A stretch of 64,000 bases of DNA. Source: Methanobrevibacter millerae. GTDB taxonomy: Archaea; Methanobacteriota; Methanobacteria; Methanobacteriales; Methanobacteriaceae. Below, piece by piece: positions 1-64,000 of this stretch (within the stretch, counting starts at the first letter, position 1; each line of letters begins with the position of its first letter). The notes beneath the pieces were generated by a model. The model was not told the DNA's origin, made no database searches, and was given only the letters and a program-made list of their open reading frames with translations. Position numbers and translations under genes: made by a program. The stretch lies in NCBI RefSeq assembly GCF_900103415.1, contig NZ_FMXB01000002.1, positions 1 through 64,000 on the forward strand, given 5' to 3'.

Positions 1-2474
1 CATAAATCATAGACATCATCACCCATGAAGAATGCAGAAACATGATAATCACGGGCAATAAGGTCTGAAACATTGAAACTAACCTTACCGTCAACTAACG
101 TTTCAGTATAGGCGACACCAGCAATAGTTACATAAACAGGACCATTAATAGGCTCGGAAGTGTTCACATTAACGGTGATGTTGTCACCAACTGTAATGTC
201 GGCAACACTAACTGTAATGTTAGATGATTTTTTACTGAATACAGTGACATTAGTGACATTGGTGGCAGGATAATAATTATTGTCACCTGCATAGTATGCT
301 GTAATGTTATAATCGCCTGCAGCCAATCCGCTTACGGTTAAATTAGCTATTCCTTTATATGCAAAAGTGGTGTAGTTAGTTCCGCCCACATCCACAATGA
401 TTAAATCCGTAATATTGCTTGACAATGTTATAGTCATGTCTAAATTATGACCTACAATAATGTCTGAAGCGTTGATTATTATATCTGTAGTTAATTTGTA
501 AACCGTGAAATTGACCACTGCGAAGTTTTCATTGAAGAAATCATCACCGAGATACATTACAGTGACATTATAGACACCTTCTTCAAGGTTGCTTAATGTT
601 AAATTGGTGATTCCTCCTTCGAGATATTTGTAGTATACAGTTCCGCTTACGTTAATTAACATTTCACCGGTTACATTTTCATTTAAGGTAATATTGATGA
701 TTTCAGACATGTCTTTTGTTATGTCATCAACATCAACATCAACAGTAGTATTTAATTTAATTACAGTAAAATTGTTGGTTGCTTCCTTAAAGTCATATAT
801 ACTATCAGAATATGGAACGTAAACTGTGTAATTACCTTCTTTCATCCATGGAAGTATTAAAACTGCCTTATGAGTATTTGTATTAATCGTGACATCAAAT
901 TCTTCTCCATTGACATAAATGGTCACTTCACCTTTTGCATATTCAGGGAAAGTAACTGTAATGGTATTGTTTTCAATTACAGTAATCAAATTTTCCAAAT
1001 CGATTGACAGTTCATAATCGCTAATTTTATCAATGCCAATGATAAATGCGGAAGTGATTGCATCAGTATGGTTTTCATCACCTGCATAATTTACACGACT
1101 ACTGTGGTCTCCAGGCATTAGCTCAATAGGTAAAACAGCTTTATTTCCTATGATTTCACAGGAATGAGGAACATTATCAACATAAATTGTGATATTTCCG
1201 GTTGCGCCGTCAGTTATGTATACGGTAATATTAACTGATCGGTTTTCTATGCTGACTGAAGGAGATAAAACTGTTTTGATTTTAAATACGGTAAATACAG
1301 TTGAATTTGATTTAAACCGATATTTTGCATCAGTGAAATTGATTGAAACATCATGGTCTCCAACCTTTAAATCAGGGACATTCAATGTTGCGATTCCGTT
1401 TTTAACTTCAGCCTTTTGAGGATTGCCCTTATCGATTGTAATATTCACAAATCCTATTGCGTCTTTCGGAAGTCTGACAATGACTGTTGCGTTTTCGCCA
1501 ATAATGATGTCTTCAACAGTTACGTTTAATAAATAGTCATTTGTTGGAGGAATAACAATTGATTTGCTCGTAGTGTTTGCAAAGTATTTTCCGTCGCCGT
1601 AGTAATTGACATAAACTACATATGGACCCGGATAAACATTACTGACATCCAAAGTGGCTTTGCCGTTATCAATCGTTACGTTTTTACTGATTGTAGTCTT
1701 TATGTTGATTAATACATTTCCAGTCGCATCCTTAGGAACACTTACAACAATAGTGTTGTTTACAAATTCAATGGCTATTGTGGAATTGACTTTACTTACC
1801 TTAAATGTTTTAGTCAGGTTTTTGCTTTCATATTTATTGTAACCTTGATACAATACTGTAATGTTGTATGTTCCGGCAGCCAAATCGGCGATATTGAATG
1901 ATACAAAACCTTTGTTTATCGCTTGCGAGTATGTTCTTTGAGAGAAGTTTCCGAAAATCAGCACGTCATCGGTTGCATCCTCAGGAAGGGTAATGTTGAC
2001 AATTTCAATTTGGCCGACGTTAATGTCGGATACGTTGAAGTCTAAAATGTAGTCTTTTACCTTAACTACAGTAATGTTTAAGGCTAAACTGGCAGGGTTA
2101 TATCTGTCGTCTCCGCTGTATGAAATTGACGGGGAGTATTGCTGTGCTACAGGATATCCAATAATCGTTAAATTAGCTGAACCGTTTACCAGATTTTTGG
2201 TTGTAGAAACACCACGTGAAACAAATGTAATAGTTCCTGTTGCATCTTTAGGCAACTGAACTTTAAACGTTACGTTTTCTCCCACTTCAACAGGGTTTTT
2301 GTATTCAGGATCCAAAACAACGTCCAGTTTGGAAATTACAACGGAACCCGTTTGAGTTTTTAAAGCATATTTTCCTTTTTCTTCAAAGCTTACTAAATAT
2401 GGAAATGTACCGTAATATGGAGCGGTTATGTTGATAACGGCCACACCATTATTCACTTCTCCCTTGAATTCCTT
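1..2474 (-). pseudogene. Adhesin-like protein, C-terminal continuation beyond an in-frame stop (partial)
   Basis: This is the same reading frame as the adhesin-like gene at 2475-7568, directly after its amber codon. I read all 824 codons down to position 1 and found no further stop, so the frame runs off the window edge. The translation is more of the same Ig-like repeats of about 90 residues, with recurring NVTVxI strands and YxGDDxY turns, many N-x-T/S sequons and no frameshift. There is no convincing ribosome binding site or start just after the stop, so it would be translated only by readthrough, reinitiation, or if the stop is a sequence error. In an intact gene it would be the cell-wall-proximal stalk. 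I infer a recent nonsense mutation or a base-call error. Confidence 0.75.
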
Positions 2475-5400
2475 CTAGAAGATTGTAACTGTTACGTTTC
2501 CGGTTGCATTAGTAGGCAATTTGACGGTGAATGTAATGTTGTCCCTTACGTAATTCGGATCAGTTACGGTTACGTTAAAGAGATAATCATTTACAGGGGA
2601 TACCTTGAAGTTTCCGTAAACAGTATCGTCTTCATATTTCCTGTCATCAGTTAATGATACTGATAACTGATATTGACCTTCAGCAAGACCAGTTACATTA
2701 AACCAGCCCGTTCCGTTTACAACTGTAACGACCTGATTAACGTATGGGGTATTGTCAATCGTTATTGTTACGTTGCCTGAAACGTCTGTTGGCAAGGTGA
2801 TTCTGATTGTTTCGTTTTGACCGACGAAAATGTCAGTTGGAGTTACCGTGAACGGATATTCAGAAACCTTTTTAACGATTACTTCAATTACTTTGGTTCC
2901 GTTATGATACTTGTCATCACCTGAGAAGAATACGGTCGTATTGTATACTCCATGAGGCAAGCCCGGAATGATAACGCGAGCGGAGCCGTTTGTGACATTT
3001 GCTGTGTAGTTTGTGTTGTTAATGCTTACAGTTACGGTTACGTTACCTGTCGCATCGGTAGGCAATTGAATATTAATAGTTAAGTTCTCATCTACTTTAG
3101 GTTCGTTTGCTTCAACGTCAAACTTGTAGGATGATATTTTGGATACATAAAGGTTTCCGGATTTCGCGGATTCTTCATACTTGTCATTTCCTAAATAGGT
3201 AATAGTACAGAAGTATTCACCTTCAGCCAAGCCGATAACTGGGTGATATACGGTTCCGTTAACTACGCTTGCATATTCAAGAGTTCTGTTTCCAACTTTA
3301 ATGGTTACCTGATCACCATCGGTAGCGTTAGGTAAATATACTTCCACATAAGCAATGTCACCGACGTGAATATCGTCCCCTTTAACAATAAAGACATAAT
3401 CAGAAGTTTTATTACTGTTTAAGGTGATATTCTTTGATCCCGGTTCATATTTATAGTTTCCGCTGTAGTCTATTTTAACCGGATACTTAGTATTTGGAGA
3501 CAAACCGCCAACAGTACAATTAGCATGCCCATTTTTAACAGGAACACCTATATATGTTTGGCCATTTATAGTAATGTTAACATGACCGTCTGCATCAGCA
3601 GGGAAAGTTACTGTAATGTTTGCATGAGTAGCATTTGCGACTCCGTTAGGTATGAAATCATAGTTGATGATTTTTCTTACATAGAAATCTTCAAATAACC
3701 TGTTGTATGGCTCGTATTTCCTATCTCCACCGTATGTTGCGTTAATCGAATATTTTCCAACAGGCAATCCTGAAATGTTTATGGAACCGGTTCCATTCTT
3801 AAGGGTTATGTTATATTTTGAACCATTAATCAGCAATGTTACGTTTCCTGTTGTATCATCTTCGAAAGTGATTATAATCGTCGCATTATCACCGACATAT
3901 ATGTCTTTAGCGACTAAATTTGAGTAATAATTGTGGATTCTACTGACTTCCAAGGTATATTCCTTTTTAGCAGGGAGGAATTTTCTGTTTCCTTCATAAG
4001 TTACATTGAACCGATAGGTATTCCATTCCAAACCTGTGATGTTGAAAGTAGCCAGTCCCCTATCAATTTCTGCAGTGTAATTGGTATTGTTTATTCTTAA
4101 GGTAATGTTACCTGTTGCTTCATCATCAATCTTTACTGTTATTATTGCATCGTCATCAACATATATCGTATGATTATACTCAGCAATCATATTCGGAGAT
4201 ACCCTTTCAAGGTTGACAGTGAATGTTCTGTTACCATTCATATATTTACTATCATTTACCAGATATACTATACCGTCATATTTACCACTTAAAAGATTTG
4301 GAATGATGACAGTATCTTTACCTTTACTCATATGTGCAGTGTAGTTCTTGCCATCTATTTCAACATAAACATCTCCATCAATATCTTTCGGAAGTGAGAT
4401 GTTGACATATACATTTAAGTCTTCATCACTTGTTGCAGTTACATTGAATGAATATTCGGCAACATAATTTACCATGAAAGATGATGTATTTGTAGCTGTG
4501 TTATATATATCATCTTCTGCATATGTAGCAATTACGTTATAGAGACCTCTTGGAAGATCACTTATAGTGAATGTAGCTACAGTGTTATTGGCATAGCCGT
4601 AATATCTTGTTCCATTAACATCAAGTAAAACAATACCTTGTGCATCACGTGGAAGGATAACACTTATGGTTTCATTGGCACCTACAGTAATTGGTGCAGT
4701 TTGAATAATAATGGTCATGTTCTTCTTACTTACTAAAAATGAAGATGTCTTATTAGCTTCATAATACTTATCATCACCTAAATAATGTACCCTTACACTA
4801 GTATTACCTGCAGTACAATTACTTAAATATATGACAATGGAAGATTTATTGTAAAAAGTATATACCTTATCATCAACACCAACAAGTACTTTACCAGTAA
4901 TATCCTTACTTAAGTCTATTTTAACAGTAGCTATTTCACCTGCTTTAACATCAGTAGTAGTGATATTTATTTCAGGCTGATATTTATATACAGTAAATTT
5001 AGTAGAATTATAGCTGTCACTAAAGTATGCATTACCAGAATAATATCCATATACAGTATAGTTATTACCAGCTAAGCCAGATAGATTAACTAAACCAGTA
5101 CTATTTACTAACTTAACAATATACATATCATTATTTACAAATAGGAATACATTACCAGTAGTACCATTAGTAGTATTAACGGTAATAGTAGCTATATCAC
5201 CATAGTATATATCAGATGCATTAACAATTATAGTTGAATTACGAAGTTGTACCTCAATTTCCATATTTGCAGAAACAGTTTGATTATACTCATGATATGA
5301 TGCAACTACATTATATGTATTTGGAGCCATATTATATAATGTTAATACAGCAGTACCATTAATAAGAGTTACATTATAATGAATATCGTTTACAGCCAAA

Positions 5401-7568
5401 TCAATTGTACCATTGTATGTAGTGTTGACAACAGTTGTTGTAAATACTACCTTTTCACCATAGTTTGTTTGGTTGATTGTCAGATTTAATAATAAATAAA
5501 TAATTCCACCGGTTCCAACATGGCAATTTGCCAAACCACAGTTTTCATATCCTAAAGAAGTGACAACATGCTCTCCAAGAGCAATATTGCTGATATAGGA
5601 CACATAATGGGTATTGTTGAATGTTGTAGTCAAATTAGCGGAATCATATACGTTAATTACACTATTATTCACTTTAATGTAGTTTCCGTTATCATCCAAA
5701 ACGGCAGTATGGATTATCATGCTGCTTGTATTGATTAATATCGTTTTATTGTTTAAAGAATTTACATAAGTTTGAGATGTGATAGTTCCGTTGTTGAGGA
5801 TTAAACTATCGAAATTGTTTGAATTGAAGCTGGCAGTACCATTGTTATAAACAACATAATCGCCGTTTTTCGGACCAAACTGATTATTGGACTTTAAAGT
5901 TAGGGAAGCATGTTCGTCAATATAAACCCCCTTGGTTCCTGAGAATGTGGAAGATTCGATTAATCCGTCATTACCATACCAGTAAACGGAACCCAAATGA
6001 GCGACTGTGTCATAGAAAATGCTGTTTTCAATGATTCCTGAGTTTCCTCTCCAGTAAATGGATCTGCCCGTTATACCGTCATTTGAATTGAAAGTTGATC
6101 CTTGGATTTTACCTTCGGCACCATTCCAATATATAGCTCCACCCAATACAGCCTCGTTATCTGTGAATACGGAATTATAAACTTGACCGTTGGATGCGAC
6201 ATATATTGCCCCACCTTCAACAGTAGCATTATTGTTTTTAAAATTGGAAATAGATAAAGTAAATTTACCATTTGCAAAGTAGACAGCTCCTCCTTTATTA
6301 GCCCTGTTAGTTTCAAATGTAGGTCCCGTCATGGATACCCAGTTTGGTGTGTTTGAATAGACTGCACCACCATTGTTGGTAGCATTGTTGTTAGTGAAAA
6401 GGGAATTTGAAACTGTCAATCTACTTAAATCACGATGAAGGTAAACAGCACCCCCATCCACTGCGGTGTTGCTGTCAAAGTTTGCATTCGTAAGAGATGA
6501 AACACCTGATCTGGACAAAATCGCACCACCAAATGTACCGGCAGTGTTATTTGTGAAATTTACATTTTCCATTTCATAGTCACGAGATTTAATTGCTCCA
6601 CCTTCGCTTGTCGCATAATTATTTTCAAATACAGAATTATAAATTTTTAAAAGCTCGCCTTGACCAAAACATAAGGCTCCTCCATGAATCGCATGATTTG
6701 AATAGAATTCAGAATCTCTGATTGTCAATGGTCCGGAATATCTAATGGATCCACCTTCAGAAGTAGGAGCGGAGTTATTTACAAATTTTGAAGAGGTAAT
6801 ATTTACTCTAACATATTTATTAATTATTATAGCTCCACCACCCCTCTCATTTACATCAGTGGATACTGAATTATCCGCAAAAGTACAATTTTCAATGTTA
6901 ACATCATATCCATGTTGATAATTAGTAGGCGAAGCTATTTGAATAGCACCACCAAATACATTAGCAGTGTTATTTCTAAAAATAGAATCAGCGATAGTTA
7001 CCAGACTATCCTCTCTAGATTTTATATAAACCGCTCCCCCACCAGTTGAAGTAGAAGAAACGGAATTTGAGTCAAATGTACAGTTTATTATATTAATTGT
7101 AGTTTGTGCATTAATGGCTCCTCCACTACCCGTAGAATAACCATTTACAAAATTAATGTTTCTAAATGTTATGTTTTGATACGTTGATGCAATCTGGAAT
7201 ATTCTGGCGGAATTCTTTCCGTCAATCGTATATCCCTGACCGTCAATTATAACATTTGACTTGGTAATGGGTACACCACTTATATAAGAACTAGTATATT
7301 CATAATCTTTATACAAATAAATAACCGGACCGGAAGCAGTACGTATATCATCATATAAATTAGTGAACGTTCCGGATGCAGTTAAGATATCATCATCCTC
7401 TTGAGACAATGATAATATTTCGTCAATTTTAATGTCATCAGCAGAAATATCAATGTTGCCGGCATCAATATTGGCTGTTAAATTTTCAGTCAATTGTTCA
7501 TCATTATGTGTAGCCGATGCACTAGATATAGACATCATGACACAAATTACTAAACAAATCAATATCAA
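2475..7568 (-). CDS. Large adhesin-like surface protein, interrupted by an amber codon
   Basis: Secreted surface protein of 1697 residues as read. A hydrophobic signal peptide (about residues 1-20, ending SSASA) is followed by a right-handed beta-helix region (about residues 80-600) with 13 GGAI/GGAV/GGAL-type turns of the Chlamydia-Pmp/pectate-lyase kind. About eleven Ig-like repeats (about 690-1697) follow, with NVT strands and many N-glycosylation sequons. Proteins of this build are abundant in Methanobrevibacter and are thought to mediate cell-cell adhesion. The listed start is a TTG at 7566-7568. The frame stays open upstream, and an ATT at 7581-7583 gives a better signal-peptide start (I-K-F-K-K) at correct spacing from a GGGGGT site. 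The gene ends at TAG 2475-2477 while the frame continues to the window edge, so this is probably a truncated form of a larger adhesin. Confidence 0.85.
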   Translation of the reverse strand: MILICLVICVMMSISSASATHNDEQLTENLTANIDAGNIDISADDIKIDEILSLSQEDDDILTASGTFTNLYDDIRTASGPVIYLYKDYEYTSSYISGVPITKSNVIIDGQGYTIDGKNSARIFQIASTYQNITFRNINFVNGYSTGSGGAINAQTTINIINCTFDSNSVSSTSTGGGAVYIKSREDSLVTIADSIFRNNTANVFGGAIQIASPTNYQHGYDVNIENCTFADNSVSTDVNERGGGAIIINKYVRVNITSSKFVNNSAPTSEGGSIRYSGPLTIRDSEFYSNHAIHGGALCFGQGELLKIYNSVFENNYATSEGGAIKSRDYEMENVNFTNNTAGTFGGAILSRSGVSSLTNANFDSNTAVDGGAVYLHRDLSRLTVSNSLFTNNNATNNGGAVYSNTPNWVSMTGPTFETNRANKGGAVYFANGKFTLSISNFKNNNATVEGGAIYVASNGQVYNSVFTDNEAVLGGAIYWNGAEGKIQGSTFNSNDGITGRSIYWRGNSGIIENSIFYDTVAHLGSVYWYGNDGLIESSTFSGTKGVYIDEHASLTLKSNNQFGPKNGDYVVYNNGTASFNSNNFDSLILNNGTITSQTYVNSLNNKTILINTSSMIIHTAVLDDNGNYIKVNNSVINVYDSANLTTTFNNTHYVSYISNIALGEHVVTSLGYENCGLANCHVGTGGIIYLLLNLTINQTNYGEKVVFTTTVVNTTYNGTIDLAVNDIHYNVTLINGTAVLTLYNMAPNTYNVVASYHEYNQTVSANMEIEVQLRNSTIIVNASDIYYGDIATITVNTTNGTTGNVFLFVNNDMYIVKLVNSTGLVNLSGLAGNNYTVYGYYSGNAYFSDSYNSTKFTVYKYQPEINITTTDVKAGEIATVKIDLSKDITGKVLVGVDDKVYTFYNKSSIVIYLSNCTAGNTSVRVHYLGDDKYYEANKTSSFLVSKKNMTIIIQTAPITVGANETISVILPRDAQGIVLLDVNGTRYYGYANNTVATFTISDLPRGLYNVIATYAEDDIYNTATNTSSFMVNYVAEYSFNVTATSDEDLNVYVNISLPKDIDGDVYVEIDGKNYTAHMSKGKDTVIIPNLLSGKYDGIVYLVNDSKYMNGNRTFTVNLERVSPNMIAEYNHTIYVDDDAIITVKIDDEATGNITLRINNTNYTAEIDRGLATFNITGLEWNTYRFNVTYEGNRKFLPAKKEYTLEVSRIHNYYSNLVAKDIYVGDNATIIITFEDDTTGNVTLLINGSKYNITLKNGTGSINISGLPVGKYSINATYGGDRKYEPYNRLFEDFYVRKIINYDFIPNGVANATHANITVTFPADADGHVNITINGQTYIGVPVKNGHANCTVGGLSPNTKYPVKIDYSGNYKYEPGSKNITLNSNKTSDYVFIVKGDDIHVGDIAYVEVYLPNATDGDQVTIKVGNRTLEYASVVNGTVYHPVIGLAEGEYFCTITYLGNDKYEESAKSGNLYVSKISSYKFDVEANEPKVDENLTINIQLPTDATGNVTVTVSINNTNYTANVTNGSARVIIPGLPHGVYNTTVFFSGDDKYHNGTKVIEVIVKKVSEYPFTVTPTDIFVGQNETIRITLPTDVSGNVTITIDNTPYVNQVVTVVNGTGWFNVTGLAEGQYQLSVSLTDDRKYEDDTVYGNFKVSPVNDYLFNVTVTDPNYVRDNITFTVKLPTNATGNVTVTIF

Positions 7569-7589
7569 TTTTTTGAATTTAATAAATAA

Positions 7590-7595
7590 ACCCCC
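7590..7595 (-). promoter_or_regulatory. GGGGGT ribosome binding site of the adhesin gene
   Basis: GGGGGT on the minus strand is one mismatch from GGAGGT. It lies exactly 6 nt before an ATT codon (7581-7583) that is in frame with the adhesin. The surface protein gene at 63878 has the same hexamer with the same 6-nt spacing before a TTG start. This supports translation from the ATT, or loss of an original ATG/TTG/GTG at that place. Confidence 0.5.
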
Positions 7596-7720
7596 AATAT
7601 ATAACTTATTATAACAGATTATAATAAAATATTACAATTGCTAATGTCTTTAATATATGTTTTAAGTATATATATAGATATTGGAAAAAAAAGCTGAATT
7701 GAACAAATAATCTTAAATGT

Positions 7721-7740
7721 AAAAAAAAATGAAAAAAAAA
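7721..7740 (-). terminator. Oligo-T terminator of the comA-hdr operon
   Basis: Two runs of nine T (minus strand), separated by two bases, lie 10-30 nt after the hdrA stop codon. Archaeal RNA polymerase terminates on such T tracts without needing a stem. The gap 7584-7750 also holds an AT-rich TATA-like stretch (around 7660-7676) that probably serves the adhesin gene. Confidence 0.65.
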
Positions 7741-7750
7741 TGAATAAAAA

Positions 7751-10051
7751 TCAAAGATTTAATTCTTCGATTTTTTTGTCGAAATCCGTTAATTTACGTG
7801 CAAGTCCAGTGAAATATGGAATATAAACTTTTGAAAACATTATTCTTTCAGGATCCTCATTTAATTCACTTAAAGTTTCCTTAACCCTCTCGACTTTACG
7901 TTCAACCTCATCGTACATCAAATCACCAGGAAATTCACCAATGAATACGCCGTCAGCACCGTTTTCCAAGGCATACTTAATGTGGTTCGGCCTTACTCGA
8001 TTAACCGAAATTACCTTTATGATATGAATTGATTCAGGGTAGGATAATCTGTTTACTCCAATATTGTCTGCCGCAGTGTAGCCAATATTATCTAAAAAGA
8101 CCAAAATCATGCGCTCATCAGGCTGTTTTTTGGCTAAAACGCCATTGATTGTGGCCATAATCTTTTCATCGATGTTACCGTTGACATGAATTGCTTTCTG
8201 CATGCATCCGACCAGACATTTTCCGCATCCTGTACAGGCCATCGGGTCAATGTAGACCTCATCATCCTGAATGCTCATGGATTTGTACTTGCATCTCTCA
8301 ATGCAGTCTCCACAAAGTATACATTTTTCCTTGTCGATTTCTGCAATGAATGGCTCGATTTCAACACCACCGTAGTTATATTCACAAACCTTTGATGCTG
8401 AGGCTGTTGCCTGCATTATGGATTCGGTAATGTCCTTTGGATCCTGTGCGGTTCCGCAGACAAAGATTCCCTGAACGTCTGTTGTGACCGGCTTGATTTT
8501 GGGATGTGATTCCTTAATGAATCCGTCTTCGGTTGTTCCTATATTCAGGATTTCGGCGATTTCACGGGTACCGTCTGAAGGCTCCATGGCAGTTGACAAT
8601 ACCACCATATCGGCTTCGATTTCAATGAAATCACCTTTAAGGGTATCTTCAGTTCTGACTATGAAGCTGTCCCCTTTCTTAACGACCTCACCAGGTCTTC
8701 CACGGATAAATCTAACTTCGTTTTCCTGAGTATGCTTATAGTACTTTTCAAACATTCCGGGAGTCCTAACATCGGTATAACATATTACGACATCGGTATC
8801 AGGATTCTTATGCTTGATGATATTTGCATTTTTAAGGGCGACTGTACAGCATATTTTAGAGCAGTACCTGTGTCCGTCAGGCTTTTCATCCCTTGAACCT
8901 ACGCACTGTATCATCACGACCCTTTTCGGAACTTCGCCGTTGGATTTGAGGAGTTTGCCTTTTGTCGGACCGTTAACTCCTGTGATACGACCCAATTCTG
9001 ACTGTGTTATAACATCATCATAGCGGGTATATCCGTATTCTGGTCTTTTATCCATGTCAAATAGCTTATGGCCGGTTGCAACAATGATTGAACCTACCTG
9101 GAGAGGTATCTTTTCGCTTCTGCCCCGAAGCTTTATGGCACGCATATTGCAGACCTTTACGCAATTGCTGCATTTTGTACAGTTATCCATATCAATTACA
9201 TAAGATTCAGGATATGACTGACCGAATGGTCTGTATATTGCCTTTCTCATGGATAATCCATCATTCCAGTCATCGGGAACTTCAACTTCACATGCCTGTG
9301 CGCATTTTCCGCATGCGATACATCTTTCGGTATCGACATACCTCGGTGACTTTTCAACGATTAAATTGTATGTTCCGGCACGCCTTTCGGCTTCAATTAC
9401 CTTTGCATTGGTTAAAACCTCAATGTTGTCATTCCAGACAAGTTCATTAAGGATAGGATTCAAAAGACACATTCCGCACTCTTCAGCAATCTTTACAGGG
9501 GAGAAAACCTTACCGATTTTGGCCATGTGTCCTCCGATTGACGGTGACTGTTCAATCAGAGTGACTTTGGTTCCCTGCTTTGCCAATGATAAAGCAGCGT
9601 TCATACCGGCAATTCCGCCGCCGATAACTGCCACGTCATCGGGAGTCTGGCAATAGATCGGATCGACCGCATCTGACTGCTTAACCTTTTCGATTGAGGC
9701 GTTAATTAACGTTATTGCCTTGTGGGTTGCCTTTTTTGAATCGGAATGAACCCATGAGCACTGTTCACGTACATTGGCCATGTCCATCAGGTAAGGATTT
9801 AGAGGCTTTACGTAATCCTGAAATGTCTTTTCATGGCTTATCGGTGAACATGCCGCTACAACAACACGGTCAAGGTCGTAATCGAATATTGCATCACGGA
9901 TAATCTTACGGCCATTGAGGGAACATAAGTTCTCGAACTGCCCAACAAATTCAACATCAAGGGAGGCTCTGACTTCATCCAAATCGATTGTATCTGAAAT
10001 ATTTCCTCCACATTCACATAAAAACACGCCAACTTTCAAATCATTTCTCAT
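7751..10051 (-). CDS. hdrA: HdrA-type iron-sulfur flavoprotein with C-terminal MvhD-like domain
   Basis: FAD- and Fe-S-containing electron-transfer subunit of a heterodisulfide-reductase complex, expected in the cytoplasm. In order: N-terminal HdrA domain with the LCECGGNI motif (residues 11-18); a Rossmann FAD site VIGGGIAG (142-149); two ferredoxin clusters near C244-C254 and C291-C301; two more 4Fe-4S motifs at about 574-585 and 604-614; then a 126-residue tail (641-766). The tail aligns by eye with MvhD (YPxSIxIIKV, NGADGVFIG, FPGD) but contains no cysteine, so it cannot bind the usual [2Fe-2S] cluster. At 766 aa it is longer than the roughly 650-aa HdrA of the classical Mvh-Hdr complex and resembles HdrA2-type fusions. 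It overlaps hdrB by 4 nt (ATGA) and is the last gene of the comA operon. Whether it serves CoM-S-S-CoB reduction or CoM synthesis is open. Confidence 0.9.
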   Translation of the reverse strand: MRNDLKVGVFLCECGGNISDTIDLDEVRASLDVEFVGQFENLCSLNGRKIIRDAIFDYDLDRVVVAACSPISHEKTFQDYVKPLNPYLMDMANVREQCSWVHSDSKKATHKAITLINASIEKVKQSDAVDPIYCQTPDDVAVIGGGIAGMNAALSLAKQGTKVTLIEQSPSIGGHMAKIGKVFSPVKIAEECGMCLLNPILNELVWNDNIEVLTNAKVIEAERRAGTYNLIVEKSPRYVDTERCIACGKCAQACEVEVPDDWNDGLSMRKAIYRPFGQSYPESYVIDMDNCTKCSNCVKVCNMRAIKLRGRSEKIPLQVGSIIVATGHKLFDMDKRPEYGYTRYDDVITQSELGRITGVNGPTKGKLLKSNGEVPKRVVMIQCVGSRDEKPDGHRYCSKICCTVALKNANIIKHKNPDTDVVICYTDVRTPGMFEKYYKHTQENEVRFIRGRPGEVVKKGDSFIVRTEDTLKGDFIEIEADMVVLSTAMEPSDGTREIAEILNIGTTEDGFIKESHPKIKPVTTDVQGIFVCGTAQDPKDITESIMQATASASKVCEYNYGGVEIEPFIAEIDKEKCILCGDCIERCKYKSMSIQDDEVYIDPMACTGCGKCLVGCMQKAIHVNGNIDEKIMATINGVLAKKQPDERMILVFLDNIGYTAADNIGVNRLSYPESIHIIKVISVNRVRPNHIKYALENGADGVFIGEFPGDLMYDEVERKVERVKETLSELNEDPERIMFSKVYIPYFTGLARKLTDFDKKIEELNL

Positions 10052-10989
10052 TCGCTAACCTCCTTCAATTCCTTTATTACTGAATCAATCGGTACGGTAT
10101 GGGCCTTGGCACCGATTACCTTATCAAAATCACCGCCCATCGCAATTGCAATGAACTGTGCAATATTCAAATGTATTGCCCTGAATTTTCTGCCTTCCCT
10201 CTCGCCGATTAAATGCTGATAGCGGTCAAACTGGATATGGCAGTTAGGACATAGATGAACCAGAATCTCAACGTCCTCATCGCCCAGGGCGTTCATCTTG
10301 TCTGCAGTGGCCGTAAATGACAAATCAGGGTTGGAATATCTCTGCCTAAAGCCCGTTCCGCAGGTAGCCCTTTTGTGGTCATACCATCCGATAGTCTTGC
10401 ATCCGCATGCCTCTATTAGCTCATCTAAAATATTTGGATCTCTAAAGCCTGCAATGGTGTCTTCATAGTGAACCTTGCAATAGTGACATCCATGATGGGT
10501 TGCTATCGTATAACCGCTCAAATCATACTTTATATGGTTTTTAAACTCATCCTTTTTTGCATAAAGGATATCTACTACATGAAAGATGTTTTCGGTCGGT
10601 TTCAAGTCATCCTTTTCATATTTCAAATGACTTAAACCGTTATCCTCAAACAGCTGATTAATGTGATTTCTCAAATCATCCTTGGTGTTCAATAATTTGA
10701 CTGATTTCTTGTTGATTGCATAACATGTAGCACACATCATTACAAGATTTGGCCTGTTAAGTTCTTTGGCTATTTTAAAATTACGTGCACCAATAGCTGA
10801 TGTGTCAATCTGATTGAAAACATCTGAATAATGGCCTAAACCTGTGCAACACGTCTGCTTTTCAGATATTTCATAGTCAATTCCAAGCTTATCGAAAACG
10901 AATTTGGTTGACGCTTCAATTCCAGGATATTCAACACTTACAAGACAGCTCCTGAAAAGCAGGATATCCTTATCAGGTATGGATTTCAT
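10048..10989 (-). CDS. hdrB: HdrB-like subunit with two CCG domains, one altered
   Basis: Catalytic-type subunit of heterodisulfide reductase. In characterised HdrB two CCG domains each bind a non-cubane [4Fe-4S] cluster with five cysteines. Here the first set is complete (C15, C47, C48, C86, C89). The second has C168, C210, C247 and C250, but the first Cys of the CC pair is a threonine (ATCGTG, T209). Nearby extra cysteines C171, C195 and C197 might compensate. Length (313 aa) is close to the usual size of about 300. The start overlaps the hdrC stop by 4 nt and the end overlaps hdrA by 4 nt, so translation is coupled. The changed site suggests a paralogue with a different disulfide or sulfur substrate, which is inference. 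Confidence 0.88.
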   Translation of the reverse strand: MKSIPDKDILLFRSCLVSVEYPGIEASTKFVFDKLGIDYEISEKQTCCTGLGHYSDVFNQIDTSAIGARNFKIAKELNRPNLVMMCATCYAINKKSVKLLNTKDDLRNHINQLFEDNGLSHLKYEKDDLKPTENIFHVVDILYAKKDEFKNHIKYDLSGYTIATHHGCHYCKVHYEDTIAGFRDPNILDELIEACGCKTIGWYDHKRATCGTGFRQRYSNPDLSFTATADKMNALGDEDVEILVHLCPNCHIQFDRYQHLIGEREGRKFRAIHLNIAQFIAIAMGGDFDKVIGAKAHTVPIDSVIKELKEVSE

Positions 10990-11588
10990 TTTTCCGCCTC
11001 CTGTGAAGCTCTTATCTTTTCAATTTTATCCTTAAATCCAGTTATCGTTAAAATATGGCTTACCTCATCAATTACATCCTTCGGAGGCATTAGCGGAGGG
11101 TCCAGTTCAAGCTCTTCGCGAATGTCGGCAAGGTTGTTTCTAAACTCCCACCATCCTGGAACATCACGGCCGATGTCTTCGAAAAATATCTCCGGAATGG
11201 CTCCTATGGCTGCCGTGAAGTATGAATCCGCAAATCCCATGTATTCGTAGAGCTTATCGTAGCCGATTTCATTGGATATTGCAATCTGCTTTAGAATCTG
11301 GTTGACTTCACAGACACTGTTTCCGACAGGGCATACGCTGTGGCAGGTATAGCAGTAAAAGCAGTTCCAGATTAAATCGTCGGCTAAAATGGAAGTGTCG
11401 CCTTCCAGAACCCTTTCAATGATGTCACGGGGATTATAGTCGGAATGCCTTGCTGCAGGACACGTTGACGTGCACATTCCGCACTGCACGCATTTCAATA
11501 CTCCTTCCTCTTTTGAGTTCTTGACGTCTCTAATGATTTGCTCTGCAAAATCAATCGGTGAATCGTCAAGGTTCTGTTTTGAAGTCAT
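10986..11588 (-). CDS. hdrC: HdrC-like ferredoxin subunit
   Basis: Small iron-sulfur subunit that passes electrons between HdrA and HdrB. Two 4Fe-4S motifs are complete: CVQCGMCTSTCP (about residues 37-48) and CFYCYTCHSVCP (about 77-88). The rest is the helical HdrC scaffold with a charged C-terminus. At 200 aa it is slightly longer than typical HdrC (about 185). It lies 11 nt after the marker-16 gene and overlaps hdrB by 4 nt. The order hdrC-hdrB-hdrA directly behind comA and the marker-16 gene is unusual; in many methanogens hdrBC and hdrA are at separate loci. Confidence 0.9.
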   Translation of the reverse strand: MTSKQNLDDSPIDFAEQIIRDVKNSKEEGVLKCVQCGMCTSTCPAARHSDYNPRDIIERVLEGDTSILADDLIWNCFYCYTCHSVCPVGNSVCEVNQILKQIAISNEIGYDKLYEYMGFADSYFTAAIGAIPEIFFEDIGRDVPGWWEFRNNLADIREELELDPPLMPPKDVIDEVSHILTITGFKDKIEKIRASQEAEK

Positions 11589-11599
11589 TTGAAATTACC

Positions 11600-12850
11600 T
11601 CACAATTTAAATTCCTGATTTTTAATCATTTTCTTAAGTTCCAAAGCCAGCTTATTTGCCCTTAGCCTGTCTGATTGCCTGCAGATTATAGGAACATTAA
11701 CTTCTCTTTTGTCGATTTCCAGATTAACGTCACCGGTATTCATGTCAAAGGCATCGTGCCTGCAGAAATTTGCACACATTCCACAGCCGAAACATCTGGA
11801 CAAGTCAATTCCCTTGCTGAAGGCATTCGTAGGGCATACCCTTTCCACAATACAATCATCGCAGCTTGAGCATTTATTTTCATCGTATTTTGGCCTCAGG
11901 TCATAATCTTTCCACAGTTCATGATAATTTGTTTCACACAAAGGCAAATGACGGCCCTTAATATCAGCAACAGGCAGCTTAACGTCCTCATCAGTTATAA
12001 GTAAATTATTGTAAATCTTTTCGGACAATACCGGAATAGGAATGGCTACGGTATTGAAAATCTCACCACCCTGTGAGGTTTTAAATCCTCCGAAGTAATA
12101 TGGATTCATTTTAGTCAAATCGGCTGAAATCATCAGGTTTGGCTTTTCCGCATTTGACCTTGTGCCGTCACCCAGGATATATCCGCAGGCTCCGTTAAGC
12201 AATACCCTTTTGCCCTCATTAATGACGTTGTGGGGAATGTCGTTTTGAAGTGGATTGATGTCTCCGCATCCGGAAAATGTTAAACCTGAGAAATTGCCTT
12301 CAAGAGGTATTGCGGCAAATATTGAGGATACGGGAGCTTTTCCGGGATTGGTGAATGCCGTATAGTTTTTGAATGCCATGCGTGAGCCCACTATCTGAGC
12401 CCTGTTGATGTCATCAATCGTTATCGTGTTTTCAATAGTCTTGCCGTCAACGCTTTCAACGACCACGTCAACGGATTTTCCTTCCATTATTTCCTTTAAA
12501 AGGAATCCTCCGCCGTAATTTTCATCATCAATTGAGTGTGTCGTTCCGTGCAGTATTACATCAACTTCCCCCAGCCATTCATTCGGACATGGTCCTGCAA
12601 AGGCCGGAACTCCATTAAAGTAAACCTTCTCCGCCCTTATGAATTCGCCAGGCGGGCTGACAATAAAGTTCAGTATTGCTGCGGTTCCGCTCATTACGCC
12701 GCACGTTCCGCAGGTTACAACATCGACTTCCTCGAAACTTGGAGCGTTCTGCTCTTTAATGAGTTTTTTAAACTCCTCTGCGGTGTAGATGTTGGCCTCG
12801 CCGTCTTCAATTTTTTTATTGATTTCCTCAATGCTTCTTTGCAATGTCAT
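11600..12850 (-). CDS. Methanogenesis marker 16-type metalloprotein (DUF39/COG1900 plus ferredoxin)
   Basis: The N-terminal 320 residues are a DUF39/COG1900 domain with TCGTCGVMSGT (about residues 47-57) and a conserved FSGCGDINPLQNDIPHN segment near 200. Two 4Fe-4S motifs follow: CSSCDDCIVERVCP (about 330) and CFGCGMCANFC (about 353). COG1900 proteins act in persulfide-dependent homocysteine synthesis in methanogens. The ferredoxin-fused form is the methanogenesis marker 16 family, linked by co-occurrence to coenzyme M synthesis, in which sulfur must be added reductively to sulfoacetaldehyde. It begins 22 nt after comA and sits just ahead of hdrCBA, which fits a redox-dependent sulfur insertion step. 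The family call is by recognition; the reaction is inferred. Confidence 0.78.
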   Translation of the reverse strand: MTLQRSIEEINKKIEDGEANIYTAEEFKKLIKEQNAPSFEEVDVVTCGTCGVMSGTAAILNFIVSPPGEFIRAEKVYFNGVPAFAGPCPNEWLGEVDVILHGTTHSIDDENYGGGFLLKEIMEGKSVDVVVESVDGKTIENTITIDDINRAQIVGSRMAFKNYTAFTNPGKAPVSSIFAAIPLEGNFSGLTFSGCGDINPLQNDIPHNVINEGKRVLLNGACGYILGDGTRSNAEKPNLMISADLTKMNPYYFGGFKTSQGGEIFNTVAIPIPVLSEKIYNNLLITDEDVKLPVADIKGRHLPLCETNYHELWKDYDLRPKYDENKCSSCDDCIVERVCPTNAFSKGIDLSRCFGCGMCANFCRHDAFDMNTGDVNLEIDKREVNVPIICRQSDRLRANKLALELKKMIKNQEFKL

Positions 12851-12872
12851 TACCTTCTTATTATATATTATA

Positions 12873-13643
12873 TTATAGCTTTCCTAAAGTGTCTCCCCTC
12901 AGGCCCTGCCTTAGGGTTTCAAGAGAAGTGATGTCATCGCTTGACACGTTTCCCAAATTGACAATATTTCCAAGCTTTAAAATGAAATAAACCTGCTGGT
13001 CCTTGTTAGGAGCTTCCCATAATATTTTATCATTGTCTATTTTACTTAAAATGCAGTCCACCTCATCATCCTTGGCATTTCCTGACGAATCGAAGATGCC
13101 TATGTTTTTGCCGCCTTCCCTTGCCTCTACAATCACCAGGGATGAACCTGCGTCAAGCTCTTCCTGCATAAACTCGATTCTCTCGTCAAGGGACAAATCC
13201 TTATCCAGAAGGGGATTTTTCTTTCCCACTTCAGACAATACTTCAAAGCCCTCATCCTTTGCTTTTCTGATGGATTCCAGTTTATCTTCACGGGCAAGTT
13301 CAATTGATCCGTCTGATATCTCAATGGCCGGAAAACCCAAATTATGGGCTCGGGTGAAAAATTCATCAAGCTTGCCATTCATAAAGGCCAGTTCAAAAAG
13401 CGTTCCTCCGGTATATGGAACAATATCGTGAGCCTTATACATTTCAACCTTTGCTTTTATAATGTCTTCATCATGAATTATTGAAGTGCCCCAGCCGAAT
13501 TTCAGATAATCAACATATTCGCCTGAGATATCCATGAGGCTGCTTGCGGTTTCAAGTCCTAAACCCTTATCCAAAACCATAGTAATACCATTACTTCTTG
13601 GTTTTTCCGGACGTTTATTTAATAGAAATTCAAATGCTTTCAA
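12873..13643 (-). CDS. comA: Phosphosulfolactate synthase (coenzyme M synthesis)
   Basis: Adds sulfite to phosphoenolpyruvate to give (R)-phosphosulfolactate, the first committed step of the PEP route to coenzyme M. The protein is a TIM barrel of 256 aa, the normal family length. It shows family blocks such as YLKFGWGTS (about residues 45-53), YTGGTLFE (about 76-83), IEISDGSI, and the C-terminal LETLRQGLRGDTLGK. The start is TTG at 13641-13643 with only a weak GTGAT upstream. It is first in an operon with the marker-16 gene and hdrCBA. The comB, comC and comDE genes are not in this window. Presence of comA implies this strain does not depend on external coenzyme M, unlike some rumen relatives. 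Confidence 0.92.
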   Translation of the reverse strand: MKAFEFLLNKRPEKPRSNGITMVLDKGLGLETASSLMDISGEYVDYLKFGWGTSIIHDEDIIKAKVEMYKAHDIVPYTGGTLFELAFMNGKLDEFFTRAHNLGFPAIEISDGSIELAREDKLESIRKAKDEGFEVLSEVGKKNPLLDKDLSLDERIEFMQEELDAGSSLVIVEAREGGKNIGIFDSSGNAKDDEVDCILSKIDNDKILWEAPNKDQQVYFILKLGNIVNLGNVSSDDITSLETLRQGLRGDTLGKL

Positions 13644-13678
13644 AATATCACAATCTCAAAAAATTAATTCTTAATAAT

Positions 13679-13738
13679 AATTTATACACCTCCTTATTAA
13701 ATTATTCGTATTATTACCGGGTTTTTGAATATTACCCG
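13679..13738 (-). promoter_or_regulatory. comA operon promoter with twin ATTACC repeats (plus-strand sense) and a misplaced SD-like site
   Basis: On the minus strand TATAAATT (13679-13686) would place a transcription start near 13655-13660, giving a short leader before the comA TTG. Directly upstream is AAGGAGGTG (13687-13695), a perfect Shine-Dalgarno-like sequence 43 nt from comA, too far to serve it. Further upstream two direct copies of ATTACC(G/C)G, as read on the plus strand, lie at 13713-13720 and 13731-13738, 18 nt apart. They are candidate sites for a regulator. The assignment is inferred from position only. Confidence 0.4.
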
Positions 13739-13853
13739 ATGAGGTCAATATTGCTTTAGAAGGCTTAAATTGCCATAAAACGCAAGTAAAAATATTTAAA
13801 TAATAAAAACAAATAACATAATTGTTAAAATTAATTTGGAAGTGTTTATTGAA

Positions 13854-14675
13854 ATGAGTAAAAAAATTCAACAGCCTTACGATAAGCTACAGAAAACATT
13901 TACAAGGGCGTTCGGTAATGAAACACTGAAATTCCTAAAAATTGACAGTGAAGTAAAGGAATTTCTATCAACCGAAATCATTTCAATAGACAACAGATCC
14001 AAATTTGTTGATATGTTAATTCAGACCGTTGATGATTTGTTAATCCATATTGAATTTCACTCAGGAGATATCAGAAAATCAACATTATACAGAAACAATG
14101 CTTACTCCGCAGACTTGGCCAACATAACTAAAAAAGATGTTAGGTCATTTATAATCAGTTTAGGCGACAAGGACAAATCTGTTTTGGAGTTGAAAATGGA
14201 AAATATCCATTATACTCCAGACTGTGAGTTTTTAAGGGAATATGATGGGGATGAAATTTTAAATACATTAAAAGACAAAATGTATAATCAAAGAGATATC
14301 ACTGGTGAAGACTTATTCTTCCTGGTCTTTCTTCCGTTCACTTCCCACCAAAGAAGCGATGAGGAAATGGCTGAGGAGATGTTTGAATTAACCAATTTCG
14401 TACCATTGACTGAAGAACAAAAAATTAACATTAAACAATGCCAAAAAATCATCTTAGCAATTTATTTCGGCGAAGACGATGAAAAAATGCATGAATTGGA
14501 AGGATTGATTAACATGGAATGCACCTACTTTCAAAGATACGAAGAAAAAATAGTAACCGAAGGACTTAAAAAACAAGCTATAGAAATAGCTAAAAAACTC
14601 AAAAAAAGAGAAATTGGAAATACAGAAATAGCAGAAATAACTAAACTAGACCTAAAAACAGTAGAACAACTCTAA
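13854..14675 (+). CDS. Rpn family PD-(D/E)XK nuclease / putative transposase-like protein
   Basis: Rpn proteins are PD-(D/E)XK DNA endonucleases, studied as recombination-promoting or phage-defence toxins. The N-terminal half holds the nuclease-like core: FVDMLIQT, then IEFHSGD (E-x-H at the usual E-x-Q place) and STLYRNNAY (about residues 50-85). The C-terminal 53 residues (221-273) are a lysine-rich helical module ending in IAEITKLDLKTVEQL, which looks like a small helix-turn-helix. I chose ATG 13854 because GGAAGTG lies 9 nt before it; a TTG at 13836 would add six residues. An in-frame ATG at 14514 with GGAAGGA 9 nt upstream could start a short C-terminal product. The next gene duplicates exactly that module. 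No terminal inverted repeats or target duplication were seen. Confidence 0.8.
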   Translation: MSKKIQQPYDKLQKTFTRAFGNETLKFLKIDSEVKEFLSTEIISIDNRSKFVDMLIQTVDDLLIHIEFHSGDIRKSTLYRNNAYSADLANITKKDVRSFIISLGDKDKSVLELKMENIHYTPDCEFLREYDGDEILNTLKDKMYNQRDITGEDLFFLVFLPFTSHQRSDEEMAEEMFELTNFVPLTEEQKINIKQCQKIILAIYFGEDDEKMHELEGLINMECTYFQRYEEKIVTEGLKKQAIEIAKKLKKREIGNTEIAEITKLDLKTVEQL

Positions 14676-14737
14676 ATACCATCAAAAAAACCATCACACT
14701 AAAAAACAAAATTAACCAACACAAAAAGGAGAAAAAA

Positions 14738-14902
14738 ATGGAATGCACCTACTTTCAAAGATACGGAGAAAAAATAGTATCCGAAGGAATCAATAAGAAT
14801 AATATAGAAATAGCTAAAAAACTCAAAAAATATGGTGATTTGTCAAATGAAAAAATCGCAAAAATAACAAAACTAGACCTAAAAACAGTAGAAGAACTCT
14901 AG
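14738..14902 (+). CDS. 54-aa duplicate of the Rpn C-terminal module, possible antitoxin
   Basis: Small gene, 54 codons plus TAG, with its own ribosome site AGGAG (14727-14731) and ATG 14738. The protein begins MECTYFQRYGEKIV and ends KITKLDLKTVEEL. It matches the last 53 residues of the preceding Rpn protein almost throughout. DNA identity is very high at both ends (the first 28 bases are identical to those from 14514), with the middle diverged. It is either an independent short gene made by partial duplication, or the remnant of a second rpn copy that lost its nuclease part. In some bacterial rpn genes a C-terminal fragment made from an internal start blocks the toxin; a similar role here is inference. 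Confidence 0.7.
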   Translation: MECTYFQRYGEKIVSEGINKNNIEIAKKLKKYGDLSNEKIAKITKLDLKTVEEL

Positions 14903-14962
14903 GTTAATTAAACTAATCCAAAGGCAATATTTAAAAATAACCAGACAAATAACTTATAACAT

Positions 14963-15673
14963 ATGCATTTTGAAGAAATTAATATTGATCAGACACATAT
15001 CCGCCTAAGTACTGACTTAAAAGAGCACAATTTAAGCAGATACATTTTAAGCATCAGAAACGATTTGAAAAGATACATTTCCCAAAACAGGGACTTTTTA
15101 CTTTCTCTGGAACCTTTAAAATACGATTCTGATAATTTAAGTCCCATTGTTTTAAAGATGTATGAATCATCCGAAAAGGCTGATGTGGGTCCTATGGCCT
15201 GCGTTGCCGGAACTATTTCCGAAATGTCACTGGATTATCTCATCAATAAGGATTCCACATATTCCATTGTGGAAAACGGCGGAGACATTGCCATTATTAA
15301 TGATAGGAAAGTATTATGCGGAATCTATTCAAACAACGAGATTTTAGGCAACAACATCGCCTTTGAAATAAAGGCAAGAAACAGGCCGCTTGGAATTTGC
15401 ACGTCTTCAGGAAAAATCGGCCATTCAATCAGTTTCGGAAGCTCCGACAGCGTTACAGTTTTATCAAAAAGCCCTTCACTGGCTGACGGTCTTGCAACCA
15501 GAATAGCCAATGACGTTACAGGCCCCGACAGCGAAAGCAAAGTTTCAAATGCGCTTGAAACATGTGAAAATTTTAAGGAATTTTTTGAAGGCGTATTAAT
15601 CATATCCGATGAAAATGTAGGAAGCATTGGAAAATTGCCAAAAATCGTGGAGAGTAAAGACTTTAATATTTAA
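14963..15673 (+). CDS. UPF0280 family protein (ApbE-like fold)
   Basis: A 236-aa member of UPF0280, conserved in methanogens and some other archaea and bacteria and related to ApbE/FAD-dependent flavinyl transferases. Recognisable blocks are [12 protein letters not shown] (about residues 76-87), [11 protein letters not shown] (about 101-111), [17 protein letters not shown] (about 142-158) and a C-terminal [12 protein letters not shown] (about 171-182). The ENGGD block corresponds to the ApbE flavin-binding region. No signal peptide or membrane segment is visible, so it should be cytoplasmic. Start ATG 14963 is the first in frame; no strong SD is seen. Its role is unknown. The Rpn/antitoxin-like pair lies 60 nt upstream in the same direction but is unlikely to be functionally linked. 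Confidence 0.85.
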
Positions 15674-15865
15674 TTAATACGAATTAAAAGACAATTTACA
15701 ATCAATTATAACTTCAAAAAAAATAAGGCCAATTTACATATTTAAATCAATTTTGAACAAATAAAAATCATTATATTTAAAGAACTTGAATTAATACTTA
15801 TCTTTAAATATGATTAAAAATAATATTATTAATATTCAATAAAAAGAGCTAAACTTTATAAGTAT

Positions 15866-15885
15866 ATTCAACTTTAATGTTGAAT
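15866..15885. promoter_or_regulatory. Palindrome ATTCAAC-N6-GTTGAAT in the UPF0058 promoter
   Basis: Perfect 7-bp inverted repeat with a 6-nt spacer, lying 11-30 nt after a TATA-like CTTTATAAGTATA (about 15853-15865), that is, around the expected transcription start and 32 nt before the UPF0058 gene. It may be an operator or a 5' RNA hairpin. The rest of the 15674-15916 gap is AT-rich with nothing recognisable. Confidence 0.4.
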
Positions 15886-15916
15886 CAATTTTTATTTAAT
15901 TTAAGGTTAGATTATT

Positions 15917-16204
15917 ATGTACAAGGATGAAATGATACAATTACATCAATTTTTGGTATATGTTTTAAAATACTTATCTGAAGACGATAAAATTACTCAC
16001 GATTGCAGCGAATACATCTCACTAAAAATAAGTCCTCACCACATCCATAAAACTAAAGCAGAACATAAACATGCAATTTTTGTTCTTTGCAAGATTATTT
16101 CAGAAGTAATAGCTGACAAAGACAACAACTCCATTCCTGATAACGTTCGCAATTCATTATCAGATTTGGTTACACGCTCTGAAAAAGAAATTAAAATGGC
16201 TTAA
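15917..16204 (+). CDS. UPF0058 family small protein
   Basis: A 95-aa all-helical cytoplasmic protein of the archaeal UPF0058 family. The start MYKDEMIQLHQFLVYVLKYL and the histidine-rich centre (SPHHIHKTKAEHKHAIF, about residues 52-68) are typical of the family and suggest metal binding. ATG 15917 is preceded by AAGGTTAG (about 15902-15909), a weak SD. It stands alone with its own promoter and a palindrome near the transcription start. It is followed after the stop by the T-rich stretch 16207-16226, which should end transcription before the cpgS gene. Function is unknown. Confidence 0.8.
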   Translation: MYKDEMIQLHQFLVYVLKYLSEDDKITHDCSEYISLKISPHHIHKTKAEHKHAIFVLCKIISEVIADKDNNSIPDNVRNSLSDLVTRSEKEIKMA

Positions 16205-16283
16205 AAAATTTCTTTTCTCCTTTTTTCACCACAAAAACCATGACCAAAAAATTATATAAACTTTTATTTAAAGATATTAGATT

Positions 16284-17663
16284 ATGACTAATTTAACTAA
16301 AATGCTCTGTCTTGTTGACGGCGAACATTACCTGCCCGTTACGCAAGAGGCAATCGATACTTTAAACAATTTGGAACACATTGACATTACCGCCGTTGTT
16401 TTTATTGGCGGAACAGAAAAATTACGTGACGATAGCGAAGAGTCATATTCTAAAGTTTTAGGAGTTCCAGTTCAGTTTGCAAAGGACAAGGACATTCCAT
16501 ATGACATCATTGTAGACATGATCCGTGAATACGACATAGATACTGTCATGGACTTGAGCGACGAGCCTATTCTCGACTATCCGAAAAGGTTCAAGATAGC
16601 ATGCCGTGTCCTTAATGAGGGAATTACCTACAAAGGTCCTGATTTCACCTTTGAGCCTCACAGCGAATATGACATCATGGAAAAACCTTCAATCACCATT
16701 CTAGGAACAGGCAAGCGCATTGGAAAGACTGCCGTTTCAGGTTTTGTCTCAAGACTGATTGACAAGAACGGCTATGAGCCTTGCGTAATAGCCATGGGAA
16801 GGGGAGGTCCTGAAGAGCCAGAAATCGTCCATGGAGAAGAGCTTGAAATCAACGCCCAATTTTTGCTTGAACAGTCTGAAAAGGGAGTTCATGCAGCCAG
16901 TGACCATTGGGAAGACGCATTGATGAGCAGGATTTTAACCATAGGATGCAGACGCTGCGGCGGAGGAATGGCCGGTGAAGTATTCCTGACCAATATGAAA
17001 AAAGGTGCTCGCCTCGCCAATGAAGTCGATGCCAAATTTGCAATCTTTGAAGGAAGCGGCGCTGCAATACCGCCGATTAAAACCAACAAAAAGATTTCAT
17101 TGATTGGAGCAAATCAGCCTTTATCAAACCTTACAAGTTATTTCGGACCATACAGAATAGGATTGGGCAATCTGGTTATATTAACAATGTGTGAAGAGCC
17201 TATGACCAGTCCGGAAAAAATAGCTGAAATCGAGGAATTTGTGGGTGAAATCAATCCCGACGCAACCGTAATCTCAACGGTATTCAGGCCAAAGCCACTT
17301 GATGACATTTCCGGCAAAAAGGTTCTCTTTGCAACCACCGCACCCGAAGAGGTAAAAGAAAAGCTTGTCGATTATCTTGAAGAGAATTACGGCTGTAAAG
17401 TCATTGGAACAACGGCTCATCTCTCAAACAGGCCTCTTTTAAAAGAAGATATGGCGAAATACATGGATAAGGTTGACGTGATGTTAACGGAACTGAAAGC
17501 CGCTGCCGTTGATGTTGCAACAAAGGACGCAATTAATGCCGGCTTAGAAGTAGTGTACTGTGATAATATCCCTGTTGCAATAAGTGATAAGTATCCGGAT
17601 TTAAGTGAAAGCGTTATTAAATTAGTTGACAGTGCCATTGATGATTTTAACCAATCATCATAA
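16284..17663 (+). CDS. cpgS: Cyclic 2,3-diphosphoglycerate synthetase
   Basis: Makes cyclic 2,3-diphosphoglycerate from 2,3-diphosphoglycerate with ATP. The product is a compatible solute and phosphate store known from Methanobacteriales. The 459 aa equal the length of the Methanothermus fervidus enzyme. A P-loop-type site [14 protein letters not shown] lies near residues 136-149, and [10 protein letters not shown] and [11 protein letters not shown] (about 222-232) are family blocks. Start ATG 16284 has a TATA-like element (TTATATAAAC, about 16252-16261) close upstream and no clear SD, so a short leader is likely. It appears monocistronic and converges with the wHTH gene 10 nt downstream. Presence in a probable mesophile suggests an osmolyte or phosphate-storage role rather than heat protection, which is inference. 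Confidence 0.88.
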
Positions 17664-17673
17664 TTTTATTTTT

Positions 17674-17949
17674 TTAATTATCTGTTTCTTCAAGGTATTT
17701 GAGAATATCCAACGCAAGTTCAGTATTTTTATATAATCTTCCTTTATGGGCATCCTCATTTAGACATATAACCAAGTTGTTGCGTTTTAAATCAGCCAAA
17801 ACATTTGAAATATGATTCGTTCTAACACCCACTTCATTTGCGATATCTGAAGGTATTCTAACCCCTTTTCCGATGTACTGCAATACCTTCAGCCTGTATG
17901 TGGAGGCCATAACGTATCCTAGAGAATCTAATATATCCTTTTCATTCAT
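17674..17949 (-). CDS. Small winged-helix transcriptional regulator
   Basis: A 91-aa DNA-binding protein with one ArsR/MarR-like winged helix. Helix 2 and recognition helix are at about residues 31-57 (IPSDIANEVGVRTNHISNVLADLKRNNLV) and the wing lies around CLNEDAHKGRLYKN. No metal-binding cysteine pair and no effector domain are visible. It is similar to the short archaeal HTH proteins that repress or activate single operons. It is divergent from mtxX across 170 nt of very AT-rich DNA. That gap contains the short palindrome ACATATATGT near 18015-18024, a possible self-operator. Its target is unknown. Confidence 0.75.
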   Translation of the reverse strand: MNEKDILDSLGYVMASTYRLKVLQYIGKGVRIPSDIANEVGVRTNHISNVLADLKRNNLVICLNEDAHKGRLYKNTELALDILKYLEETDN

Positions 17950-18121
17950 AATTATATTTTATAATTAATATATTATAAATCATTATACAACATACACATT
18001 TTTAAGCACTATGTACATATATGTTCAACTATACAATTTAAATTTTAAACTTAAATATTATAAATGCATTCAAAAAAACAAAAAGAATCTTTATTAATCA
18101 TATAAAATAAATAAGTCCATA

Positions 18122-18838
18122 ATGAAAAGAATTGTTGTAGGAATGGGCAAGAACAAAAATATTGTAAAAGCGTGCAATATTTTTGAGAAAAATAATGAAA
18201 ATGTTAAAATTGAACAGGTGGATAATGACCAGGATTTGGTAAAAGCCATATTAAATGACAATATTGATGCCGTGATAAGGGGATCGCTTCCGGCATCGGA
18301 TGTCATGAAGGAGCTTAAAAAGAGCTATCCTGACATTTCAAGAGCCACATACATCAACGGAGATGGAGCGGAATTCCTATTGACTCCAGTTGGAATCGAT
18401 GAAGGCAAAACCCTTGAAGACAAGTTAAAGATTGCCAAAAACTGCGGTGAATTCTTTAAAAAACAGTCAAAGACTCCGAAAATATGCGTCATGGCCTGCG
18501 GGCGCAAGGGAGATTACGGAAGAAGTCCTGAAATATCCAAATCCATTGACGACAGCGAAGAGCTTGCAAAAATGATTAAGGAAAACACTGATTTTGAAGT
18601 CGTCAATCACTACATTCTGATTGAACAAGCCATAAAGGATAAATGCAACATTATAATAGCTCCTGACGGAATTATAGGAAACATTATCTTTAGGACATTG
18701 GTTTTGGTTGATTCCTGGCCGAGCTGCGGAGCAGTAACATTCGGAATTGATAGCATTTACATCGACACCAGCAGAGACCAAAACACCGAGGGATATTTAA
18801 GAAGCCTAAAATTGGCATACAATTTAGCGAATATTTAA
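18122..18838 (+). CDS. mtxX: Methanogenesis marker protein 4 (MtxX)
   Basis: A 238-aa protein of the MtxX/methanogenesis marker 4 family, found in methanogens and related to the phosphate acetyl/butyryl-transferase fold. It shows the family features VIRGSLPASDVM (about residues 51-62), RATYINGDGAEFLLTPVGID (about 75-94, given here as two blocks) and CVMACGRKGDYGRSPEI (about 122-138). No membrane segment is visible. Earlier proposals link the family to methyltransferase reactions by gene context, but the activity is unproven. ATG 18122 is the first start in frame, preceded by TATA-like AT-rich sequence and no clear SD. It is followed 49 nt later by the cis-prenyltransferase gene, perhaps co-transcribed. 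Confidence 0.85.
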   Translation: MKRIVVGMGKNKNIVKACNIFEKNNENVKIEQVDNDQDLVKAILNDNIDAVIRGSLPASDVMKELKKSYPDISRATYINGDGAEFLLTPVGIDEGKTLEDKLKIAKNCGEFFKKQSKTPKICVMACGRKGDYGRSPEISKSIDDSEELAKMIKENTDFEVVNHYILIEQAIKDKCNIIIAPDGIIGNIIFRTLVLVDSWPSCGAVTFGIDSIYIDTSRDQNTEGYLRSLKLAYNLANI

Positions 18839-18887
18839 GAATAAAAAATTACAAATATTAATATACTAATAATTTCGGGTAATGATA

Positions 18888-19652
18888 ATGGGAGAAAATA
18901 TAATCTATAGAATCTATGATTGGTACATATCCAGGAATCTGGATCCGGACAAAATGCCAAAACATGTTGCTATCATCATGGACGGCAACAGAAGATACGC
19001 AAAGCTCCATGGAGAAATTGATGTCCTTAAGGGACATGAATACGGAGCAGACACACTGGAGAAGGTACTGGACTGGAGTATTGAACTGGGAATAGAAATC
19101 GTTACCGCTTACGCATTTTCAACAGAAAACTTCAACCGTTCAAAACACGAAGTCGACGGGCTGATGCAGCTTTTCATCAAAAACTTTAAAAAACTGGTCG
19201 ATCATGAAAAGATTCACAAGAACGAAGTTAAGGTTCAGGTTGTCGGAAGGGTCGAACTGCTTCCCGAAGAGGTAAAGCAGGCGATTTTTGATGCTGAAAA
19301 GGCAACGGAAAAATACAACAAGAGAGTGCTGAATCTAGCTATCGGATATGACGGAAGACTGGAAATCATAGATTCATTCAAAAAGATAATTAAAGAAGTC
19401 CAGGATGGAAAGATTACCATTGACGACGTTGATGAGGAACTGGTAAGCAAAAACCTCTACACCGGAGGAATCGACGATCCTAACCTCATCATAAGGACAA
19501 GCGGAGAAGAGCGTTTAAGCGGATTTTTATTATGGCAATCATCATACTCAGAACTCTATTTCTGTGAAACGTTATGGCCGGAACTTAGAAAAGTCGACTT
19601 TTTAAGAGCCATCAGGTCATATCAGGCAAGAGAACGTAGATTCGGTGTATAA
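18888..19652 (+). CDS. uppS: Cis-prenyltransferase (polyprenyl diphosphate synthase)
   Basis: Extends farnesyl or geranylgeranyl diphosphate with isopentenyl diphosphate in cis to make the C50-C60 polyprenyl carriers. These are needed for N-glycosylation and pseudomurein precursors. The catalytic block [14 protein letters not shown] (about residues 21-34) with its Asp, the FSTENF/W-type block (about 78-83) and the C-terminal [20 protein letters not shown] (about 202-221) are all present. Length is about 254 aa, normal for the family. I chose ATG 18888 because GGG at 18877-18879 is 8 nt upstream; an ATG at 18882 is also possible. tatD follows after 2 nt, so the two are translationally linked. 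Confidence 0.93.
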
Positions 19653-19654
19653 AA

Positions 19655-20416
19655 ATGATAGATACTCACTGCCACATTGATTTTGAAGAGTACGATGAAG
19701 ACAGAGACCAGATTATAAAAAGAGCCGAAGAGGTTTTGGATGCTGTTGTAGTTTCAGGAATAGGGTATGAAAGCAACAGAGGCGTTTTAGACTTATGCTC
19801 CAAATATGAAAATTTCATATATCCCTCTTTAGGTTACCATCCGGTTTCATCACAGAACTGCACTGAAGAAGAGCTTAAGCTCACCCACCAAGACATCATC
19901 GAAAACAGAGACAATATAGTTGCAATCGGCGAAGTAGGAATGGATTACTTTTACGTCAAGGACAAGGCCCTTCGTGAAAAGCAAAGGGAAATCTTTCAAA
20001 CATTCATTGAACTTGCCGACGAGTATAAAATCCCATTACTGATGCACGTTCGTGACTGCGAGAAAAAGGCCTTGAATATGGTTCTTGAATACGAAAACAT
20101 TCCATACGTGGTTTTTCACTGCTTCAGCGGAAGCAAGAAAACCGCAAAAAGAATAATTCAAAACGACAATTACTTCATGAGCTTTTCCACGATGCTTTGC
20201 TACTCAACACAGCATCAGGAACTGATTAAAAACATTCCTCTTGACAACATCCTGACTGAAACCGACAGTCCCTATCTTGCCATGACCAAAGAGGAGAGAA
20301 ATGAACCTGCAAACGTCGTTAATGCAGTTAAAAAAATAGCTGAAATTCAAAATGAGGATGTTGAAACCGTTGACAGTATTACCACCGCCAACGCCCGCAG
20401 AATTTTCAAAATCTAG
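19655..20416 (+). CDS. tatD: TatD family metal-dependent DNase
   Basis: A TIM-barrel phosphoesterase of the amidohydrolase superfamily. TatD proteins act as Mg-dependent 3'-5' exonucleases on DNA and RNA. Metal ligands are visible: DTHCHIDF (residues 3-10), GEVGMDYF (about 89-96), LLMHVRD (about 126-132), FHCFSGS (about 152-158) and the final TETDSPYL (about 202-209). At 253 aa it is the normal length. ATG 19655 is placed 2 nt after uppS with GGTG in the end of uppS as SD. Its stop overlaps by 4 nt the convergent small gene at 20413-20781. Confidence 0.92.
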   Translation: MIDTHCHIDFEEYDEDRDQIIKRAEEVLDAVVVSGIGYESNRGVLDLCSKYENFIYPSLGYHPVSSQNCTEEELKLTHQDIIENRDNIVAIGEVGMDYFYVKDKALREKQREIFQTFIELADEYKIPLLMHVRDCEKKALNMVLEYENIPYVVFHCFSGSKKTAKRIIQNDNYFMSFSTMLCYSTQHQELIKNIPLDNILTETDSPYLAMTKEERNEPANVVNAVKKIAEIQNEDVETVDSITTANARRIFKI

Positions 20417-20781
20417 TAATGATATGAAAATACCAGATTCTGCAATATTTCACCTTTATCCTCAACTGCCTCAATAACCAGTTCGAATTTATCGAAATCC
20501 CTTTTAATCAAGTCTATTTTTTCATATTCAAGAATTGAATCGTTAAGATAAACCGTGAACTGATTGTTTTCAAGTTTGACTTCCTTTCTTGAAAAGAGCT
20601 TAAAGGCATAGGTGAATAATTCGATTCGAAATATCAAATCATCCCTGTCGCCCTTACCGTTAACGATAAAGTCAATCAGGTCCCTTTGAAGAATCTCGCC
20701 CTCATCGCCGGTGTCGACCTTAAGGGCTTCCATTTCCTTCAGTTCTTCCATTAATTTAGCCTTTTCGTCTTCAGAATACAT
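20413..20781 (-). CDS. Conserved hypothetical protein, 122 aa
   Basis: I do not recognise this protein. It is acidic and soluble, with a helical first third (MYSEDEKAKLMEELKEMEALK) and then alternating strands, rich in Glu, Asp and Lys with no cysteines, membrane segment or signal peptide. The end (ILQNLVFSYHY) is hydrophobic-aromatic and probably part of a beta sheet. The ATG at 20779-20781 follows directly on the stop of the carboxymuconolactone decarboxylase-like gene (20782), so the two are translationally coupled. The stop overlaps the convergent tatD by 4 nt. The context suggests a partner of the CMD-like protein, without further evidence. Confidence 0.7.
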   Translation of the reverse strand: MYSEDEKAKLMEELKEMEALKVDTGDEGEILQRDLIDFIVNGKGDRDDLIFRIELFTYAFKLFSRKEVKLENNQFTVYLNDSILEYEKIDLIKRDFDKFELVIEAVEDKGEILQNLVFSYHY

Positions 20782-21165
20782 TTATTCCACCGGAAGCAAT
20801 CCTTTTTCTTTGAAAACTTCCTTGGCAGCCATTACGCCATTGATTGCCTTTGGAAATCCTGCATAGGCTGTCATCTGCATTATTATCTCAACGATTTCAC
20901 GGGGAGTGTTTCCAACCGCCAGAGCAGCATTAATGTGATCTTTTAGCTGGGGAATCGTTCCAAGGGTTGTGAGGGCCGCAACGGTACACAGTTCACGGGT
21001 TTTCAAATCAACCTCTTTTCTCGTGTAAATTTCCGAATATGGAAATTCAACAATGAACCTGCCCAAATCAGGAGCTATATCCTCCAGTTCCTTAAAAATC
21101 TCTTCAATGGTATCTTCATTCGTAATTCTTAAAATACTCATTCCTTTCTCGTACCTGTCTTCCAT
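20782..21165 (-). CDS. Carboxymuconolactone decarboxylase family protein
   Basis: A 127-aa all-helical protein of the CMD/AhpD-like family. The segment [30 protein letters not shown] (about residues 57-86, quoted in part) with the following [18 protein letters not shown] is typical of gamma-carboxymuconolactone decarboxylase-like proteins. The CxxC redox pair of AhpD-type peroxidase helpers is absent, only one cysteine being visible in this region, so a thiol peroxidase role is unlikely. In methanogens these proteins have no settled function. The gene is first of a two-gene unit with the downstream 122-aa protein. ATG 21165 is preceded by GGTGATAAT, a good SD. Confidence 0.85.
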
Positions 21166-21192
21166 ATTATCACCATTAATTAATATTATATC

Positions 21193-21693
21193 TTAAATCC
21201 ACTTAACATTTGCTGTTGTGAAAACATAATGGGGCGAGAATACAGGATTATATAATTTGTTTGTTGATTTTGAAGTCTCGAATGTCTGGGCAAGTGATTT
21301 TCTCAAATTATAGTTAATCCTGTCCCCGATGGAGTCCAGTTCCTTTTTATCGAAATCCTTGGACGCATGCGCATAAACCTTAAACTGTATCTTGGTCTTT
21401 TCAAATTTCGAATCATATCCCATATCCGTATATGAGATGTTGACTATTTCAACGCTTGATGGAATCAGGAGCATATAATCCGATTCGGAATAATCCCTGT
21501 AGGTATCAGACGGATAGATTGCGCCTGCCGTGTAGAGGCTTCCCTCGTTAACGCCGTTTCTTGCGGCTGCCATGGCCACCGTCAGTTCGTTTTCCCCTGC
21601 AATGAATGAAAGCGAAAGCAGTATGATTACTACCAGAACGCCCACAAGCAGTAAAAGCTCTGCACTTGCCTGTCCTTTATTTTCCTTTATCAT
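21193..21693 (-). CDS. Class III signal peptide prepilin-like protein
   Basis: A 166-aa protein starting with a short basic leader, then GQASAELLLLVGVLVVIILL (from residue 7). This fits the archaeal class III signal Q-x-S-x-E-x-x-x-L, cut by EppA before the glutamine and followed by one hydrophobic helix that forms the pilus core. The remaining 130 residues are a beta-rich head with no cysteines. It overlaps the upstream prepilin-like gene by 4 nt. An EppA-type peptidase and a further prepilin lie at 60.7-62 kb of this window. It is likely a pilus or surface-filament subunit, one of several minor or major pilins. Confidence 0.85.
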   Translation of the reverse strand: MIKENKGQASAELLLLVGVLVVIILLSLSFIAGENELTVAMAAARNGVNEGSLYTAGAIYPSDTYRDYSESDYMLLIPSSVEIVNISYTDMGYDSKFEKTKIQFKVYAHASKDFDKKELDSIGDRINYNLRKSLAQTFETSKSTNKLYNPVFSPHYVFTTANVKWI

Positions 21694-22085
21694 GTTATCA
21701 AAATCTTTCCTTCCTGTGTTTTTTCAATATCATATATGTGGCCGGGATACATTTTATAAGTAGAATAAGGGTCAATGAAAGGAACATAACTTTCTCCTTT
21801 TTTACCATCATATTCTATTGTTAGCCTGTTTTTTTCAAGCACTATAACGTAGTATTCGCCAGTATCAGGTAACTTTATGGATTTGGAATAAAACTCACCA
21901 TGTGAATCAACCTCATTTATCGCATTTGAAACACTGTCTAAAATCAGCCTGTGATTCAGGTTCGATTCCACATTGAGACTTGAATTGATAGCATTGCCTG
22001 AATAAACAAGTAATGCAGTGGCCATAATTAATATAATAAATACTGAAAATAAAAATTCAACTGAAATAAAACCTTTATTATCCAT
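21690..22085 (-). CDS. Prepilin-like membrane protein
   Basis: A 131-aa protein with a charged leader (MDNKG) and then FISVEFLFSVFIILIMATAL, a prepilin-like helix with the S-x-E-F core but without the usual glutamine at the class III cleavage site (G-F instead of G-Q). The rest is a small soluble domain. It is first of a two-gene unit with the prepilin at 21193-21693 (4-nt overlap). Whether EppA cuts it is uncertain; a minor pilin or assembly partner is the likely role. Promoter sequence should lie in the 22086-22181 gap shared with the divergent cbiF gene. Confidence 0.7.
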   Translation of the reverse strand: MDNKGFISVEFLFSVFIILIMATALLVYSGNAINSSLNVESNLNHRLILDSVSNAINEVDSHGEFYSKSIKLPDTGEYYVIVLEKNRLTIEYDGKKGESYVPFIDPYSTYKMYPGHIYDIEKTQEGKILIT

Positions 22086-22181
22086 GATTTTAGATTATCT
22101 TGACAGTTAATATAGTTAACCCATTTTTAAAAGCAATATTGCACTCAAAGAGTAATTTTCAAAGAACTGGTAAAAATAAAT

Positions 22182-22958
22182 ATGAGTTGGAATAAAATAA
22201 TATTTATGACATCTAAAGTTATTTTTATTGGAGCAGGTCCCGGAGACCCTGACTTAATAACTGTCAAAGGAAGGAAAGTGATTGAAAAGGCAGACGTAAT
22301 CATTTACGCAGGTTCTCTAGTAAACAAAGACGTGCTGGCTCCAAGAAAAGAAGAATGCGAAGTCCACAATAGCGCTTATTTAAATCTTGAAGAAACGATT
22401 GACATCATGGCAAAGGCAATTGATGAAGGAAAGCTCGTTGCGCGCGTTCATACCGGAGACCCAGCAATTTACGGAGCTATAGGTGAGCAAATCAGGGAAT
22501 TGAAAAAGCTGGATATCGAATATGACATCATTCCCGGCGTAAGCTCCCTTTTCGGTACCGCCAGCGTACTCGAAGCCGAACTGACAATACCTGAAGTCTC
22601 ACAAAGCGTCATCATCACACGCCCCGCAGGAAGAACTCCCAAAAAGGAACTTGAAAGCATCAGAAGCTTTTCCAAGCATCAGGCAACAATGTGCATATTC
22701 CTTGGAATATCCATGATTGACAAGGTTGTCGATGAACTTCTTGAAGGATACACCGAAGACACCCCTGTGGCGGTTGTGAAAAAGGCAACTTGGCCAGATC
22801 AGGAAATAATCAGAGGAACCTTAAAGGATATTGCAGGCAAAGTTAAAGATGCCAATATAACGAAGACTGCAATGATTGTGGTGGGAGATGTATTGGACCC
22901 AGGTGATTTTACACCATCCAAGCTATATGACGCCAACTTCAAACATGAATATCGTTAG
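22182..22958 (+). CDS. cbiF: Cobalt-precorrin-4 C11-methyltransferase
   Basis: SAM-dependent methyltransferase of the anaerobic cobalamin pathway, acting on cobalt-precorrin-4 at C11. The methanogen needs corrinoid for MtrA. The tetrapyrrole methylase motifs are clear: VIFIGAGPGDPDLITVKG (about residues 14-31), VARVHTGDPAIYGAI (about 87-101), IIPGVSSLFGTASVLE (about 116-131), and ITRPAGRTP (about 147-155), the block that separates CbiF/CobM from its relatives. Length is about 250 aa as usual. The listed ATG gives an eight-residue extension over ATG 22206; neither has a strong SD. No other cobalamin genes adjoin it. Confidence 0.92.
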   Translation: MSWNKIIFMTSKVIFIGAGPGDPDLITVKGRKVIEKADVIIYAGSLVNKDVLAPRKEECEVHNSAYLNLEETIDIMAKAIDEGKLVARVHTGDPAIYGAIGEQIRELKKLDIEYDIIPGVSSLFGTASVLEAELTIPEVSQSVIITRPAGRTPKKELESIRSFSKHQATMCIFLGISMIDKVVDELLEGYTEDTPVAVVKKATWPDQEIIRGTLKDIAGKVKDANITKTAMIVVGDVLDPGDFTPSKLYDANFKHEYR

Positions 22959-23030
22959 ATTTTTTTATCCCGAATGGTAACTTTCGGGAAACTTACTTTT
23001 TTATATACCTTTTCACCAATAATATTAATC

Positions 23031-24110
23031 ATGAAAGACTTATTCGATAACTGTAAATTTGGAGATTTGAATCTCAACAGCCGTATCGTGAGAACGGGAC
23101 TGTGGGAATCTGAAAGGGAACAGCCGGGCAATTTCACGCCGGAAATCTACAACCGTTACGAAAACATAGCAGCCAGCGGCGTTGGCTTAATAATAACAGA
23201 ATTAATATCACTATATCCAAGAGACATATTTTCAAAATACTCACATACAACACATTTCAAGCAGTTTGTCCGTGAAGCAAAGGACCTCACCGATCTGGTG
23301 CATCTTTATGACGTTCCGATATTCGCTCAGCTGGGTTTTGTGCAGTTCAACAAGCATGCTGAGCAGAACATGCGCGTTGAAGACGTATCCATCGAGGATA
23401 TCCGGAAAATCCAGACCGATTTCATCATCGCCTGTCAAAAGATAGATTATGCAGGTTTTGACGGTGTTCAGATAGCTTTGGGCAACTATTATTTCCTGAC
23501 AAGGTTTATAAGCCCATACTTCAACAAAAGAAAAGACAAGTATGGTGGAAATACACTGAATCGCCTGCGAATCGTTCTGGAAATGATTAAGGTAATTAAA
23601 GAAACCACAAAGCTGCACGTTAACTGCAGGCTGAATGCCTTTGACATACAGGCAGGCGGAATGACCATGGACGATACAGTTGAAATAGCCAAGCTATTGG
23701 AAAAGTTCGGTGCCGACAGCCTTCAGATTACAAGGCCACGCTCTCCACAATACTTTTCAAAGGAAAACATTGACAGAACTCCTCCGGAATTCGTTTCAAG
23801 AAAAATCAAAAAGATAAATCCTCTGATTGGGGAATGTGAGAAAATCATTGACAATGTTGACATTCCAGTCATTTTAGGCGGCGGGGTCAACAGCAAATCA
23901 CAAATCAACCACATACTGAACAATTCAAAAATCGATTTCGTTTCAATGCAGAGGCCCTTTGTGGCTGATCCAAGCTTTTTGATTGAATGGCAGATGGAAG
24001 ATGACGGTGAAAGCAAATGCAAAATGTGCAATAACTGCTACTGGAAAAAAACAAGCACGTGCCACATCAACAGGCCTGCGACGTGGGACGTTTCTAGTAC
24101 TGATTTTTAA
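23031..24110 (+). CDS. Old-yellow-enzyme family flavin oxidoreductase
   Basis: TIM-barrel FMN protein of the NADH:flavin oxidoreductase/OYE family, reducing an unknown activated alkene or similar substrate. The N-terminal block LNSRIVRTGLWESE (about residues 14-27), the barrel strand FDGVQIALGNYYFLTRFISP (about 143-162), DKYGGNTLNRLRIVLE and the FMN phosphate region VILGGGVNS are visible. The C-terminus keeps CKMCNNCYWKKTSTC (about 335-349), a possible 4Fe-4S site as in the 2,4-dienoyl-CoA reductase branch, but the protein stops there at about 359 aa without the usual second flavin domain. I set the start at ATG 23031, matching family N-termini; 22974 would add 19 unlikely residues. The 3' end overlaps convergent metE by 17 nt. 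Confidence 0.85.
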   Translation: MKDLFDNCKFGDLNLNSRIVRTGLWESEREQPGNFTPEIYNRYENIAASGVGLIITELISLYPRDIFSKYSHTTHFKQFVREAKDLTDLVHLYDVPIFAQLGFVQFNKHAEQNMRVEDVSIEDIRKIQTDFIIACQKIDYAGFDGVQIALGNYYFLTRFISPYFNKRKDKYGGNTLNRLRIVLEMIKVIKETTKLHVNCRLNAFDIQAGGMTMDDTVEIAKLLEKFGADSLQITRPRSPQYFSKENIDRTPPEFVSRKIKKINPLIGECEKIIDNVDIPVILGGGVNSKSQINHILNNSKIDFVSMQRPFVADPSFLIEWQMEDDGESKCKMCNNCYWKKTSTCHINRPATWDVSSTDF

Positions 24111-25035
24111 TATCGTTCATTAACTTCAATTTGTCAAAGGCAACATCCATCGGAGCCCTTCTAAGTCCACAGTCCGGATCAAGAAGGATATTGTCCTCTC
24201 CGATGATTTCAACACCTTCGGCTATCAGCTTTTCGGTGTCTTCTCGTGAATCAACAATGTTTTTTGAAGAGTCAAGACATCCGAATCCTATTTTCTTGCC
24301 TTTGAACAAATCAATATTCTTTTTCAATATGTCCAGGTTGACGTTGTTTCCGGCAAATTCAAAGTCTAAAATATCAACGTCAAAATTGGCAATGTCCTTG
24401 TAAGCTCCGTCAAGGGTTCCGCAGACATGCATGGCCAGAGGAATGCTTAAATCATCACGAAGAATGCCAATGGCTTCGCGAGCCACTTTCATGTTTACCA
24501 TGCCCGTTGATAAAAACGGCTCATCCACCTGAATGTAAACGGGATCGACTTTCTTTTCAATGGCTTTGACCTCTTCTTTAAGGCTGTGAGCCAAATCTAT
24601 TATTGCATCATCCTTATTTTTATAAAAAGCAGTAATCCTAGAAGAATGAACTATTGTGGAAGGGCCAGTAATGATTCCCTTGATTCCCTTTCCTTCAGGA
24701 ATGTCTCCATTGTAATACTCCTTAATCAGGCTTTTTGCATAAAGCAAATCCTTTACGGAGATTTCGCCGGTTGGCTTTTTGATTTTGGATATAATAAATG
24801 AATTTCCCTCTTCAATCTTGAATCCGGGAATGTATTTTGAAAAGCTTGAAACCATGTCTCCCCTGACCTGACCGTCAGAGATTATATCGACGCCAGCGTC
24901 AAGCTGGGAGTATACCGCCTGGCGGATTGCGCCCTTAAATGGGTCATATGAACCTAGAACCTTAAGCAACTTATCTTTGGTATTGGAAGCCTCTTTAGTT
25001 TCAACAGGAAAACTTCCGACGACTGTTGAACGCAT
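24094..25035 (-). CDS. metE: MetE-like methionine synthase, archaeal short form
   Basis: Transfers a methyl group to homocysteine to make methionine. The archaeal short enzymes (about 310 aa) match only the C-terminal catalytic half of bacterial MetE and take methyl from methylcobalamin or a corrinoid protein. This one is 313 aa. Visible features: VVGSFPVE (residues 4-11), DAGVDIISDGQ (about 46-56), YIQVDEPFLS (about 168-177) and the zinc ligands in MHVCGTLDG (about 204-212) and DPDCGLRR (about 289-296). It is last in an operon with a membrane protein, DUF1890 and DUF1894 (8 nt after DUF1894). The arrangement hints that these methanogen-only proteins assist methyl transfer. Confidence 0.9.
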   Translation of the reverse strand: MRSTVVGSFPVETKEASNTKDKLLKVLGSYDPFKGAIRQAVYSQLDAGVDIISDGQVRGDMVSSFSKYIPGFKIEEGNSFIISKIKKPTGEISVKDLLYAKSLIKEYYNGDIPEGKGIKGIITGPSTIVHSSRITAFYKNKDDAIIDLAHSLKEEVKAIEKKVDPVYIQVDEPFLSTGMVNMKVAREAIGILRDDLSIPLAMHVCGTLDGAYKDIANFDVDILDFEFAGNNVNLDILKKNIDLFKGKKIGFGCLDSSKNIVDSREDTEKLIAEGVEIIGEDNILLDPDCGLRRAPMDVAFDKLKLMNDIKNQY

Positions 25036-25043
25036 AAAATCAC

Positions 25044-25349
25044 TTATTTTGTATTTAGTTTTCTTATATTATTGATTTCCTCTTCATCAATTGGAAGTTC
25101 GACAACTGAAGTACCGTGACATGGCTTTGTGTATGGAATGAAAACTGTTCCTTTCTTTTCGTCAATTCCGATTGGAATTGGAGGGATTCCGATTACCCGA
25201 ACGCCAAGTACCTGATCACCTGGCTTGACATAAACGACTTCCTCAGCCTTGAAACGAATAATCATTGCACAGTCCTTAAATCCAGCCCTTGCGGCGTGAA
25301 TTTCATAATTGTCAGATTGCTGAAGGTATGTATCTAAACAGAATGACAT
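25044..25349 (-). CDS. DUF1894 family methanogen-specific protein
   Basis: A 101-aa protein of the DUF1894 family, found essentially only in methanogens. The family-like segments are CLDTYLQQSDNYEI at the start, KAEEVVYVKPGDQVLGVRVI (about residues 34-53), GIPPIPIGIDEKKG (about 54-67) and PYTKPCHGTSVVELP (about 72-86), which holds one conserved cysteine. Most of it is beta strands; no membrane segment. It follows the DUF1890 gene by 1 nt and precedes the MetE-like gene by 8 nt. Function is unknown. The family assignment rests on memory of its conserved blocks. Confidence 0.75.
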   Translation of the reverse strand: MSFCLDTYLQQSDNYEIHAARAGFKDCAMIIRFKAEEVVYVKPGDQVLGVRVIGIPPIPIGIDEKKGTVFIPYTKPCHGTSVVELPIDEEEINNIRKLNTK

Positions 25350-25350
25350 C

Positions 25351-25809
25351 TTAATCCAGCTCCTTTAATGCCTTATCAAAATTAATCTTAATTGGGGAAG
25401 GATTGTGGAATGCTCTTACAGCATAAATCTTGGCCTTGCTTCCGCTTTCCTCAATCATTTCAACGAATTCACCAACCAAATCAAGATCCCTTTCAAATAC
25501 CAGGGCGATTGACTTGGTGTCAAGTATCTGGTCGAATGTTACGAAAAATGCTGCTGCGGCATCCTTGTGGACAAATCCTACAAGTAAATCATAATCGCCG
25601 GGACTGACTTCGCCCAAAGTCCTTTCCAAATCCACCAGATTGAGATTGTAATAACCTTCAGGGTCTGAAATCTTAACAAGCTTTGAAGCTGCAGGATTAG
25701 CAGCTATAGTAACGTCATAACCTAAATTTGATAATTTACTAAATGCATAAACTGCCATTGGAGTTTGAGATGGAGTTTCAGGACATCCCAATAAAATTAA
25801 AGCTTTCAT
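25351..25809 (-). CDS. DUF1890 family methanogen-specific protein
   Basis: A 152-aa Rossmann-like protein of the DUF1890 family of methanogens. It begins MKALILLGCPETPSQTPMAV, with a cysteine at residue 9 typical of the family, then IAANPAASKLVKISDPEGYY (about residues 36-55). LVGFVHKDAAAAFFVTFDQ lies about 76-94, followed by an alternating strand-helix pattern. It is cytoplasmic. It is 13 nt after the membrane protein gene and 1 nt before DUF1894, in the operon that ends in the MetE-like gene. The reaction is unknown; the nucleotide-binding-like fold and cysteine are suggestive only. Confidence 0.75.
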   Translation of the reverse strand: MKALILLGCPETPSQTPMAVYAFSKLSNLGYDVTIAANPAASKLVKISDPEGYYNLNLVDLERTLGEVSPGDYDLLVGFVHKDAAAAFFVTFDQILDTKSIALVFERDLDLVGEFVEMIEESGSKAKIYAVRAFHNPSPIKINFDKALKELD

Positions 25810-25822
25810 AATATTAACTCTC

Positions 25823-26905
25823 CTATGTTCTTGACTTCAATGTAACTGCATTTGCAAGAATGATAGCTCCAAGGAAGATAAACGTTAAAAGTGCAGTACC
25901 ATTGATTGTCCTGTTGAAAATAAACAGACCGATTAATGCCTGTGAACAGAACGCAGCAAGTGCACCGGTTAATAATACTTCTTTTCCCAAGTATTTTTTA
26001 CTGTTTCTCTCTCTTTTTTCTCTATACATTGTCAATACTTTAAACCCAATGATAATGGTTCCCAAAACAAATACAACCAATCCGACAAGACCCAGATATC
26101 CGAAATCGAAACCGTATCCCATAATACCTGGAAGCATGTAGTCAACAGTATCCTTCTGGTTAACCAGTACACCGAAAAACATCGGGAAAGGAAGGCCGAA
26201 GAATAAAACCAGCTGCATCGGAAGGGTAATGTAACCTTCAGCGAATGCAGTTCCTTCAGCACCCCAGTAGGATGCGTTTCCGCTGTGTCCTATCAGTTGT
26301 ATGTTATTCAGCACCATCTTTACACTGGACAATGAATATTGCTCAATTCTTGATAACCTTAACATTGGAGAAAAGATTGTCATTCCTGTAATTCTGGATA
26401 TAACTTCCAGACCTAAAAATCCTGCAAGAGCAAGTCCCAAGAAAATAAAGATTCTTTTAAATGTCAAGAAAGATTTTTCTCTGAATGATTTTGATATGAT
26501 TAAATAACCCATGAACAAACCTAAAATCCATAACAGCAAAAAGGATCTGTGCATTAATCCGCCGAAAATAGTAATACCTGCAATGAACAGTATTACGAAT
26601 CTTCGCAGGGGCTTGACATCGACTCCCGAGTTCTTCATCACCTTCAGCGATGCCAAAGCAGCTACGGCACCTAAAAGCGCAATAGGTCCGAACGGGTGCG
26701 TAAATTCCGCCTGACTTGAAGAAATAACAAGCAATACGATATCTGCACCGAAAAGAAGTGTAAAACCTCCAGCCAGGAAGAGAGATAAAAAGGTTACAAC
26801 GCTTAAAGACAACGGCAGTAAATTAAGGAAAAAAACCATCGTGACAAAAAGCATTATCCCGACTTCTACAATTAGCTGTAAATGGTTTTGAGCTATTAAC
26901 ATCAT
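25823..26905 (-). CDS. Polytopic membrane protein, 360 aa
   Basis: Integral membrane protein with about nine hydrophobic segments and short loops; the only long soluble stretch is near residues 180-225 (SRITGMTIFSPMLRLSRIEQ and on, through GHSGNASYWGAEGTAF). I do not recognise the family. It is first in a tight operon with DUF1890, DUF1894 and the MetE-like methionine synthase, so it may be another methanogen-specific protein of that unit. There is no signal peptide apart from the first transmembrane segment. ATG 26905 or the next ATG could be used; no clear SD is present. A transporter or a membrane-bound enzyme is possible but unsupported. Confidence 0.75.
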   Translation of the reverse strand: MMLIAQNHLQLIVEVGIMLFVTMVFFLNLLPLSLSVVTFLSLFLAGGFTLLFGADIVLLVISSSQAEFTHPFGPIALLGAVAALASLKVMKNSGVDVKPLRRFVILFIAGITIFGGLMHRSFLLLWILGLFMGYLIISKSFREKSFLTFKRIFIFLGLALAGFLGLEVISRITGMTIFSPMLRLSRIEQYSLSSVKMVLNNIQLIGHSGNASYWGAEGTAFAEGYITLPMQLVLFFGLPFPMFFGVLVNQKDTVDYMLPGIMGYGFDFGYLGLVGLVVFVLGTIIIGFKVLTMYREKRERNSKKYLGKEVLLTGALAAFCSQALIGLFIFNRTINGTALLTFIFLGAIILANAVTLKSRT

Positions 26906-26934
26906 ATTTGAATCACAATTAAAAACTTTTTAAT

Positions 26935-26941
26935 AAAAAAA
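26935..26941 (-). terminator. T7 tract after tRNA-Ala
   Basis: Seven T on the minus strand start 7 nt after the discriminator base of tRNA-Ala, a typical archaeal oligo-T terminator. No CCA is encoded. Confidence 0.5.
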
Positions 26942-26947
26942 TTATAG

Positions 26948-27020
<73 letters not shown>

Positions 27021-27021
27021 T

Positions 27022-27135
27022 TAAAAAAGTTGTTTTGAACTTCCGTGCCCCTAAAGACACGAATTCCTGAATTGCATTCCCTAAGGATTTTTCCAGGCAA
27101 TCCCCCTCAAACCAAGGGTTCAGACAATAATATCC
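27022..27135 (-). ncRNA. Candidate structured RNA upstream of tRNA-Ala
   Basis: This stretch is clearly richer in G and C than the surrounding intergenic DNA. Read on the minus strand it forms several hairpins: GGATT/AATCC (27085-27103), CGTGTC/GGCACG (27044-27061), whose G-U pair forms only in the minus-strand RNA, and a last AAGTT/AACTT (27027-27042) running into six T. A TATA-like AAATATTTAA lies near 27168-27178, so a transcript could start near 27145. It may be a separate small RNA or a long tRNA leader. I do not recognise a known family. The remaining gap 27136-27291 shows only AT-rich sequence. Confidence 0.4.
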
Positions 27136-27291
27136 AATTTGATTTTTTTCCGAGTGGAATGTTTCAATTAAATATTTTATCGACAGTTTAATTTTTAGTC
27201 GTTTTACTATTTAAATTTGATTATACATTTAAAAAGTATTGGCATGAAATTCCACTTTACGGTGAAATTCATGACACTTAAATGTGGAAAA

Positions 27292-28323
27292 CTATTTGCC
27301 GTTTTTGCCCAAATCATAGAGATTATCTATAATGATTTGGAACAGGTCATCGGTTTTCAAATCTATTTTCTCATGAGGATGTTCCAGAAAGTCCAGAGCC
27401 TTCGTAATTACCTGATTGACATTGTTTGACCTGTACATCAATCCATAATCAATGTAATACTGATCTACAGACAATGTTTCGCCAGGATAACATGAGATAA
27501 CAGGAGTTTGAAGGATTGCGGCTTCCCTGTTCATTGTTCCACCGGCACCGATAACCAAATCGCATTTTTTGATAAGGCTTGAGGTGTCAACCGGAGGCTC
27601 GAGTATCGTTACGTGGTCAATGCCTTCGAAAATGTCTGCCTGTTCCTTGAATCTAGGCAATATAAGGATATTTGCATGTTCCTTAAGGTCATCCACAATT
27701 GGAGACAACACAGATTTTCTGCAATCTGCATCAAGATATGACGCAAGGGAAGGTTCCGGCCTCATTAAAATAGTTTTCGGATGTTCCAGCTTTAAATTCA
27801 AGTCCTTGAAAACATCATCATTATATTTAAAGCTTTTAAAATGCATCAATTCGGAAGTACCGTTGTATGGAATGATTGTATTCGGATCAGCGCCGAATTT
27901 CATCAGTTTCCAGAAGTCAATTTTTCTTGGAGTGATAATTCTGTCACACAAAGGCAATGTCAATTTATTAGCTGCAAGAGCATGTTCGTTGTCTAAAACG
28001 TACAAACTAGGAATTCCTAAACCGAATGAGATTCTAGGAAGTTCTATAGAATGCTTGCTAAGGGCGACATCAACCCTTTCGTCAGCTATAATATCAACAA
28101 GATTATAAACTCTTGAAGTACTTTCCTTCAACTTGTCATATAAACTCACTCCGTGCTTTCCAACGGAAATGAAGTCTATATCATACATGTTCATTAGCTT
28201 ATGGATATCACCGAATTGCCTTGCGGTAACAATCAAATCCTCACCCTCGGCCTCCAGGTACTTTATTACGTCCTTAAAGAACCTTACGTGAGGAGCATTA
28301 GAAATATCTATCCAAATTTTCAT
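27292..28323 (-). CDS. DUF354 family glycosyltransferase-like protein
   Basis: A 343-aa GT-B-fold-like protein of DUF354 (COG1817), conserved in archaea, distantly like UDP-GlcNAc 2-epimerase and MurG. It begins MKIWIDISNAPHVRFFKDVI, the family signature. It continues with VTARQFGDIHKL (about residues 32-43), VLDNEHALAANKL (about 109-121), RPEPSLASYL (about 188-197) and the sugar-nucleotide-site-like IGAGGTMNREAAIL (about 260-273). I chose ATG 28323 because the upstream GTG belongs to the SD GTGAT. It probably transfers a sugar in surface glycan synthesis. It is last of a unit with hypA and hypB, 21 nt after hypB, an association without obvious meaning. Confidence 0.85.
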   Translation of the reverse strand: MKIWIDISNAPHVRFFKDVIKYLEAEGEDLIVTARQFGDIHKLMNMYDIDFISVGKHGVSLYDKLKESTSRVYNLVDIIADERVDVALSKHSIELPRISFGLGIPSLYVLDNEHALAANKLTLPLCDRIITPRKIDFWKLMKFGADPNTIIPYNGTSELMHFKSFKYNDDVFKDLNLKLEHPKTILMRPEPSLASYLDADCRKSVLSPIVDDLKEHANILILPRFKEQADIFEGIDHVTILEPPVDTSSLIKKCDLVIGAGGTMNREAAILQTPVISCYPGETLSVDQYYIDYGLMYRSNNVNQVITKALDFLEHPHEKIDLKTDDLFQIIIDNLYDLGKNGK

Positions 28324-28344
28324 TTTTATCACTTTTAATGATAA

Positions 28345-28995
28345 TTAGTTTTTAAATTCTTCAATTGTATCAATAATTTCTTGTAATCCTTCACCGGTTT
28401 TAAGACTTGATTTGATTACTTTAATGTATGGATTCAATTTCTTGGCATCTTCAACCATCTTGTCGGCGTCAGCCCCTACGGCATCAGCCAGATCTACTTT
28501 ATTAATGATTGCAACATCGGAAGTCTGGAATATCAATGGGTGCTTTTCGACAGTATCGTCACCTTCGGTAACGCTTACGACAACCATTCTCAAATGGGAA
28601 CCCAAGTCAAAGTCCACAGGACAGATGAGATTTCCGACATTTTCAATGATGAGCATGTCCAAATCGTCCAATGGCAAGTCCTCGATTCCGTGTCCTACAA
28701 GATGAGCATCCAAGTGACATTCCTTGCCTGTGTTTAAGCCTACAACAGGAACGTTATGCTTTTCAATTCTTCCTGCGTCGAACTTGGAGATGACATCTCC
28801 TGCCAATACACCAATTTTATAATCGGTATTGTCAATGATTTCCTCTACAAGTGTTGTTTTGCCTGATCCTATTGCTCCGACAAAATCAATACAGTAGATT
28901 CCTTTTTCTTCAAGATTTTTCTTGTTTCTGAAAGCTAATTTTTTGTTAGCGTCCATAATATTTTTTGCTACTTCTACGTCTGCTACTTGATGCAT
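28345..28995 (-). CDS. hypB: Hydrogenase nickel incorporation GTPase HypB
   Basis: SIMIBI-class GTPase that delivers nickel to the large subunit of NiFe hydrogenases (Frh, Mvh, Eha/Ehb types in this group). The P-loop FVGAIGSGKTTLVEEI (about residues 38-53), NTGKECHLDAHLV (about 87-99) with the metal-site Cys and His, ENVGNLICPVDFDLG (about 116-130) and the guanine-specific NKVD (about 166-169) are all present. The N-terminus lacks the CxxCGC high-affinity nickel site of the E. coli protein, as usual in archaea. At 216 aa it is a normal size. SD AGGTGAT precedes the ATG. It follows hypA by 15 nt. Confidence 0.95.
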   Translation of the reverse strand: MHQVADVEVAKNIMDANKKLAFRNKKNLEEKGIYCIDFVGAIGSGKTTLVEEIIDNTDYKIGVLAGDVISKFDAGRIEKHNVPVVGLNTGKECHLDAHLVGHGIEDLPLDDLDMLIIENVGNLICPVDFDLGSHLRMVVVSVTEGDDTVEKHPLIFQTSDVAIINKVDLADAVGADADKMVEDAKKLNPYIKVIKSSLKTGEGLQEIIDTIEEFKN

Positions 28996-29010
28996 ATAAT
29001 CACCTTTAAA

Positions 29011-29388
29011 TTAATTATCATCCGGCTTTTCAATAACGATATTCTTAACAACGATGTCCTTACCGTTTAAAATTTCAACGGATAAACTGTCGCACTCAGG
29101 ACATTTAACCAGAGGCGCATAATGATCTTTTTCGTCAATTACTGCATTTCCATGAAATTTACAGTCATAACATTCAATTTCAGCAGGAATATCCTCTATT
29201 ACTATTTTAGCATCTTGAATAATAGTATTTTCAACCAGAACACCCAATATGAACTCCAGCTGTTCAGGGTTAATCATGGCGAGTCTTCCAATTTCAATAG
29301 TTACTTCATTGACATCCGTTGCGTTATTACTTTCAGCAGTCTCGAGAACTGCATTAATTATTCCTTGAGCCATCGATAATTCATGCAT
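29011..29388 (-). CDS. hypA: Hydrogenase maturation nickel chaperone HypA
   Basis: Nickel-binding partner of HypB. It starts MHELSMAQGIINAVLETA; residues 1-3 (M-H-E) make the nickel site. The zinc domain has the pairs CYDC (about residues 73-76) and CPEC (about 94-97) separated by an acidic loop. At 125 aa it is slightly longer than bacterial HypA (about 115), like other archaeal forms. ATG 29388 has SD GGTGA 6 nt upstream. It is first of the hypA-hypB-DUF354 unit and divergent from the Fe-S aldo/keto reductase gene. Confidence 0.95.
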   Translation of the reverse strand: MHELSMAQGIINAVLETAESNNATDVNEVTIEIGRLAMINPEQLEFILGVLVENTIIQDAKIVIEDIPAEIECYDCKFHGNAVIDEKDHYAPLVKCPECDSLSVEILNGKDIVVKNIVIEKPDDN

Positions 29389-29466
29389 TTATTTCACCTA
29401 AAAACAAAATGAAATTATTAATATTATATTTTTTAGAGCAATGTGTTAATAAATTTTTTCGAAAAG

Positions 29467-29499
29467 AAATGTTGCAAATGTCAACATTTATATATTTAA
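29467..29499 (+). promoter_or_regulatory. Promoter of the Fe-S aldo/keto reductase with overlapping operator palindrome
   Basis: A perfect 8-bp inverted repeat AAATGTTG-N7-CAACATTT (29467-29489) runs directly into the TATA box TTTATATATTTAA (29487-29499). Transcription should start near 29512-29518, and SD AGGAGAGGG precedes the ATG at 29539. A protein bound to the palindrome would cover the TATA box and the TFB site, so it looks like a repressor operator, perhaps for redox or oxygen control. It could also act on divergent hypA. Confidence 0.6.
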
Positions 29500-29538
29500 A
29501 GGAAAAAAGTATTACTTAACCATAAGGAGAGGGAAAAT

Positions 29539-30684
29539 ATGGAATACAAAAAGAAATTCGGATTCGGATGCATGCGGCTTCCTTTAACCGACAAGGACAA
29601 TCCTGCAAGCGTAGACCAGGAATTATTCAATCAGATGGTCGACATCTACATGGAAAAGGGTTTCAATTACTTTGACACATCCTACGCATATCATAACGGA
29701 ATGTCCGAAGAGGCCATAAGAAAAGCCGTAGTCGAGAGATATCCAAGGGAATCATACTTAATCTGTGACAAGATGCCGACATGGGCACTGACCTGTGAAG
29801 AGGACAATGACAAATTTGTAGCCGAAATGCTTGATAGACTGGGAATAGACTATTTTGATGTGTTTTTTGTCCATAACATTAACGTGCCGTGGTACAAACT
29901 GGCCGAAAATGCCAAAGCCTTTGAATACGTCAAAAAGATGAAAGAAGACGGAATAGCAAAAAAAATAGGATTCAGCTTTCATGACAACTCAAAACTGTTG
30001 AAAGAGGTTTTAGACAAGTACGGTGACTTCCTGGATGTTGTCCAGCTGGAACTGAACTATCTTGACTGGGAAGATCCATCAATCGAAGCCCATAAATGCT
30101 ACGATTTGTGCGTCGAATTCGGCCTTGACGTTTATGTAATGGAACCTTTAAAGGGTGGAGTGATTGTAAACCTTCCCGATGACATTAAAAATGATTTCAA
30201 TGACTTCAATCCAGAAAAGTCAATAGCCAGCTTGGCGTTAAGGTTCTGCGCATCCTTAGAAAACGTTAAAATCGTTTTGTGCGGAATGAGCAAAATGGAT
30301 GATATGCTTGATAACTGCAATACCTTTGAGAATTTTGAAGCGTTAACGGATGAGGAAAGCGACTTTCTGGAAAAGATGGCTGAAAAATTAAATTCAAGAC
30401 TTGCCGTTCCATGCAGCGAATGCGGATACTGCATTAAGGCCTGTCCTGAAATGATACCTATCCCAGAGTATTTCTCACTATACAACCGCAGCAAAAACCA
30501 GCCGGAATCAAACATCTACAGAAATTACTTTGATAAATTAGCAGACGAAAAAGTCCCTGCAGACGAATGCACATACTGCGGAACATGCGTTGATTACTGC
30601 ACTCAAAAAATAGAGATCCCCGACGAGCTGGAGAAGGTTTGCGAACATTTTGAAGATGGATTCAGTGCATATCCAAGCGATTAA
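29539..30684 (+). CDS. Aldo/keto reductase with C-terminal 2[4Fe-4S] ferredoxin domain
   Basis: A 381-aa protein. Residues 1-270 form an aldo/keto reductase barrel: FGCMRLPLT (about residues 9-17), FDTSYAYHNG (about 44-53) with Asp and Tyr, CDKMP with the lysine (about 75-79), and FVHN (about 112-115). The last 100 residues hold two clusters, CSECGYCIKACP (about 292-303) and CTYCGTCVDYC (about 342-352). Such fusions are common in anaerobes and may couple carbonyl reduction to ferredoxin; the substrate is unknown. A strong promoter with an operator-like palindrome and a good SD suggest tightly regulated expression. The gene abuts the convergent helicase gene with no spacing. Confidence 0.92.
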   Translation: MEYKKKFGFGCMRLPLTDKDNPASVDQELFNQMVDIYMEKGFNYFDTSYAYHNGMSEEAIRKAVVERYPRESYLICDKMPTWALTCEEDNDKFVAEMLDRLGIDYFDVFFVHNINVPWYKLAENAKAFEYVKKMKEDGIAKKIGFSFHDNSKLLKEVLDKYGDFLDVVQLELNYLDWEDPSIEAHKCYDLCVEFGLDVYVMEPLKGGVIVNLPDDIKNDFNDFNPEKSIASLALRFCASLENVKIVLCGMSKMDDMLDNCNTFENFEALTDEESDFLEKMAEKLNSRLAVPCSECGYCIKACPEMIPIPEYFSLYNRSKNQPESNIYRNYFDKLADEKVPADECTYCGTCVDYCTQKIEIPDELEKVCEHFEDGFSAYPSD

Positions 30685-33594
30685 TTAATACAATTCCTTA
30701 ATTAATTCCCTAACCATCTCATTATTCTTATCCAGTTTGGAGGCCTTGCGCGCATATTGCATGGCCTTATCAAACATTCCGCCCATGCGGTAAACAAAAC
30801 CCATTAATGCGTTGGCTTCCACGTGAGTGTCATCGATTTCCAATAGCTTTTCAAGCAGTTCACAGGCCGTATCCAAATCACCCTGATTGAACAAGTCATA
30901 AGCCTCTTCATAGAGCGTATCTACATCATCAAAGGATACATCCTCATTAACGGCAACATTTTCTTCTTCATAGTAAACGCTTTCATGAACAAATTCCTTT
31001 TTGGCCGGTGCAAACTGTAGCTTCTGAAGCAAATCAGCGGCGTTCTGATTGGATGGGCTGACTTTAAGGGTTTTTCGGGCATAAAATATTGCAACATCCT
31101 CTATTCCCTGTTCAGACAATACGTGCGCCATCAGCAGATTGGCATTAATGTGATTGGGCTGAGAACTTAAAATCTCATGGAGAATGTCCTTTGCCTGGCT
31201 GTACTCCCTATCAGTGTAGAGCTCCAGCGCTTCAGAGTATAAATCCAAATCTTCGGGAGGCTCCTCTTCAATTATCTCTTCAACAGTTTCCGTCTTGCCG
31301 TTTAGTGCTTCATCAAGCATGTACTGGAGAATGTATTCTGTTGCCTTCTTGTGAAGTGGCTTGTTATCGTTTCCGCATTTCGGTGAGTAGATACATGACG
31401 GACAGCCGTTTCTGCATTTGCAGCCCTTAATAAGCTCCAGTGTGGATTTCAAAAGCTCCACGAATACGTCAACAGCCTTTTCACAGATTCCAATACCACC
31501 CTCATAGCCGTCATAAATGAATATTGTGGCTTCCTCAGTGTCCTTGTGATATGCCGTTGACAGACCTCCTATATCAAAGCGGTCACAGATAACCTGAAGC
31601 GGGAAAAGACCTATTAATGCATGTTCTGCTCCGTGAAGACCTCCTTCAAAGACTTCATCGTCATCGGGATACATGTCCTTCAAGTCCTTTTTGAGACTTT
31701 TAGGTATCGTAAACCATAATCCTTTCGTTTTAAACTTCAATGGAGGCAAGTCCAGAGAATACATGCCCAAAACCTTGGAATGCTGCATTTTCTTGTACTT
31801 GTAATAATCTTTTTTAACGTTTACTTCCCCAAAGTGAATCGTCAAATCGCCGTATTTCTTTTTGGACTCGTGGGCAACGATATTGACTTCTGTATCGTTT
31901 AATACCATCGTGTGATAATCAACGTTCTTTTTGGATACATTAACATAGCCTGACTTCAGATTAACGTTGTCTACGGTGTAGGTTTCTCCCTTATTGATTA
32001 ATATTGCACCTTCATGAGCCTCGCGGTATACTTGTGAGCGTTCCATGGTCTCAAGAAGCCTGCCGTTATTCATTATCTTGAATTCCTCCGAGGATATTTG
32101 GTCCAATGAATGGTCAAATGCAGGATTATCGTCATACTTATAGGTATAATTGCCGGTACGGGACAGATACAAGTCATCATTTGAAACAAGCTCATCCAGA
32201 AAATCATCACTTATATTGAAATACGTTAATGCCTCCCCTTTTTTAAGAGGCAACTCGTTTGCGGCACATAAAATGTGGGCTTCCTGCAGAATCGGATTTG
32301 ACAAATCGATTATGGCCTTTTCCTGGGGCTTGTCAAAGAATGCCTTCGGATTGTTCATGTAATACTGATCCAATTGATTTTCAAATGCAATCAAAATGGC
32401 TAAAGACTTCTGATTGCTTCTTCCAGCCCTTCCGCTCTGCTGCCAGGTGGACATCATCGTTCCCGGAAAGCCGGATATTATTACGGCATCAAGAGATCCT
32501 ATATCTATTCCAAGTTCCAGAGCGTTCGTACAGGTAACTCCCAGATATTTGCCTGATTTCAGACCGTCTTCAATTTCACGCCTTTCTTCAGGCCTGTATC
32601 CTGCCCTGTATGCGGCGATTCGTGAATTGTCAAGCTTTCCCTCGGTCAGCTTGGCATCCTTTTTAGACCACATCGCAATGAGCTCCGTGATTTTACGTGA
32701 AACTGTAAAGCATAATGTCTGAATGTTTTTAAGCATCAGATAACGGAAAATGTCTGCAGTAACCACATGGATTGATGGAGCGGACGATTCAGCAGAATTC
32801 CTATAGTTTTTAAATGGATTGAATAAAATAAAGTCCTTTTCTCCGCTCGGTGAGGTGTCATTATCCACCAGCGTGAAATTCTCCCCAGTTAATTTATTGG
32901 CAAGTTCCAAAGGATTTGCAAGCGTTGCGGATGAAAGAATGAATATCGGATTTGATCCGTAGAAATTGGCTATCCTTTTAAGCCTTCTGATTAAAAATGC
33001 AACGTTTGAGCCAAAAACACCGCGGTAATAATGGGCCTCATCAATTACGATATACTTTAAATTGCGATAAAAGCGCTCCCACTGATGGTGCCAGGACAAT
33101 ATGAGATGCAGCTGATAGGGATTCGTTAAGATAACCCGGGATTTTTGCCTGATTCCATACCTTTCGGATTTTGGAGTGTCACCGTCATAGGTTCTCGGAT
33201 TGATATTTATATCCAGGTCGCTTTCCATCTCCTTTAAAACGTTTAATTGGTCATTGGATAGTGCCTTTGCCGGGTAAATGTAAAGGGCGGTAGCCTTTTC
33301 ATCCTCAATAAGCGATTCCATAATCGGAAGGTTGAATGCCAGGGTCTTTCCCGAAGCGGTTGTCGTTGTCAGGATAACGTTATCGCCTTTTTTGACCGCT
33401 TCATAAGTATCGGCCTGATGATTATAGAGTTTGATTTCCTTTGAATCAAGATATTCAACAATCCTGTCATTTAAATCCGGTATCCTTTTATAATTGGCCT
33501 TTTTGGCGGGAATCGTTTCGATATGGGCGATGTGATCCCTGAACCTAATATCGTTTTTAAATGTATCAATTGGAGAATCTAACATAATAATCAT
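30685..33594 (-). CDS. DEAD/DEAH helicase (COG1205, MrfA/Hrq1-like) with C-terminal TPR repeats
   Basis: Superfamily 2 DNA helicase of 969 aa. Walker A lies in TTTTASGKTLAFNLP (about residues 75-89), Walker B in DEAHYYRG (about 180-187) and SSATLANP (motif III, about 221-228). The helicase C half carries SGRAGRSNQKS, and a DUF1998-type zinc region has CKCRNGCPSCIYSPKCG (about 728-744). This is the MrfA/YprA/Hrq1 kind, linked to repair of crosslinks and mitomycin damage. From about residue 775 to the end there are about six TPR-like helical pairs (EALELYTDREYSQAKDILHE and similar), an unusual addition in this family. Starts at 33594 and 33585 are equally possible. It is probably monocistronic. 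Confidence 0.9.
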   Translation of the reverse strand: MIIMLDSPIDTFKNDIRFRDHIAHIETIPAKKANYKRIPDLNDRIVEYLDSKEIKLYNHQADTYEAVKKGDNVILTTTTASGKTLAFNLPIMESLIEDEKATALYIYPAKALSNDQLNVLKEMESDLDININPRTYDGDTPKSERYGIRQKSRVILTNPYQLHLILSWHHQWERFYRNLKYIVIDEAHYYRGVFGSNVAFLIRRLKRIANFYGSNPIFILSSATLANPLELANKLTGENFTLVDNDTSPSGEKDFILFNPFKNYRNSAESSAPSIHVVTADIFRYLMLKNIQTLCFTVSRKITELIAMWSKKDAKLTEGKLDNSRIAAYRAGYRPEERREIEDGLKSGKYLGVTCTNALELGIDIGSLDAVIISGFPGTMMSTWQQSGRAGRSNQKSLAILIAFENQLDQYYMNNPKAFFDKPQEKAIIDLSNPILQEAHILCAANELPLKKGEALTYFNISDDFLDELVSNDDLYLSRTGNYTYKYDDNPAFDHSLDQISSEEFKIMNNGRLLETMERSQVYREAHEGAILINKGETYTVDNVNLKSGYVNVSKKNVDYHTMVLNDTEVNIVAHESKKKYGDLTIHFGEVNVKKDYYKYKKMQHSKVLGMYSLDLPPLKFKTKGLWFTIPKSLKKDLKDMYPDDDEVFEGGLHGAEHALIGLFPLQVICDRFDIGGLSTAYHKDTEEATIFIYDGYEGGIGICEKAVDVFVELLKSTLELIKGCKCRNGCPSCIYSPKCGNDNKPLHKKATEYILQYMLDEALNGKTETVEEIIEEEPPEDLDLYSEALELYTDREYSQAKDILHEILSSQPNHINANLLMAHVLSEQGIEDVAIFYARKTLKVSPSNQNAADLLQKLQFAPAKKEFVHESVYYEEENVAVNEDVSFDDVDTLYEEAYDLFNQGDLDTACELLEKLLEIDDTHVEANALMGFVYRMGGMFDKAMQYARKASKLDKNNEMVRELIKELY

Positions 33595-33739
33595 TAAAAT
33601 TAGTTTTAACGATATTATTTTAATTTAATTTAATATTTAAATTATTCGTCAAACAATATTACTTATCAATTGCTCTCTCAATTACTTTATAAACTATTAA
33701 AGAAATAAATAAAATATAATAAAAATTTTAGGGATTGAA

Positions 33740-36181
33740 ATGATTAGTTATGAGGAATTTGAAGATATAGTCGTGAATATTTTGAAAAGAGATATTTCAT
33801 CCAACCATGACCAGAAAAAGGCTATTCTTTCAAAAGCGAATGAGGGACTTTTTATCGTGGCGGGACCGGGATCAGGTAAAACAACCGTTATCGTTCTTAA
33901 AATACTTAAATACATTTTTGTAGATGGCATTAGCCCCCATGAAATACTTGCAACAACATTTACCAAAAAGGCTGCTGCCGAGCTCTATTCACGTATCCTT
34001 GGCTGGGGAGATGAAATCAAGAGTTATCTTATTGACAAGGCCGGAGATGACTTTGATTTGTTAATGGAAATCAACAGAATTGACTTTAACCAGCTGACAA
34101 TCGGAACGACAGACAGCATTGCACAGGAGCTCCTGCGTGTTCACAAGGAGCCAGGAACAAATCAGGAAGTTGTCATTGAGGAGTTCGTTGCCAAGTTTGC
34201 AATGGTTAAAATACTCTTAAGAGATAACAGATACCTCAACGAGAACCTGCAGGGATATCTTGAAAGCTTTGACAGAAGGGAGAAATTAAAGGAAGCATCC
34301 CAGATGAGCGAGATTCTTTTGAACATGAAAAACAGGATGTATTTTGACCAGATTGACTTTGATGAATTCTATAATGATGTCGGTGAAGGAAGCGGAGCAG
34401 AAATAGCTCTTGACTGTATCATCGACTATGAAAACGAGCTTAAAAAGAGAAACATCATTGACTTTGCAATGCTTGAGTCCAAATTCCTTGACTCCCTTAG
34501 AAGCCATAAGCTTGACATCTTTCTGGACGATTTGAAGATTATATTAATTGATGAATATCAGGACACAAACCTTATTCAGGAAGAGATTTACTTTACCATG
34601 GCCAAATCCGCCATTGAAAACGAAGGAAGCATTTCAGTTGTGGGGGACGACGATCAGTCCCTTTACCGCTTCAGGGGAGCGACAGTTGATTTGTTTACCA
34701 ATTTCAAAAGCAGGGTAAAAGCCAAGCTGGGCGTTGACGTTACAGAAATCAACCTGAGAACCAACTACCGCTCAAGCAAAAACATCATAAATCACTGCAA
34801 TCAGTTTGTCGAGCTTGACAGCGAATACCAGAACGCCAGAGTTGAGGACAAGCCTAAAATCATAGCTCCGGATTTGGAAAAGTACAATATGCCCATTCTG
34901 GGAATGTTTAGAAACAATACTCAGATGCTTTCCAAGGATCTCGCAAGCCTCATCAACGATTTAATCAATAAGGGCGAAACGACCCTGAAAATCAGAAGGG
35001 TCATTGACGAGGAGTATTTCAAAAAGCTTGAAAGATGCAAAAGCCCTGAAGATTTAAAGCTATTGAAGCAGGAAAGCAGCGCCAAGGCAAGAGGAATTGA
35101 AAACATTAAAATCAGTCTGGACGAGGAGGAAGGCTCCGCATCGGATATGGCCGTATTGACATACTCTCCAAAAGAGATGAAGTCCGGAAACCATACATTT
35201 AACGGCCATCTGAGAAATCAGCTTAAAAGGCTGAGAAATCCTATTGAAGTATTCAATCCCAGGGGACGTGACCTGCAGGAAATCAAGGAAGTTGCAATAT
35301 TCTGCGGACTGATGCTTGAATGCATCGATCCCGAATCCAAGATACAGAATTCCGATAAGCAGATTCCTATTTTAGGTAAAAGAAATATGCAGAGATGGAG
35401 ATATGAAGCCAGGGATTACATCAAGCTGAATCCCGAACCCCATGAACCATTTGACCTCAACACTTTCGTCATTGACTGGCAACGCAGAAACCCAAGAGGA
35501 TATGACAAATGGCCGCAAAGAGCCAATTTAATGGAACTTGCATACAAGCTGGTGACATGGCTTGACTTCCTGCAGGAAGATGCGGAAGGGGTCGTATATC
35601 TGGAAGCCATAACACAGTCAATTACGCAAACCGGCTTTTTCAACAAGTATTCTGCAAACATCGTCTTTACCGACCCAGATACAGAAAGGGAATCCGTTTT
35701 GGAAGCTATCTGGAACATTTTCCTTCCGATAGCTACAGGAGACGTTTCAATCGATGAGGAGCTTCTTGAAACCCTTCCGGCAAACAGACTGAACATAATG
35801 TCCATCCATCAGTCAAAGGGACTGGAGTTTCCGATGGTTATCGTTGATGTCGGATCCAAGTTCAAGAAAAACGACATCCGAACCCAGAACCTGAGATTTC
35901 CCAAAAAGGAACCTGAATACACGATTATGGAAGAGAGCATTCGAAAGTACAGCGAACTTGGAGAATCCGATAGAAGCGAAAAGGACAAATCCTTTGATGA
36001 CTTGACAAGACTTTATTTCGTTGCCTTTTCAAGGGCAGAGAACATATTAATACTGGTTGGCCTGAATCAGGCAATAGACGGCTATTCATTCAATCAGCAG
36101 CACAAGTCCATTCCGAACGTTGCCCTTGGATGGAGCAGGAACGAACGTCAAAAAGGATTTAAGGAGATTTATTTAATATAA
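33740..36181 (+). CDS. UvrD/AddA-type superfamily 1 helicase
   Basis: ATP-dependent 3'-5' DNA helicase of 813 aa. Motifs: VAGPGSGKTTVI (I, about residues 39-50), TTFTKKAAAEL (Ia), DEYQDTN (II, about 272-278), GDDDQSLYRFRGA (III, about 303-315), NYRSS (IV), SIHQSKGLEFPMVIVDV (V, about 687-703) and LYFVAFSRAENILILVG (VI, about 758-774). The nuclease domain of full AddA/RecB is missing; instead a separate PD-(D/E)XK protein is encoded 12 nt downstream. The pair probably works as an AddAB-like helicase-nuclease on double-strand ends. SD AGGGATTGAA precedes ATG 33740. Confidence 0.9.
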   Translation: MISYEEFEDIVVNILKRDISSNHDQKKAILSKANEGLFIVAGPGSGKTTVIVLKILKYIFVDGISPHEILATTFTKKAAAELYSRILGWGDEIKSYLIDKAGDDFDLLMEINRIDFNQLTIGTTDSIAQELLRVHKEPGTNQEVVIEEFVAKFAMVKILLRDNRYLNENLQGYLESFDRREKLKEASQMSEILLNMKNRMYFDQIDFDEFYNDVGEGSGAEIALDCIIDYENELKKRNIIDFAMLESKFLDSLRSHKLDIFLDDLKIILIDEYQDTNLIQEEIYFTMAKSAIENEGSISVVGDDDQSLYRFRGATVDLFTNFKSRVKAKLGVDVTEINLRTNYRSSKNIINHCNQFVELDSEYQNARVEDKPKIIAPDLEKYNMPILGMFRNNTQMLSKDLASLINDLINKGETTLKIRRVIDEEYFKKLERCKSPEDLKLLKQESSAKARGIENIKISLDEEEGSASDMAVLTYSPKEMKSGNHTFNGHLRNQLKRLRNPIEVFNPRGRDLQEIKEVAIFCGLMLECIDPESKIQNSDKQIPILGKRNMQRWRYEARDYIKLNPEPHEPFDLNTFVIDWQRRNPRGYDKWPQRANLMELAYKLVTWLDFLQEDAEGVVYLEAITQSITQTGFFNKYSANIVFTDPDTERESVLEAIWNIFLPIATGDVSIDEELLETLPANRLNIMSIHQSKGLEFPMVIVDVGSKFKKNDIRTQNLRFPKKEPEYTIMEESIRKYSELGESDRSEKDKSFDDLTRLYFVAFSRAENILILVGLNQAIDGYSFNQQHKSIPNVALGWSRNERQKGFKEIYLI

Positions 36182-36193
36182 GGAGACGAAAAA

Positions 36194-37387
36194 ATGAAGT
36201 TATCATCAAGATCAAAATCATACATGATTCCCGAATACAGTCTGACGGGAGACTTATTGTCTTATCTAACCTGCGGACTGCAGTACCGGTATCAGAACAA
36301 GGGAACCCTTCCGCCTTCAATGCCGATTCAGCTGTGGTTCGGAGAGTTCATTCACGGAGTAATGGAAGAGGCTTATCTGAAATGGGAAAACGACCACACG
36401 GAATTCCCATGGGACTGGAAAAGGGACATCAGGCCAATTGAAGACATTATTGATTTGAGATTACAGGTAAGAGGCCTCTATCCAAGGGAAGATCACTTCT
36501 TTACAATCAATCATCCGGATTTAAACATGACCATCGACGATTTGAATGAATACGACCACAAGAAGCTTGCAAGCGCAAGGGCTGAAAAGGCCATTAACGT
36601 GTGGGGATCTGACCTGTTTCCGATGATGGAGTCTGCAGAGGTATTGATTAAGGGACTGCGGGAAATGCCATACACCGGAACCGACAAACGCTCGAACTAT
36701 TACGGCATCAACGGAGTCATTGACGTGTTGAGCCTCGTCAACATAAAAGACGACAACAAGATTGTCAGATACCTGAATGAAAACGAGGAGTTCAGAAAAA
36801 TCGTTGAAGAGTACGGCGAGGATGAGTATGAAGTAATCATCGACTATAAGGGAATGAAAAGGCCTCCGATGGAAGTTGAGGCAAGCGGCAACGAAACCTG
36901 GGATTATCATGAAAGGCAGATTCTCACTTATTCATGGCTCAGGCAAAAGCAGGAATCCAAAAAGCCCGTTGCAGGAATAATTTTTTATCTAAACGAACTT
37001 GTGCCTTCAAAAGAGGACCTTATGATGATAAAGGACGACCTGCATTACCATTTAACCGATGCCGGCGACGACGAGGAATTTGCAAAAGACATTGAAGTGA
37101 TTGAAAACTGGGATGAAGGCTCTGAAATGCCCAAATTAAGCGAAAAATTCAAGATGGACAGGTCAATAAGGATAATTCCAATTAATGACGAAAAAATAGC
37201 TGACGCACTTGAAAAATTCGATGTTGTTGTAGAAAACATTGAAAGCTCATTGATAAAAGAAATCAACGGCTGCAAGATTCAGGATGCCTGGAAAGCGGAA
37301 GCAGAAGAGAGAACATGTGAAGCCTGCGACTTCAAGACATTCTGCAAAAACAGCAAAAACAAAACAAAAATTTTTAAGATTCCTTAA
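36194..37387 (+). CDS. PD-(D/E)XK nuclease with Fe-S cluster, AddB-like
   Basis: A 397-aa RecB-family nuclease. One cysteine near the start (SYLTCGLQYRYQ, about residues 20-31) and three at the end (CEACDFKTFC, about 376-385) make the four-cysteine 4Fe-4S arrangement of AddB/Cas4-like nucleases. The catalytic core shows NGVIDVLSL (about 173-181) and EVIIDYKG (about 214-221), giving the D and D-x-K residues, and a following ERQILTYSWLR helix. SD AGGAG precedes ATG 36194, 12 nt after the helicase stop, so the two are one operon. It would degrade DNA during end processing together with the helicase. Confidence 0.88.
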   Translation: MKLSSRSKSYMIPEYSLTGDLLSYLTCGLQYRYQNKGTLPPSMPIQLWFGEFIHGVMEEAYLKWENDHTEFPWDWKRDIRPIEDIIDLRLQVRGLYPREDHFFTINHPDLNMTIDDLNEYDHKKLASARAEKAINVWGSDLFPMMESAEVLIKGLREMPYTGTDKRSNYYGINGVIDVLSLVNIKDDNKIVRYLNENEEFRKIVEEYGEDEYEVIIDYKGMKRPPMEVEASGNETWDYHERQILTYSWLRQKQESKKPVAGIIFYLNELVPSKEDLMMIKDDLHYHLTDAGDDEEFAKDIEVIENWDEGSEMPKLSEKFKMDRSIRIIPINDEKIADALEKFDVVVENIESSLIKEINGCKIQDAWKAEAEERTCEACDFKTFCKNSKNKTKIFKIP

Positions 37388-37413
37388 TACATATTAATTA
37401 ATAGGTGAGTATT

Positions 37414-38094
37414 ATGAGTAGTACAGATTTAGAGAAAAATCAGAAATATGCTGAAGCTATAGCTTCAAAGGTCAAATTGACCTGCAAGCCTGTAGCTATG
37501 AAACTAATCGAAAGTGAGGATGAGGTTCCTGAAGGCTTTGAATTGATTTCAGAAAAGGTCAGACACTGTGAAATGGTCAGAAAAGCTTCTTTAGGTGAAA
37601 AATTCTACAGCACTGCCGAAGAACAGATGTGCCTTGGCGGAGCCGGAGCAATCGGCCTTATGGAAATGCCTGAAAAACTGGCAAACGGTGAAAAATACTT
37701 TTCTTTAGGCAGATTTAAAGACCTGGAAACCGCCAAAAAACTTACAGCCAAGCTTTCAATCGTTGAAGATAAAAGATGGGGAATGATTTACGCTCCTTTG
37801 GATGAGGCAGATTTCAAAGCTGACGTCATTCAGGTAATAACCGAACCTGTTGGTGGAATGAAACTTGCTCAAAGTATCGTTTATGCAACAGGCGAGAAAA
37901 TTAACCCTAGCTTTGCCGGTATTCAGTCATTGTGCGGTGACGCTTTCGCAAATCCGTATATCGAAAATGGAGTTAACTTTACATTGGGCTGTGACGGTTC
38001 AAGAAAAGCCGCTGACATCAAGGATAATGAAATGACCATCGGTATCAGTGCAGCTAAGATTGACGAAGTTATTTCCGGCCTAGAGGCTATGTAA
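37414..38094 (+). CDS. DUF169 family protein
   Basis: A 226-aa protein of DUF169, widespread in methanogens and anaerobes. Recognisable blocks are KPVAMKLIESEDEVPEGFEL (about residues 25-44), VRHCEMVRKASLGEKFYS (about 48-65), EEQMCLGGAGAIGLMEMP (about 68-85) and SLCGDAFANPY with further conserved cysteines. Several cysteines across the protein could bind metal. No membrane segment is visible. I moved the start to ATG 37414, since the upstream GTG at 37405 is part of the SD AGGTGA. Function is unknown; roles in corrinoid or metal-centre chemistry have been guessed. The end overlaps the convergent MobA-like gene by 15 nt. Confidence 0.85.
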   Translation: MSSTDLEKNQKYAEAIASKVKLTCKPVAMKLIESEDEVPEGFELISEKVRHCEMVRKASLGEKFYSTAEEQMCLGGAGAIGLMEMPEKLANGEKYFSLGRFKDLETAKKLTAKLSIVEDKRWGMIYAPLDEADFKADVIQVITEPVGGMKLAQSIVYATGEKINPSFAGIQSLCGDAFANPYIENGVNFTLGCDGSRKAADIKDNEMTIGISAAKIDEVISGLEAM

Positions 38095-38730
38095 ATAGTC
38101 CTCATAGTAATTGATATTTATCAATTCCTTTTTATTTTTTTCTTTTATACCATAAAACGTGTAGCCATCAGCGAATATCTTTCTAAGTATCGGATTTAGA
38201 TTGTCATCCTCGTTTTCAAGATACTTCATCATATTCTCCCTTGGAGTGACAAAGGGCATTCCAAGGCCTTCGGCAGTATCCAAAAGACCCGTTTTTCGCC
38301 TTCTTAAAATAGCTATTGTCTTAAAGGGATCATCCGAGTTTCGAGACACTTCAATCATTTTGTTGAAGGTTTCAGTTGATACCGTAGGCTGGTCTCCAGT
38401 GACGCACAGCGCAAAATCCGAAGTGATATTTGAAAGACCATTGAATAATGAAGTCGATAAACCTACATCACACGGATCGTTTATTATGAACTTTACAGAG
38501 CCTTCATAATTATTGGAGATGGCATCCATTATTTCATCACTGTAATGTCCAAGTACAACAATGCATTCATCAATATCTGCAGATAACGTATTGTCAATGG
38601 TTGTCTCCAGGACGGTCTTATTGTTAAATGGCAAAATGAGTTTGTTTCTAACTTCAAGATTTTTTGAAATCTGATCCTTGCGCATCCGGGAGTTCTTTCC
38701 CGCTGCAGTAATGATAGCTGAATAAGACAT
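38080..38730 (-). CDS. MobA-like nucleotidyltransferase
   Basis: A 216-aa GT-A-fold NTP transferase like MobA/MocA, which attach GMP or CMP to molybdopterin; relatives act on sugar phosphates. The nucleotide-binding block AIITAAGKNSRMRKDQ (about residues 5-20, with G-x-S-x-R-M), ECIVVLGHYSDEI (about 55-67) and CVTGDQPTVS (about 109-118, metal-binding D) are clear. The start is ATG 38730, matching family N-termini; the longer frame to 38778 adds 16 residues overlapping the upstream gene. The substrate cannot be fixed from sequence. It follows the VanW-like surface protein gene on the same strand and converges with DUF169. Confidence 0.8.
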   Translation of the reverse strand: MSYSAIITAAGKNSRMRKDQISKNLEVRNKLILPFNNKTVLETTIDNTLSADIDECIVVLGHYSDEIMDAISNNYEGSVKFIINDPCDVGLSTSLFNGLSNITSDFALCVTGDQPTVSTETFNKMIEVSRNSDDPFKTIAILRRRKTGLLDTAEGLGMPFVTPRENMMKYLENEDDNLNPILRKIFADGYTFYGIKEKNKKELININYYEDYLHSL

Positions 38731-38752
38731 GATAATAAAAAAAGAAATAGGG

Positions 38753-40003
38753 TTAACCGGAACCGTTACCGATTCCAACCCTTCCCCCAGTAGTTAAATT
38801 ACTTGAGTTAAGCTGATCATCCGGCATGTAACGAACGATTTTAGCGAGAATACACATTCCAGTACCTTCACCTTCCGTCCACATTACGATTTTAACAGGG
38901 TAATTGTGGTCATTGGTTACTTTAATGTCACTTGCAGGATTGTAACCGTACAATACGGCATTCTCATCACCAGTCATACCTACAGGCATGCCGAATCCTT
39001 CAGCAAGAACAGCTGACCTTAATGCCCTGGCCGGCGGACAGACACCGTGAGCGGCACTTCCTCCAGGAGCGGAAGCATCTGCAGCTGATCCAAATGAAAC
39101 ATAATCGTGTCCGTTACCTGTACAGTTAGGTGGGATAATAGTATTGTTCCAGGCTTCAACGAACTGTCTTGCATTGAATTCACGAACAGAATCACCATAT
39201 TCAGGGTGAGAATCCAGATAAGTATAAAATGTTTCCCCGTCAACTTCAGTAGTGTTTCCCATGTATAAAACTATAGGGGAATATGACGGATAGGCATCCA
39301 CATAATCTGAAACATTTTTACCGAAAATACGTTCTATATCCTTATAGTCGATATTGTTTCTGCCGTCGGAAAATCCTACAATTCCGTTTTCCAAAGTGAA
39401 GTTGGAACCAACGACTGAATCGTAATTATACCAGTTTACAATTGAAGTGGCATTATAGAAATCATTGCTGTACGGCAGGTTTTTGATTTCTTCAGTAGGA
39501 ACTGATTTGATTACAGTACCGTTTTCAACAACGTCTACACCATTTTCAGTTTTTGTCAATACCTTATACGGAGCGCTGTAACCCCAAACATAAGTATCCG
39601 GAGATTTAACAGCCAAAGCATCTCCCTCTAAACGCAAATAGCCCGGACCTTCAATTCCATAAACATTTCCATTAGAATCAATGCCTTCAGCCGAAATTGT
39701 TGAAAAATCAAATGGAACCGCACCAGTCGTCAACGTTGTCAGAATCCCCTTCAAATCAAGAGTAAATAACTGATGAGCAAGGAATGATGGGTAGGAAAGT
39801 AATGGAACTTCAACAGGATTTCGGTCATCCATTACGGAATCGCCTGAAAACATTGATTGACCTACAGGCAAGTTATAAGCTTCAGCAAATGATTTTCCAG
39901 TGTAATTAGTGTGACTTACAAATGAAAATGCAAACAACATAATACATACAACAAATAAAACTAAAACAATTTTAACTGATGTACTTCTCCATTTTTTACT
40001 CAT
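38753..40003 (-). CDS. Membrane-anchored extracellular protein with VanW-like C-terminus
   Basis: A 416-aa protein with one N-terminal transmembrane segment (about residues 10-30, VKIVLVLFVVCIMLFAFSFV) and a long outside part rich in N-x-S/T sites. The C-terminal 120 residues, with HGVCPPARALRSAVLAEGFG followed by DIKVTNDHNYPVKIVMWTEG, resemble the VanW domain, a cysteine and a V-x-N-x-x-x-Y-P-V strand included. I chose ATG 40003 (MSKKW) because AGGTG lies 8-9 nt upstream. Similar proteins occur in Methanobrevibacter; a cell-surface or cell-wall role is likely but unproven. Confidence 0.7.
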   Translation of the reverse strand: MSKKWRSTSVKIVLVLFVVCIMLFAFSFVSHTNYTGKSFAEAYNLPVGQSMFSGDSVMDDRNPVEVPLLSYPSFLAHQLFTLDLKGILTTLTTGAVPFDFSTISAEGIDSNGNVYGIEGPGYLRLEGDALAVKSPDTYVWGYSAPYKVLTKTENGVDVVENGTVIKSVPTEEIKNLPYSNDFYNATSIVNWYNYDSVVGSNFTLENGIVGFSDGRNNIDYKDIERIFGKNVSDYVDAYPSYSPIVLYMGNTTEVDGETFYTYLDSHPEYGDSVREFNARQFVEAWNNTIIPPNCTGNGHDYVSFGSAADASAPGGSAAHGVCPPARALRSAVLAEGFGMPVGMTGDENAVLYGYNPASDIKVTNDHNYPVKIVMWTEGEGTGMCILAKIVRYMPDDQLNSSNLTTGGRVGIGNGSG

Positions 40004-40070
40004 TACACAAACACCTAACAAATTATTATATTGAAATATATATAAGTTATTAATATTTATATGTAATGAT

Positions 40071-41354
40071 TCATTGGAGTTTTTCGGAGATTAACTTAAT
40101 TCTCTCTTGAATGTTGATAATGGCTTCCTGACCGTTACCGCCGATGAGCATTGCCTCTTCATGTGAAAACTCTGCGACCAGGGCGATGATGTCATCAAGT
40201 GACGTGGCGGTTAATACTCTGCCGCGATATCTTAGGTAATTTAGGCGATAAATTGCCAAATCCAGATTATCGTCAAGCCCTGGGAAAACGACGATTACTT
40301 CGGGATTGTACTTTACGGCCTCGTCTATAATTTCAAGCCTGTGGGTTTCATGGGATCTTGGAGTGCCGATGAATATAGCATAGAAATCCCTTTCGGTTAA
40401 AACGGATTTCAAGGCATCTGAGTTATCAGTTTTTCCGACATAAACCAGCGCATCATTTATTTTATAAACATCAAGACGCCCGCTAACAGCTTCAAAGTCA
40501 TACAATGACTGCCTGATAATGTCCTTAGGCACCTTCAGCTCACCTGCGATTGCCATGGCCAAACCTGCATTAAGCTTATTGAACTTTCCGAAAACCTTAA
40601 GCGAATCCTGATATTCAAAATAAGAGATATGCTTTTTGGCAACTTCCTTGAAATTGCTGTTGAAATCCTGATTGAAAGCTGTGAAAATTTCTTTGCCGTC
40701 GAAAAAGCGGACTAAGGAATCCTTGTAGTTGGCTATGGTTTTGTGAACGTCCATGTGGTCGTTTCCGATATTGGTCAGGCCGATCATGTCAAAATCAAAG
40801 GCGTAACGGCAGAAATCAAGGGTCATGTCACAGACCTCTACAAGAAGAATGTCATATTCGCCGTTTTCGGCCTCAAGCATCAAATCGTAATATCCTGAAA
40901 AGCCTCCCCCACCATTTCCGCCGACCAAAACCTTTTTGCCGGCGTTTTCCAAAATGGATTTCAGCATGTGGACAGTGGTGGTTTTCCCGTTTGTTCCGGT
41001 AATTCCGATAGTAAACATCCGTTTGTGATTGGTTACGACGTCGCTTAAGAGATTTCCTTCTGATAAGAGCTTATTTGCAAATGATCCTCCGAACATGCTT
41101 GGACTGATGGCTATCGCATCGCACTCATCGATAAGTTCCGAATTTGTAAATCCCAAATCAAGAGTTATGGAATCTGAAACGATTGAAAATGATTCTCCAC
41201 CATCCAAAAAGTTTAATGAAATGCCTCCAAGTTCTAAATCGGATAAATCAACATTACTGTTTAAATCACTTGCATAAACTTCCCAACCATGTTTTAAAAG
41301 AGAGTTTACTGCCTTTTTACCTTCAACACCTAATCCTATTACTGCCGCTTTCAT
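40071..41354 (-). CDS. Mur ligase family protein (MurD-like)
   Basis: ATP-dependent amide ligase of 427 aa with the three Mur domains. A Rossmann N-domain has VIGLGVEGKKAVNSLLKHG (about residues 5-23). The central ATPase has ITGTNGKTTTVHML (about 119-132), VEVCDMTLD and LTNIGNDHMDVH (about 186-197). The C-domain contains FEAVSGRLDVYK (about 280-291) with the R-x-(D/E) signature. In this group such ligases build pseudomurein peptides or join amino acids to cofactors; sequence alone does not say which. I chose ATG 41354 because a TATA-like TTATATATATAAT lies about 25 nt upstream (41377-41390) and family N-termini begin just before the glycine-rich loop. Confidence 0.8.
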   Translation of the reverse strand: MKAAVIGLGVEGKKAVNSLLKHGWEVYASDLNSNVDLSDLELGGISLNFLDGGESFSIVSDSITLDLGFTNSELIDECDAIAISPSMFGGSFANKLLSEGNLLSDVVTNHKRMFTIGITGTNGKTTTVHMLKSILENAGKKVLVGGNGGGGFSGYYDLMLEAENGEYDILLVEVCDMTLDFCRYAFDFDMIGLTNIGNDHMDVHKTIANYKDSLVRFFDGKEIFTAFNQDFNSNFKEVAKKHISYFEYQDSLKVFGKFNKLNAGLAMAIAGELKVPKDIIRQSLYDFEAVSGRLDVYKINDALVYVGKTDNSDALKSVLTERDFYAIFIGTPRSHETHRLEIIDEAVKYNPEVIVVFPGLDDNLDLAIYRLNYLRYRGRVLTATSLDDIIALVAEFSHEEAMLIGGNGQEAIINIQERIKLISEKLQ

Positions 41355-41431
41355 AAAAAACAATACCATGAACTAAATTATATATATAATTTAAATATTT
41401 AGTAAAATATATTTTTTGATTAGGTGAGAAA

Positions 41432-41833
41432 ATGTTTGAAGAGGATAAGGATGATAAGATTTACAATCTGATAATTAGTAACGGTACCGATTTTAACAGG
41501 GAATATGCCCAATTTACCGAAAAGTTATTTTCAAAAACTGATTTCCTATGGAAAGAATCGATTTCATCTTCATATTCAACTGCGGGAGAACAGTTCTATG
41601 GAAAAGTCGATAGAATCATTCTGCTTGCAGGATTATACAAAAACAACAAGGAAAGCTTTGACGACTTGATTGAAGCCGGGGAAAAATACAATATTCCAAT
41701 AATACTTGTAAGGCCCTACGGACTTGAAGAAGTTCCGGTAAACCTTGAAGAAAAGGCGGCGATGATTGTCGGATGGAACGCAAACTGCATTGTTGATGCC
41801 ATAAAAGGCTCAGACGAATTTTTAGAAGAATAG
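41432..41833 (+). CDS. MTH538/TIR-like domain protein, 133 aa
   Basis: A small stand-alone flavodoxin-like/TIR-like domain similar to the MTH538 family (DUF1863), to which the NAD-derived-signal producer ThsB of Thoeris defence belongs. Features: LIISNGTDFNREYAQFTEKL (about residues 13-32), FLWKESI (about 38-44), RIILLAGLYKNNKESFDDLI (about 62-81), IPIILVRPYGLEEVP (about 88-102) and MIVGWNANCIVDAIKG (about 110-125). The last two blocks are the family's most typical. SD AGGTGAG precedes ATG 41432. No ThsA-like partner is next to it; neighbours are the divergent Mur ligase and convergent rad50. The role could be defence signalling or housekeeping. Confidence 0.7.
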   Translation: MFEEDKDDKIYNLIISNGTDFNREYAQFTEKLFSKTDFLWKESISSSYSTAGEQFYGKVDRIILLAGLYKNNKESFDDLIEAGEKYNIPIILVRPYGLEEVPVNLEEKAAMIVGWNANCIVDAIKGSDEFLEE

Positions 41834-41864
41834 AAAAATAGTAAAAAATTAATTTACTATTTTT
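41834..41864. terminator. Bidirectional hairpin between the TIR-like gene and rad50
   Basis: Perfect inverted repeat AAAAATAGTA with TACTATTTTT, 11-nt loop, starting right after the TIR-like gene stop and including the rad50 stop codon. Read on either strand the hairpin ends in T5, so it can serve both convergent genes. Confidence 0.55.
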
Positions 41865-44599
41865 GATATTCCATTTTCTTTTTCTACTTTAATCAGATTA
41901 TCAGCAGCCGTTTCAAGCTGATTTTCGTGTGTTACAATAATCATTTGAGGCAGCAGAGACATTTCTTTTAACAGATTAATTAATTCCTGTCTTCTGGCGC
42001 TGTCCAAATGAATTGTAGGTTCATCCAAGAGGATAGTTTCCAAATCACCTTTAGCCATGGATTTTGTGATACCCAATCTTAAAGCCAACGCGATAGCTAT
42101 TTTTTCACCACCGCTAACCATAGACATTGATGATTCACCTTCAGGACCCCATACGACAATGTTATAGTCTTCATCCAATGTCAAATCGGAGTAATTGAAA
42201 TTGAAGTCATCAAAGAACTCTTTGGTATTTTTCTGAATGATCGGCCTTGAATTGTTTCTCAATTCTTTTTGAATACCGTTCTTGCCGTAAAGTTCACGAA
42301 TATCCTTCAATATGACAAGATAATGTGTGATGTTATCATGTTCCCTTTGGAACCTGTCGTTGTTTTTGATTTTTTCAGCCAAAGACTTGTGCTGGGCGAT
42401 AAGTTCCCTGGCTCTTCCCTTAATCTCAGACAGTTCATTGGTAAATGATTCGTATCTTCTGCCGTACATCTCGTCACGATAAATGATTTGTTCGTATTTT
42501 TCCTTATCGTAAGTGGATGCGTTAATCTTGTTTTGAATGATATCCAGCTGATTGTTGGAAACACCGATGTCCTCCTTGACTGAATCGAACTGGGTCGTTA
42601 TCGTGTTCTTATTTTGAACAAAACCTTTAAGCTGATTATACTCTTCATTTTTGGCTTTTAAATCATCAATACGGTTTTTAAGCTCCAGAGTATCCATATC
42701 CCCACTTAAATGAGGATCGCTGTCAATGGCCAGCTTGATATTCTTAACGTGAACGTCAATTTCATTTTTAACCTGCTTTAATTTGTACTCGGCTTCTGTT
42801 TGGCTTCCAAGTACATCCAAAGCTCCTTTTGACTGATTATAATCATCATGATCCTGCTTATAGCTGTCACGGTTTTCCTTTTCCTTGGCTATTTCAAGAA
42901 TCAGTTCACCGAGCTTTCCGCTTATATGCTCCTTGGAGTCAAGGTTTTGGTCTATTTCACTTAAACGCTGCAAGTCCTTTTCCAGATTGGAGAACTTGTA
43001 CTTGTGCTCCAGGATTTCTTCGGAAATTGCCTTTACCTTATCCAGTTTTTCCTTAAAGCTGTCCCTGTTTTTGGTAAACATCCTAATGGCTTCCTCATTT
43101 TCACCGATGGCTTTGGTATTCTCTTCAATTTCCGTTTTGTATTGTGAGGTAAGCTCAACCTTTTTGGCTTCATCGATGTCGGACTGACATACAGGACATT
43201 TGTTGTCAACGTTGGCCAGTTCCTCAAGAGGCTTTTCATTGGCCGCAATTGCCTGTTTGAATGCAACAATATCCTCTTTTTTGGAGTTTATGTCGCTTGT
43301 CAGGTCTTCAATCTTTGTGGAAATCTCATCGATGTATTCATTGGTTACATCGCCCAGTTTCTTTAAGTCATCGACATTTGCCAGTATATCCTGTGACATT
43401 CCAAAGTCAAGGAGCTTTTCCTTGGTAAGAACGAAGAATTTCTCGATTTCGTTCCTGTCGGATTCAATTCCCTTAAGAAGGACTTTCTTGTCATTTTCAA
43501 GCTGGGTCAACGTGGCCAGCTGCTTTTCATACTCGATTTTCTGATTGGTTAATTTGGAAATCTTTTCATCTGATGCCAAGTAATCGTTATATCCTTGCTT
43601 TTTAGCATGAATCAGAGTTTTCTGTTCCTTAATTGAATCAATTTTGTCTTCAAGTTCTATTTCTGATTCCTTTAAGGATTGAATGCTGACAACTGACTTT
43701 TCAAAGTCCAGATAGACATCCAATTTGGAAACGTATTTTTCTAAACGGCCAATCTGCTCTTCGGCTTCACGGATCTTGTCCAGATTTTCCTGAAGCATGT
43801 GCTTGTCGTTTTCAAGTTTTTCCAGGGTTTGCTTTTCATTTTCCAAGTTATTTATTTGGGTTTCGTAAATTTCCTTTTCACGTTCCATATTGCGCTTGTC
43901 TTCAGCAATCTCTTCCCTTAGGGTCTTGACCTCTTTAATTTGGGATTCCAGTTCATGACCCCTTTCCTTAAGATCATTGAGCTCTGAAGTCTTGGTGTCA
44001 TATTCTTCCTTTAGAGCATCCTTGGAATAAAGCTTTCCCTTGATTTCAGCCAGTTTGTTTTCATATTCATTGATTAATGGAGATAAGTTTTTCCATGCAA
44101 CTTCCAGTGAATCCAATCCAAGCAATTTAGCAATGAGGCGTTTTTTCTCAGCAGGCTGCTTATCGACAAGCTCTGCGATTTCGCCCTGCCTTACATATAT
44201 TGCGTTGAGGAATAAATTGGCATCCATATCCAGTATGGCTTCAATATTATTAGCCACTTCCTTTTCGCCAGTACACAGTGACATGAACTCGCTGTCGCTT
44301 GACGTTTTGGTTAAAAGTCGTGAAGACATTTTAGATTTGGTCTTTTCACGAATGATTCTGTATTCCTTGCCTCTTGATACGAAATCAAGCTCAACGCCCA
44401 TCATATCGGCATTGTTTCTAACCAGGTCTCCAATTCTTCCTGCAGTATGCTGCTTGTATAAGGCGAAGCTCATGGCTTCAAAGATAGAGGATTTTCCTGC
44501 ACCGTTTTCTCCCACAATAACAGTGATTCCCTTGTCAAACTTGATAACTTCATTTGCATAGGATTTGAAATTCTTTAATTTTAAGCGTTTGAAAATCAT
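41849..44599 (-). CDS. rad50: DNA double-strand break repair ATPase Rad50
   Basis: SMC-like ATPase that with Mre11 tethers and processes DNA ends. Of 916 aa, the head N-half has Walker A VGENGAGKSSIFEAM (about residues 31-45) and the Q-loop region AIYVRQGEIAEL. A long coiled coil (about 160-750) carries the zinc hook CPVC (about 468-471) at its tip. The C-half has the ABC signature SMVSGGEKIAIALALRLG and Walker B TILLDEPTIHLD, followed by the His switch VTHENQ. Size and layout are normal for archaeal Rad50. It lies 2 nt after mre11 and ends the nurA-herA-mre11-rad50 unit. Confidence 0.97.
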   Translation of the reverse strand: MIFKRLKLKNFKSYANEVIKFDKGITVIVGENGAGKSSIFEAMSFALYKQHTAGRIGDLVRNNADMMGVELDFVSRGKEYRIIREKTKSKMSSRLLTKTSSDSEFMSLCTGEKEVANNIEAILDMDANLFLNAIYVRQGEIAELVDKQPAEKKRLIAKLLGLDSLEVAWKNLSPLINEYENKLAEIKGKLYSKDALKEEYDTKTSELNDLKERGHELESQIKEVKTLREEIAEDKRNMEREKEIYETQINNLENEKQTLEKLENDKHMLQENLDKIREAEEQIGRLEKYVSKLDVYLDFEKSVVSIQSLKESEIELEDKIDSIKEQKTLIHAKKQGYNDYLASDEKISKLTNQKIEYEKQLATLTQLENDKKVLLKGIESDRNEIEKFFVLTKEKLLDFGMSQDILANVDDLKKLGDVTNEYIDEISTKIEDLTSDINSKKEDIVAFKQAIAANEKPLEELANVDNKCPVCQSDIDEAKKVELTSQYKTEIEENTKAIGENEEAIRMFTKNRDSFKEKLDKVKAISEEILEHKYKFSNLEKDLQRLSEIDQNLDSKEHISGKLGELILEIAKEKENRDSYKQDHDDYNQSKGALDVLGSQTEAEYKLKQVKNEIDVHVKNIKLAIDSDPHLSGDMDTLELKNRIDDLKAKNEEYNQLKGFVQNKNTITTQFDSVKEDIGVSNNQLDIIQNKINASTYDKEKYEQIIYRDEMYGRRYESFTNELSEIKGRARELIAQHKSLAEKIKNNDRFQREHDNITHYLVILKDIRELYGKNGIQKELRNNSRPIIQKNTKEFFDDFNFNYSDLTLDEDYNIVVWGPEGESSMSMVSGGEKIAIALALRLGITKSMAKGDLETILLDEPTIHLDSARRQELINLLKEMSLLPQMIIVTHENQLETAADNLIKVEKENGISKIVN

Positions 44600-44601
44600 T
44601 T

Positions 44602-45759
44602 TTAATCCTCCTCTTCCTCTTCAACAGGATATCTCTCTTTATAGAATTCATCAATCAGTTGTCTGGATTCTTCGATTTCATCTTTTGAAAGCAGATTATA
44701 CAATTCAATAGCCAGTTTGGTAATGTCTTCATCATCATAGGACTCTAATCTGGAAGACAACACCTCAATAGGACCCAAAGCATTCTCCTTGTCGATGATT
44801 AAATCTATGTTTTCTTCACCTGGAGTGATGAATTTAGGCCTTACCATCAGTGACAAATCATCCAGCTCTTCGGTTATGAGATCATATGCGGCTGTAGTTG
44901 AAGTGACGTTTTCAACTGTGAGATTGAGAATCGGCTTTTTGTCAAAATCCTTAATCGTTTCCTTTATCTCTTCAACACCGTGAGCCAGGGTGTCATAATC
45001 CAAAGTTTTTTCAATGAATTCCCTTGGAAGGTCTATTTTTATTCTTGTAACGGACGGCTTTGCTGAATCAAAATCAACTATGACAAAGCCCTTTCCGTTT
45101 TTTCTGTAGTCTCCAAGTTCCGTCGTTTTCCAGACTTCGCTAGATCCAGGATAAACGAGTTTACCTTTCCCAAAATCATCATTGATGTAATTGTGAAGGT
45201 GACCCATCGCATAATAATTAAAGTTATCCGGAACGTCGCCTATTTCAAGTTCATACTGAAGGTTGAAATACTTATCAATGCCTTGGTGCAATACCAGAAT
45301 GGATTTTTCATGGTTTGCTGCCTTTTTGGACAGTTCGGACAATTTATTCTTAAGATTCTTATCCTGTGAAGACGGATAAAACGGAAGACCCGCTATAAAA
45401 ACATCTTCAAACATGTAGTTGGTATTGATAGGACTTATTACCTTTAAACCAAACTTCTTGAATAATACCTGTGGAGGAATAGCTCCCTTACGCATTACAG
45501 TATCATGGTTACCTGCAATTGCAAATATTGGAATGTTTGCATTTTTAAGCTTAATTAACGCTTTTTGAACTGTAAACAGAGCTAAAGGAGATGGTCTTGC
45601 ATTGTCAAACAGGTCTCCACTGTGTATTACAAAATCAACTTTCTCTTCAATTATTCTATCAATAATCCTCTCAAACACTTCATAAAAGTCTTTTTCACGT
45701 TCGTATAAACCGAACTGACGATAACCTAAATGAGTGTCTGCCAAATGTGCAAATTTCAT
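44602..45759 (-). CDS. mre11: DNA double-strand break repair nuclease Mre11
   Basis: Mn-dependent 3'-5' exonuclease and endonuclease of the Mre11-Rad50 complex. Phosphoesterase motifs are all present: HLADTHLGYRQ (about residues 4-14), VIHSGDLFDNARPSP (about 46-60), AIAGNHDTVMRKG (about 81-93), LVLHQGID (about 157-164) and MGHLHNY (about 188-194). A capping domain and an acidic tail (EEEEED) follow. I set the start at ATG 45759 with SD AGAGGTAA 5 nt upstream; the upstream extension to 45798 has no support. 385 aa. rad50 follows after 2 nt. Confidence 0.96.
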   Translation of the reverse strand: MKFAHLADTHLGYRQFGLYEREKDFYEVFERIIDRIIEEKVDFVIHSGDLFDNARPSPLALFTVQKALIKLKNANIPIFAIAGNHDTVMRKGAIPPQVLFKKFGLKVISPINTNYMFEDVFIAGLPFYPSSQDKNLKNKLSELSKKAANHEKSILVLHQGIDKYFNLQYELEIGDVPDNFNYYAMGHLHNYINDDFGKGKLVYPGSSEVWKTTELGDYRKNGKGFVIVDFDSAKPSVTRIKIDLPREFIEKTLDYDTLAHGVEEIKETIKDFDKKPILNLTVENVTSTTAAYDLITEELDDLSLMVRPKFITPGEENIDLIIDKENALGPIEVLSSRLESYDDEDITKLAIELYNLLSKDEIEESRQLIDEFYKERYPVEEEEED

Positions 45760-45880
45760 TATATTACCTCTAATCTTCGTATATAACCAATTAAACACTT
45801 ATAAAATATTTAATTATGTAGTAGTTTAAATTTATAATTATTTAAGCTTTATGCATTTTCAAGAGCAATATTGACCCCAC

Positions 45881-47380
45881 CTAGTAATCGTAACCCAAAT
45901 CAAGGCTCTCCTGCTCCTGACGTCTAATTTCTGCTTCTTCAGCTTCCCGATAGTTTTTAAACTCTCCGATTATGTCCAAATCACCACCGGTACGGCGACC
46001 TTTAAACTCGTCTATTTTAACTAATGTAGGCACTTTGCTCATTAAACCTAGAACAATGGCTTCACCGACATTAAGTGAAGGCAACTGTTCAATCAAATCC
46101 CTTGATAGGCTTTCTGAAGCTGATTGTACGTGCCTTTGGTCTTCAGGTTCGACAAGCCTCAGTATTATCATATTGTTCATCTGTGACAGGGCGTCATGGT
46201 CAACGGTTTTAGGGGACTGGCTTACCAGACAGAGTCCCAGACCGAATTTACGTCCTTCCCTTGCAACCCTTTGAATCCAATGCTTTGACTGTGAATCCCT
46301 TCTGTTCGGAGCCAGGATATGGGCTTCCTCAATGACGAAAAATACAGGGTGGTCTAAGGTATCGCCAGTATTTCCGTGAACGGCATTTTTTCTTCTTCGA
46401 AGAGCGTTTCTCATAATGTGGCTTACAAGCACTTCTGCTACATATTCATCGCTTTGGCTTAAATCAAGGACATTAACGTGGCCTATCTTAATGCCGGTTA
46501 AAATATTGCCCTTGTTATTGTCAAAGAGATTGCTGTATTTGTCTTTTGCATCATCAATTTTATTCATCACATCGATAATCTGCTTGTCTGAGCCCTCTTC
46601 ACTGGCCAGAACAGCCAGATAATCATACATCGCATCCAGAAACTTATGATCCCTTTCGGTACCACTGTCAATCTCCCTTTTGACATGATGGAAAGCTTTC
46701 CTGAAGTATCTCTCCTGAATATATGCATTTCCTGAAATGTTGACCAGTCTTTTAATTTCCGCAAATGACATGTAAGTCGGATTGATTTTAGGAGCTATTA
46801 CATTAACATTACCGTTTGGAAACTCTGCATCCCGGTATTCGCCGTGCATGTCAAAAACGAAAATAGGCACGCTATAGGCCAACAGCTGATCCATCAGTAC
46901 CGCCACAGTGTTGGATTTTCCTGCACCGGTCATGGCCAAAATAGCCAAATGCCTGTTGAGCATCGGGTTTGCCTCCACATTGACTTCGACGTCTTCCTGA
47001 TTGACAAGAGTACCTAATTTGATAGGGTTTTTAACCTTGAAAACCTTATCCAGAATCTCCTTATCTGCCAGCTTGATTGGAGTTCCTGGCAGGGCAGGGG
47101 TTCTCGGAAGCCTTAATTTATCGTCAACGTCTCCCAAAAGCTTTACCTTTCCCTTAATGTAATAGTCGTTTCCTCCGATTCGGGAAATCGTTTGAATTGC
47201 GTCAACATCATGCAAATCGATGTTTAAAGCATCGTTTCCTCGAACCAAACTTTCAACCATTCCCAAAACCTTTTTGCCGTCATATTCGACAGTCACGTAT
47301 TCGCCGACCTGCGGCATCTTGTCTGAAATGAACGTTAATTCCGATAATGAAATTTCTCCTACGCAGTAACCTACCGTCAT
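45881..47380 (-). CDS. herA: HerA bipolar helicase/translocase
   Basis: Hexameric FtsK/HerA-family DNA translocase that works with NurA in end resection. After an N-terminal HAS-barrel domain (about residues 1-90, VGYCVGEISLSELTFISDKM at the start), the RecA-like core has Walker A AMTGAGKSNTVAVLMDQL (about 152-169), Walker B HPVFFVIEEAHILAPNRRDS (about 343-362), and the arginine-rich region QRVAREGRKFGLGLCLVSQSP. 499 aa, normal size. It begins 4 nt after nurA and is separated from mre11 by about 120 nt, which may contain a second promoter. Confidence 0.95.
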   Translation of the reverse strand: MTVGYCVGEISLSELTFISDKMPQVGEYVTVEYDGKKVLGMVESLVRGNDALNIDLHDVDAIQTISRIGGNDYYIKGKVKLLGDVDDKLRLPRTPALPGTPIKLADKEILDKVFKVKNPIKLGTLVNQEDVEVNVEANPMLNRHLAILAMTGAGKSNTVAVLMDQLLAYSVPIFVFDMHGEYRDAEFPNGNVNVIAPKINPTYMSFAEIKRLVNISGNAYIQERYFRKAFHHVKREIDSGTERDHKFLDAMYDYLAVLASEEGSDKQIIDVMNKIDDAKDKYSNLFDNNKGNILTGIKIGHVNVLDLSQSDEYVAEVLVSHIMRNALRRRKNAVHGNTGDTLDHPVFFVIEEAHILAPNRRDSQSKHWIQRVAREGRKFGLGLCLVSQSPKTVDHDALSQMNNMIILRLVEPEDQRHVQSASESLSRDLIEQLPSLNVGEAIVLGLMSKVPTLVKIDEFKGRRTGGDLDIIGEFKNYREAEEAEIRRQEQESLDLGYDY

Positions 47381-47384
47381 ATTA

Positions 47385-48446
47385 TCACCTTAATTGTTCC
47401 CTGTTTGTGGTTTCATAAATTCTACTGATTTTTAAAAGTTCTTCAACATTACTGTTCGTTATTACAACATTATTATGTGCCTTGTTAAGCAGATACGGAT
47501 ATCCTCCTGCCCCGTCTCTTTTTATGATTTCAATTATTTCAGCTATTTCATCCTCTTCGGCATAGTAAGGAAGCTCAATCTTTAAAACGCTCTTGTTTTC
47601 CTCCAGCCTCACATAAAAGATTGTAAACCATAACTTATTGAAAAAGTCATTGGCTACAGGGAAGGGAACCGCAATGGAATCTTCCACTTTCTTATAGATG
47701 ATTTTTGAAATTCCCTGCTTTTGCGTGAACTGGTCTAAAATGCCGATGTCCGGAGCCTTGTAGTGAAACAAATCATTGCTTGAGGATGACTTGGAAATCG
47801 AAATCAGCTTTTTGTTTTTCTTAAGGATTTCGCCTAAAACCAATAGCTTTTCGATTGAAGATAAATACAAGTCATAAACGTCATCCATTTCATCGGATGC
47901 GTGGACAAAGACCTTGTTTTTTATTTCGGGAAATGACAAATCCAGACTTGACAAATCGTTGATGTCGTCTATAAACATTTTCAAAACGCCGCCGTTTAAT
48001 TTCTCCTTAATGTCGGCAGGCTGCTTTGCGCCTTTTGGATAATGGTTCTGCAAATCCCCGAAAATGGATCCGTCAAAAAGATAATAATCAACGTCATATT
48101 CGCTGATTGCCTTAAGGCAGCATTTAAGCTCGAATATGGACATGTAATTTGGAACCAGTTCCTTTATGAAAGGCACATGGTCAATTTCGAAAATCTCTGA
48201 CTGCTCGATTGAATCCAGCTCGTTATCGTAAATTAAAGCCTCCGCACTTACAGGACAATAATTGAACATGAGGAATTTTTTAATGTTGAAGCTTCCGTCA
48301 CCTGCTGCAATGCAGAAGTCCTTTTTGCTTTTGGCAAAGGGCTTGTCAAACCATTTTCCGTCCAAAAATGATTTGTCCTGCTTTTCCGGCTCCGGCTTGA
48401 GATATCGCTTATTGTTGAGAGCCTTATAATATAGTGATTTTAACAT
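47385..48446 (-). CDS. nurA: NurA 5'-3' nuclease
   Basis: Mn-dependent nuclease that forms a complex with HerA to resect 5' strands. The NurA-domain start CIAAGDGSFNIKKFLMF (about residues 45-61) contains the catalytic Asp in DGS. A second acidic site is in YYLFDGSIFGDLQNHYP (about 119-135). The C-terminal IKRDGAGGYPYLLNKAHNNV (about 308-327) is the usual NurA end with a conserved H. At 353 aa it is in the archaeal range. It is first of the end-resection unit, with its promoter in the short gap before the GGGPS gene (48447-48501). Confidence 0.92.
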   Translation of the reverse strand: MLKSLYYKALNNKRYLKPEPEKQDKSFLDGKWFDKPFAKSKKDFCIAAGDGSFNIKKFLMFNYCPVSAEALIYDNELDSIEQSEIFEIDHVPFIKELVPNYMSIFELKCCLKAISEYDVDYYLFDGSIFGDLQNHYPKGAKQPADIKEKLNGGVLKMFIDDINDLSSLDLSFPEIKNKVFVHASDEMDDVYDLYLSSIEKLLVLGEILKKNKKLISISKSSSSNDLFHYKAPDIGILDQFTQKQGISKIIYKKVEDSIAVPFPVANDFFNKLWFTIFYVRLEENKSVLKIELPYYAEEDEIAEIIEIIKRDGAGGYPYLLNKAHNNVVITNSNVEELLKISRIYETTNREQLR

Positions 48447-48501
48447 AATAGTTAATATGTAAATATATAATAAAAAAAAGTAGTGGTAGAGCAGCTGATA
48501 A

Positions 48502-49254
48502 CTACTCGATTGAAGCCTTTTTAATAGCTCCAGTTAACTCTTGAATTTTAGCTTTAACGTCTGTGGTTTCTTCTACAACAGTACCTGTGACGATAATATC
48601 TCCGCCTGCTTTGGCTGCAGTGTATGCTGCTTTTGCATCACGAATACCTCCGCCGACAACTACAATCATGTCATCGGTAGCCCTTTTGGTGTATGCAACC
48701 ATTTCAGGAGGAATAGGCTGATCCGCACCGGAACCGGCTTCGATATAGAAGAATCTCATTCCCAAAAATTCTGATGCCATTGCATAAACGGCAGGGATTT
48801 TAGGCTTGTTTCTAGGTACCAGTTTTGCTTCTCCAACCCAGCCTACAGTTCCGCCAGGTTCTGCAACCATATAACCCATAGGCAATATTTCAAGGCCAGA
48901 TTTCTTAACAGCAGGGGAAGCAAGAGCTTGTGCGCCAATTATCCAATAAGGATTATTGGAATTAAGATAACTCATAAAAAATATTGCATCAGCATATTTA
49001 CTTACGCTACTAGTATTTCCTGGAAATATGATTATTGGAACAGCTATGTTTTCAGAGAGTATTTTACAGGTTTCGTCAACGCCAACATTATCAACAGTTG
49101 ATCCACCAATCATAATACCGTCAGTTCCACCCTCAATAGCTTCAGTTGCGATATTCAAAGCTTCTTCAGGGGTCTGTTCATCGGGATCGATTAAAGTGAA
49201 ATGAACTTTCCTTTCTTTTAATATATTTTTAATATATGCTTCAACATCTTTCAT
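48502..49254 (-). CDS. Geranylgeranylglyceryl phosphate synthase
   Basis: Joins sn-glycerol-1-phosphate to geranylgeranyl diphosphate, making the first ether bond of archaeal membrane lipids. PcrB-like TIM barrel of 250 aa. Visible are HFTLIDPDEQTPEEA (about residues 18-32), DGIMIGGSTVD (about 45-55), FPGNTSSVSKYADAIFFMSYL (start about 77), FYIEAGSGADQPIP (about 170-183, phosphate site) and VVGGGIRDAKAA (about 199-210). It is group II-like in length. No other lipid genes adjoin; nurA lies downstream on the same strand. Confidence 0.93.
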   Translation of the reverse strand: MKDVEAYIKNILKERKVHFTLIDPDEQTPEEALNIATEAIEGGTDGIMIGGSTVDNVGVDETCKILSENIAVPIIIFPGNTSSVSKYADAIFFMSYLNSNNPYWIIGAQALASPAVKKSGLEILPMGYMVAEPGGTVGWVGEAKLVPRNKPKIPAVYAMASEFLGMRFFYIEAGSGADQPIPPEMVAYTKRATDDMIVVVGGGIRDAKAAYTAAKAGGDIIVTGTVVEETTDVKAKIQELTGAIKKASIE

Positions 49255-49355
49255 AAAAATAAGTTTATTTAAAATTGTATATTAATTTATTGATAGAAAA
49301 AATAATAATTCGATGGTTTAGTAAAATTAAAAATGGTGAAAAAAGAGGAATGAAT

Positions 49356-49502
49356 CTATCCTCTTGGTTCTTTGGCTTTGTATCTTAAGCCTTTGTAACC
49401 ACATTTTCTACAAGTTGTTGCACCAGCAGGGTTACGAGCGTTACATTTTAAGCAGATTTTAATATTAAACATTCTGTTTTCTGCTTCTTCAAATCTTGCC
49501 AT
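49356..49502 (-). CDS. rpl40e: Large subunit ribosomal protein L40e
   Basis: A 48-aa zinc-ribbon ribosomal protein shared by archaea and eukaryotes (there fused to ubiquitin). The protein starts [20 protein letters not shown], has two CxxC pairs (C17/C20 and C31/C34), and ends RYKAKEPRG. The length is standard for archaeal L40e. A strong SD AGGAGGAG is 7-8 nt before the ATG at 49500-49502. It stands alone between the GGGPS gene and the Tsr3-like gene, with AT-rich flanks. Confidence 0.95.
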
Positions 49503-49668
49503 TAATAACTCCTCCTTATAATAATGAAATCAAATAAATAATCGTTATGAATAAAATGAGACTATACCATAATCATAACTATTAATAAATTATTTAATGT
49601 TAATAGTATTTAAAGGTTTAGTTATTTTCACTGATTTCAATGAAAAAATAACATTAATTTTAAAATAA

Positions 49669-50190
49669 TCACTCTGAATTTTTGGATTCGAGAAAATCGT
49701 TCTGTATTTTAACGACCTCAGAGCTTGTATCGGCCTCGGAGTACGCTTCAAGTAGCTCATGGTTAAGCTCAAGAAATGTGTGACCCCACTTAAAGCCGTC
49801 CATCAAATCCCTGGCCTCGTCCTTAAAGCGGGTTATATATAATGTGGCGGCTACAGCCTCAACGGTTGATAAAATACATGCTTTTCCATAGTTAACCGGA
49901 TTCGTTGCGATTAAAAATGGAAGGGATCTGTGGTATTTGGATAGGGAGAAGAATTTCTTGGAACGTGACACCTCATTCCATGAGCAGTCAAGTCCAACAA
50001 TTCCCCTTCTTTGAACATATTTGTAGTCCTCATATGAAACGGCCTTTTCAGCATATGGATTAAGTACTATAGCACCGCCAGGAATCCTGTTTATGCTGTG
50101 AACCAGCCTGCACTTTCCAAGCCTTTCCATCTTGATTGCGGTGCATTTCTTTCTGTCGCACTCATCCGCATGAAAAACCGTAATTCTCAT
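49669..50190 (-). CDS. Tsr3-like rRNA aminocarboxypropyltransferase (DUF367)
   Basis: Adds the 3-amino-3-carboxypropyl group of SAM to the m1-pseudouridine of small-subunit rRNA (helix 31) in eukaryotes; the archaeal DUF367 proteins are orthologues. 173 aa. Family blocks: ADECDRKKCTAIKME (about residues 9-23), GAIVLNPYAEKAVSYED (about 39-55), GLDCSWNEV (about 65-73) and RSLPFLIATNPVNYGKACIL (about 88-107), which is the SPOUT-like SAM site. It begins 1 nt after the upstream membrane protein stop (50192), so the two are co-transcribed. Confidence 0.92.
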   Translation of the reverse strand: MRITVFHADECDRKKCTAIKMERLGKCRLVHSINRIPGGAIVLNPYAEKAVSYEDYKYVQRRGIVGLDCSWNEVSRSKKFFSLSKYHRSLPFLIATNPVNYGKACILSTVEAVAATLYITRFKDEARDLMDGFKWGHTFLELNHELLEAYSEADTSSEVVKIQNDFLESKNSE

Positions 50191-50191
50191 A

Positions 50192-50845
50192 TTAACCTTC
50201 TAGACCTGAGTAGTTTCCTGCATTGATCTGGCGTATCAGCTCGATTTGCTGTGCAAATTCATCGTTGCTTAATCCAAACTGCTGACTTACTGATGCGATG
50301 TTATCGGTATCTTTCAATTTGATTGACTTGAGCAGAGGCTCGATGAATTTGACGTATGAATCACCGAAAGTGTTCAATGTGAAGTTCACTTTGGACAGGT
50401 CTGAGAATATGGTGTAGATAACGTATCCCTGATGGCCGGTATGGGCCTCACAGATTACGATTCCCATTGCCTTTGATGTGTTTGAAACCGTAGTGTTGTT
50501 GACTACAGGCAACGCTTCACCAAAGTAGATGTTCCATTCCTGACCGTTGAATGAACGTTTTTCAGGACCCATAACTCCCTGGAACTTATACAATTCCATC
50601 AGTTCGGATGAATTGTCCATGGTCGTCAGGTTATAAGTAATATTGTTGGCATCATCATGATATGTAGCCATAAATGATTCATTGCTTTCGCCCTGGGCAA
50701 CATTGCCCGTAAAGGCTCCGCTCATGAACTCGGTATCGAAGGGTGTTGTCTGGGCATTGTTGAAAAAGCCAGTGGCGAAAAGAGCGCCTACGACAGCCAC
50801 AACCAATACGACGATTGCGATAATTATTAAATATTTCTTTTCCAT
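50192..50845 (-). CDS. Membrane-anchored hypothetical protein, 217 aa
   Basis: One N-terminal transmembrane segment (about residues 5-26, LIIIAIVVLVVAVVGALFAT), then an outside domain with several N-x-T/S sites (NLTT, NNTTVSNTS). The domain looks like mixed alpha/beta with a helical, glutamine-rich end (ASVSQQFGLSNDEFAQQIEL). I do not recognise the family; small anchored proteins of this type are frequent in Methanobrevibacter. It is followed by the Tsr3-like gene with a 1-nt gap, and upstream is the divergent nadM. No cysteine-based or enzymatic motif is apparent. Confidence 0.75.
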   Translation of the reverse strand: MEKKYLIIIAIVVLVVAVVGALFATGFFNNAQTTPFDTEFMSGAFTGNVAQGESNESFMATYHDDANNITYNLTTMDNSSELMELYKFQGVMGPEKRSFNGQEWNIYFGEALPVVNNTTVSNTSKAMGIVICEAHTGHQGYVIYTIFSDLSKVNFTLNTFGDSYVKFIEPLLKSIKLKDTDNIASVSQQFGLSNDEFAQQIELIRQINAGNYSGLEG

Positions 50846-50937
50846 TATAAAACTCCGTTAATTTTTTAACATTTAATATTATAATGGAAGTATTTAATAT
50901 AGGTTTACTTCAATATATTAATAGGAATCATTGGTGA

Positions 50938-51480
<543 letters not shown>

Positions 51481-51532
51481 CAATAGTTATAAATATGATA
51501 AAGATATTAATAATATAAAGGAGATTATAATT

Positions 51533-51970
51533 ATGGTTGTTAAAGTTATAGAAGGTAAAGAAGACAAGGTAACAATGCCTGATTTACTCGCAGATTTAAA
51601 GAAGAATTCTAAAGTTGATTATTGCGGAGCTATTTTCTCTTTTGAAGGAATAGTACGTGGAAAAGAAGAAAATATGGATTTGGAAAAACTCATATTGACC
51701 ACACCTGACAAGGAAAAGACATTAAAAGAGATTGAAGCCATCGTTGAAAACGCAAAAATCAAATACAACGTCGCTGAAATATCCGTTGTCCACTATCTTG
51801 GAGAATTCTACACCGGAGACAGCCTCTTTTTGGTTGCTGTTTTAGGTGGTCACAGGGGAGAAAGCCTGGACGCTTTAAAAGAAGTTATTGAAAATGTTAA
51901 ATTCGACGTTGAATTTAAAAAAGAAGAGATTTCCAAACAGGGAACTAAAACAATCCTGGCAGGAGGATAA
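51533..51970 (+). CDS. moaE: Molybdopterin synthase catalytic subunit MoaE
   Basis: Large subunit of molybdopterin synthase, which inserts sulfur into precursor Z to form the dithiolene of Mo/W cofactor. 145 aa. Family blocks: CGAIFSFEGIVRGKEEN (about residues 29-45), ISVVHYLGEFYTGDSLFLVAV (start about 81), HRGESLDALKEVIENVK (about 105-121) and FKKEE with the conserved lysine at the end. The start is ATG 51533 with SD AAGGAG; the longer frame from 51470 overlaps nadM. Its stop overlaps the ATG of the following small membrane protein. Confidence 0.88.
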   Translation: MVVKVIEGKEDKVTMPDLLADLKKNSKVDYCGAIFSFEGIVRGKEENMDLEKLILTTPDKEKTLKEIEAIVENAKIKYNVAEISVVHYLGEFYTGDSLFLVAVLGGHRGESLDALKEVIENVKFDVEFKKEEISKQGTKTILAGG

Positions 51971-52101
51971 TGATAAGCGTTATCTTTCTCATCAAACTTT
52001 TAATACTATTTTTTGCTGTTTATTTCACAATCAAGCATTGGAAATTCATAGTGGTATTAATTTTATTGGTGATTGTTCTGTTTTTCCTGCCTATCTTTTA
52101 G
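51970..52101 (+). CDS. Small membrane protein, 43 aa, coupled to moaE
   Basis: Starts in the TAATG overlap with the moaE stop and is preceded by AGGAGGA, an ideal SD inside the end of moaE. The peptide is almost all hydrophobic with two predicted membrane passes (MISVIFLIKLLILFFAVYF and VVLILLVIVLFFLPIF) joined by a short TIKHWK turn. No family recognised. Stop TAG 52099-52101. Tight coupling and the strong SD make it likely to be expressed; a link to molybdate handling is only suggested by position. Confidence 0.65.
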   Translation: MISVIFLIKLLILFFAVYFTIKHWKFIVVLILLVIVLFFLPIF

Positions 52102-52150
52102 GCATTAATTTAATTTAAAAAAGAGAATTGAAAACTGGATTTAATCCAGT

Positions 52151-52357
52151 TTATTTTCCTATAATGACTTCAGTAGATTTAATTAAAGCTACTACATCAT
52201 CGCCTTCAGCTAAACCTAACCTTTCAGCAGATTCCTTAGTAATAACTGCGGTGATAACGCCCGGTTCGGTCACTTCGATTTTGATATTTGCCATTACAGC
52301 ACCTAAATCGACATTAGCTACTTTACCTTTTAACTGATTCCTTGCACTAAGTTCCAT
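52151..52357 (-). CDS. Molbindin-like TOBE domain protein, copy 1
   Basis: A 68-aa single Mop/TOBE domain. Molbindins bind molybdate or tungstate as hexamers and buffer the anion in the cytoplasm. The start MELSARNQLKGKVANVDLGA, then EVTEPGVITAVITKESAERLG and EGDDVVALIKSTEVIIGK are typical. ATG 52357 has SD AGGTG; a frame extension to 52366 is not supported. It is the last of three tandem, nearly identical copies on the same strand, and converges with moaE and the 43-aa gene. Confidence 0.88.
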   Translation of the reverse strand: MELSARNQLKGKVANVDLGAVMANIKIEVTEPGVITAVITKESAERLGLAEGDDVVALIKSTEVIIGK

Positions 52358-52375
52358 TAAAAACACCTTTTTAAT

Positions 52376-52582
52376 CTATTTACCTACAATAACTTCAGTA
52401 GATTTAATTAAAGCTACTACATCATCGCCTTCAGCTAAACCTAACCTTTCAGCAGACTCTTTAGTAATTGCAGCAGTGATAACACCAGGTTCGGTCACTT
52501 CAATTTTAATGTTAGCCATTACAGCACCTAATTCGACATTTGTTACTTTTCCTTTCAATTGATTTCTTGCACTAAGTTCCAT
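52376..52582 (-). CDS. Molbindin-like TOBE domain protein, copy 2
   Basis: A 68-aa Mop/TOBE domain, differing from copy 1 at only about six positions (KVTNVELGA and GVITAAITK in place of KVANVDLGA and GVITAVITK; STEVIVGK at the end). The spacing of 18 nt to copy 1 and 27 nt to copy 3 indicates one transcript. The silent differences between copies show they are not perfectly homogenised. Same expected role, molybdate/tungstate binding in a mixed or separate hexamer. Confidence 0.88.
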   Translation of the reverse strand: MELSARNQLKGKVTNVELGAVMANIKIEVTEPGVITAAITKESAERLGLAEGDDVVALIKSTEVIVGK

Positions 52583-52609
52583 TCAAATCACACCATAATT
52601 TTTTCAGAT

Positions 52610-52816
52610 CTATTTACCTATAATAACTTCAGTAGATTTAATTAAAGCTACTACATCATCGCCTTCAGCTAAACCTAACCTTTCAGCAGATTCCTTAGTA
52701 ATAACAGCAGTAATAACTGAAGGTTCGGTCACTTCGATTTTGATATTTGCCATTACAGCACCTAAATCGACATTAGCTACTTTACCTTTTAATTGATTTC
52801 TTGCACTAAGTTCCAT
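52610..52816 (-). CDS. Molbindin-like TOBE domain protein, copy 3
   Basis: A 68-aa Mop/TOBE domain, first of the tandem set, differing from copy 1 mainly by EPSVITAV in place of EPGVITAV. SD GTGAGATGA precedes the ATG. A TATA-like ATTTATATACAA (minus strand, about 52860-52872) marks the promoter of the trio in the gap 52817-52983 shared with divergent trmO. The same gap holds two TTGTAT repeats around 52850-52865, possible regulator sites. Confidence 0.88.
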   Translation of the reverse strand: MELSARNQLKGKVANVDLGAVMANIKIEVTEPSVITAVITKESAERLGLAEGDDVVALIKSTEVIIGK

Positions 52817-52983
52817 TTATATCATCTCACATTAGTTGACAATTAATATGTTGTATCGAATTGTATATAAATCTTTCGTTTTTTGATGAATAAAGAAATT
52901 TTAAAACGATTACCGAAAATCATTCATATCGCTAAACACGAAATGAAATAATATATTAAAGAGTAAAAACATAAAATAATAAC

Positions 52984-53469
52984 ATGAAAGTAGAACTTGA
53001 ATCAATCGGAACAATTCATACAGAATTTACAGAAATTGAGGGAATGCCCATCCAGCCAACAGGAGCTAAAGGTGTTAAGGGCGAATTAGTAATAAAAGAC
53101 AAATATGTTGACGGCTTAAAGGATTTGGAAGATTTTTCACACATCAATATATTGTATTTGCTTCATAAGGTCGAAGGCTACTTGCTTGAAGTGAAACCAT
53201 TCATGGATAACGATACGCATGGAGTTTTCGCAACAAGATCACCGAAAAGGCCAAATAGAATCGGCTCATCCGTTGTCAAAATAGATAAGGTTGAAGGAAA
53301 TACCGTATACGTATCAAATATCGACGTACTGGACGAAACACCACTTCTGGATATAAAACCTTATGTACCTCAATTATACGAAGATACCATAGATGAATTA
53401 AAAATAGGATGGTTTGAAACAAAACACAATAAGGCAAAATCCCAAAAATCAGATGACAGATTTAAATAG
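52984..53469 (+). CDS. TrmO/TsaA-like tRNA methyltransferase
   Basis: SAM-dependent beta-barrel methyltransferase of the TrmO family, which methylates N6-threonylcarbamoyladenosine at tRNA position 37. 161 aa. It begins VELESIGTIHTEFTEIEGMP (residues 2-21) with IQPTGAKGVKGELVI, then LEDFSHINILYLLH (about 46-59), GVFATRSPKRPNRIGSSVVK (about 80-99) which holds the family signature, and DVLDETPLLDIKPYVP. Archaeal members are of this short form. The gene stands alone with its own terminator. Confidence 0.9.
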   Translation: MKVELESIGTIHTEFTEIEGMPIQPTGAKGVKGELVIKDKYVDGLKDLEDFSHINILYLLHKVEGYLLEVKPFMDNDTHGVFATRSPKRPNRIGSSVVKIDKVEGNTVYVSNIDVLDETPLLDIKPYVPQLYEDTIDELKIGWFETKHNKAKSQKSDDRFK

Positions 53470-53505
53470 GAAAGTTTTAAAAAACTTCCCTTAAACTCTT
53501 TTTTT
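53469..53505 (+). terminator. Hairpin and T7 tract after trmO
   Basis: GGAA(A)GTTTT pairs with AAAACTTCC right after the stop codon, followed about 9 nt later by seven T (53499-53505), just before the convergent M42 peptidase stop. Confidence 0.55.
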
Positions 53506-53509
53506 AATA

Positions 53510-54538
53510 TTATAAGCCATTAATGGCAGCAACAATCAATTGAATTGTTGATTCGATATCATCCATACTGCAAACGCTTACAGGAGTATGGATATATCTT
53601 GTAGGAACTGATAAAACACCGGTAGGAATACCTTCACGGGTCAGATGGATTGCTGTACCGTCGGTGGTTCCGCCGTCACTGACTTCAAGCTGGTAGTCAA
53701 TGTCATTTTCGTCCCCTGCATTAATGAGCAAATCTTTAACGGACTGTTGGGTGAGTATTCCACGTCCGCTTGCATCAGCCAAAATGATTGCCGGACCTTT
53801 TCCCATTACAACAGGTGCCTCTTCAGGCTTGATTCCAGGATGGTCACCTGATAAGGTAACGTCAAGGGCGATGGCCAAGTCAGGATTCAATTTAAATGAA
53901 GATGTTTTAGCTCCTTTAAGGCCGACTTCTTCCTGTACGGTACCGACACCGTAAACTGTAGCTCTGGTGTCTACCCTTTTGAGGACTTCAATCATTACAT
54001 AACAGCCAACACGGTTATCCAGAGCCTTACCCATAATCAAGTTATTAGGATATTCCTCGAATAATGCGTTGAAGGTCATCTTGTCCCCGATACGAACCAT
54101 CTTTTCCGCATCTTCCTTGTCCTTTGCACCGATGTCAATGAACATGTCATCGGCTTTGACAACCTTGTTTTTCTCTTCAGGCTTGGTAACGTGAGGTGGC
54201 TTTGAACCGATAACGCCGACCACAGGCTCTCCTACGCTGCTGTGGATGGTTACGGTTTGATTCATCAGCATCTGATCATTAATTCCACCGATATTTGAGA
54301 ATTTGATAAAACCTTTATCATCAATATATCTGACCATTAAACCAATTTCATCCATATGTGAAGCCAACATAACAGTAGGGGCTTTTTTTGCACCTTTTTT
54401 AGTGGCTATCAAGTTTCCCATACTGTCCCTTTCAATGGAGTCAGCTACATCCTTTAATTCTCTTTCAATAATTTTAGCGATTTCCTCTTCAGACCCGGAT
54501 ACTCCAGGTGCCAAAGAGAGTTCTCTCATTAATTGCAT
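53510..54538 (-). CDS. M42 family aminopeptidase (TET-like)
   Basis: Cocatalytic-metal aminopeptidase that forms large tetrahedral complexes trimming peptides after the proteasome. Metal and catalytic residues lie in [13 protein letters not shown] (about residues 57-69), [16 protein letters not shown] (about 172-187), [13 protein letters not shown] (about 204-216), [13 protein letters not shown] (about 224-236) and [10 protein letters not shown] (about 314-323). About 342 aa, standard. Two adjacent ATG codons follow SD GGTGA; I use 54538, the other being 54541. It follows the HEAT-repeat gene region on the same strand only in order, since that gene lies downstream of its own start at higher coordinates. 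Confidence 0.93.
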
Positions 54539-54585
54539 CATATCACCGTTTTAAATTTTGAATTTCTTATTATATATTAATTATC

Positions 54586-56109
54586 TTAAATCCTATTTTT
54601 TGCAACGTTTCTTACATATTCACTTTCATCGTTAATGGAAACGTCCTTGAGGACTTTCTTGCTGACAATCTTTTTAACGCAGGCTTCCCTTACTCTCCAT
54701 GATTTGTCCGTTTCCAAAATTCTTGTAAGCTCTTTCTGGCTTCTTATTTTTGAAACGCACTTGACTGAAATGTCCTCATGAATATCCTTTTCATAGATTT
54801 TAAGAAGGATTTCCTCATCATCAATCTTGTCAAGAGCCCTCAGGCTGAATTCCAGGTCCTTGTTTTCAAGTATGATTTGAACTAGAACCCTCAAGTCGTT
54901 GATATTGTCAAGGGTATCCTTTCTAACAGACGCCAGCTTGGCCTCATGCAATATTTTTTCGTATGAGTCTTCGGATTTGATGTTTTTCATGGCCTCAAGG
55001 GCGATGTCCTCATGGGAGGTGTTTATTGCAATCTTGACGAAGTCCCCTTCCTCAGTCAGATTCGAATTTGAAACCGCACGGGTGCGGACAAATGAATCTT
55101 CATCGGTTAATGCGATGTCTATTAACTCTTCAGGCGTTTTAATCTTATTGACTGCGGTTTGGCGAACGAACCTGTCGGAGTCGTTTTTGGCCACCATGAT
55201 TAATGTCTCCTCATCGTCGATTTTCTTGATTGCTTCTGATCTTACGACTTTATCAGAATCGTTGATGACGACTTCCCTTAATATGTCATCGTCATCAATT
55301 ATCTTGACCAGATCAAGTCTTACGTCTGACTTTTCTGAGTTCAGAACAATATCCTTTAATAAATCCCTGTTTGTAATCTTTTCAAAAATGACGTTTCTGA
55401 TTTTGGCGTTTCCCTCGTTTTTGGCTATTTCAACAAGTTTGTCCTCATCGGAAATCTTTTTTATGGCTTCGATTCTCACTTCACCGTCGGAGTCATTCAG
55501 CGCAATCTTTTGTAGGCATTCCTCATCGGTAAATGATTCCTTCAGGACAGCTCCTTTACGAATGGAATTGTCTTTTGCCTTGAACGCCAATTCCTTAAGG
55601 ATTTCCTCATCGTTAATCTTTTCCAGGGCGTCTTTTCTGTATCTTTTGTCCTTTGCTTCGAGGGCTATGTCCTTTAAGGTGTTTTCATCTTCAATCTTTT
55701 CAAATATTTCGGTTATCTCTTTTGATTTTTTCTGGTTAATTACCATCTCAGCAATAGATTTGTTGTTTTCCCCCAAACGTTCGTATGCAAAACTTCTCAC
55801 GTCATAGAACTTGGAGTTGCGTGCGGCGTCCCACAACAGCTTTTCATCTTCAATCTTGTTGGCCGCCATCAGCCGGATTGCACGGTCCTTTACGTTTTTG
55901 GCCAAATCAAGGGCAACGTACTGGTCCGTGATGTTGTTGACTGCAATCGCCCTTTCGTTTCTGTTTTTGCTGTTCATTGCAATTTCCTTTAGCTGCAGTT
56001 CAACGTCTGAAACCTTATGGTCTTCAGGAATTTCCTTTATTTCCTTAGGTTTTTCCTTTTTATCCTTTTTTTCCTTTTTATCCTTTTTAAATATGTCAAA
56101 TAAACCCAT
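54586..56109 (-). CDS. HEAT-like repeat protein, 507 aa
   Basis: A lysine-rich head (residues 1-30, many KKEKKDKKEK units after MGLFDIFKK) is followed by about twenty helical repeats of about 24 residues with the pattern D-x-x-L-x-x-(I/V)-A, then VRxxAxxKI-x-D-E. This is the signature of short HEAT/PBS-lyase-like or variant leucine-rich repeats. The N-terminal MGLFDIFKK is like the membrane-binding start of many archaeal and bacterial scaffold proteins. No catalytic motif. It is probably a protein-interaction scaffold. It lies 11 nt after the RNase H-fold exonuclease gene and so is in the same operon. The partner is unknown. Confidence 0.8.
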   Translation of the reverse strand: MGLFDIFKKDKKEKKDKKEKPKEIKEIPEDHKVSDVELQLKEIAMNSKNRNERAIAVNNITDQYVALDLAKNVKDRAIRLMAANKIEDEKLLWDAARNSKFYDVRSFAYERLGENNKSIAEMVINQKKSKEITEIFEKIEDENTLKDIALEAKDKRYRKDALEKINDEEILKELAFKAKDNSIRKGAVLKESFTDEECLQKIALNDSDGEVRIEAIKKISDEDKLVEIAKNEGNAKIRNVIFEKITNRDLLKDIVLNSEKSDVRLDLVKIIDDDDILREVVINDSDKVVRSEAIKKIDDEETLIMVAKNDSDRFVRQTAVNKIKTPEELIDIALTDEDSFVRTRAVSNSNLTEEGDFVKIAINTSHEDIALEAMKNIKSEDSYEKILHEAKLASVRKDTLDNINDLRVLVQIILENKDLEFSLRALDKIDDEEILLKIYEKDIHEDISVKCVSKIRSQKELTRILETDKSWRVREACVKKIVSKKVLKDVSINDESEYVRNVAKNRI

Positions 56110-56120
56110 TTTAAAACACC

Positions 56121-57164
56121 TTATTCGTAATTAACCTCTTCATACATTTTCAAAAGAAAATCGGCAAGAGAGATGATGTCCTGCCTGTTATGTTCAATTA
56201 TTGGAATCATAGGTCCAATGTTGTCTTGACTGAGATAAGTATTATAATAGCCAGGAATGTACTGTCCCGGCACGTCATTAACCCTTTCAATTCCAAACTT
56301 ATATTTCTCAATTGTCTGGAGCTGACAGTTCGGCAATTCATTTTGCCAGAGATACTTTGCAAAATACATCAAATCCAGATGCGGATAGCTGAAATCAACG
56401 TCCATACGGTGGTAATTTATCCTGTTTTTTATAAACGGCACATCGAATGTCTTTCCGTTGAAGGTGACGTGCACGGAATTTTCATCCAGATGCGTGAAAT
56501 AAGCGTCCATTACGGCAATTTCCTCTTCAATGTCCCTCAGGAAATACTGTGAGGAGATAATGTTATTGTCCTTTATTTCCGCAACGCCTATCAATATGAT
56601 TGGAACGTTTGAAAGGCCCAGGGTCTCTATATCCATGAACTTGAAGTCTTCGCAATCATTTAAGCTGATGCATCTAATCAGATTATCCTTACAGTCCTTG
56701 CCGTACTTATTGTTGTTCAGCAAGTCCAGAATCTCTGAAAATGACATGGAATCAATATCTTCAAGGAATCTTTCAGCGTTTTTCCTGTGGGAATCGTGGT
56801 CGAGAAGGGATTCTATTGTATTGAAACCTTTCCTTTTAAGGTTTTCTTCCGTTTTGATTCCAATTTTCGGAAGCAGCTTGAGATTATGGTTCATTCGACT
56901 TTTGAAATTGTTTTCTGCCAGTTCAAAATCTATCTTTTCCTTTTGAACAATCCTTAAAGTCTGACCAAATTGAGTATCAATTATTTCGCTTCCCTTAATA
57001 TCAGTGAGTTCCTTGTCCCGATATTCAATCAGAAGCTTTTCCTTGAAATCATTATAATATGAATGTGAAACATTCTTGTATTCATCGAAAGAAAAGCTTT
57101 CACAACTTGGTGAATCTTTTAATATTGATTTAAATAAGTAATTTTCATGTTCTGTGTTTTGCAT
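56121..57164 (-). CDS. RNase H-fold predicted exonuclease (COG3359/YprB-like)
   Basis: A 347-aa protein. The middle carries a short helix-hairpin-helix-like part (LLPKIGIKTEENLKRKGFNT, about residues 112-131). From about 185 on there is a DnaQ/RNase H-like exonuclease: FMDIETLGLSNVPIILIGVA (about 190-209, D and E metal ligands), FNGKTFDVPFIKNRINYHR (about 249-267), YPHLDLMYFAKYLW (about 274-287) and EHNRQDIISLADFLLKM (about 324-340). YprB-type proteins partner YprA/MrfA helicases in repair, and a helicase of that family is encoded at 30685. The start ATG 57164 is chosen because TTTTTATATT (about 57195-57204) is a TATA box; no SD is present. Confidence 0.82.
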   Translation of the reverse strand: MQNTEHENYLFKSILKDSPSCESFSFDEYKNVSHSYYNDFKEKLLIEYRDKELTDIKGSEIIDTQFGQTLRIVQKEKIDFELAENNFKSRMNHNLKLLPKIGIKTEENLKRKGFNTIESLLDHDSHRKNAERFLEDIDSMSFSEILDLLNNNKYGKDCKDNLIRCISLNDCEDFKFMDIETLGLSNVPIILIGVAEIKDNNIISSQYFLRDIEEEIAVMDAYFTHLDENSVHVTFNGKTFDVPFIKNRINYHRMDVDFSYPHLDLMYFAKYLWQNELPNCQLQTIEKYKFGIERVNDVPGQYIPGYYNTYLSQDNIGPMIPIIEHNRQDIISLADFLLKMYEEVNYE

Positions 57165-57242
57165 TGTTTTATTATTATATAAGCCATCAAATATAAAAAT
57201 TGTCAATAAAACAAACTTGAATTTTTATAAATTATAAATAAG

Positions 57243-57252
57243 TTTATATATT
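57243..57252 (+). promoter_or_regulatory. TATA box for the candidate small RNA
   Basis: TTTATATATT on the plus strand, 22-31 nt before the first hairpin of the candidate RNA, the normal archaeal distance to a transcription start. Confidence 0.5.
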
Positions 57253-57271
57253 ATAACATTCATAATAATAT

Positions 57272-57400
57272 TTAGCTACGTAAAAGTAGCTTAGAGATGT
57301 AGATTAAAACAGCCAAACTTTAAAATTCATTTCTCTAGAAAAGCTTGTCAAACAAGTATTTTAGGCAGATAATGCCCATTGTCTGCCTAACATCCTTTTA
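57272..57400 (+). ncRNA. Candidate small structured RNA
   Basis: Gene-free interval 57165-57494 contains, in order, a TATA box (57243-57252), a hairpin AGCTAC-GTAAAA-GTAGCT (57274-57291), a short hairpin CTTG-TCAAA-CAAG (57347-57359 region), and a 30-nt hairpin at 57361-57390. That last hairpin has two 13-nt arms around a GCCC loop with only a T-G wobble, followed by CATCCTTTT. A second TATA box (TTTATATTA, about 57437-57446) serves the next gene, so the first promoter and hairpins make a self-contained unit of about 130 nt. No peptide frame of note. I do not recognise a known RNA family, and C/D box motifs are not clear. Confidence 0.5.
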
Positions 57401-57494
57401 ATAACTATTTTTGGATATTTGCTATTTTTTAAGAAAAGTTTATATTAATTTTTAAACATAATATTAATGATAATTAAAGTTTTGGGGAGATTTG

Positions 57495-57878
57495 ATGAAT
57501 ATTAAATTAGGCGTTGTCTACGGAGTATTAATCTGGTTTTTAACGTATCTGGTTTCAACCTTTGTGCAGCCGATAATTCTGGATAACGTAATGTATATCA
57601 ATCTGGTTACACCCATAAGCATAATTATCTTTACAGGATTTTTTGGAATACTCTATATCAGGGAAATCAACGAAAACGAAGTAATCGAAGGAATAACCGT
57701 TGGAATAATATTCGTAATCGTCGACGTCATTATGGATTTGATCGTATTTATCATTCCCCATAATGAAAACCACTTAGTGGCCAATTATCCCACACATGTT
57801 CTTTCAATGTTAATTATCGTGATGATAATAACCACGATGCTCGGATATCTAGCGCAGATGAATATAGAGTTAAAATAA
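57495..57878 (+). CDS. Small four-helix membrane protein
   Basis: A 127-aa integral membrane protein with four hydrophobic segments (about residues 3-22, 30-50, 60-85, 98-120) and few charged residues outside a short REINENEVIEG loop. No recognised family, though similar small proteins accompany transport or membrane stress genes in many archaea. The start is ATG 57495 with SD GGGGAG 5 nt upstream; the ATG-like TTG three bases before is not needed. The following phosphopantothenate synthetase gene starts 11 nt downstream, so they may share a transcript. Confidence 0.78.
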   Translation: MNIKLGVVYGVLIWFLTYLVSTFVQPIILDNVMYINLVTPISIIIFTGFFGILYIREINENEVIEGITVGIIFVIVDVIMDLIVFIIPHNENHLVANYPTHVLSMLIIVMIITTMLGYLAQMNIELK

Positions 57879-57889
57879 AGAGGTAATAT

Positions 57890-58636
57890 ATGTTATCAAA
57901 GTCCCATCCACGTTATGAATCATTAGTATTGAGAGATAAAATCGTAAAAGCTTCAAAAGCAGGCTATCTGGCCGATTCAGCAATGATTGCTCACGGAAGA
58001 GGTGAAGCCTTTGACTATCTTTTGGGCGAGAAAACCACGCTTCCGGCCAAAAGGGCAATGTATGTGACGGTAGCCATAATGCTTTTATCAAAAAATCCGG
58101 TGATTTCAGTTAACGGAAACACTGTAGCCCTTGCAATTGATGAGATAATCGAGTTTGCAAGAGAGATAGATGCAAAAATTGAAATCAACCTGTTTTACAG
58201 AACCGACGATAGGGTAAACAAGATTGCCAAGCTGTTCTACGACAGGGACTATCCGGAAATACTCGGTACAAACAATGATGAGATGATGCATATCAATGAA
58301 ATCAAAAATCCTAGAGCTTCTGCAAGCAAGAATGGAATTTACAGCGCAGATACTGTGCTTGTGCCTCTCGAAGACGGAGACAGGGCAGAAATACTGTCCA
58401 GAAGTGGCAAGAACACAATCACTATTGATTTGAACCCGCTTTCAAGAACGTCCAAGATGTCAGATGTCTCAATCGTTGACAATCTGGTCCGTGCGATACC
58501 ATTCATGACAAAGATAGCTCGCGATTTGAAATTACAGGATGAAGAGCTTTTAAGGGAAATTATTGAAGAATTTGACAATGACATTAATCTGAAGGAATCT
58601 TTGGAATTATTTAAAATTAAAGAGGAAGTAAAATGA
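57890..58636 (+). CDS. 4-phosphopantoate--beta-alanine ligase (phosphopantothenate synthetase)
   Basis: Archaeal route to coenzyme A: joins 4-phosphopantoate and beta-alanine using ATP, replacing PanC/PanK. 248 aa, COG1701. Family blocks are SHPRYESLVLRDKIVKASKA (residues 4-23), AHGRGEAFDYLLGE (about 34-47), PAKRAMYVTVAIMLLSKNPV (about 52-71), SVNGNTVAL (about 73-81), YRTDDRVNKI (about 103-112) and TITIDLNPLSRTSKMSDVSI (about 177-196). SD AGAGGTAAT precedes the ATG. The UPF0200 kinase overlaps its stop by 4 nt. Confidence 0.92.
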   Translation: MLSKSHPRYESLVLRDKIVKASKAGYLADSAMIAHGRGEAFDYLLGEKTTLPAKRAMYVTVAIMLLSKNPVISVNGNTVALAIDEIIEFAREIDAKIEINLFYRTDDRVNKIAKLFYDRDYPEILGTNNDEMMHINEIKNPRASASKNGIYSADTVLVPLEDGDRAEILSRSGKNTITIDLNPLSRTSKMSDVSIVDNLVRAIPFMTKIARDLKLQDEELLREIIEEFDNDINLKESLELFKIKEEVK

Positions 58637-59172
58637 GAATAATGGGAGTATCCGGAATGCCTGGTTCCGGGAAAAGCTTTATCTCTGATATTGCCTGTGA
58701 AAGAGGAGCCATTATGGTCAGCATGGGCGACATCATACGTGAAGAAGCTAAAAAACGTGGCGAACCAAGTAAAGAAACTGCTAAAAACTTAAGAAAGGAA
58801 TTCGGCAACGAAATCGTTGCTGAACGGACTATCGAAAAAATCAAGAAACTGCTTGAAGAAGGCGTTGACTCATCAATTGTCGTGGACGGCATCAGAAGCC
58901 ACCATGAAGTCAAATTATTCAGAAAAAACTTTGAAGATTTCATTATCGTTTCGGTGTTTGCAAATTCAAAAATACGCTTCGAAAGAATAAAGGCAAGAAA
59001 CCGGGAAGACGACACCGATGATTATGCCGTATTCGAGGAAAGGGATGAAAATGAATTAGGCTTTGGAATAGGCAATGTCATTTCACTTTCAGACAAGCTC
59101 CTCATTAACGAGTCCGATCTGGACTCATACATTAAAGAAATTCATGAATTTATGGAAGAATATGATGTTTAA
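58633..59172 (+). CDS. UPF0200 nucleotide kinase-like protein
   Basis: P-loop kinase of 179 aa, family UPF0200, like adenylate or dephospho-CoA kinases. Walker A GVSGMPGSGKSFISD (about residues 5-19), VSMGDIIREEAKKRGEPSKE (about 30-49), VVDGIRSHHEVKLFRK (about 77-92) and RFERIKARNREDD (about 110-122) are clear. It overlaps the phosphopantothenate synthetase gene (ATGA), which suggests a role in coenzyme A or nucleotide metabolism. Archaeal dephospho-CoA kinase is currently ascribed to another family (DUF359), so substrate is open. Confidence 0.85.
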   Translation: MRIMGVSGMPGSGKSFISDIACERGAIMVSMGDIIREEAKKRGEPSKETAKNLRKEFGNEIVAERTIEKIKKLLEEGVDSSIVVDGIRSHHEVKLFRKNFEDFIIVSVFANSKIRFERIKARNREDDTDDYAVFEERDENELGFGIGNVISLSDKLLINESDLDSYIKEIHEFMEEYDV

Positions 59173-59173
59173 C

Positions 59174-59857
59174 TCATTTTTCTTCTAATACTGCTTTTTT
59201 TATTATATAAAGACCACTGTCAACATGCCATTTCCTTTCGTCTTCAAGAATCTTGACTCTTTTTTTGAAAATCGGTCCGTCGAGAACAAGGGTTTCAGCC
59301 TCCCCTCCTTCAAAGGCAAGATTAAGGCCTACCTTATCGTTGAGCTTAACCAAATCGTCGATACACTCGTCATCTATTCTGCGGCCAAGCCATTTCTCAT
59401 CCAGCCCGTATGCGGCAACTCCGCTGATTATGACTTCAAAACCCAGGGAAACTATCATCCGCATGTACTCCAGCTCGTCAACATGCCAGTAGGGTGAAAC
59501 TATTTCAAGTCCGAGTTCGCTTCCAAGCTTTTCAATCCTTGATTTTTGATAAACCGAGTAAAGTGCACCGGTATAGATAGCCTCAACGCCTAAACTTTTA
59601 AGCTTTTGAAAGCCTTCCTTCAAATCTTCAAGTTCGGCCTCCTTAATCCCATCGGTTTCAACGCTGATGATAGGAATATCCATCGCCTCTGCAAGCAAAT
59701 CGGTAAGGTGAATGTTCGGAACATGAAACATGTATGACTCGTCATTCGCCGATTTCACAGAAAGCAGATATTCGACATCCTCTCCATTTTCCAAAGCGCT
59801 GTAGACAGCCATGGTGCTGTCCTTGCCGCCGGAAAACAATACTGCGACCTTCATCAT
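59174..59857 (-). CDS. dph6: Diphthine--ammonia ligase family protein (Dph6-like)
   Basis: ATP-pyrophosphatase of the MJ0570/Dph6 family, which amidates diphthine on elongation factor 2 to diphthamide. 227 aa. Motifs: VLFSGGKDSTMAVYSALENG (about residues 7-26, PP-loop), SYMFHVPNIHLTDLLAEAMD (about 42-61), IYTGALYSVYQKSRIEKL (about 95-112), PYWHVDE (about 122-128), EVIISGVAAYGLDEKWLGR (about 140-158) and FEGGEAETLVLDGPIF (about 178-193). The ATG overlaps the stop of the upstream membrane protein gene (ATGATGA), so translation is coupled. Confidence 0.9.
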   Translation of the reverse strand: MMKVAVLFSGGKDSTMAVYSALENGEDVEYLLSVKSANDESYMFHVPNIHLTDLLAEAMDIPIISVETDGIKEAELEDLKEGFQKLKSLGVEAIYTGALYSVYQKSRIEKLGSELGLEIVSPYWHVDELEYMRMIVSLGFEVIISGVAAYGLDEKWLGRRIDDECIDDLVKLNDKVGLNLAFEGGEAETLVLDGPIFKKRVKILEDERKWHVDSGLYIIKKAVLEEK

Positions 59858-60660
59858 CTTTTCCTTTTCTTGTTCATGGCCCTGTTGAATCTTCTTGATC
59901 CCACAGCGAAAGTGTCAAAGAAAATACCTATGATTGCAACGACAACTCCAATTCCTCCGCAGAGAAGAGTGAACTCCCAATTAGGTAGCATTGAAGAGTT
60001 AGTGTTGTCAACACTGTTCTGGATATCTCCTTCAATGTTTGAAGCCACAATACCCTTTTTAAGCAATAAATCCTGTACTTCTTTTAAGGAATATGAGGAT
60101 ATAACCATCTTTGCATGAATCTGCGCATAGGAGATTGGTCCGCCATAAACCAGCTTATACCAGTTTGCAAATGAGCTTAAGGCTTCGGAAGATGAATAGT
60201 TATCCAAAGCGATGTAAATCTCACCTGTGGTCTTGTTTACCGTGTAGTTTTTAAAGTGTGAATCAATGTTACCTACAGCAAACTTGAAGTATTCATACTC
60301 CCGGTCATTGAACGACCACAGAGGTATCGTGATTCCTGTCTCTTCAAAGGATTTGAATCCGTCAATTTTAGACAAGTCGTTTTTAAGTGCATTAATGTCC
60401 GTTGATGATGACAAATCAAGATATAACGTCTCTTCATTGCCTGGCATGAAGCTTCCCACCGAACTTGCAATTTCCGGCATATCCGAGTAAATCGGACTTA
60501 GGAAAAATGCTCCTCCGATGACTCCAATGAAAAAAGCAACAATAAGAATAAGCAGCGTCTCTTTTTTAGACATGAAAGGCTTCAGCATGGCTATAGAAAA
60601 AACAAACACCATCAAAATAATAAATAAAACAATGTAAATAATTGTAGTTATAATTTCCAT
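59854..60660 (-). CDS. Membrane protein with extracellular domain, 268 aa
   Basis: Two N-terminal transmembrane segments (about residues 5-27 and 35-57), a soluble region of about 165 residues with few cysteines, and one C-terminal segment (about 232-252) followed by a basic tail (RRFNRAMNKKRKR) likely on the cytoplasmic side. I do not recognise it. It lies between a class III prepilin gene (66 nt upstream) and dph6 (4-nt overlap). Its position next to prepilin and EppA genes suggests it could belong to filament assembly, though that is only context. Confidence 0.72.
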   Translation of the reverse strand: MEIITTIIYIVLFIILMVFVFSIAMLKPFMSKKETLLILIVAFFIGVIGGAFFLSPIYSDMPEIASSVGSFMPGNEETLYLDLSSSTDINALKNDLSKIDGFKSFEETGITIPLWSFNDREYEYFKFAVGNIDSHFKNYTVNKTTGEIYIALDNYSSSEALSSFANWYKLVYGGPISYAQIHAKMVISSYSLKEVQDLLLKKGIVASNIEGDIQNSVDNTNSSMLPNWEFTLLCGGIGVVVAIIGIFFDTFAVGSRRFNRAMNKKRKR

Positions 60661-60726
60661 ATACCCAACTCATTAATATAAATATATATTAAATATTTAG
60701 AGTCATGGTTAAAAATACTTTTGGGT

Positions 60727-61152
60727 TCAATATCGCTTGTATAACTGCATATTCTCCTCATTAATGGGCCATTCAACAATTATCCTGTTCATACCCTTAT
60801 CCAAAAACAGACTTCCCGAATCAAGATTTGAATTGTAATAAATCTTCAATTGCTTATAACTACCGTCATGAAGCCTTACGGAAGCCGAAAGGTACGAATT
60901 AGCTATTTTAACGGTTAATGAGTTATCCATGTCCAGATAAAGGATCTGCTTTGATCCATGGCCTTCGCTGTAGACCTGATTTATGGCATTTGAAAGCTTA
61001 GAAAGTTCGGATTTTGCATTTAAACTGTTCGATACATCAAGCGTGTCCTGAATTGCAATTTCCGATAACGGAAGGGTAAAGGCTATCAGAAGAATCAGCG
61101 AAACCGCAAATATCATCAGGTATTCCAGTGAAATCTGTCCTTTACTGTCCAT
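60727..61152 (-). CDS. Class III signal peptide prepilin
   Basis: A 141-aa prepilin with a very short leader: MDSKGQISLEYLMIFAVSLI. The Q-I-S-L-E-Y-L segment fits the class III motif exactly, with cleavage expected between G5 and Q6 by EppA. The hydrophobic helix (about residues 8-28) is followed by a soluble beta-rich head ending IVEWPINEENMQLYKRY. The start codon directly follows the eppA stop (61153), so the peptidase and this substrate are co-translated. It is probably a pilus subunit. Confidence 0.88.
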   Translation of the reverse strand: MDSKGQISLEYLMIFAVSLILLIAFTLPLSEIAIQDTLDVSNSLNAKSELSKLSNAINQVYSEGHGSKQILYLDMDNSLTVKIANSYLSASVRLHDGSYKQLKIYYNSNLDSGSLFLDKGMNRIIVEWPINEENMQLYKRY

Positions 61153-62022
61153 TTAACTCACCAAAACAAAATTTTTTAAAATCAGCATAGACAGATCTCC
61201 GTAAAAGATTGCCACTATCAGCCCCGCCAGAATTGCCGGGACAAACGGAAAGCCAAGCCTTATTGAAATCTGGTTTGAAATTATTTTCTGGGCGTTCATG
61301 ATCTTGAGCTGGTACATGTCCCTTTTGGTCACGCCTCCTGCAGTCAGCGTCTTGAAATAATACCTTGACTTGTCATCATCGCTTTTGAAAACCTTCAGGT
61401 TCGTGTCCTCACTGCTTTCGATAAGCTCCTTGATCTGCTCATCGTCAAAGTAATAGTTGTTCACCATCATCCCCTCCTCCAGGTCACGGATGTTGATGTG
61501 CTCGTTGAAGGTCGAATCAATCAGGATTTTAAGGCTCTTATAGTTGAAAAAACCCTTGAAAATCTCCGTATTCTCATTGAATACGTTTTTCTTGTTGATG
61601 AGATATACCAGAAGGAACATGAGAAATGGAAATGACACCAGAATGCTGTTAAGCATTACCGTAAATGAAAAGGGGTAGAATGACAGCAGGGGAGAAATGT
61701 TAAAGAATGAACTGTTTATGCCAGATGGTATGACTGAAGCGATTGATGCAAAGAGCTTTACGTCACCACCACCCCATACGTTTAATGTCCACATCATTAA
61801 AGTGATGAGATATGTTACAAACCATGAAATAAACGAGAACAAAATGAATTTAATGTTACTTGTAATTAATGTCAGCATCAGGTTTGACGTGAAGCCGAAT
61901 GCGATAAGCATATAGTTCAGCTCATCGGGAACATAGTTCTTTTTGATGTCAAAAACGCAAAAGGCAATGCAAAAGGTTATTGTAGTTACAATCTGAATTA
62001 AATAAATATCATCTAAAATCAT
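61153..62022 (-). CDS. eppA: Prepilin peptidase EppA-like (A24 family)
   Basis: Membrane aspartic peptidase that cuts class III signal peptides. 289 aa with about six transmembrane segments. The two catalytic aspartates of A24 peptidases are in FDIKKNYVPDELN (about residues 24-36) and WGGGDVKLFASIASVIP (about 83-99, GGGDVK). A cytoplasmic insert of about 110 residues (about 140-250) contains TLTAGGVTKRDMYQLKIM. EppA is distinct from the archaellum peptidase FlaK/PibD. It is first in a unit with the prepilin, a membrane protein and dph6. Confidence 0.85.
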   Translation of the reverse strand: MILDDIYLIQIVTTITFCIAFCVFDIKKNYVPDELNYMLIAFGFTSNLMLTLITSNIKFILFSFISWFVTYLITLMMWTLNVWGGGDVKLFASIASVIPSGINSSFFNISPLLSFYPFSFTVMLNSILVSFPFLMFLLVYLINKKNVFNENTEIFKGFFNYKSLKILIDSTFNEHINIRDLEEGMMVNNYYFDDEQIKELIESSEDTNLKVFKSDDDKSRYYFKTLTAGGVTKRDMYQLKIMNAQKIISNQISIRLGFPFVPAILAGLIVAIFYGDLSMLILKNFVLVS

Positions 62023-62149
62023 GAATAAAAGTTTCTTGAAAACTAGTATATTAATTAGATAGAAATTAACTCGGTAATATTCAAAAAGAAGGTAATATTC
62101 AAGAAAAAAGTAAAAATCAAAAAGAAAGTAAAAAGATTAAAGAAAGAAG

Positions 62150-63766
62150 TTAATTTTTAGAATACTCGTTAATGGCTTCTAAAAATGACTTGAATAAAGG
62201 ATGTGGCCTGTTAGGTCTTGACTTGAATTCAGGGTGGAACTGACATCCTATAGCCCAAGGATGGTTCGGGAATTCCACGATTTCAACGAGGAAATCATCT
62301 GGACTTGTACCTGAAATGATTAAACCTTTATCCTGCAATTCTTTTCTGTAATCGTTATTGAACTCATATCTGTGTCTGTGACGCTCTTCGATGTCGGTTT
62401 CACCATAGGCCTCAAACGTTTTAGTTCCTTCAACAATCTTACAGTCATAGGAACCTAAACGCATGGTACCGCCCATGTTCTTGATTTTCTTCTGCTCTTC
62501 CATCATGTCAATGACGGGATGTGTGAGATTATCATCGAACTCGGAACTGTTGGCGTCGGCGTATCCGTTGCGCCTTGCAAACTGGGTAACCATTGACTGC
62601 ATACCCAGACAGATTCCGAAAAGGGGAACGTTATTTTGAATTGCGTATTCGACTGCGTCCAGTTTTCCTTCAAATCCACGTTCTCCGAATCCTCCTGGAA
62701 TGAGAATGCCGTCGAAGTTTGCCATTGCATCAGCGTCCAGTTCATCAACGTCTGAGCTTAAATATTCGATATTCGCCTTGACGCCTATGCTGGCTGCTGC
62801 GTGCTGGAGAGATTCACGTATGCTGATATAGGCATCTTCTAGCTCAACGTATTTTCCGACAATACCTATCGTTACGCTTGGACTGTCAATTTTCAGAGAA
62901 TCGACGATGCGAGCCCAATCGTCCAGTTTGGAAGAATCCGCTTCGATGTCAAGGCCGATTCTGTTGACGATTAGCTGGCCGATTTTCTTTTCTTCCAAAA
63001 CAAGAGGAACTTCATAGATTGAACCTGCATCCGGAGTATTAACGACAGCGTCAACGTCCACGTCACAGAAGTGAGCCACCTTGCCCAAAAGGGCGTCGTC
63101 GATGTGGACCTGTGACCTGCAGACGATTACGTCCGGATTGATACCCATACTTCTCAGTTCCTTGGTTGAGTGCTGGGTAGGCTTTGTCTTGAACTCGCCT
63201 GCGGCGTTAAGGTACGGAATGAAAGTAACGTGAACAAACATCACGTTTTTAGAGCCTTCCTCGTTACGCAATTGCCTTAAGGCCTCTAAAAACGGCTGGC
63301 TTTCAATGTCCCCAACGGTACCGCCAAGTTCAATCAATACAACGTCATAATCCTTTTTCTCGGAAGTTTCCCTTATCATTTCCTTGATTCGGTTAGTGAT
63401 GTGAGGAATGACCTGCACGCATTCGCCCAGGTATCCGCCTTCCCTTTCCTTTTTGATAACAGATTCATAAACTTTACCAGTAGTTATATTGGCAAAACCT
63501 TCCAGTTCAACGTCTAAAAATCTCTCATAATGGCCTAAATCCAAATCGGTTTCCATACCGTCATGAGTTACGAAAACCTCACCGTGCTGATAAGGATTGA
63601 GAGTTCCTGAATCCCAGTTCAGATACGGGTCGATTTTAATGGCTGAGACTTTCAAACCGTAGGATCTTAAAATCCTACCCATTGAAGCTGAAGTAATTCC
63701 TTTACCAATAGAACTTACAACTCCTCCAGTAATAATAATATATTTTGTCAGAAAAATCCTCTCCAT
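62150..63766 (-). CDS. pyrG: CTP synthase
   Basis: Makes CTP from UTP, ATP and glutamine. The N-terminal synthetase domain has [20 protein letters not shown] (about residues 8-27), [20 protein letters not shown] (about 47-66), [20 protein letters not shown] (about 143-162) and KTKPTQHST. The C-terminal glutamine amidotransferase has PGGFGERG (about 353-360), [10 protein letters not shown] (about 379-388, nucleophile Cys) and the His/Glu pair in [11 protein letters not shown] (about 513-523). 538 aa, normal. The ATG 63766 gives an N-terminus a few residues longer than usual. Its promoter shares the 63767-63877 gap with the divergent surface protein gene. Confidence 0.96.
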
Positions 63767-63865
63767 AGTAAAATATTATATTATTCTTTTAGTCTTTTAT
63801 GATATATAAAATTAAATAGAAAGTAATTATAACATGAAAAATTAAAATATTAACATATAAAAAAT

Positions 63866-63871
63866 GGGGGT
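63866..63871 (+). promoter_or_regulatory. GGGGGT ribosome binding site of the right-end surface protein
   Basis: GGGGGT with 6-nt spacing before the TTG start at 63878, the same hexamer and spacing as at the left-end adhesin (7590-7595). A TATA-like TGATATATAAAATT lies about 63800-63813. Confidence 0.55.
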
Positions 63872-63877
63872 ACTCTT

Positions 63878-64000
63878 TTGAAAAAGATATATCTGCTGAC
63901 TCTGCTGTTAATTCTGATTTTTTCAATAAGCGCTGTTAGCGCAGACGAATTGAATGATACCCTAACTAACGACAATGATTCAGGCATTGAAGTGGAAACA
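63878..64000 (+). CDS. Secreted surface (adhesin-like) protein, 5' end only
   Basis: The frame from TTG 63878 is open for all 41 codons to the window edge. It encodes a textbook signal peptide: K-K, then a hydrophobic run (IYLLTLLLILIFSISAVSA), then an acidic, Asn/Asp-rich mature start (DELNDTLTNDNDSGIEVET). Such N-termini are typical of Methanobrevibacter adhesin-like proteins. A GGGGGT site lies 6 nt before the TTG. Everything after the signal peptide is outside the window, so the domain content is unknown. It is divergent from pyrG. Confidence 0.75.
   Translation, partial: MKKIYLLTLLLILIFSISAVSADELNDTLTNDNDSGIEVET

Follow-up and report, generated by a model that had tools for sequence, protein, structure and literature searches.

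A single in-frame amber codon in a giant adhesin-like protein gene of Methanobrevibacter millerae, probably a very young nonsense mutation

The window, i.e., the whole stretch of 64,000 nucleotides analyzed here, belongs to a draft genome of 2.72 Mb in 48 contigs, and its first bases are occupied by a giant adhesin-like gene interrupted by one stop codon (Table 1). On the minus strand, the site reads ...GTT ACA ATC TTC TAG AAG GAA TTC AAG.... In the list of open reading frames, the part before the stop appears as 2475..7568 with a TTG start and 1697 amino acids, while the frame past the stop stays open from 2474 to the first bases of the window. The translation of 7751-3 contained only this one stop within the adhesin gene, the type of repeat was identical on either side, and the sequences of relatives aligned across the site in one frame, so that a frameshift is absent. 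The preliminary description of this DNA had reported the TAG in frame with 1697 codons before it and at least 824 after it, no stop in 1-2474, and the same Ig-like repeats on both sides; the sequence, the list of reading frames, and the translation confirmed the first of these, all 824 minus-strand codons were open, and both parts matched the same repeat family.

Table 1. Features at the adhesin-like locus, in window coordinates
Feature	Position	Strand	Remarks
In-frame TAG (amber)	2475..2477	-	Relatives have Gly, Ala or Thr
Adhesin-like gene, upstream part, about 1700 codons	2478..7583	-	Hydrophobic N-terminal segment, Chlam_PMP beta-helix, Big_3_5 Ig-like repeats
Adhesin-like gene, downstream part, 824 codons of Big_3_5, stop-free	3..2474	-	Cut at contig end; resumes at G000:C24:1-5594
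Upstream neighbour, HdrA/FlpD-type iron-sulphur flavoprotein	7751..10051	-	The G014 and G009 orthologues have this neighbour in front of them too

The repeat family is Big_3_5 of Pfam, which was matched in both parts (3.8e-54 and 1.1e-60); Chlam_PMP beta-helix repeats were matched in the N-terminal part (1.1e-19), and an orthologue of the gene carries 30 Big_3_5 stretches. Adhesin-like proteins (ALPs) of Group I, Subgroup IA, consist of an N-terminal membrane anchor, a right-handed beta-helix, and archaeal Big domains, and in this scheme the anchor is N-terminal in most cases (PMC11532034). Many very large ALPs have been reported from M. millerae SM9 (PMC4987999). The window gene shares with Subgroup IA the giant size and the order of a hydrophobic N-terminal segment, beta-helix repeats, and many Big-type Ig-like repeats, whereas it differs in being cut by an in-frame TAG at approximately 40% of its length. 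Judged by its domain order, it is a giant ALP of gut Methanobrevibacter with Subgroup IA architecture.

At the N-terminus of the gene product, read by eye, a stretch rich in lysine precedes a run of hydrophobic residues; the first candidate start is ATT at 7583-7581 and the first conventional one is TTG at 7568-7566. No ATG precedes the conserved lysine-rich leader in the window gene or its orthologues. A stretch resembling GGGGGTTT-N-TTT-ATT-AAA is common to the window (7566-7598, minus strand) and two orthologues (L027:624-660 and L028:4627-4660), and this common ATT stretch suggests an AUU start for the gene and its orthologues. The exact motif was present in only 2 of 67 genomes of the genus and is thus specific to this group of orthologues.

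Contig C2 (202,544 bp) begins with the first base of the window, where the contig but not the gene comes to an end; thus, the adhesin gene runs off the contig there. The putative remainder is on contig C24, where bases 1-1611 align to residues 3005-3540 of the orthologue in genome G035 with 61% identity and bases 3276-5591 to residues 3428-4198 with 64%. Moreover, the synthetase-like gene after the C24 part is the same neighbour as that after the G035 orthologue. This linkage consists of orthologue alignment and a common neighbour rather than joined sequence, and no direct overlap joining C2 to the next contig was found. Approximately 470 codons are missing between the two contigs, and C24 has a gap of 1650 N at 1611-3260. 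Measured with the relatives as a ruler, the TAG lies near residue 1700 of approximately 4200 to 4500. Two contig ends (G000:C2:1 and G000:C24:1) and the 1650-N gap fall within this one gene, and many other adhesin frames of the draft stop at contig edges, e.g., on C12, C19, C27, C28, C29, C38, and C39; accordingly, gene lengths there are assembly limits. As drafts can split giant adhesin genes over contigs, truncation must be distinguished from contig ends.

The locus was compared with that of relatives. The relatives were Methanobrevibacter genomes, among them the goat-reticulum MAG RGIG3316 (G035), the roe-deer MAG RGIG4352, and the M. millerae MAG SIG13 (G009). An uninterrupted single gene occupied the same syntenic place in G035 (4199 codons), G014 (4471), and G006 (4547; stop included), and the G009 orthologue continued uninterrupted for 3206 codons to a contig end. 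Every relative read had a sense codon in the column of the TAG, namely, Ala in RGIG3316 and RGIG4352, Gly in SIG13, G014, and G006, and Thr in G022, so the intact orthologues expected beside a nonsense allele are present. With a sense codon in each of these relatives, the stop is derived in the lineage of the window. The TAG differs from their codons at two or three positions.

Within the genome itself, approximately 27 further large adhesin frames were surveyed, and none was cut by an in-frame stop; adjacent adhesin frames each had their own leader or lay at contig ends. A habit of frequent stops in the ALP genes of this genome was therefore not seen, and the interruption, being that of the sole interrupted ALP frame in the survey, is more than chance.

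The two parts of the gene were also compared for signs of relaxed selection. Against the G035 orthologue, amino-acid identity was 61% upstream and 66% downstream of the stop. The NG86 estimates were dN 0.284 and dS 1.491 upstream and dN 0.246 and dS 1.325 downstream, with synonymous changes near saturation; both parts thus had similar conservation and a dN well under dS. In a relative-rate test of the downstream part with G014 as the outgroup, 84 vs 86 changes were counted, and the window lineage was not accelerated. No further stop occurred in 2132 readable downstream codons, whereas the approximately 470 missing codons and the 1650-N gap may contain further lesions. As 3.3% of random point changes create a stop, the absence of a second one has a probability of 0.05 at approximately 1.4% neutral divergence. 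Thus, provided that selection on the downstream part has ceased, the mutation would be young, with less than approximately 1.4% neutral divergence since it arose. These figures put numbers on the earlier argument that an old pseudogene would have more damage, which holds, although an intact downstream frame by itself does not distinguish a young mutation from readthrough; the distinction comes from the tests described below. The TAG also makes a CTAG, a word under-represented four-fold in the whole window (33 vs 126 expected), and the creation of an avoided word fits a change that is recent and has not been under selection.

An error in the draft consensus, or a minor variant, would mean that at least one base is wrong and the gene really intact. 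The draft is in 48 contigs, this repeat-rich gene itself contains contig ends and a scaffold gap, and the gene is intact in every relative. However, the site lies outside homopolymers and near-identical repeats, the only other match of the surrounding 401 bp in the genome being 72% over 90 bp. The two or three differences from the codons of relatives may also speak against an error, depending on the immediate ancestor codon. The base-call error listed in the preliminary description is considered unlikely, while still deserving some weight as the main rival.

Amber readthrough or recoding by pyrrolysine or a suppressor tRNA would yield the full-length protein and let the stop regulate its length, and a long downstream frame that is intact without detectable relaxation would be expected of it. 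Pyrrolysine-type amber recoding occurs in Methanosarcina and Methanomassiliicoccales. The window gene resembles such cases in having an in-frame TAG with an open frame on either side, but it does not encode a methyltransferase, and no amber-decoding parts were found. Matches of the genome to the models of PylS and PylD fell far short of the curated cut-offs, the scores being 38.4 against 178.15 bits and 21.4 against 150.05 bits, respectively, while one control genome exceeded the cut-off in each search. No tRNA with a CUA anticodon was found at the 77 tRNA places matched by Rfam, on all of which ARAGORN was run, although a tRNA-Pyl of unusual form might escape both programs; in the unresolved 6-base loops of two degenerate tRNAs, inspection by eye showed no CUA. 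Furthermore, TAG is a common terminator here. It ends 12 of 55 non-overlapping, greedily picked reading frames of the window, the adhesin frame included, and is the proper C-terminal stop of nine other ALP frames; aRF1 is present in the genome, and the stop is conserved in no relative. The readthrough raised in the preliminary description is therefore unsupported and is judged very improbable. A tolerated TAG that is partly read through by an unrecognised Methanobrevibacter mechanism, so that the one gene yields adhesin of both the short and the full length, is rated slightly lower again.

The number of tRNA matches in this genome (77) is higher than the 31-38 found in six relatives of the genus. 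Many lie in dense arrays, some of them degenerate, at G000:C5:83111-84081 and 89566-91737 and at G000:C8:49568-50940 (L095 and L097), and ClpP- and ClpX-like reading frames stand between the two arrays on C5 (L095:10878-12567). An integrated element is one possible source of these arrays, and contamination is another.

Repeat-bearing surface proteins are frequent targets of switching in bacteria, and the suggestion that the stop is a phase-variable-like state, or an allele switched by recombination, agrees with this. At the site, however, there were no tandem or inverted repeats, the genome had no donor copy or near-identical copy for gene conversion, the change is a substitution and not slippage, and no recombinase domain was found in the eight neighbouring reading frames scanned. 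This suggestion thus lacks support, and switching is scarcely to be expected here. A 10-bp palindrome around the stop, CTTCTAGAAG, was considered but is not special, as the window has 95 such palindromes. Among the papers searched, none dealt with phase variation or nonsense alleles in Methanobrevibacter adhesins. The least credible explanation is a split into two functional genes: although a GTG at 2456-2454 (minus strand) has a weak GGGAG upstream, the first ATG after the TAG comes only at codon 453 and no hydrophobic leader or anchor is visible there, which makes an independent downstream gene unlikely, and the TAG also lies within an Ig domain of what is a single gene in all relatives.

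A single nonsense mutation of very recent origin is therefore, very probably, what interrupts this giant ALP gene of a gut Methanobrevibacter. This agrees with the very recent nonsense mutation considered at the outset, as the relatives have sense codons, the downstream frame is intact and shows no faster evolution, and termination at TAG is normal here. Translation would end at the TAG, and the predicted product of approximately 1700 residues, secreted or membrane-anchored, would comprise the N-terminal segment, the beta-helix, and some Ig-like repeats. The distal 60%, approximately 2500 residues that make up Ig-like stalk and the conserved C-terminus, would be lost. As the membrane anchor of ALPs is mostly N-terminal, the truncated protein may nevertheless be displayed, its stalk being reduced in length. 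The allele would be a loss-of-function or short-stalk variant heading to decay, or else a strain polymorphism.

Intestinal Methanobacteriota have raised numbers of pseudogenes and ALPs (PMC13135261). The window gene is like these pseudogenes in that shortening or inactivation has befallen a surface-protein gene in a single lineage, but unlike them it has one lesion, no frameshift, and no sign of decay, which places it at an earlier stage. As a decoding phenomenon, the TAG would gain importance only if peptides past it were found. The adhesin repertoire of the genus varies from one species to another, and contact with other gut microbes is believed to depend on it; the allele described here would provide a dated case of a giant archaeal surface protein shortened within a strain.
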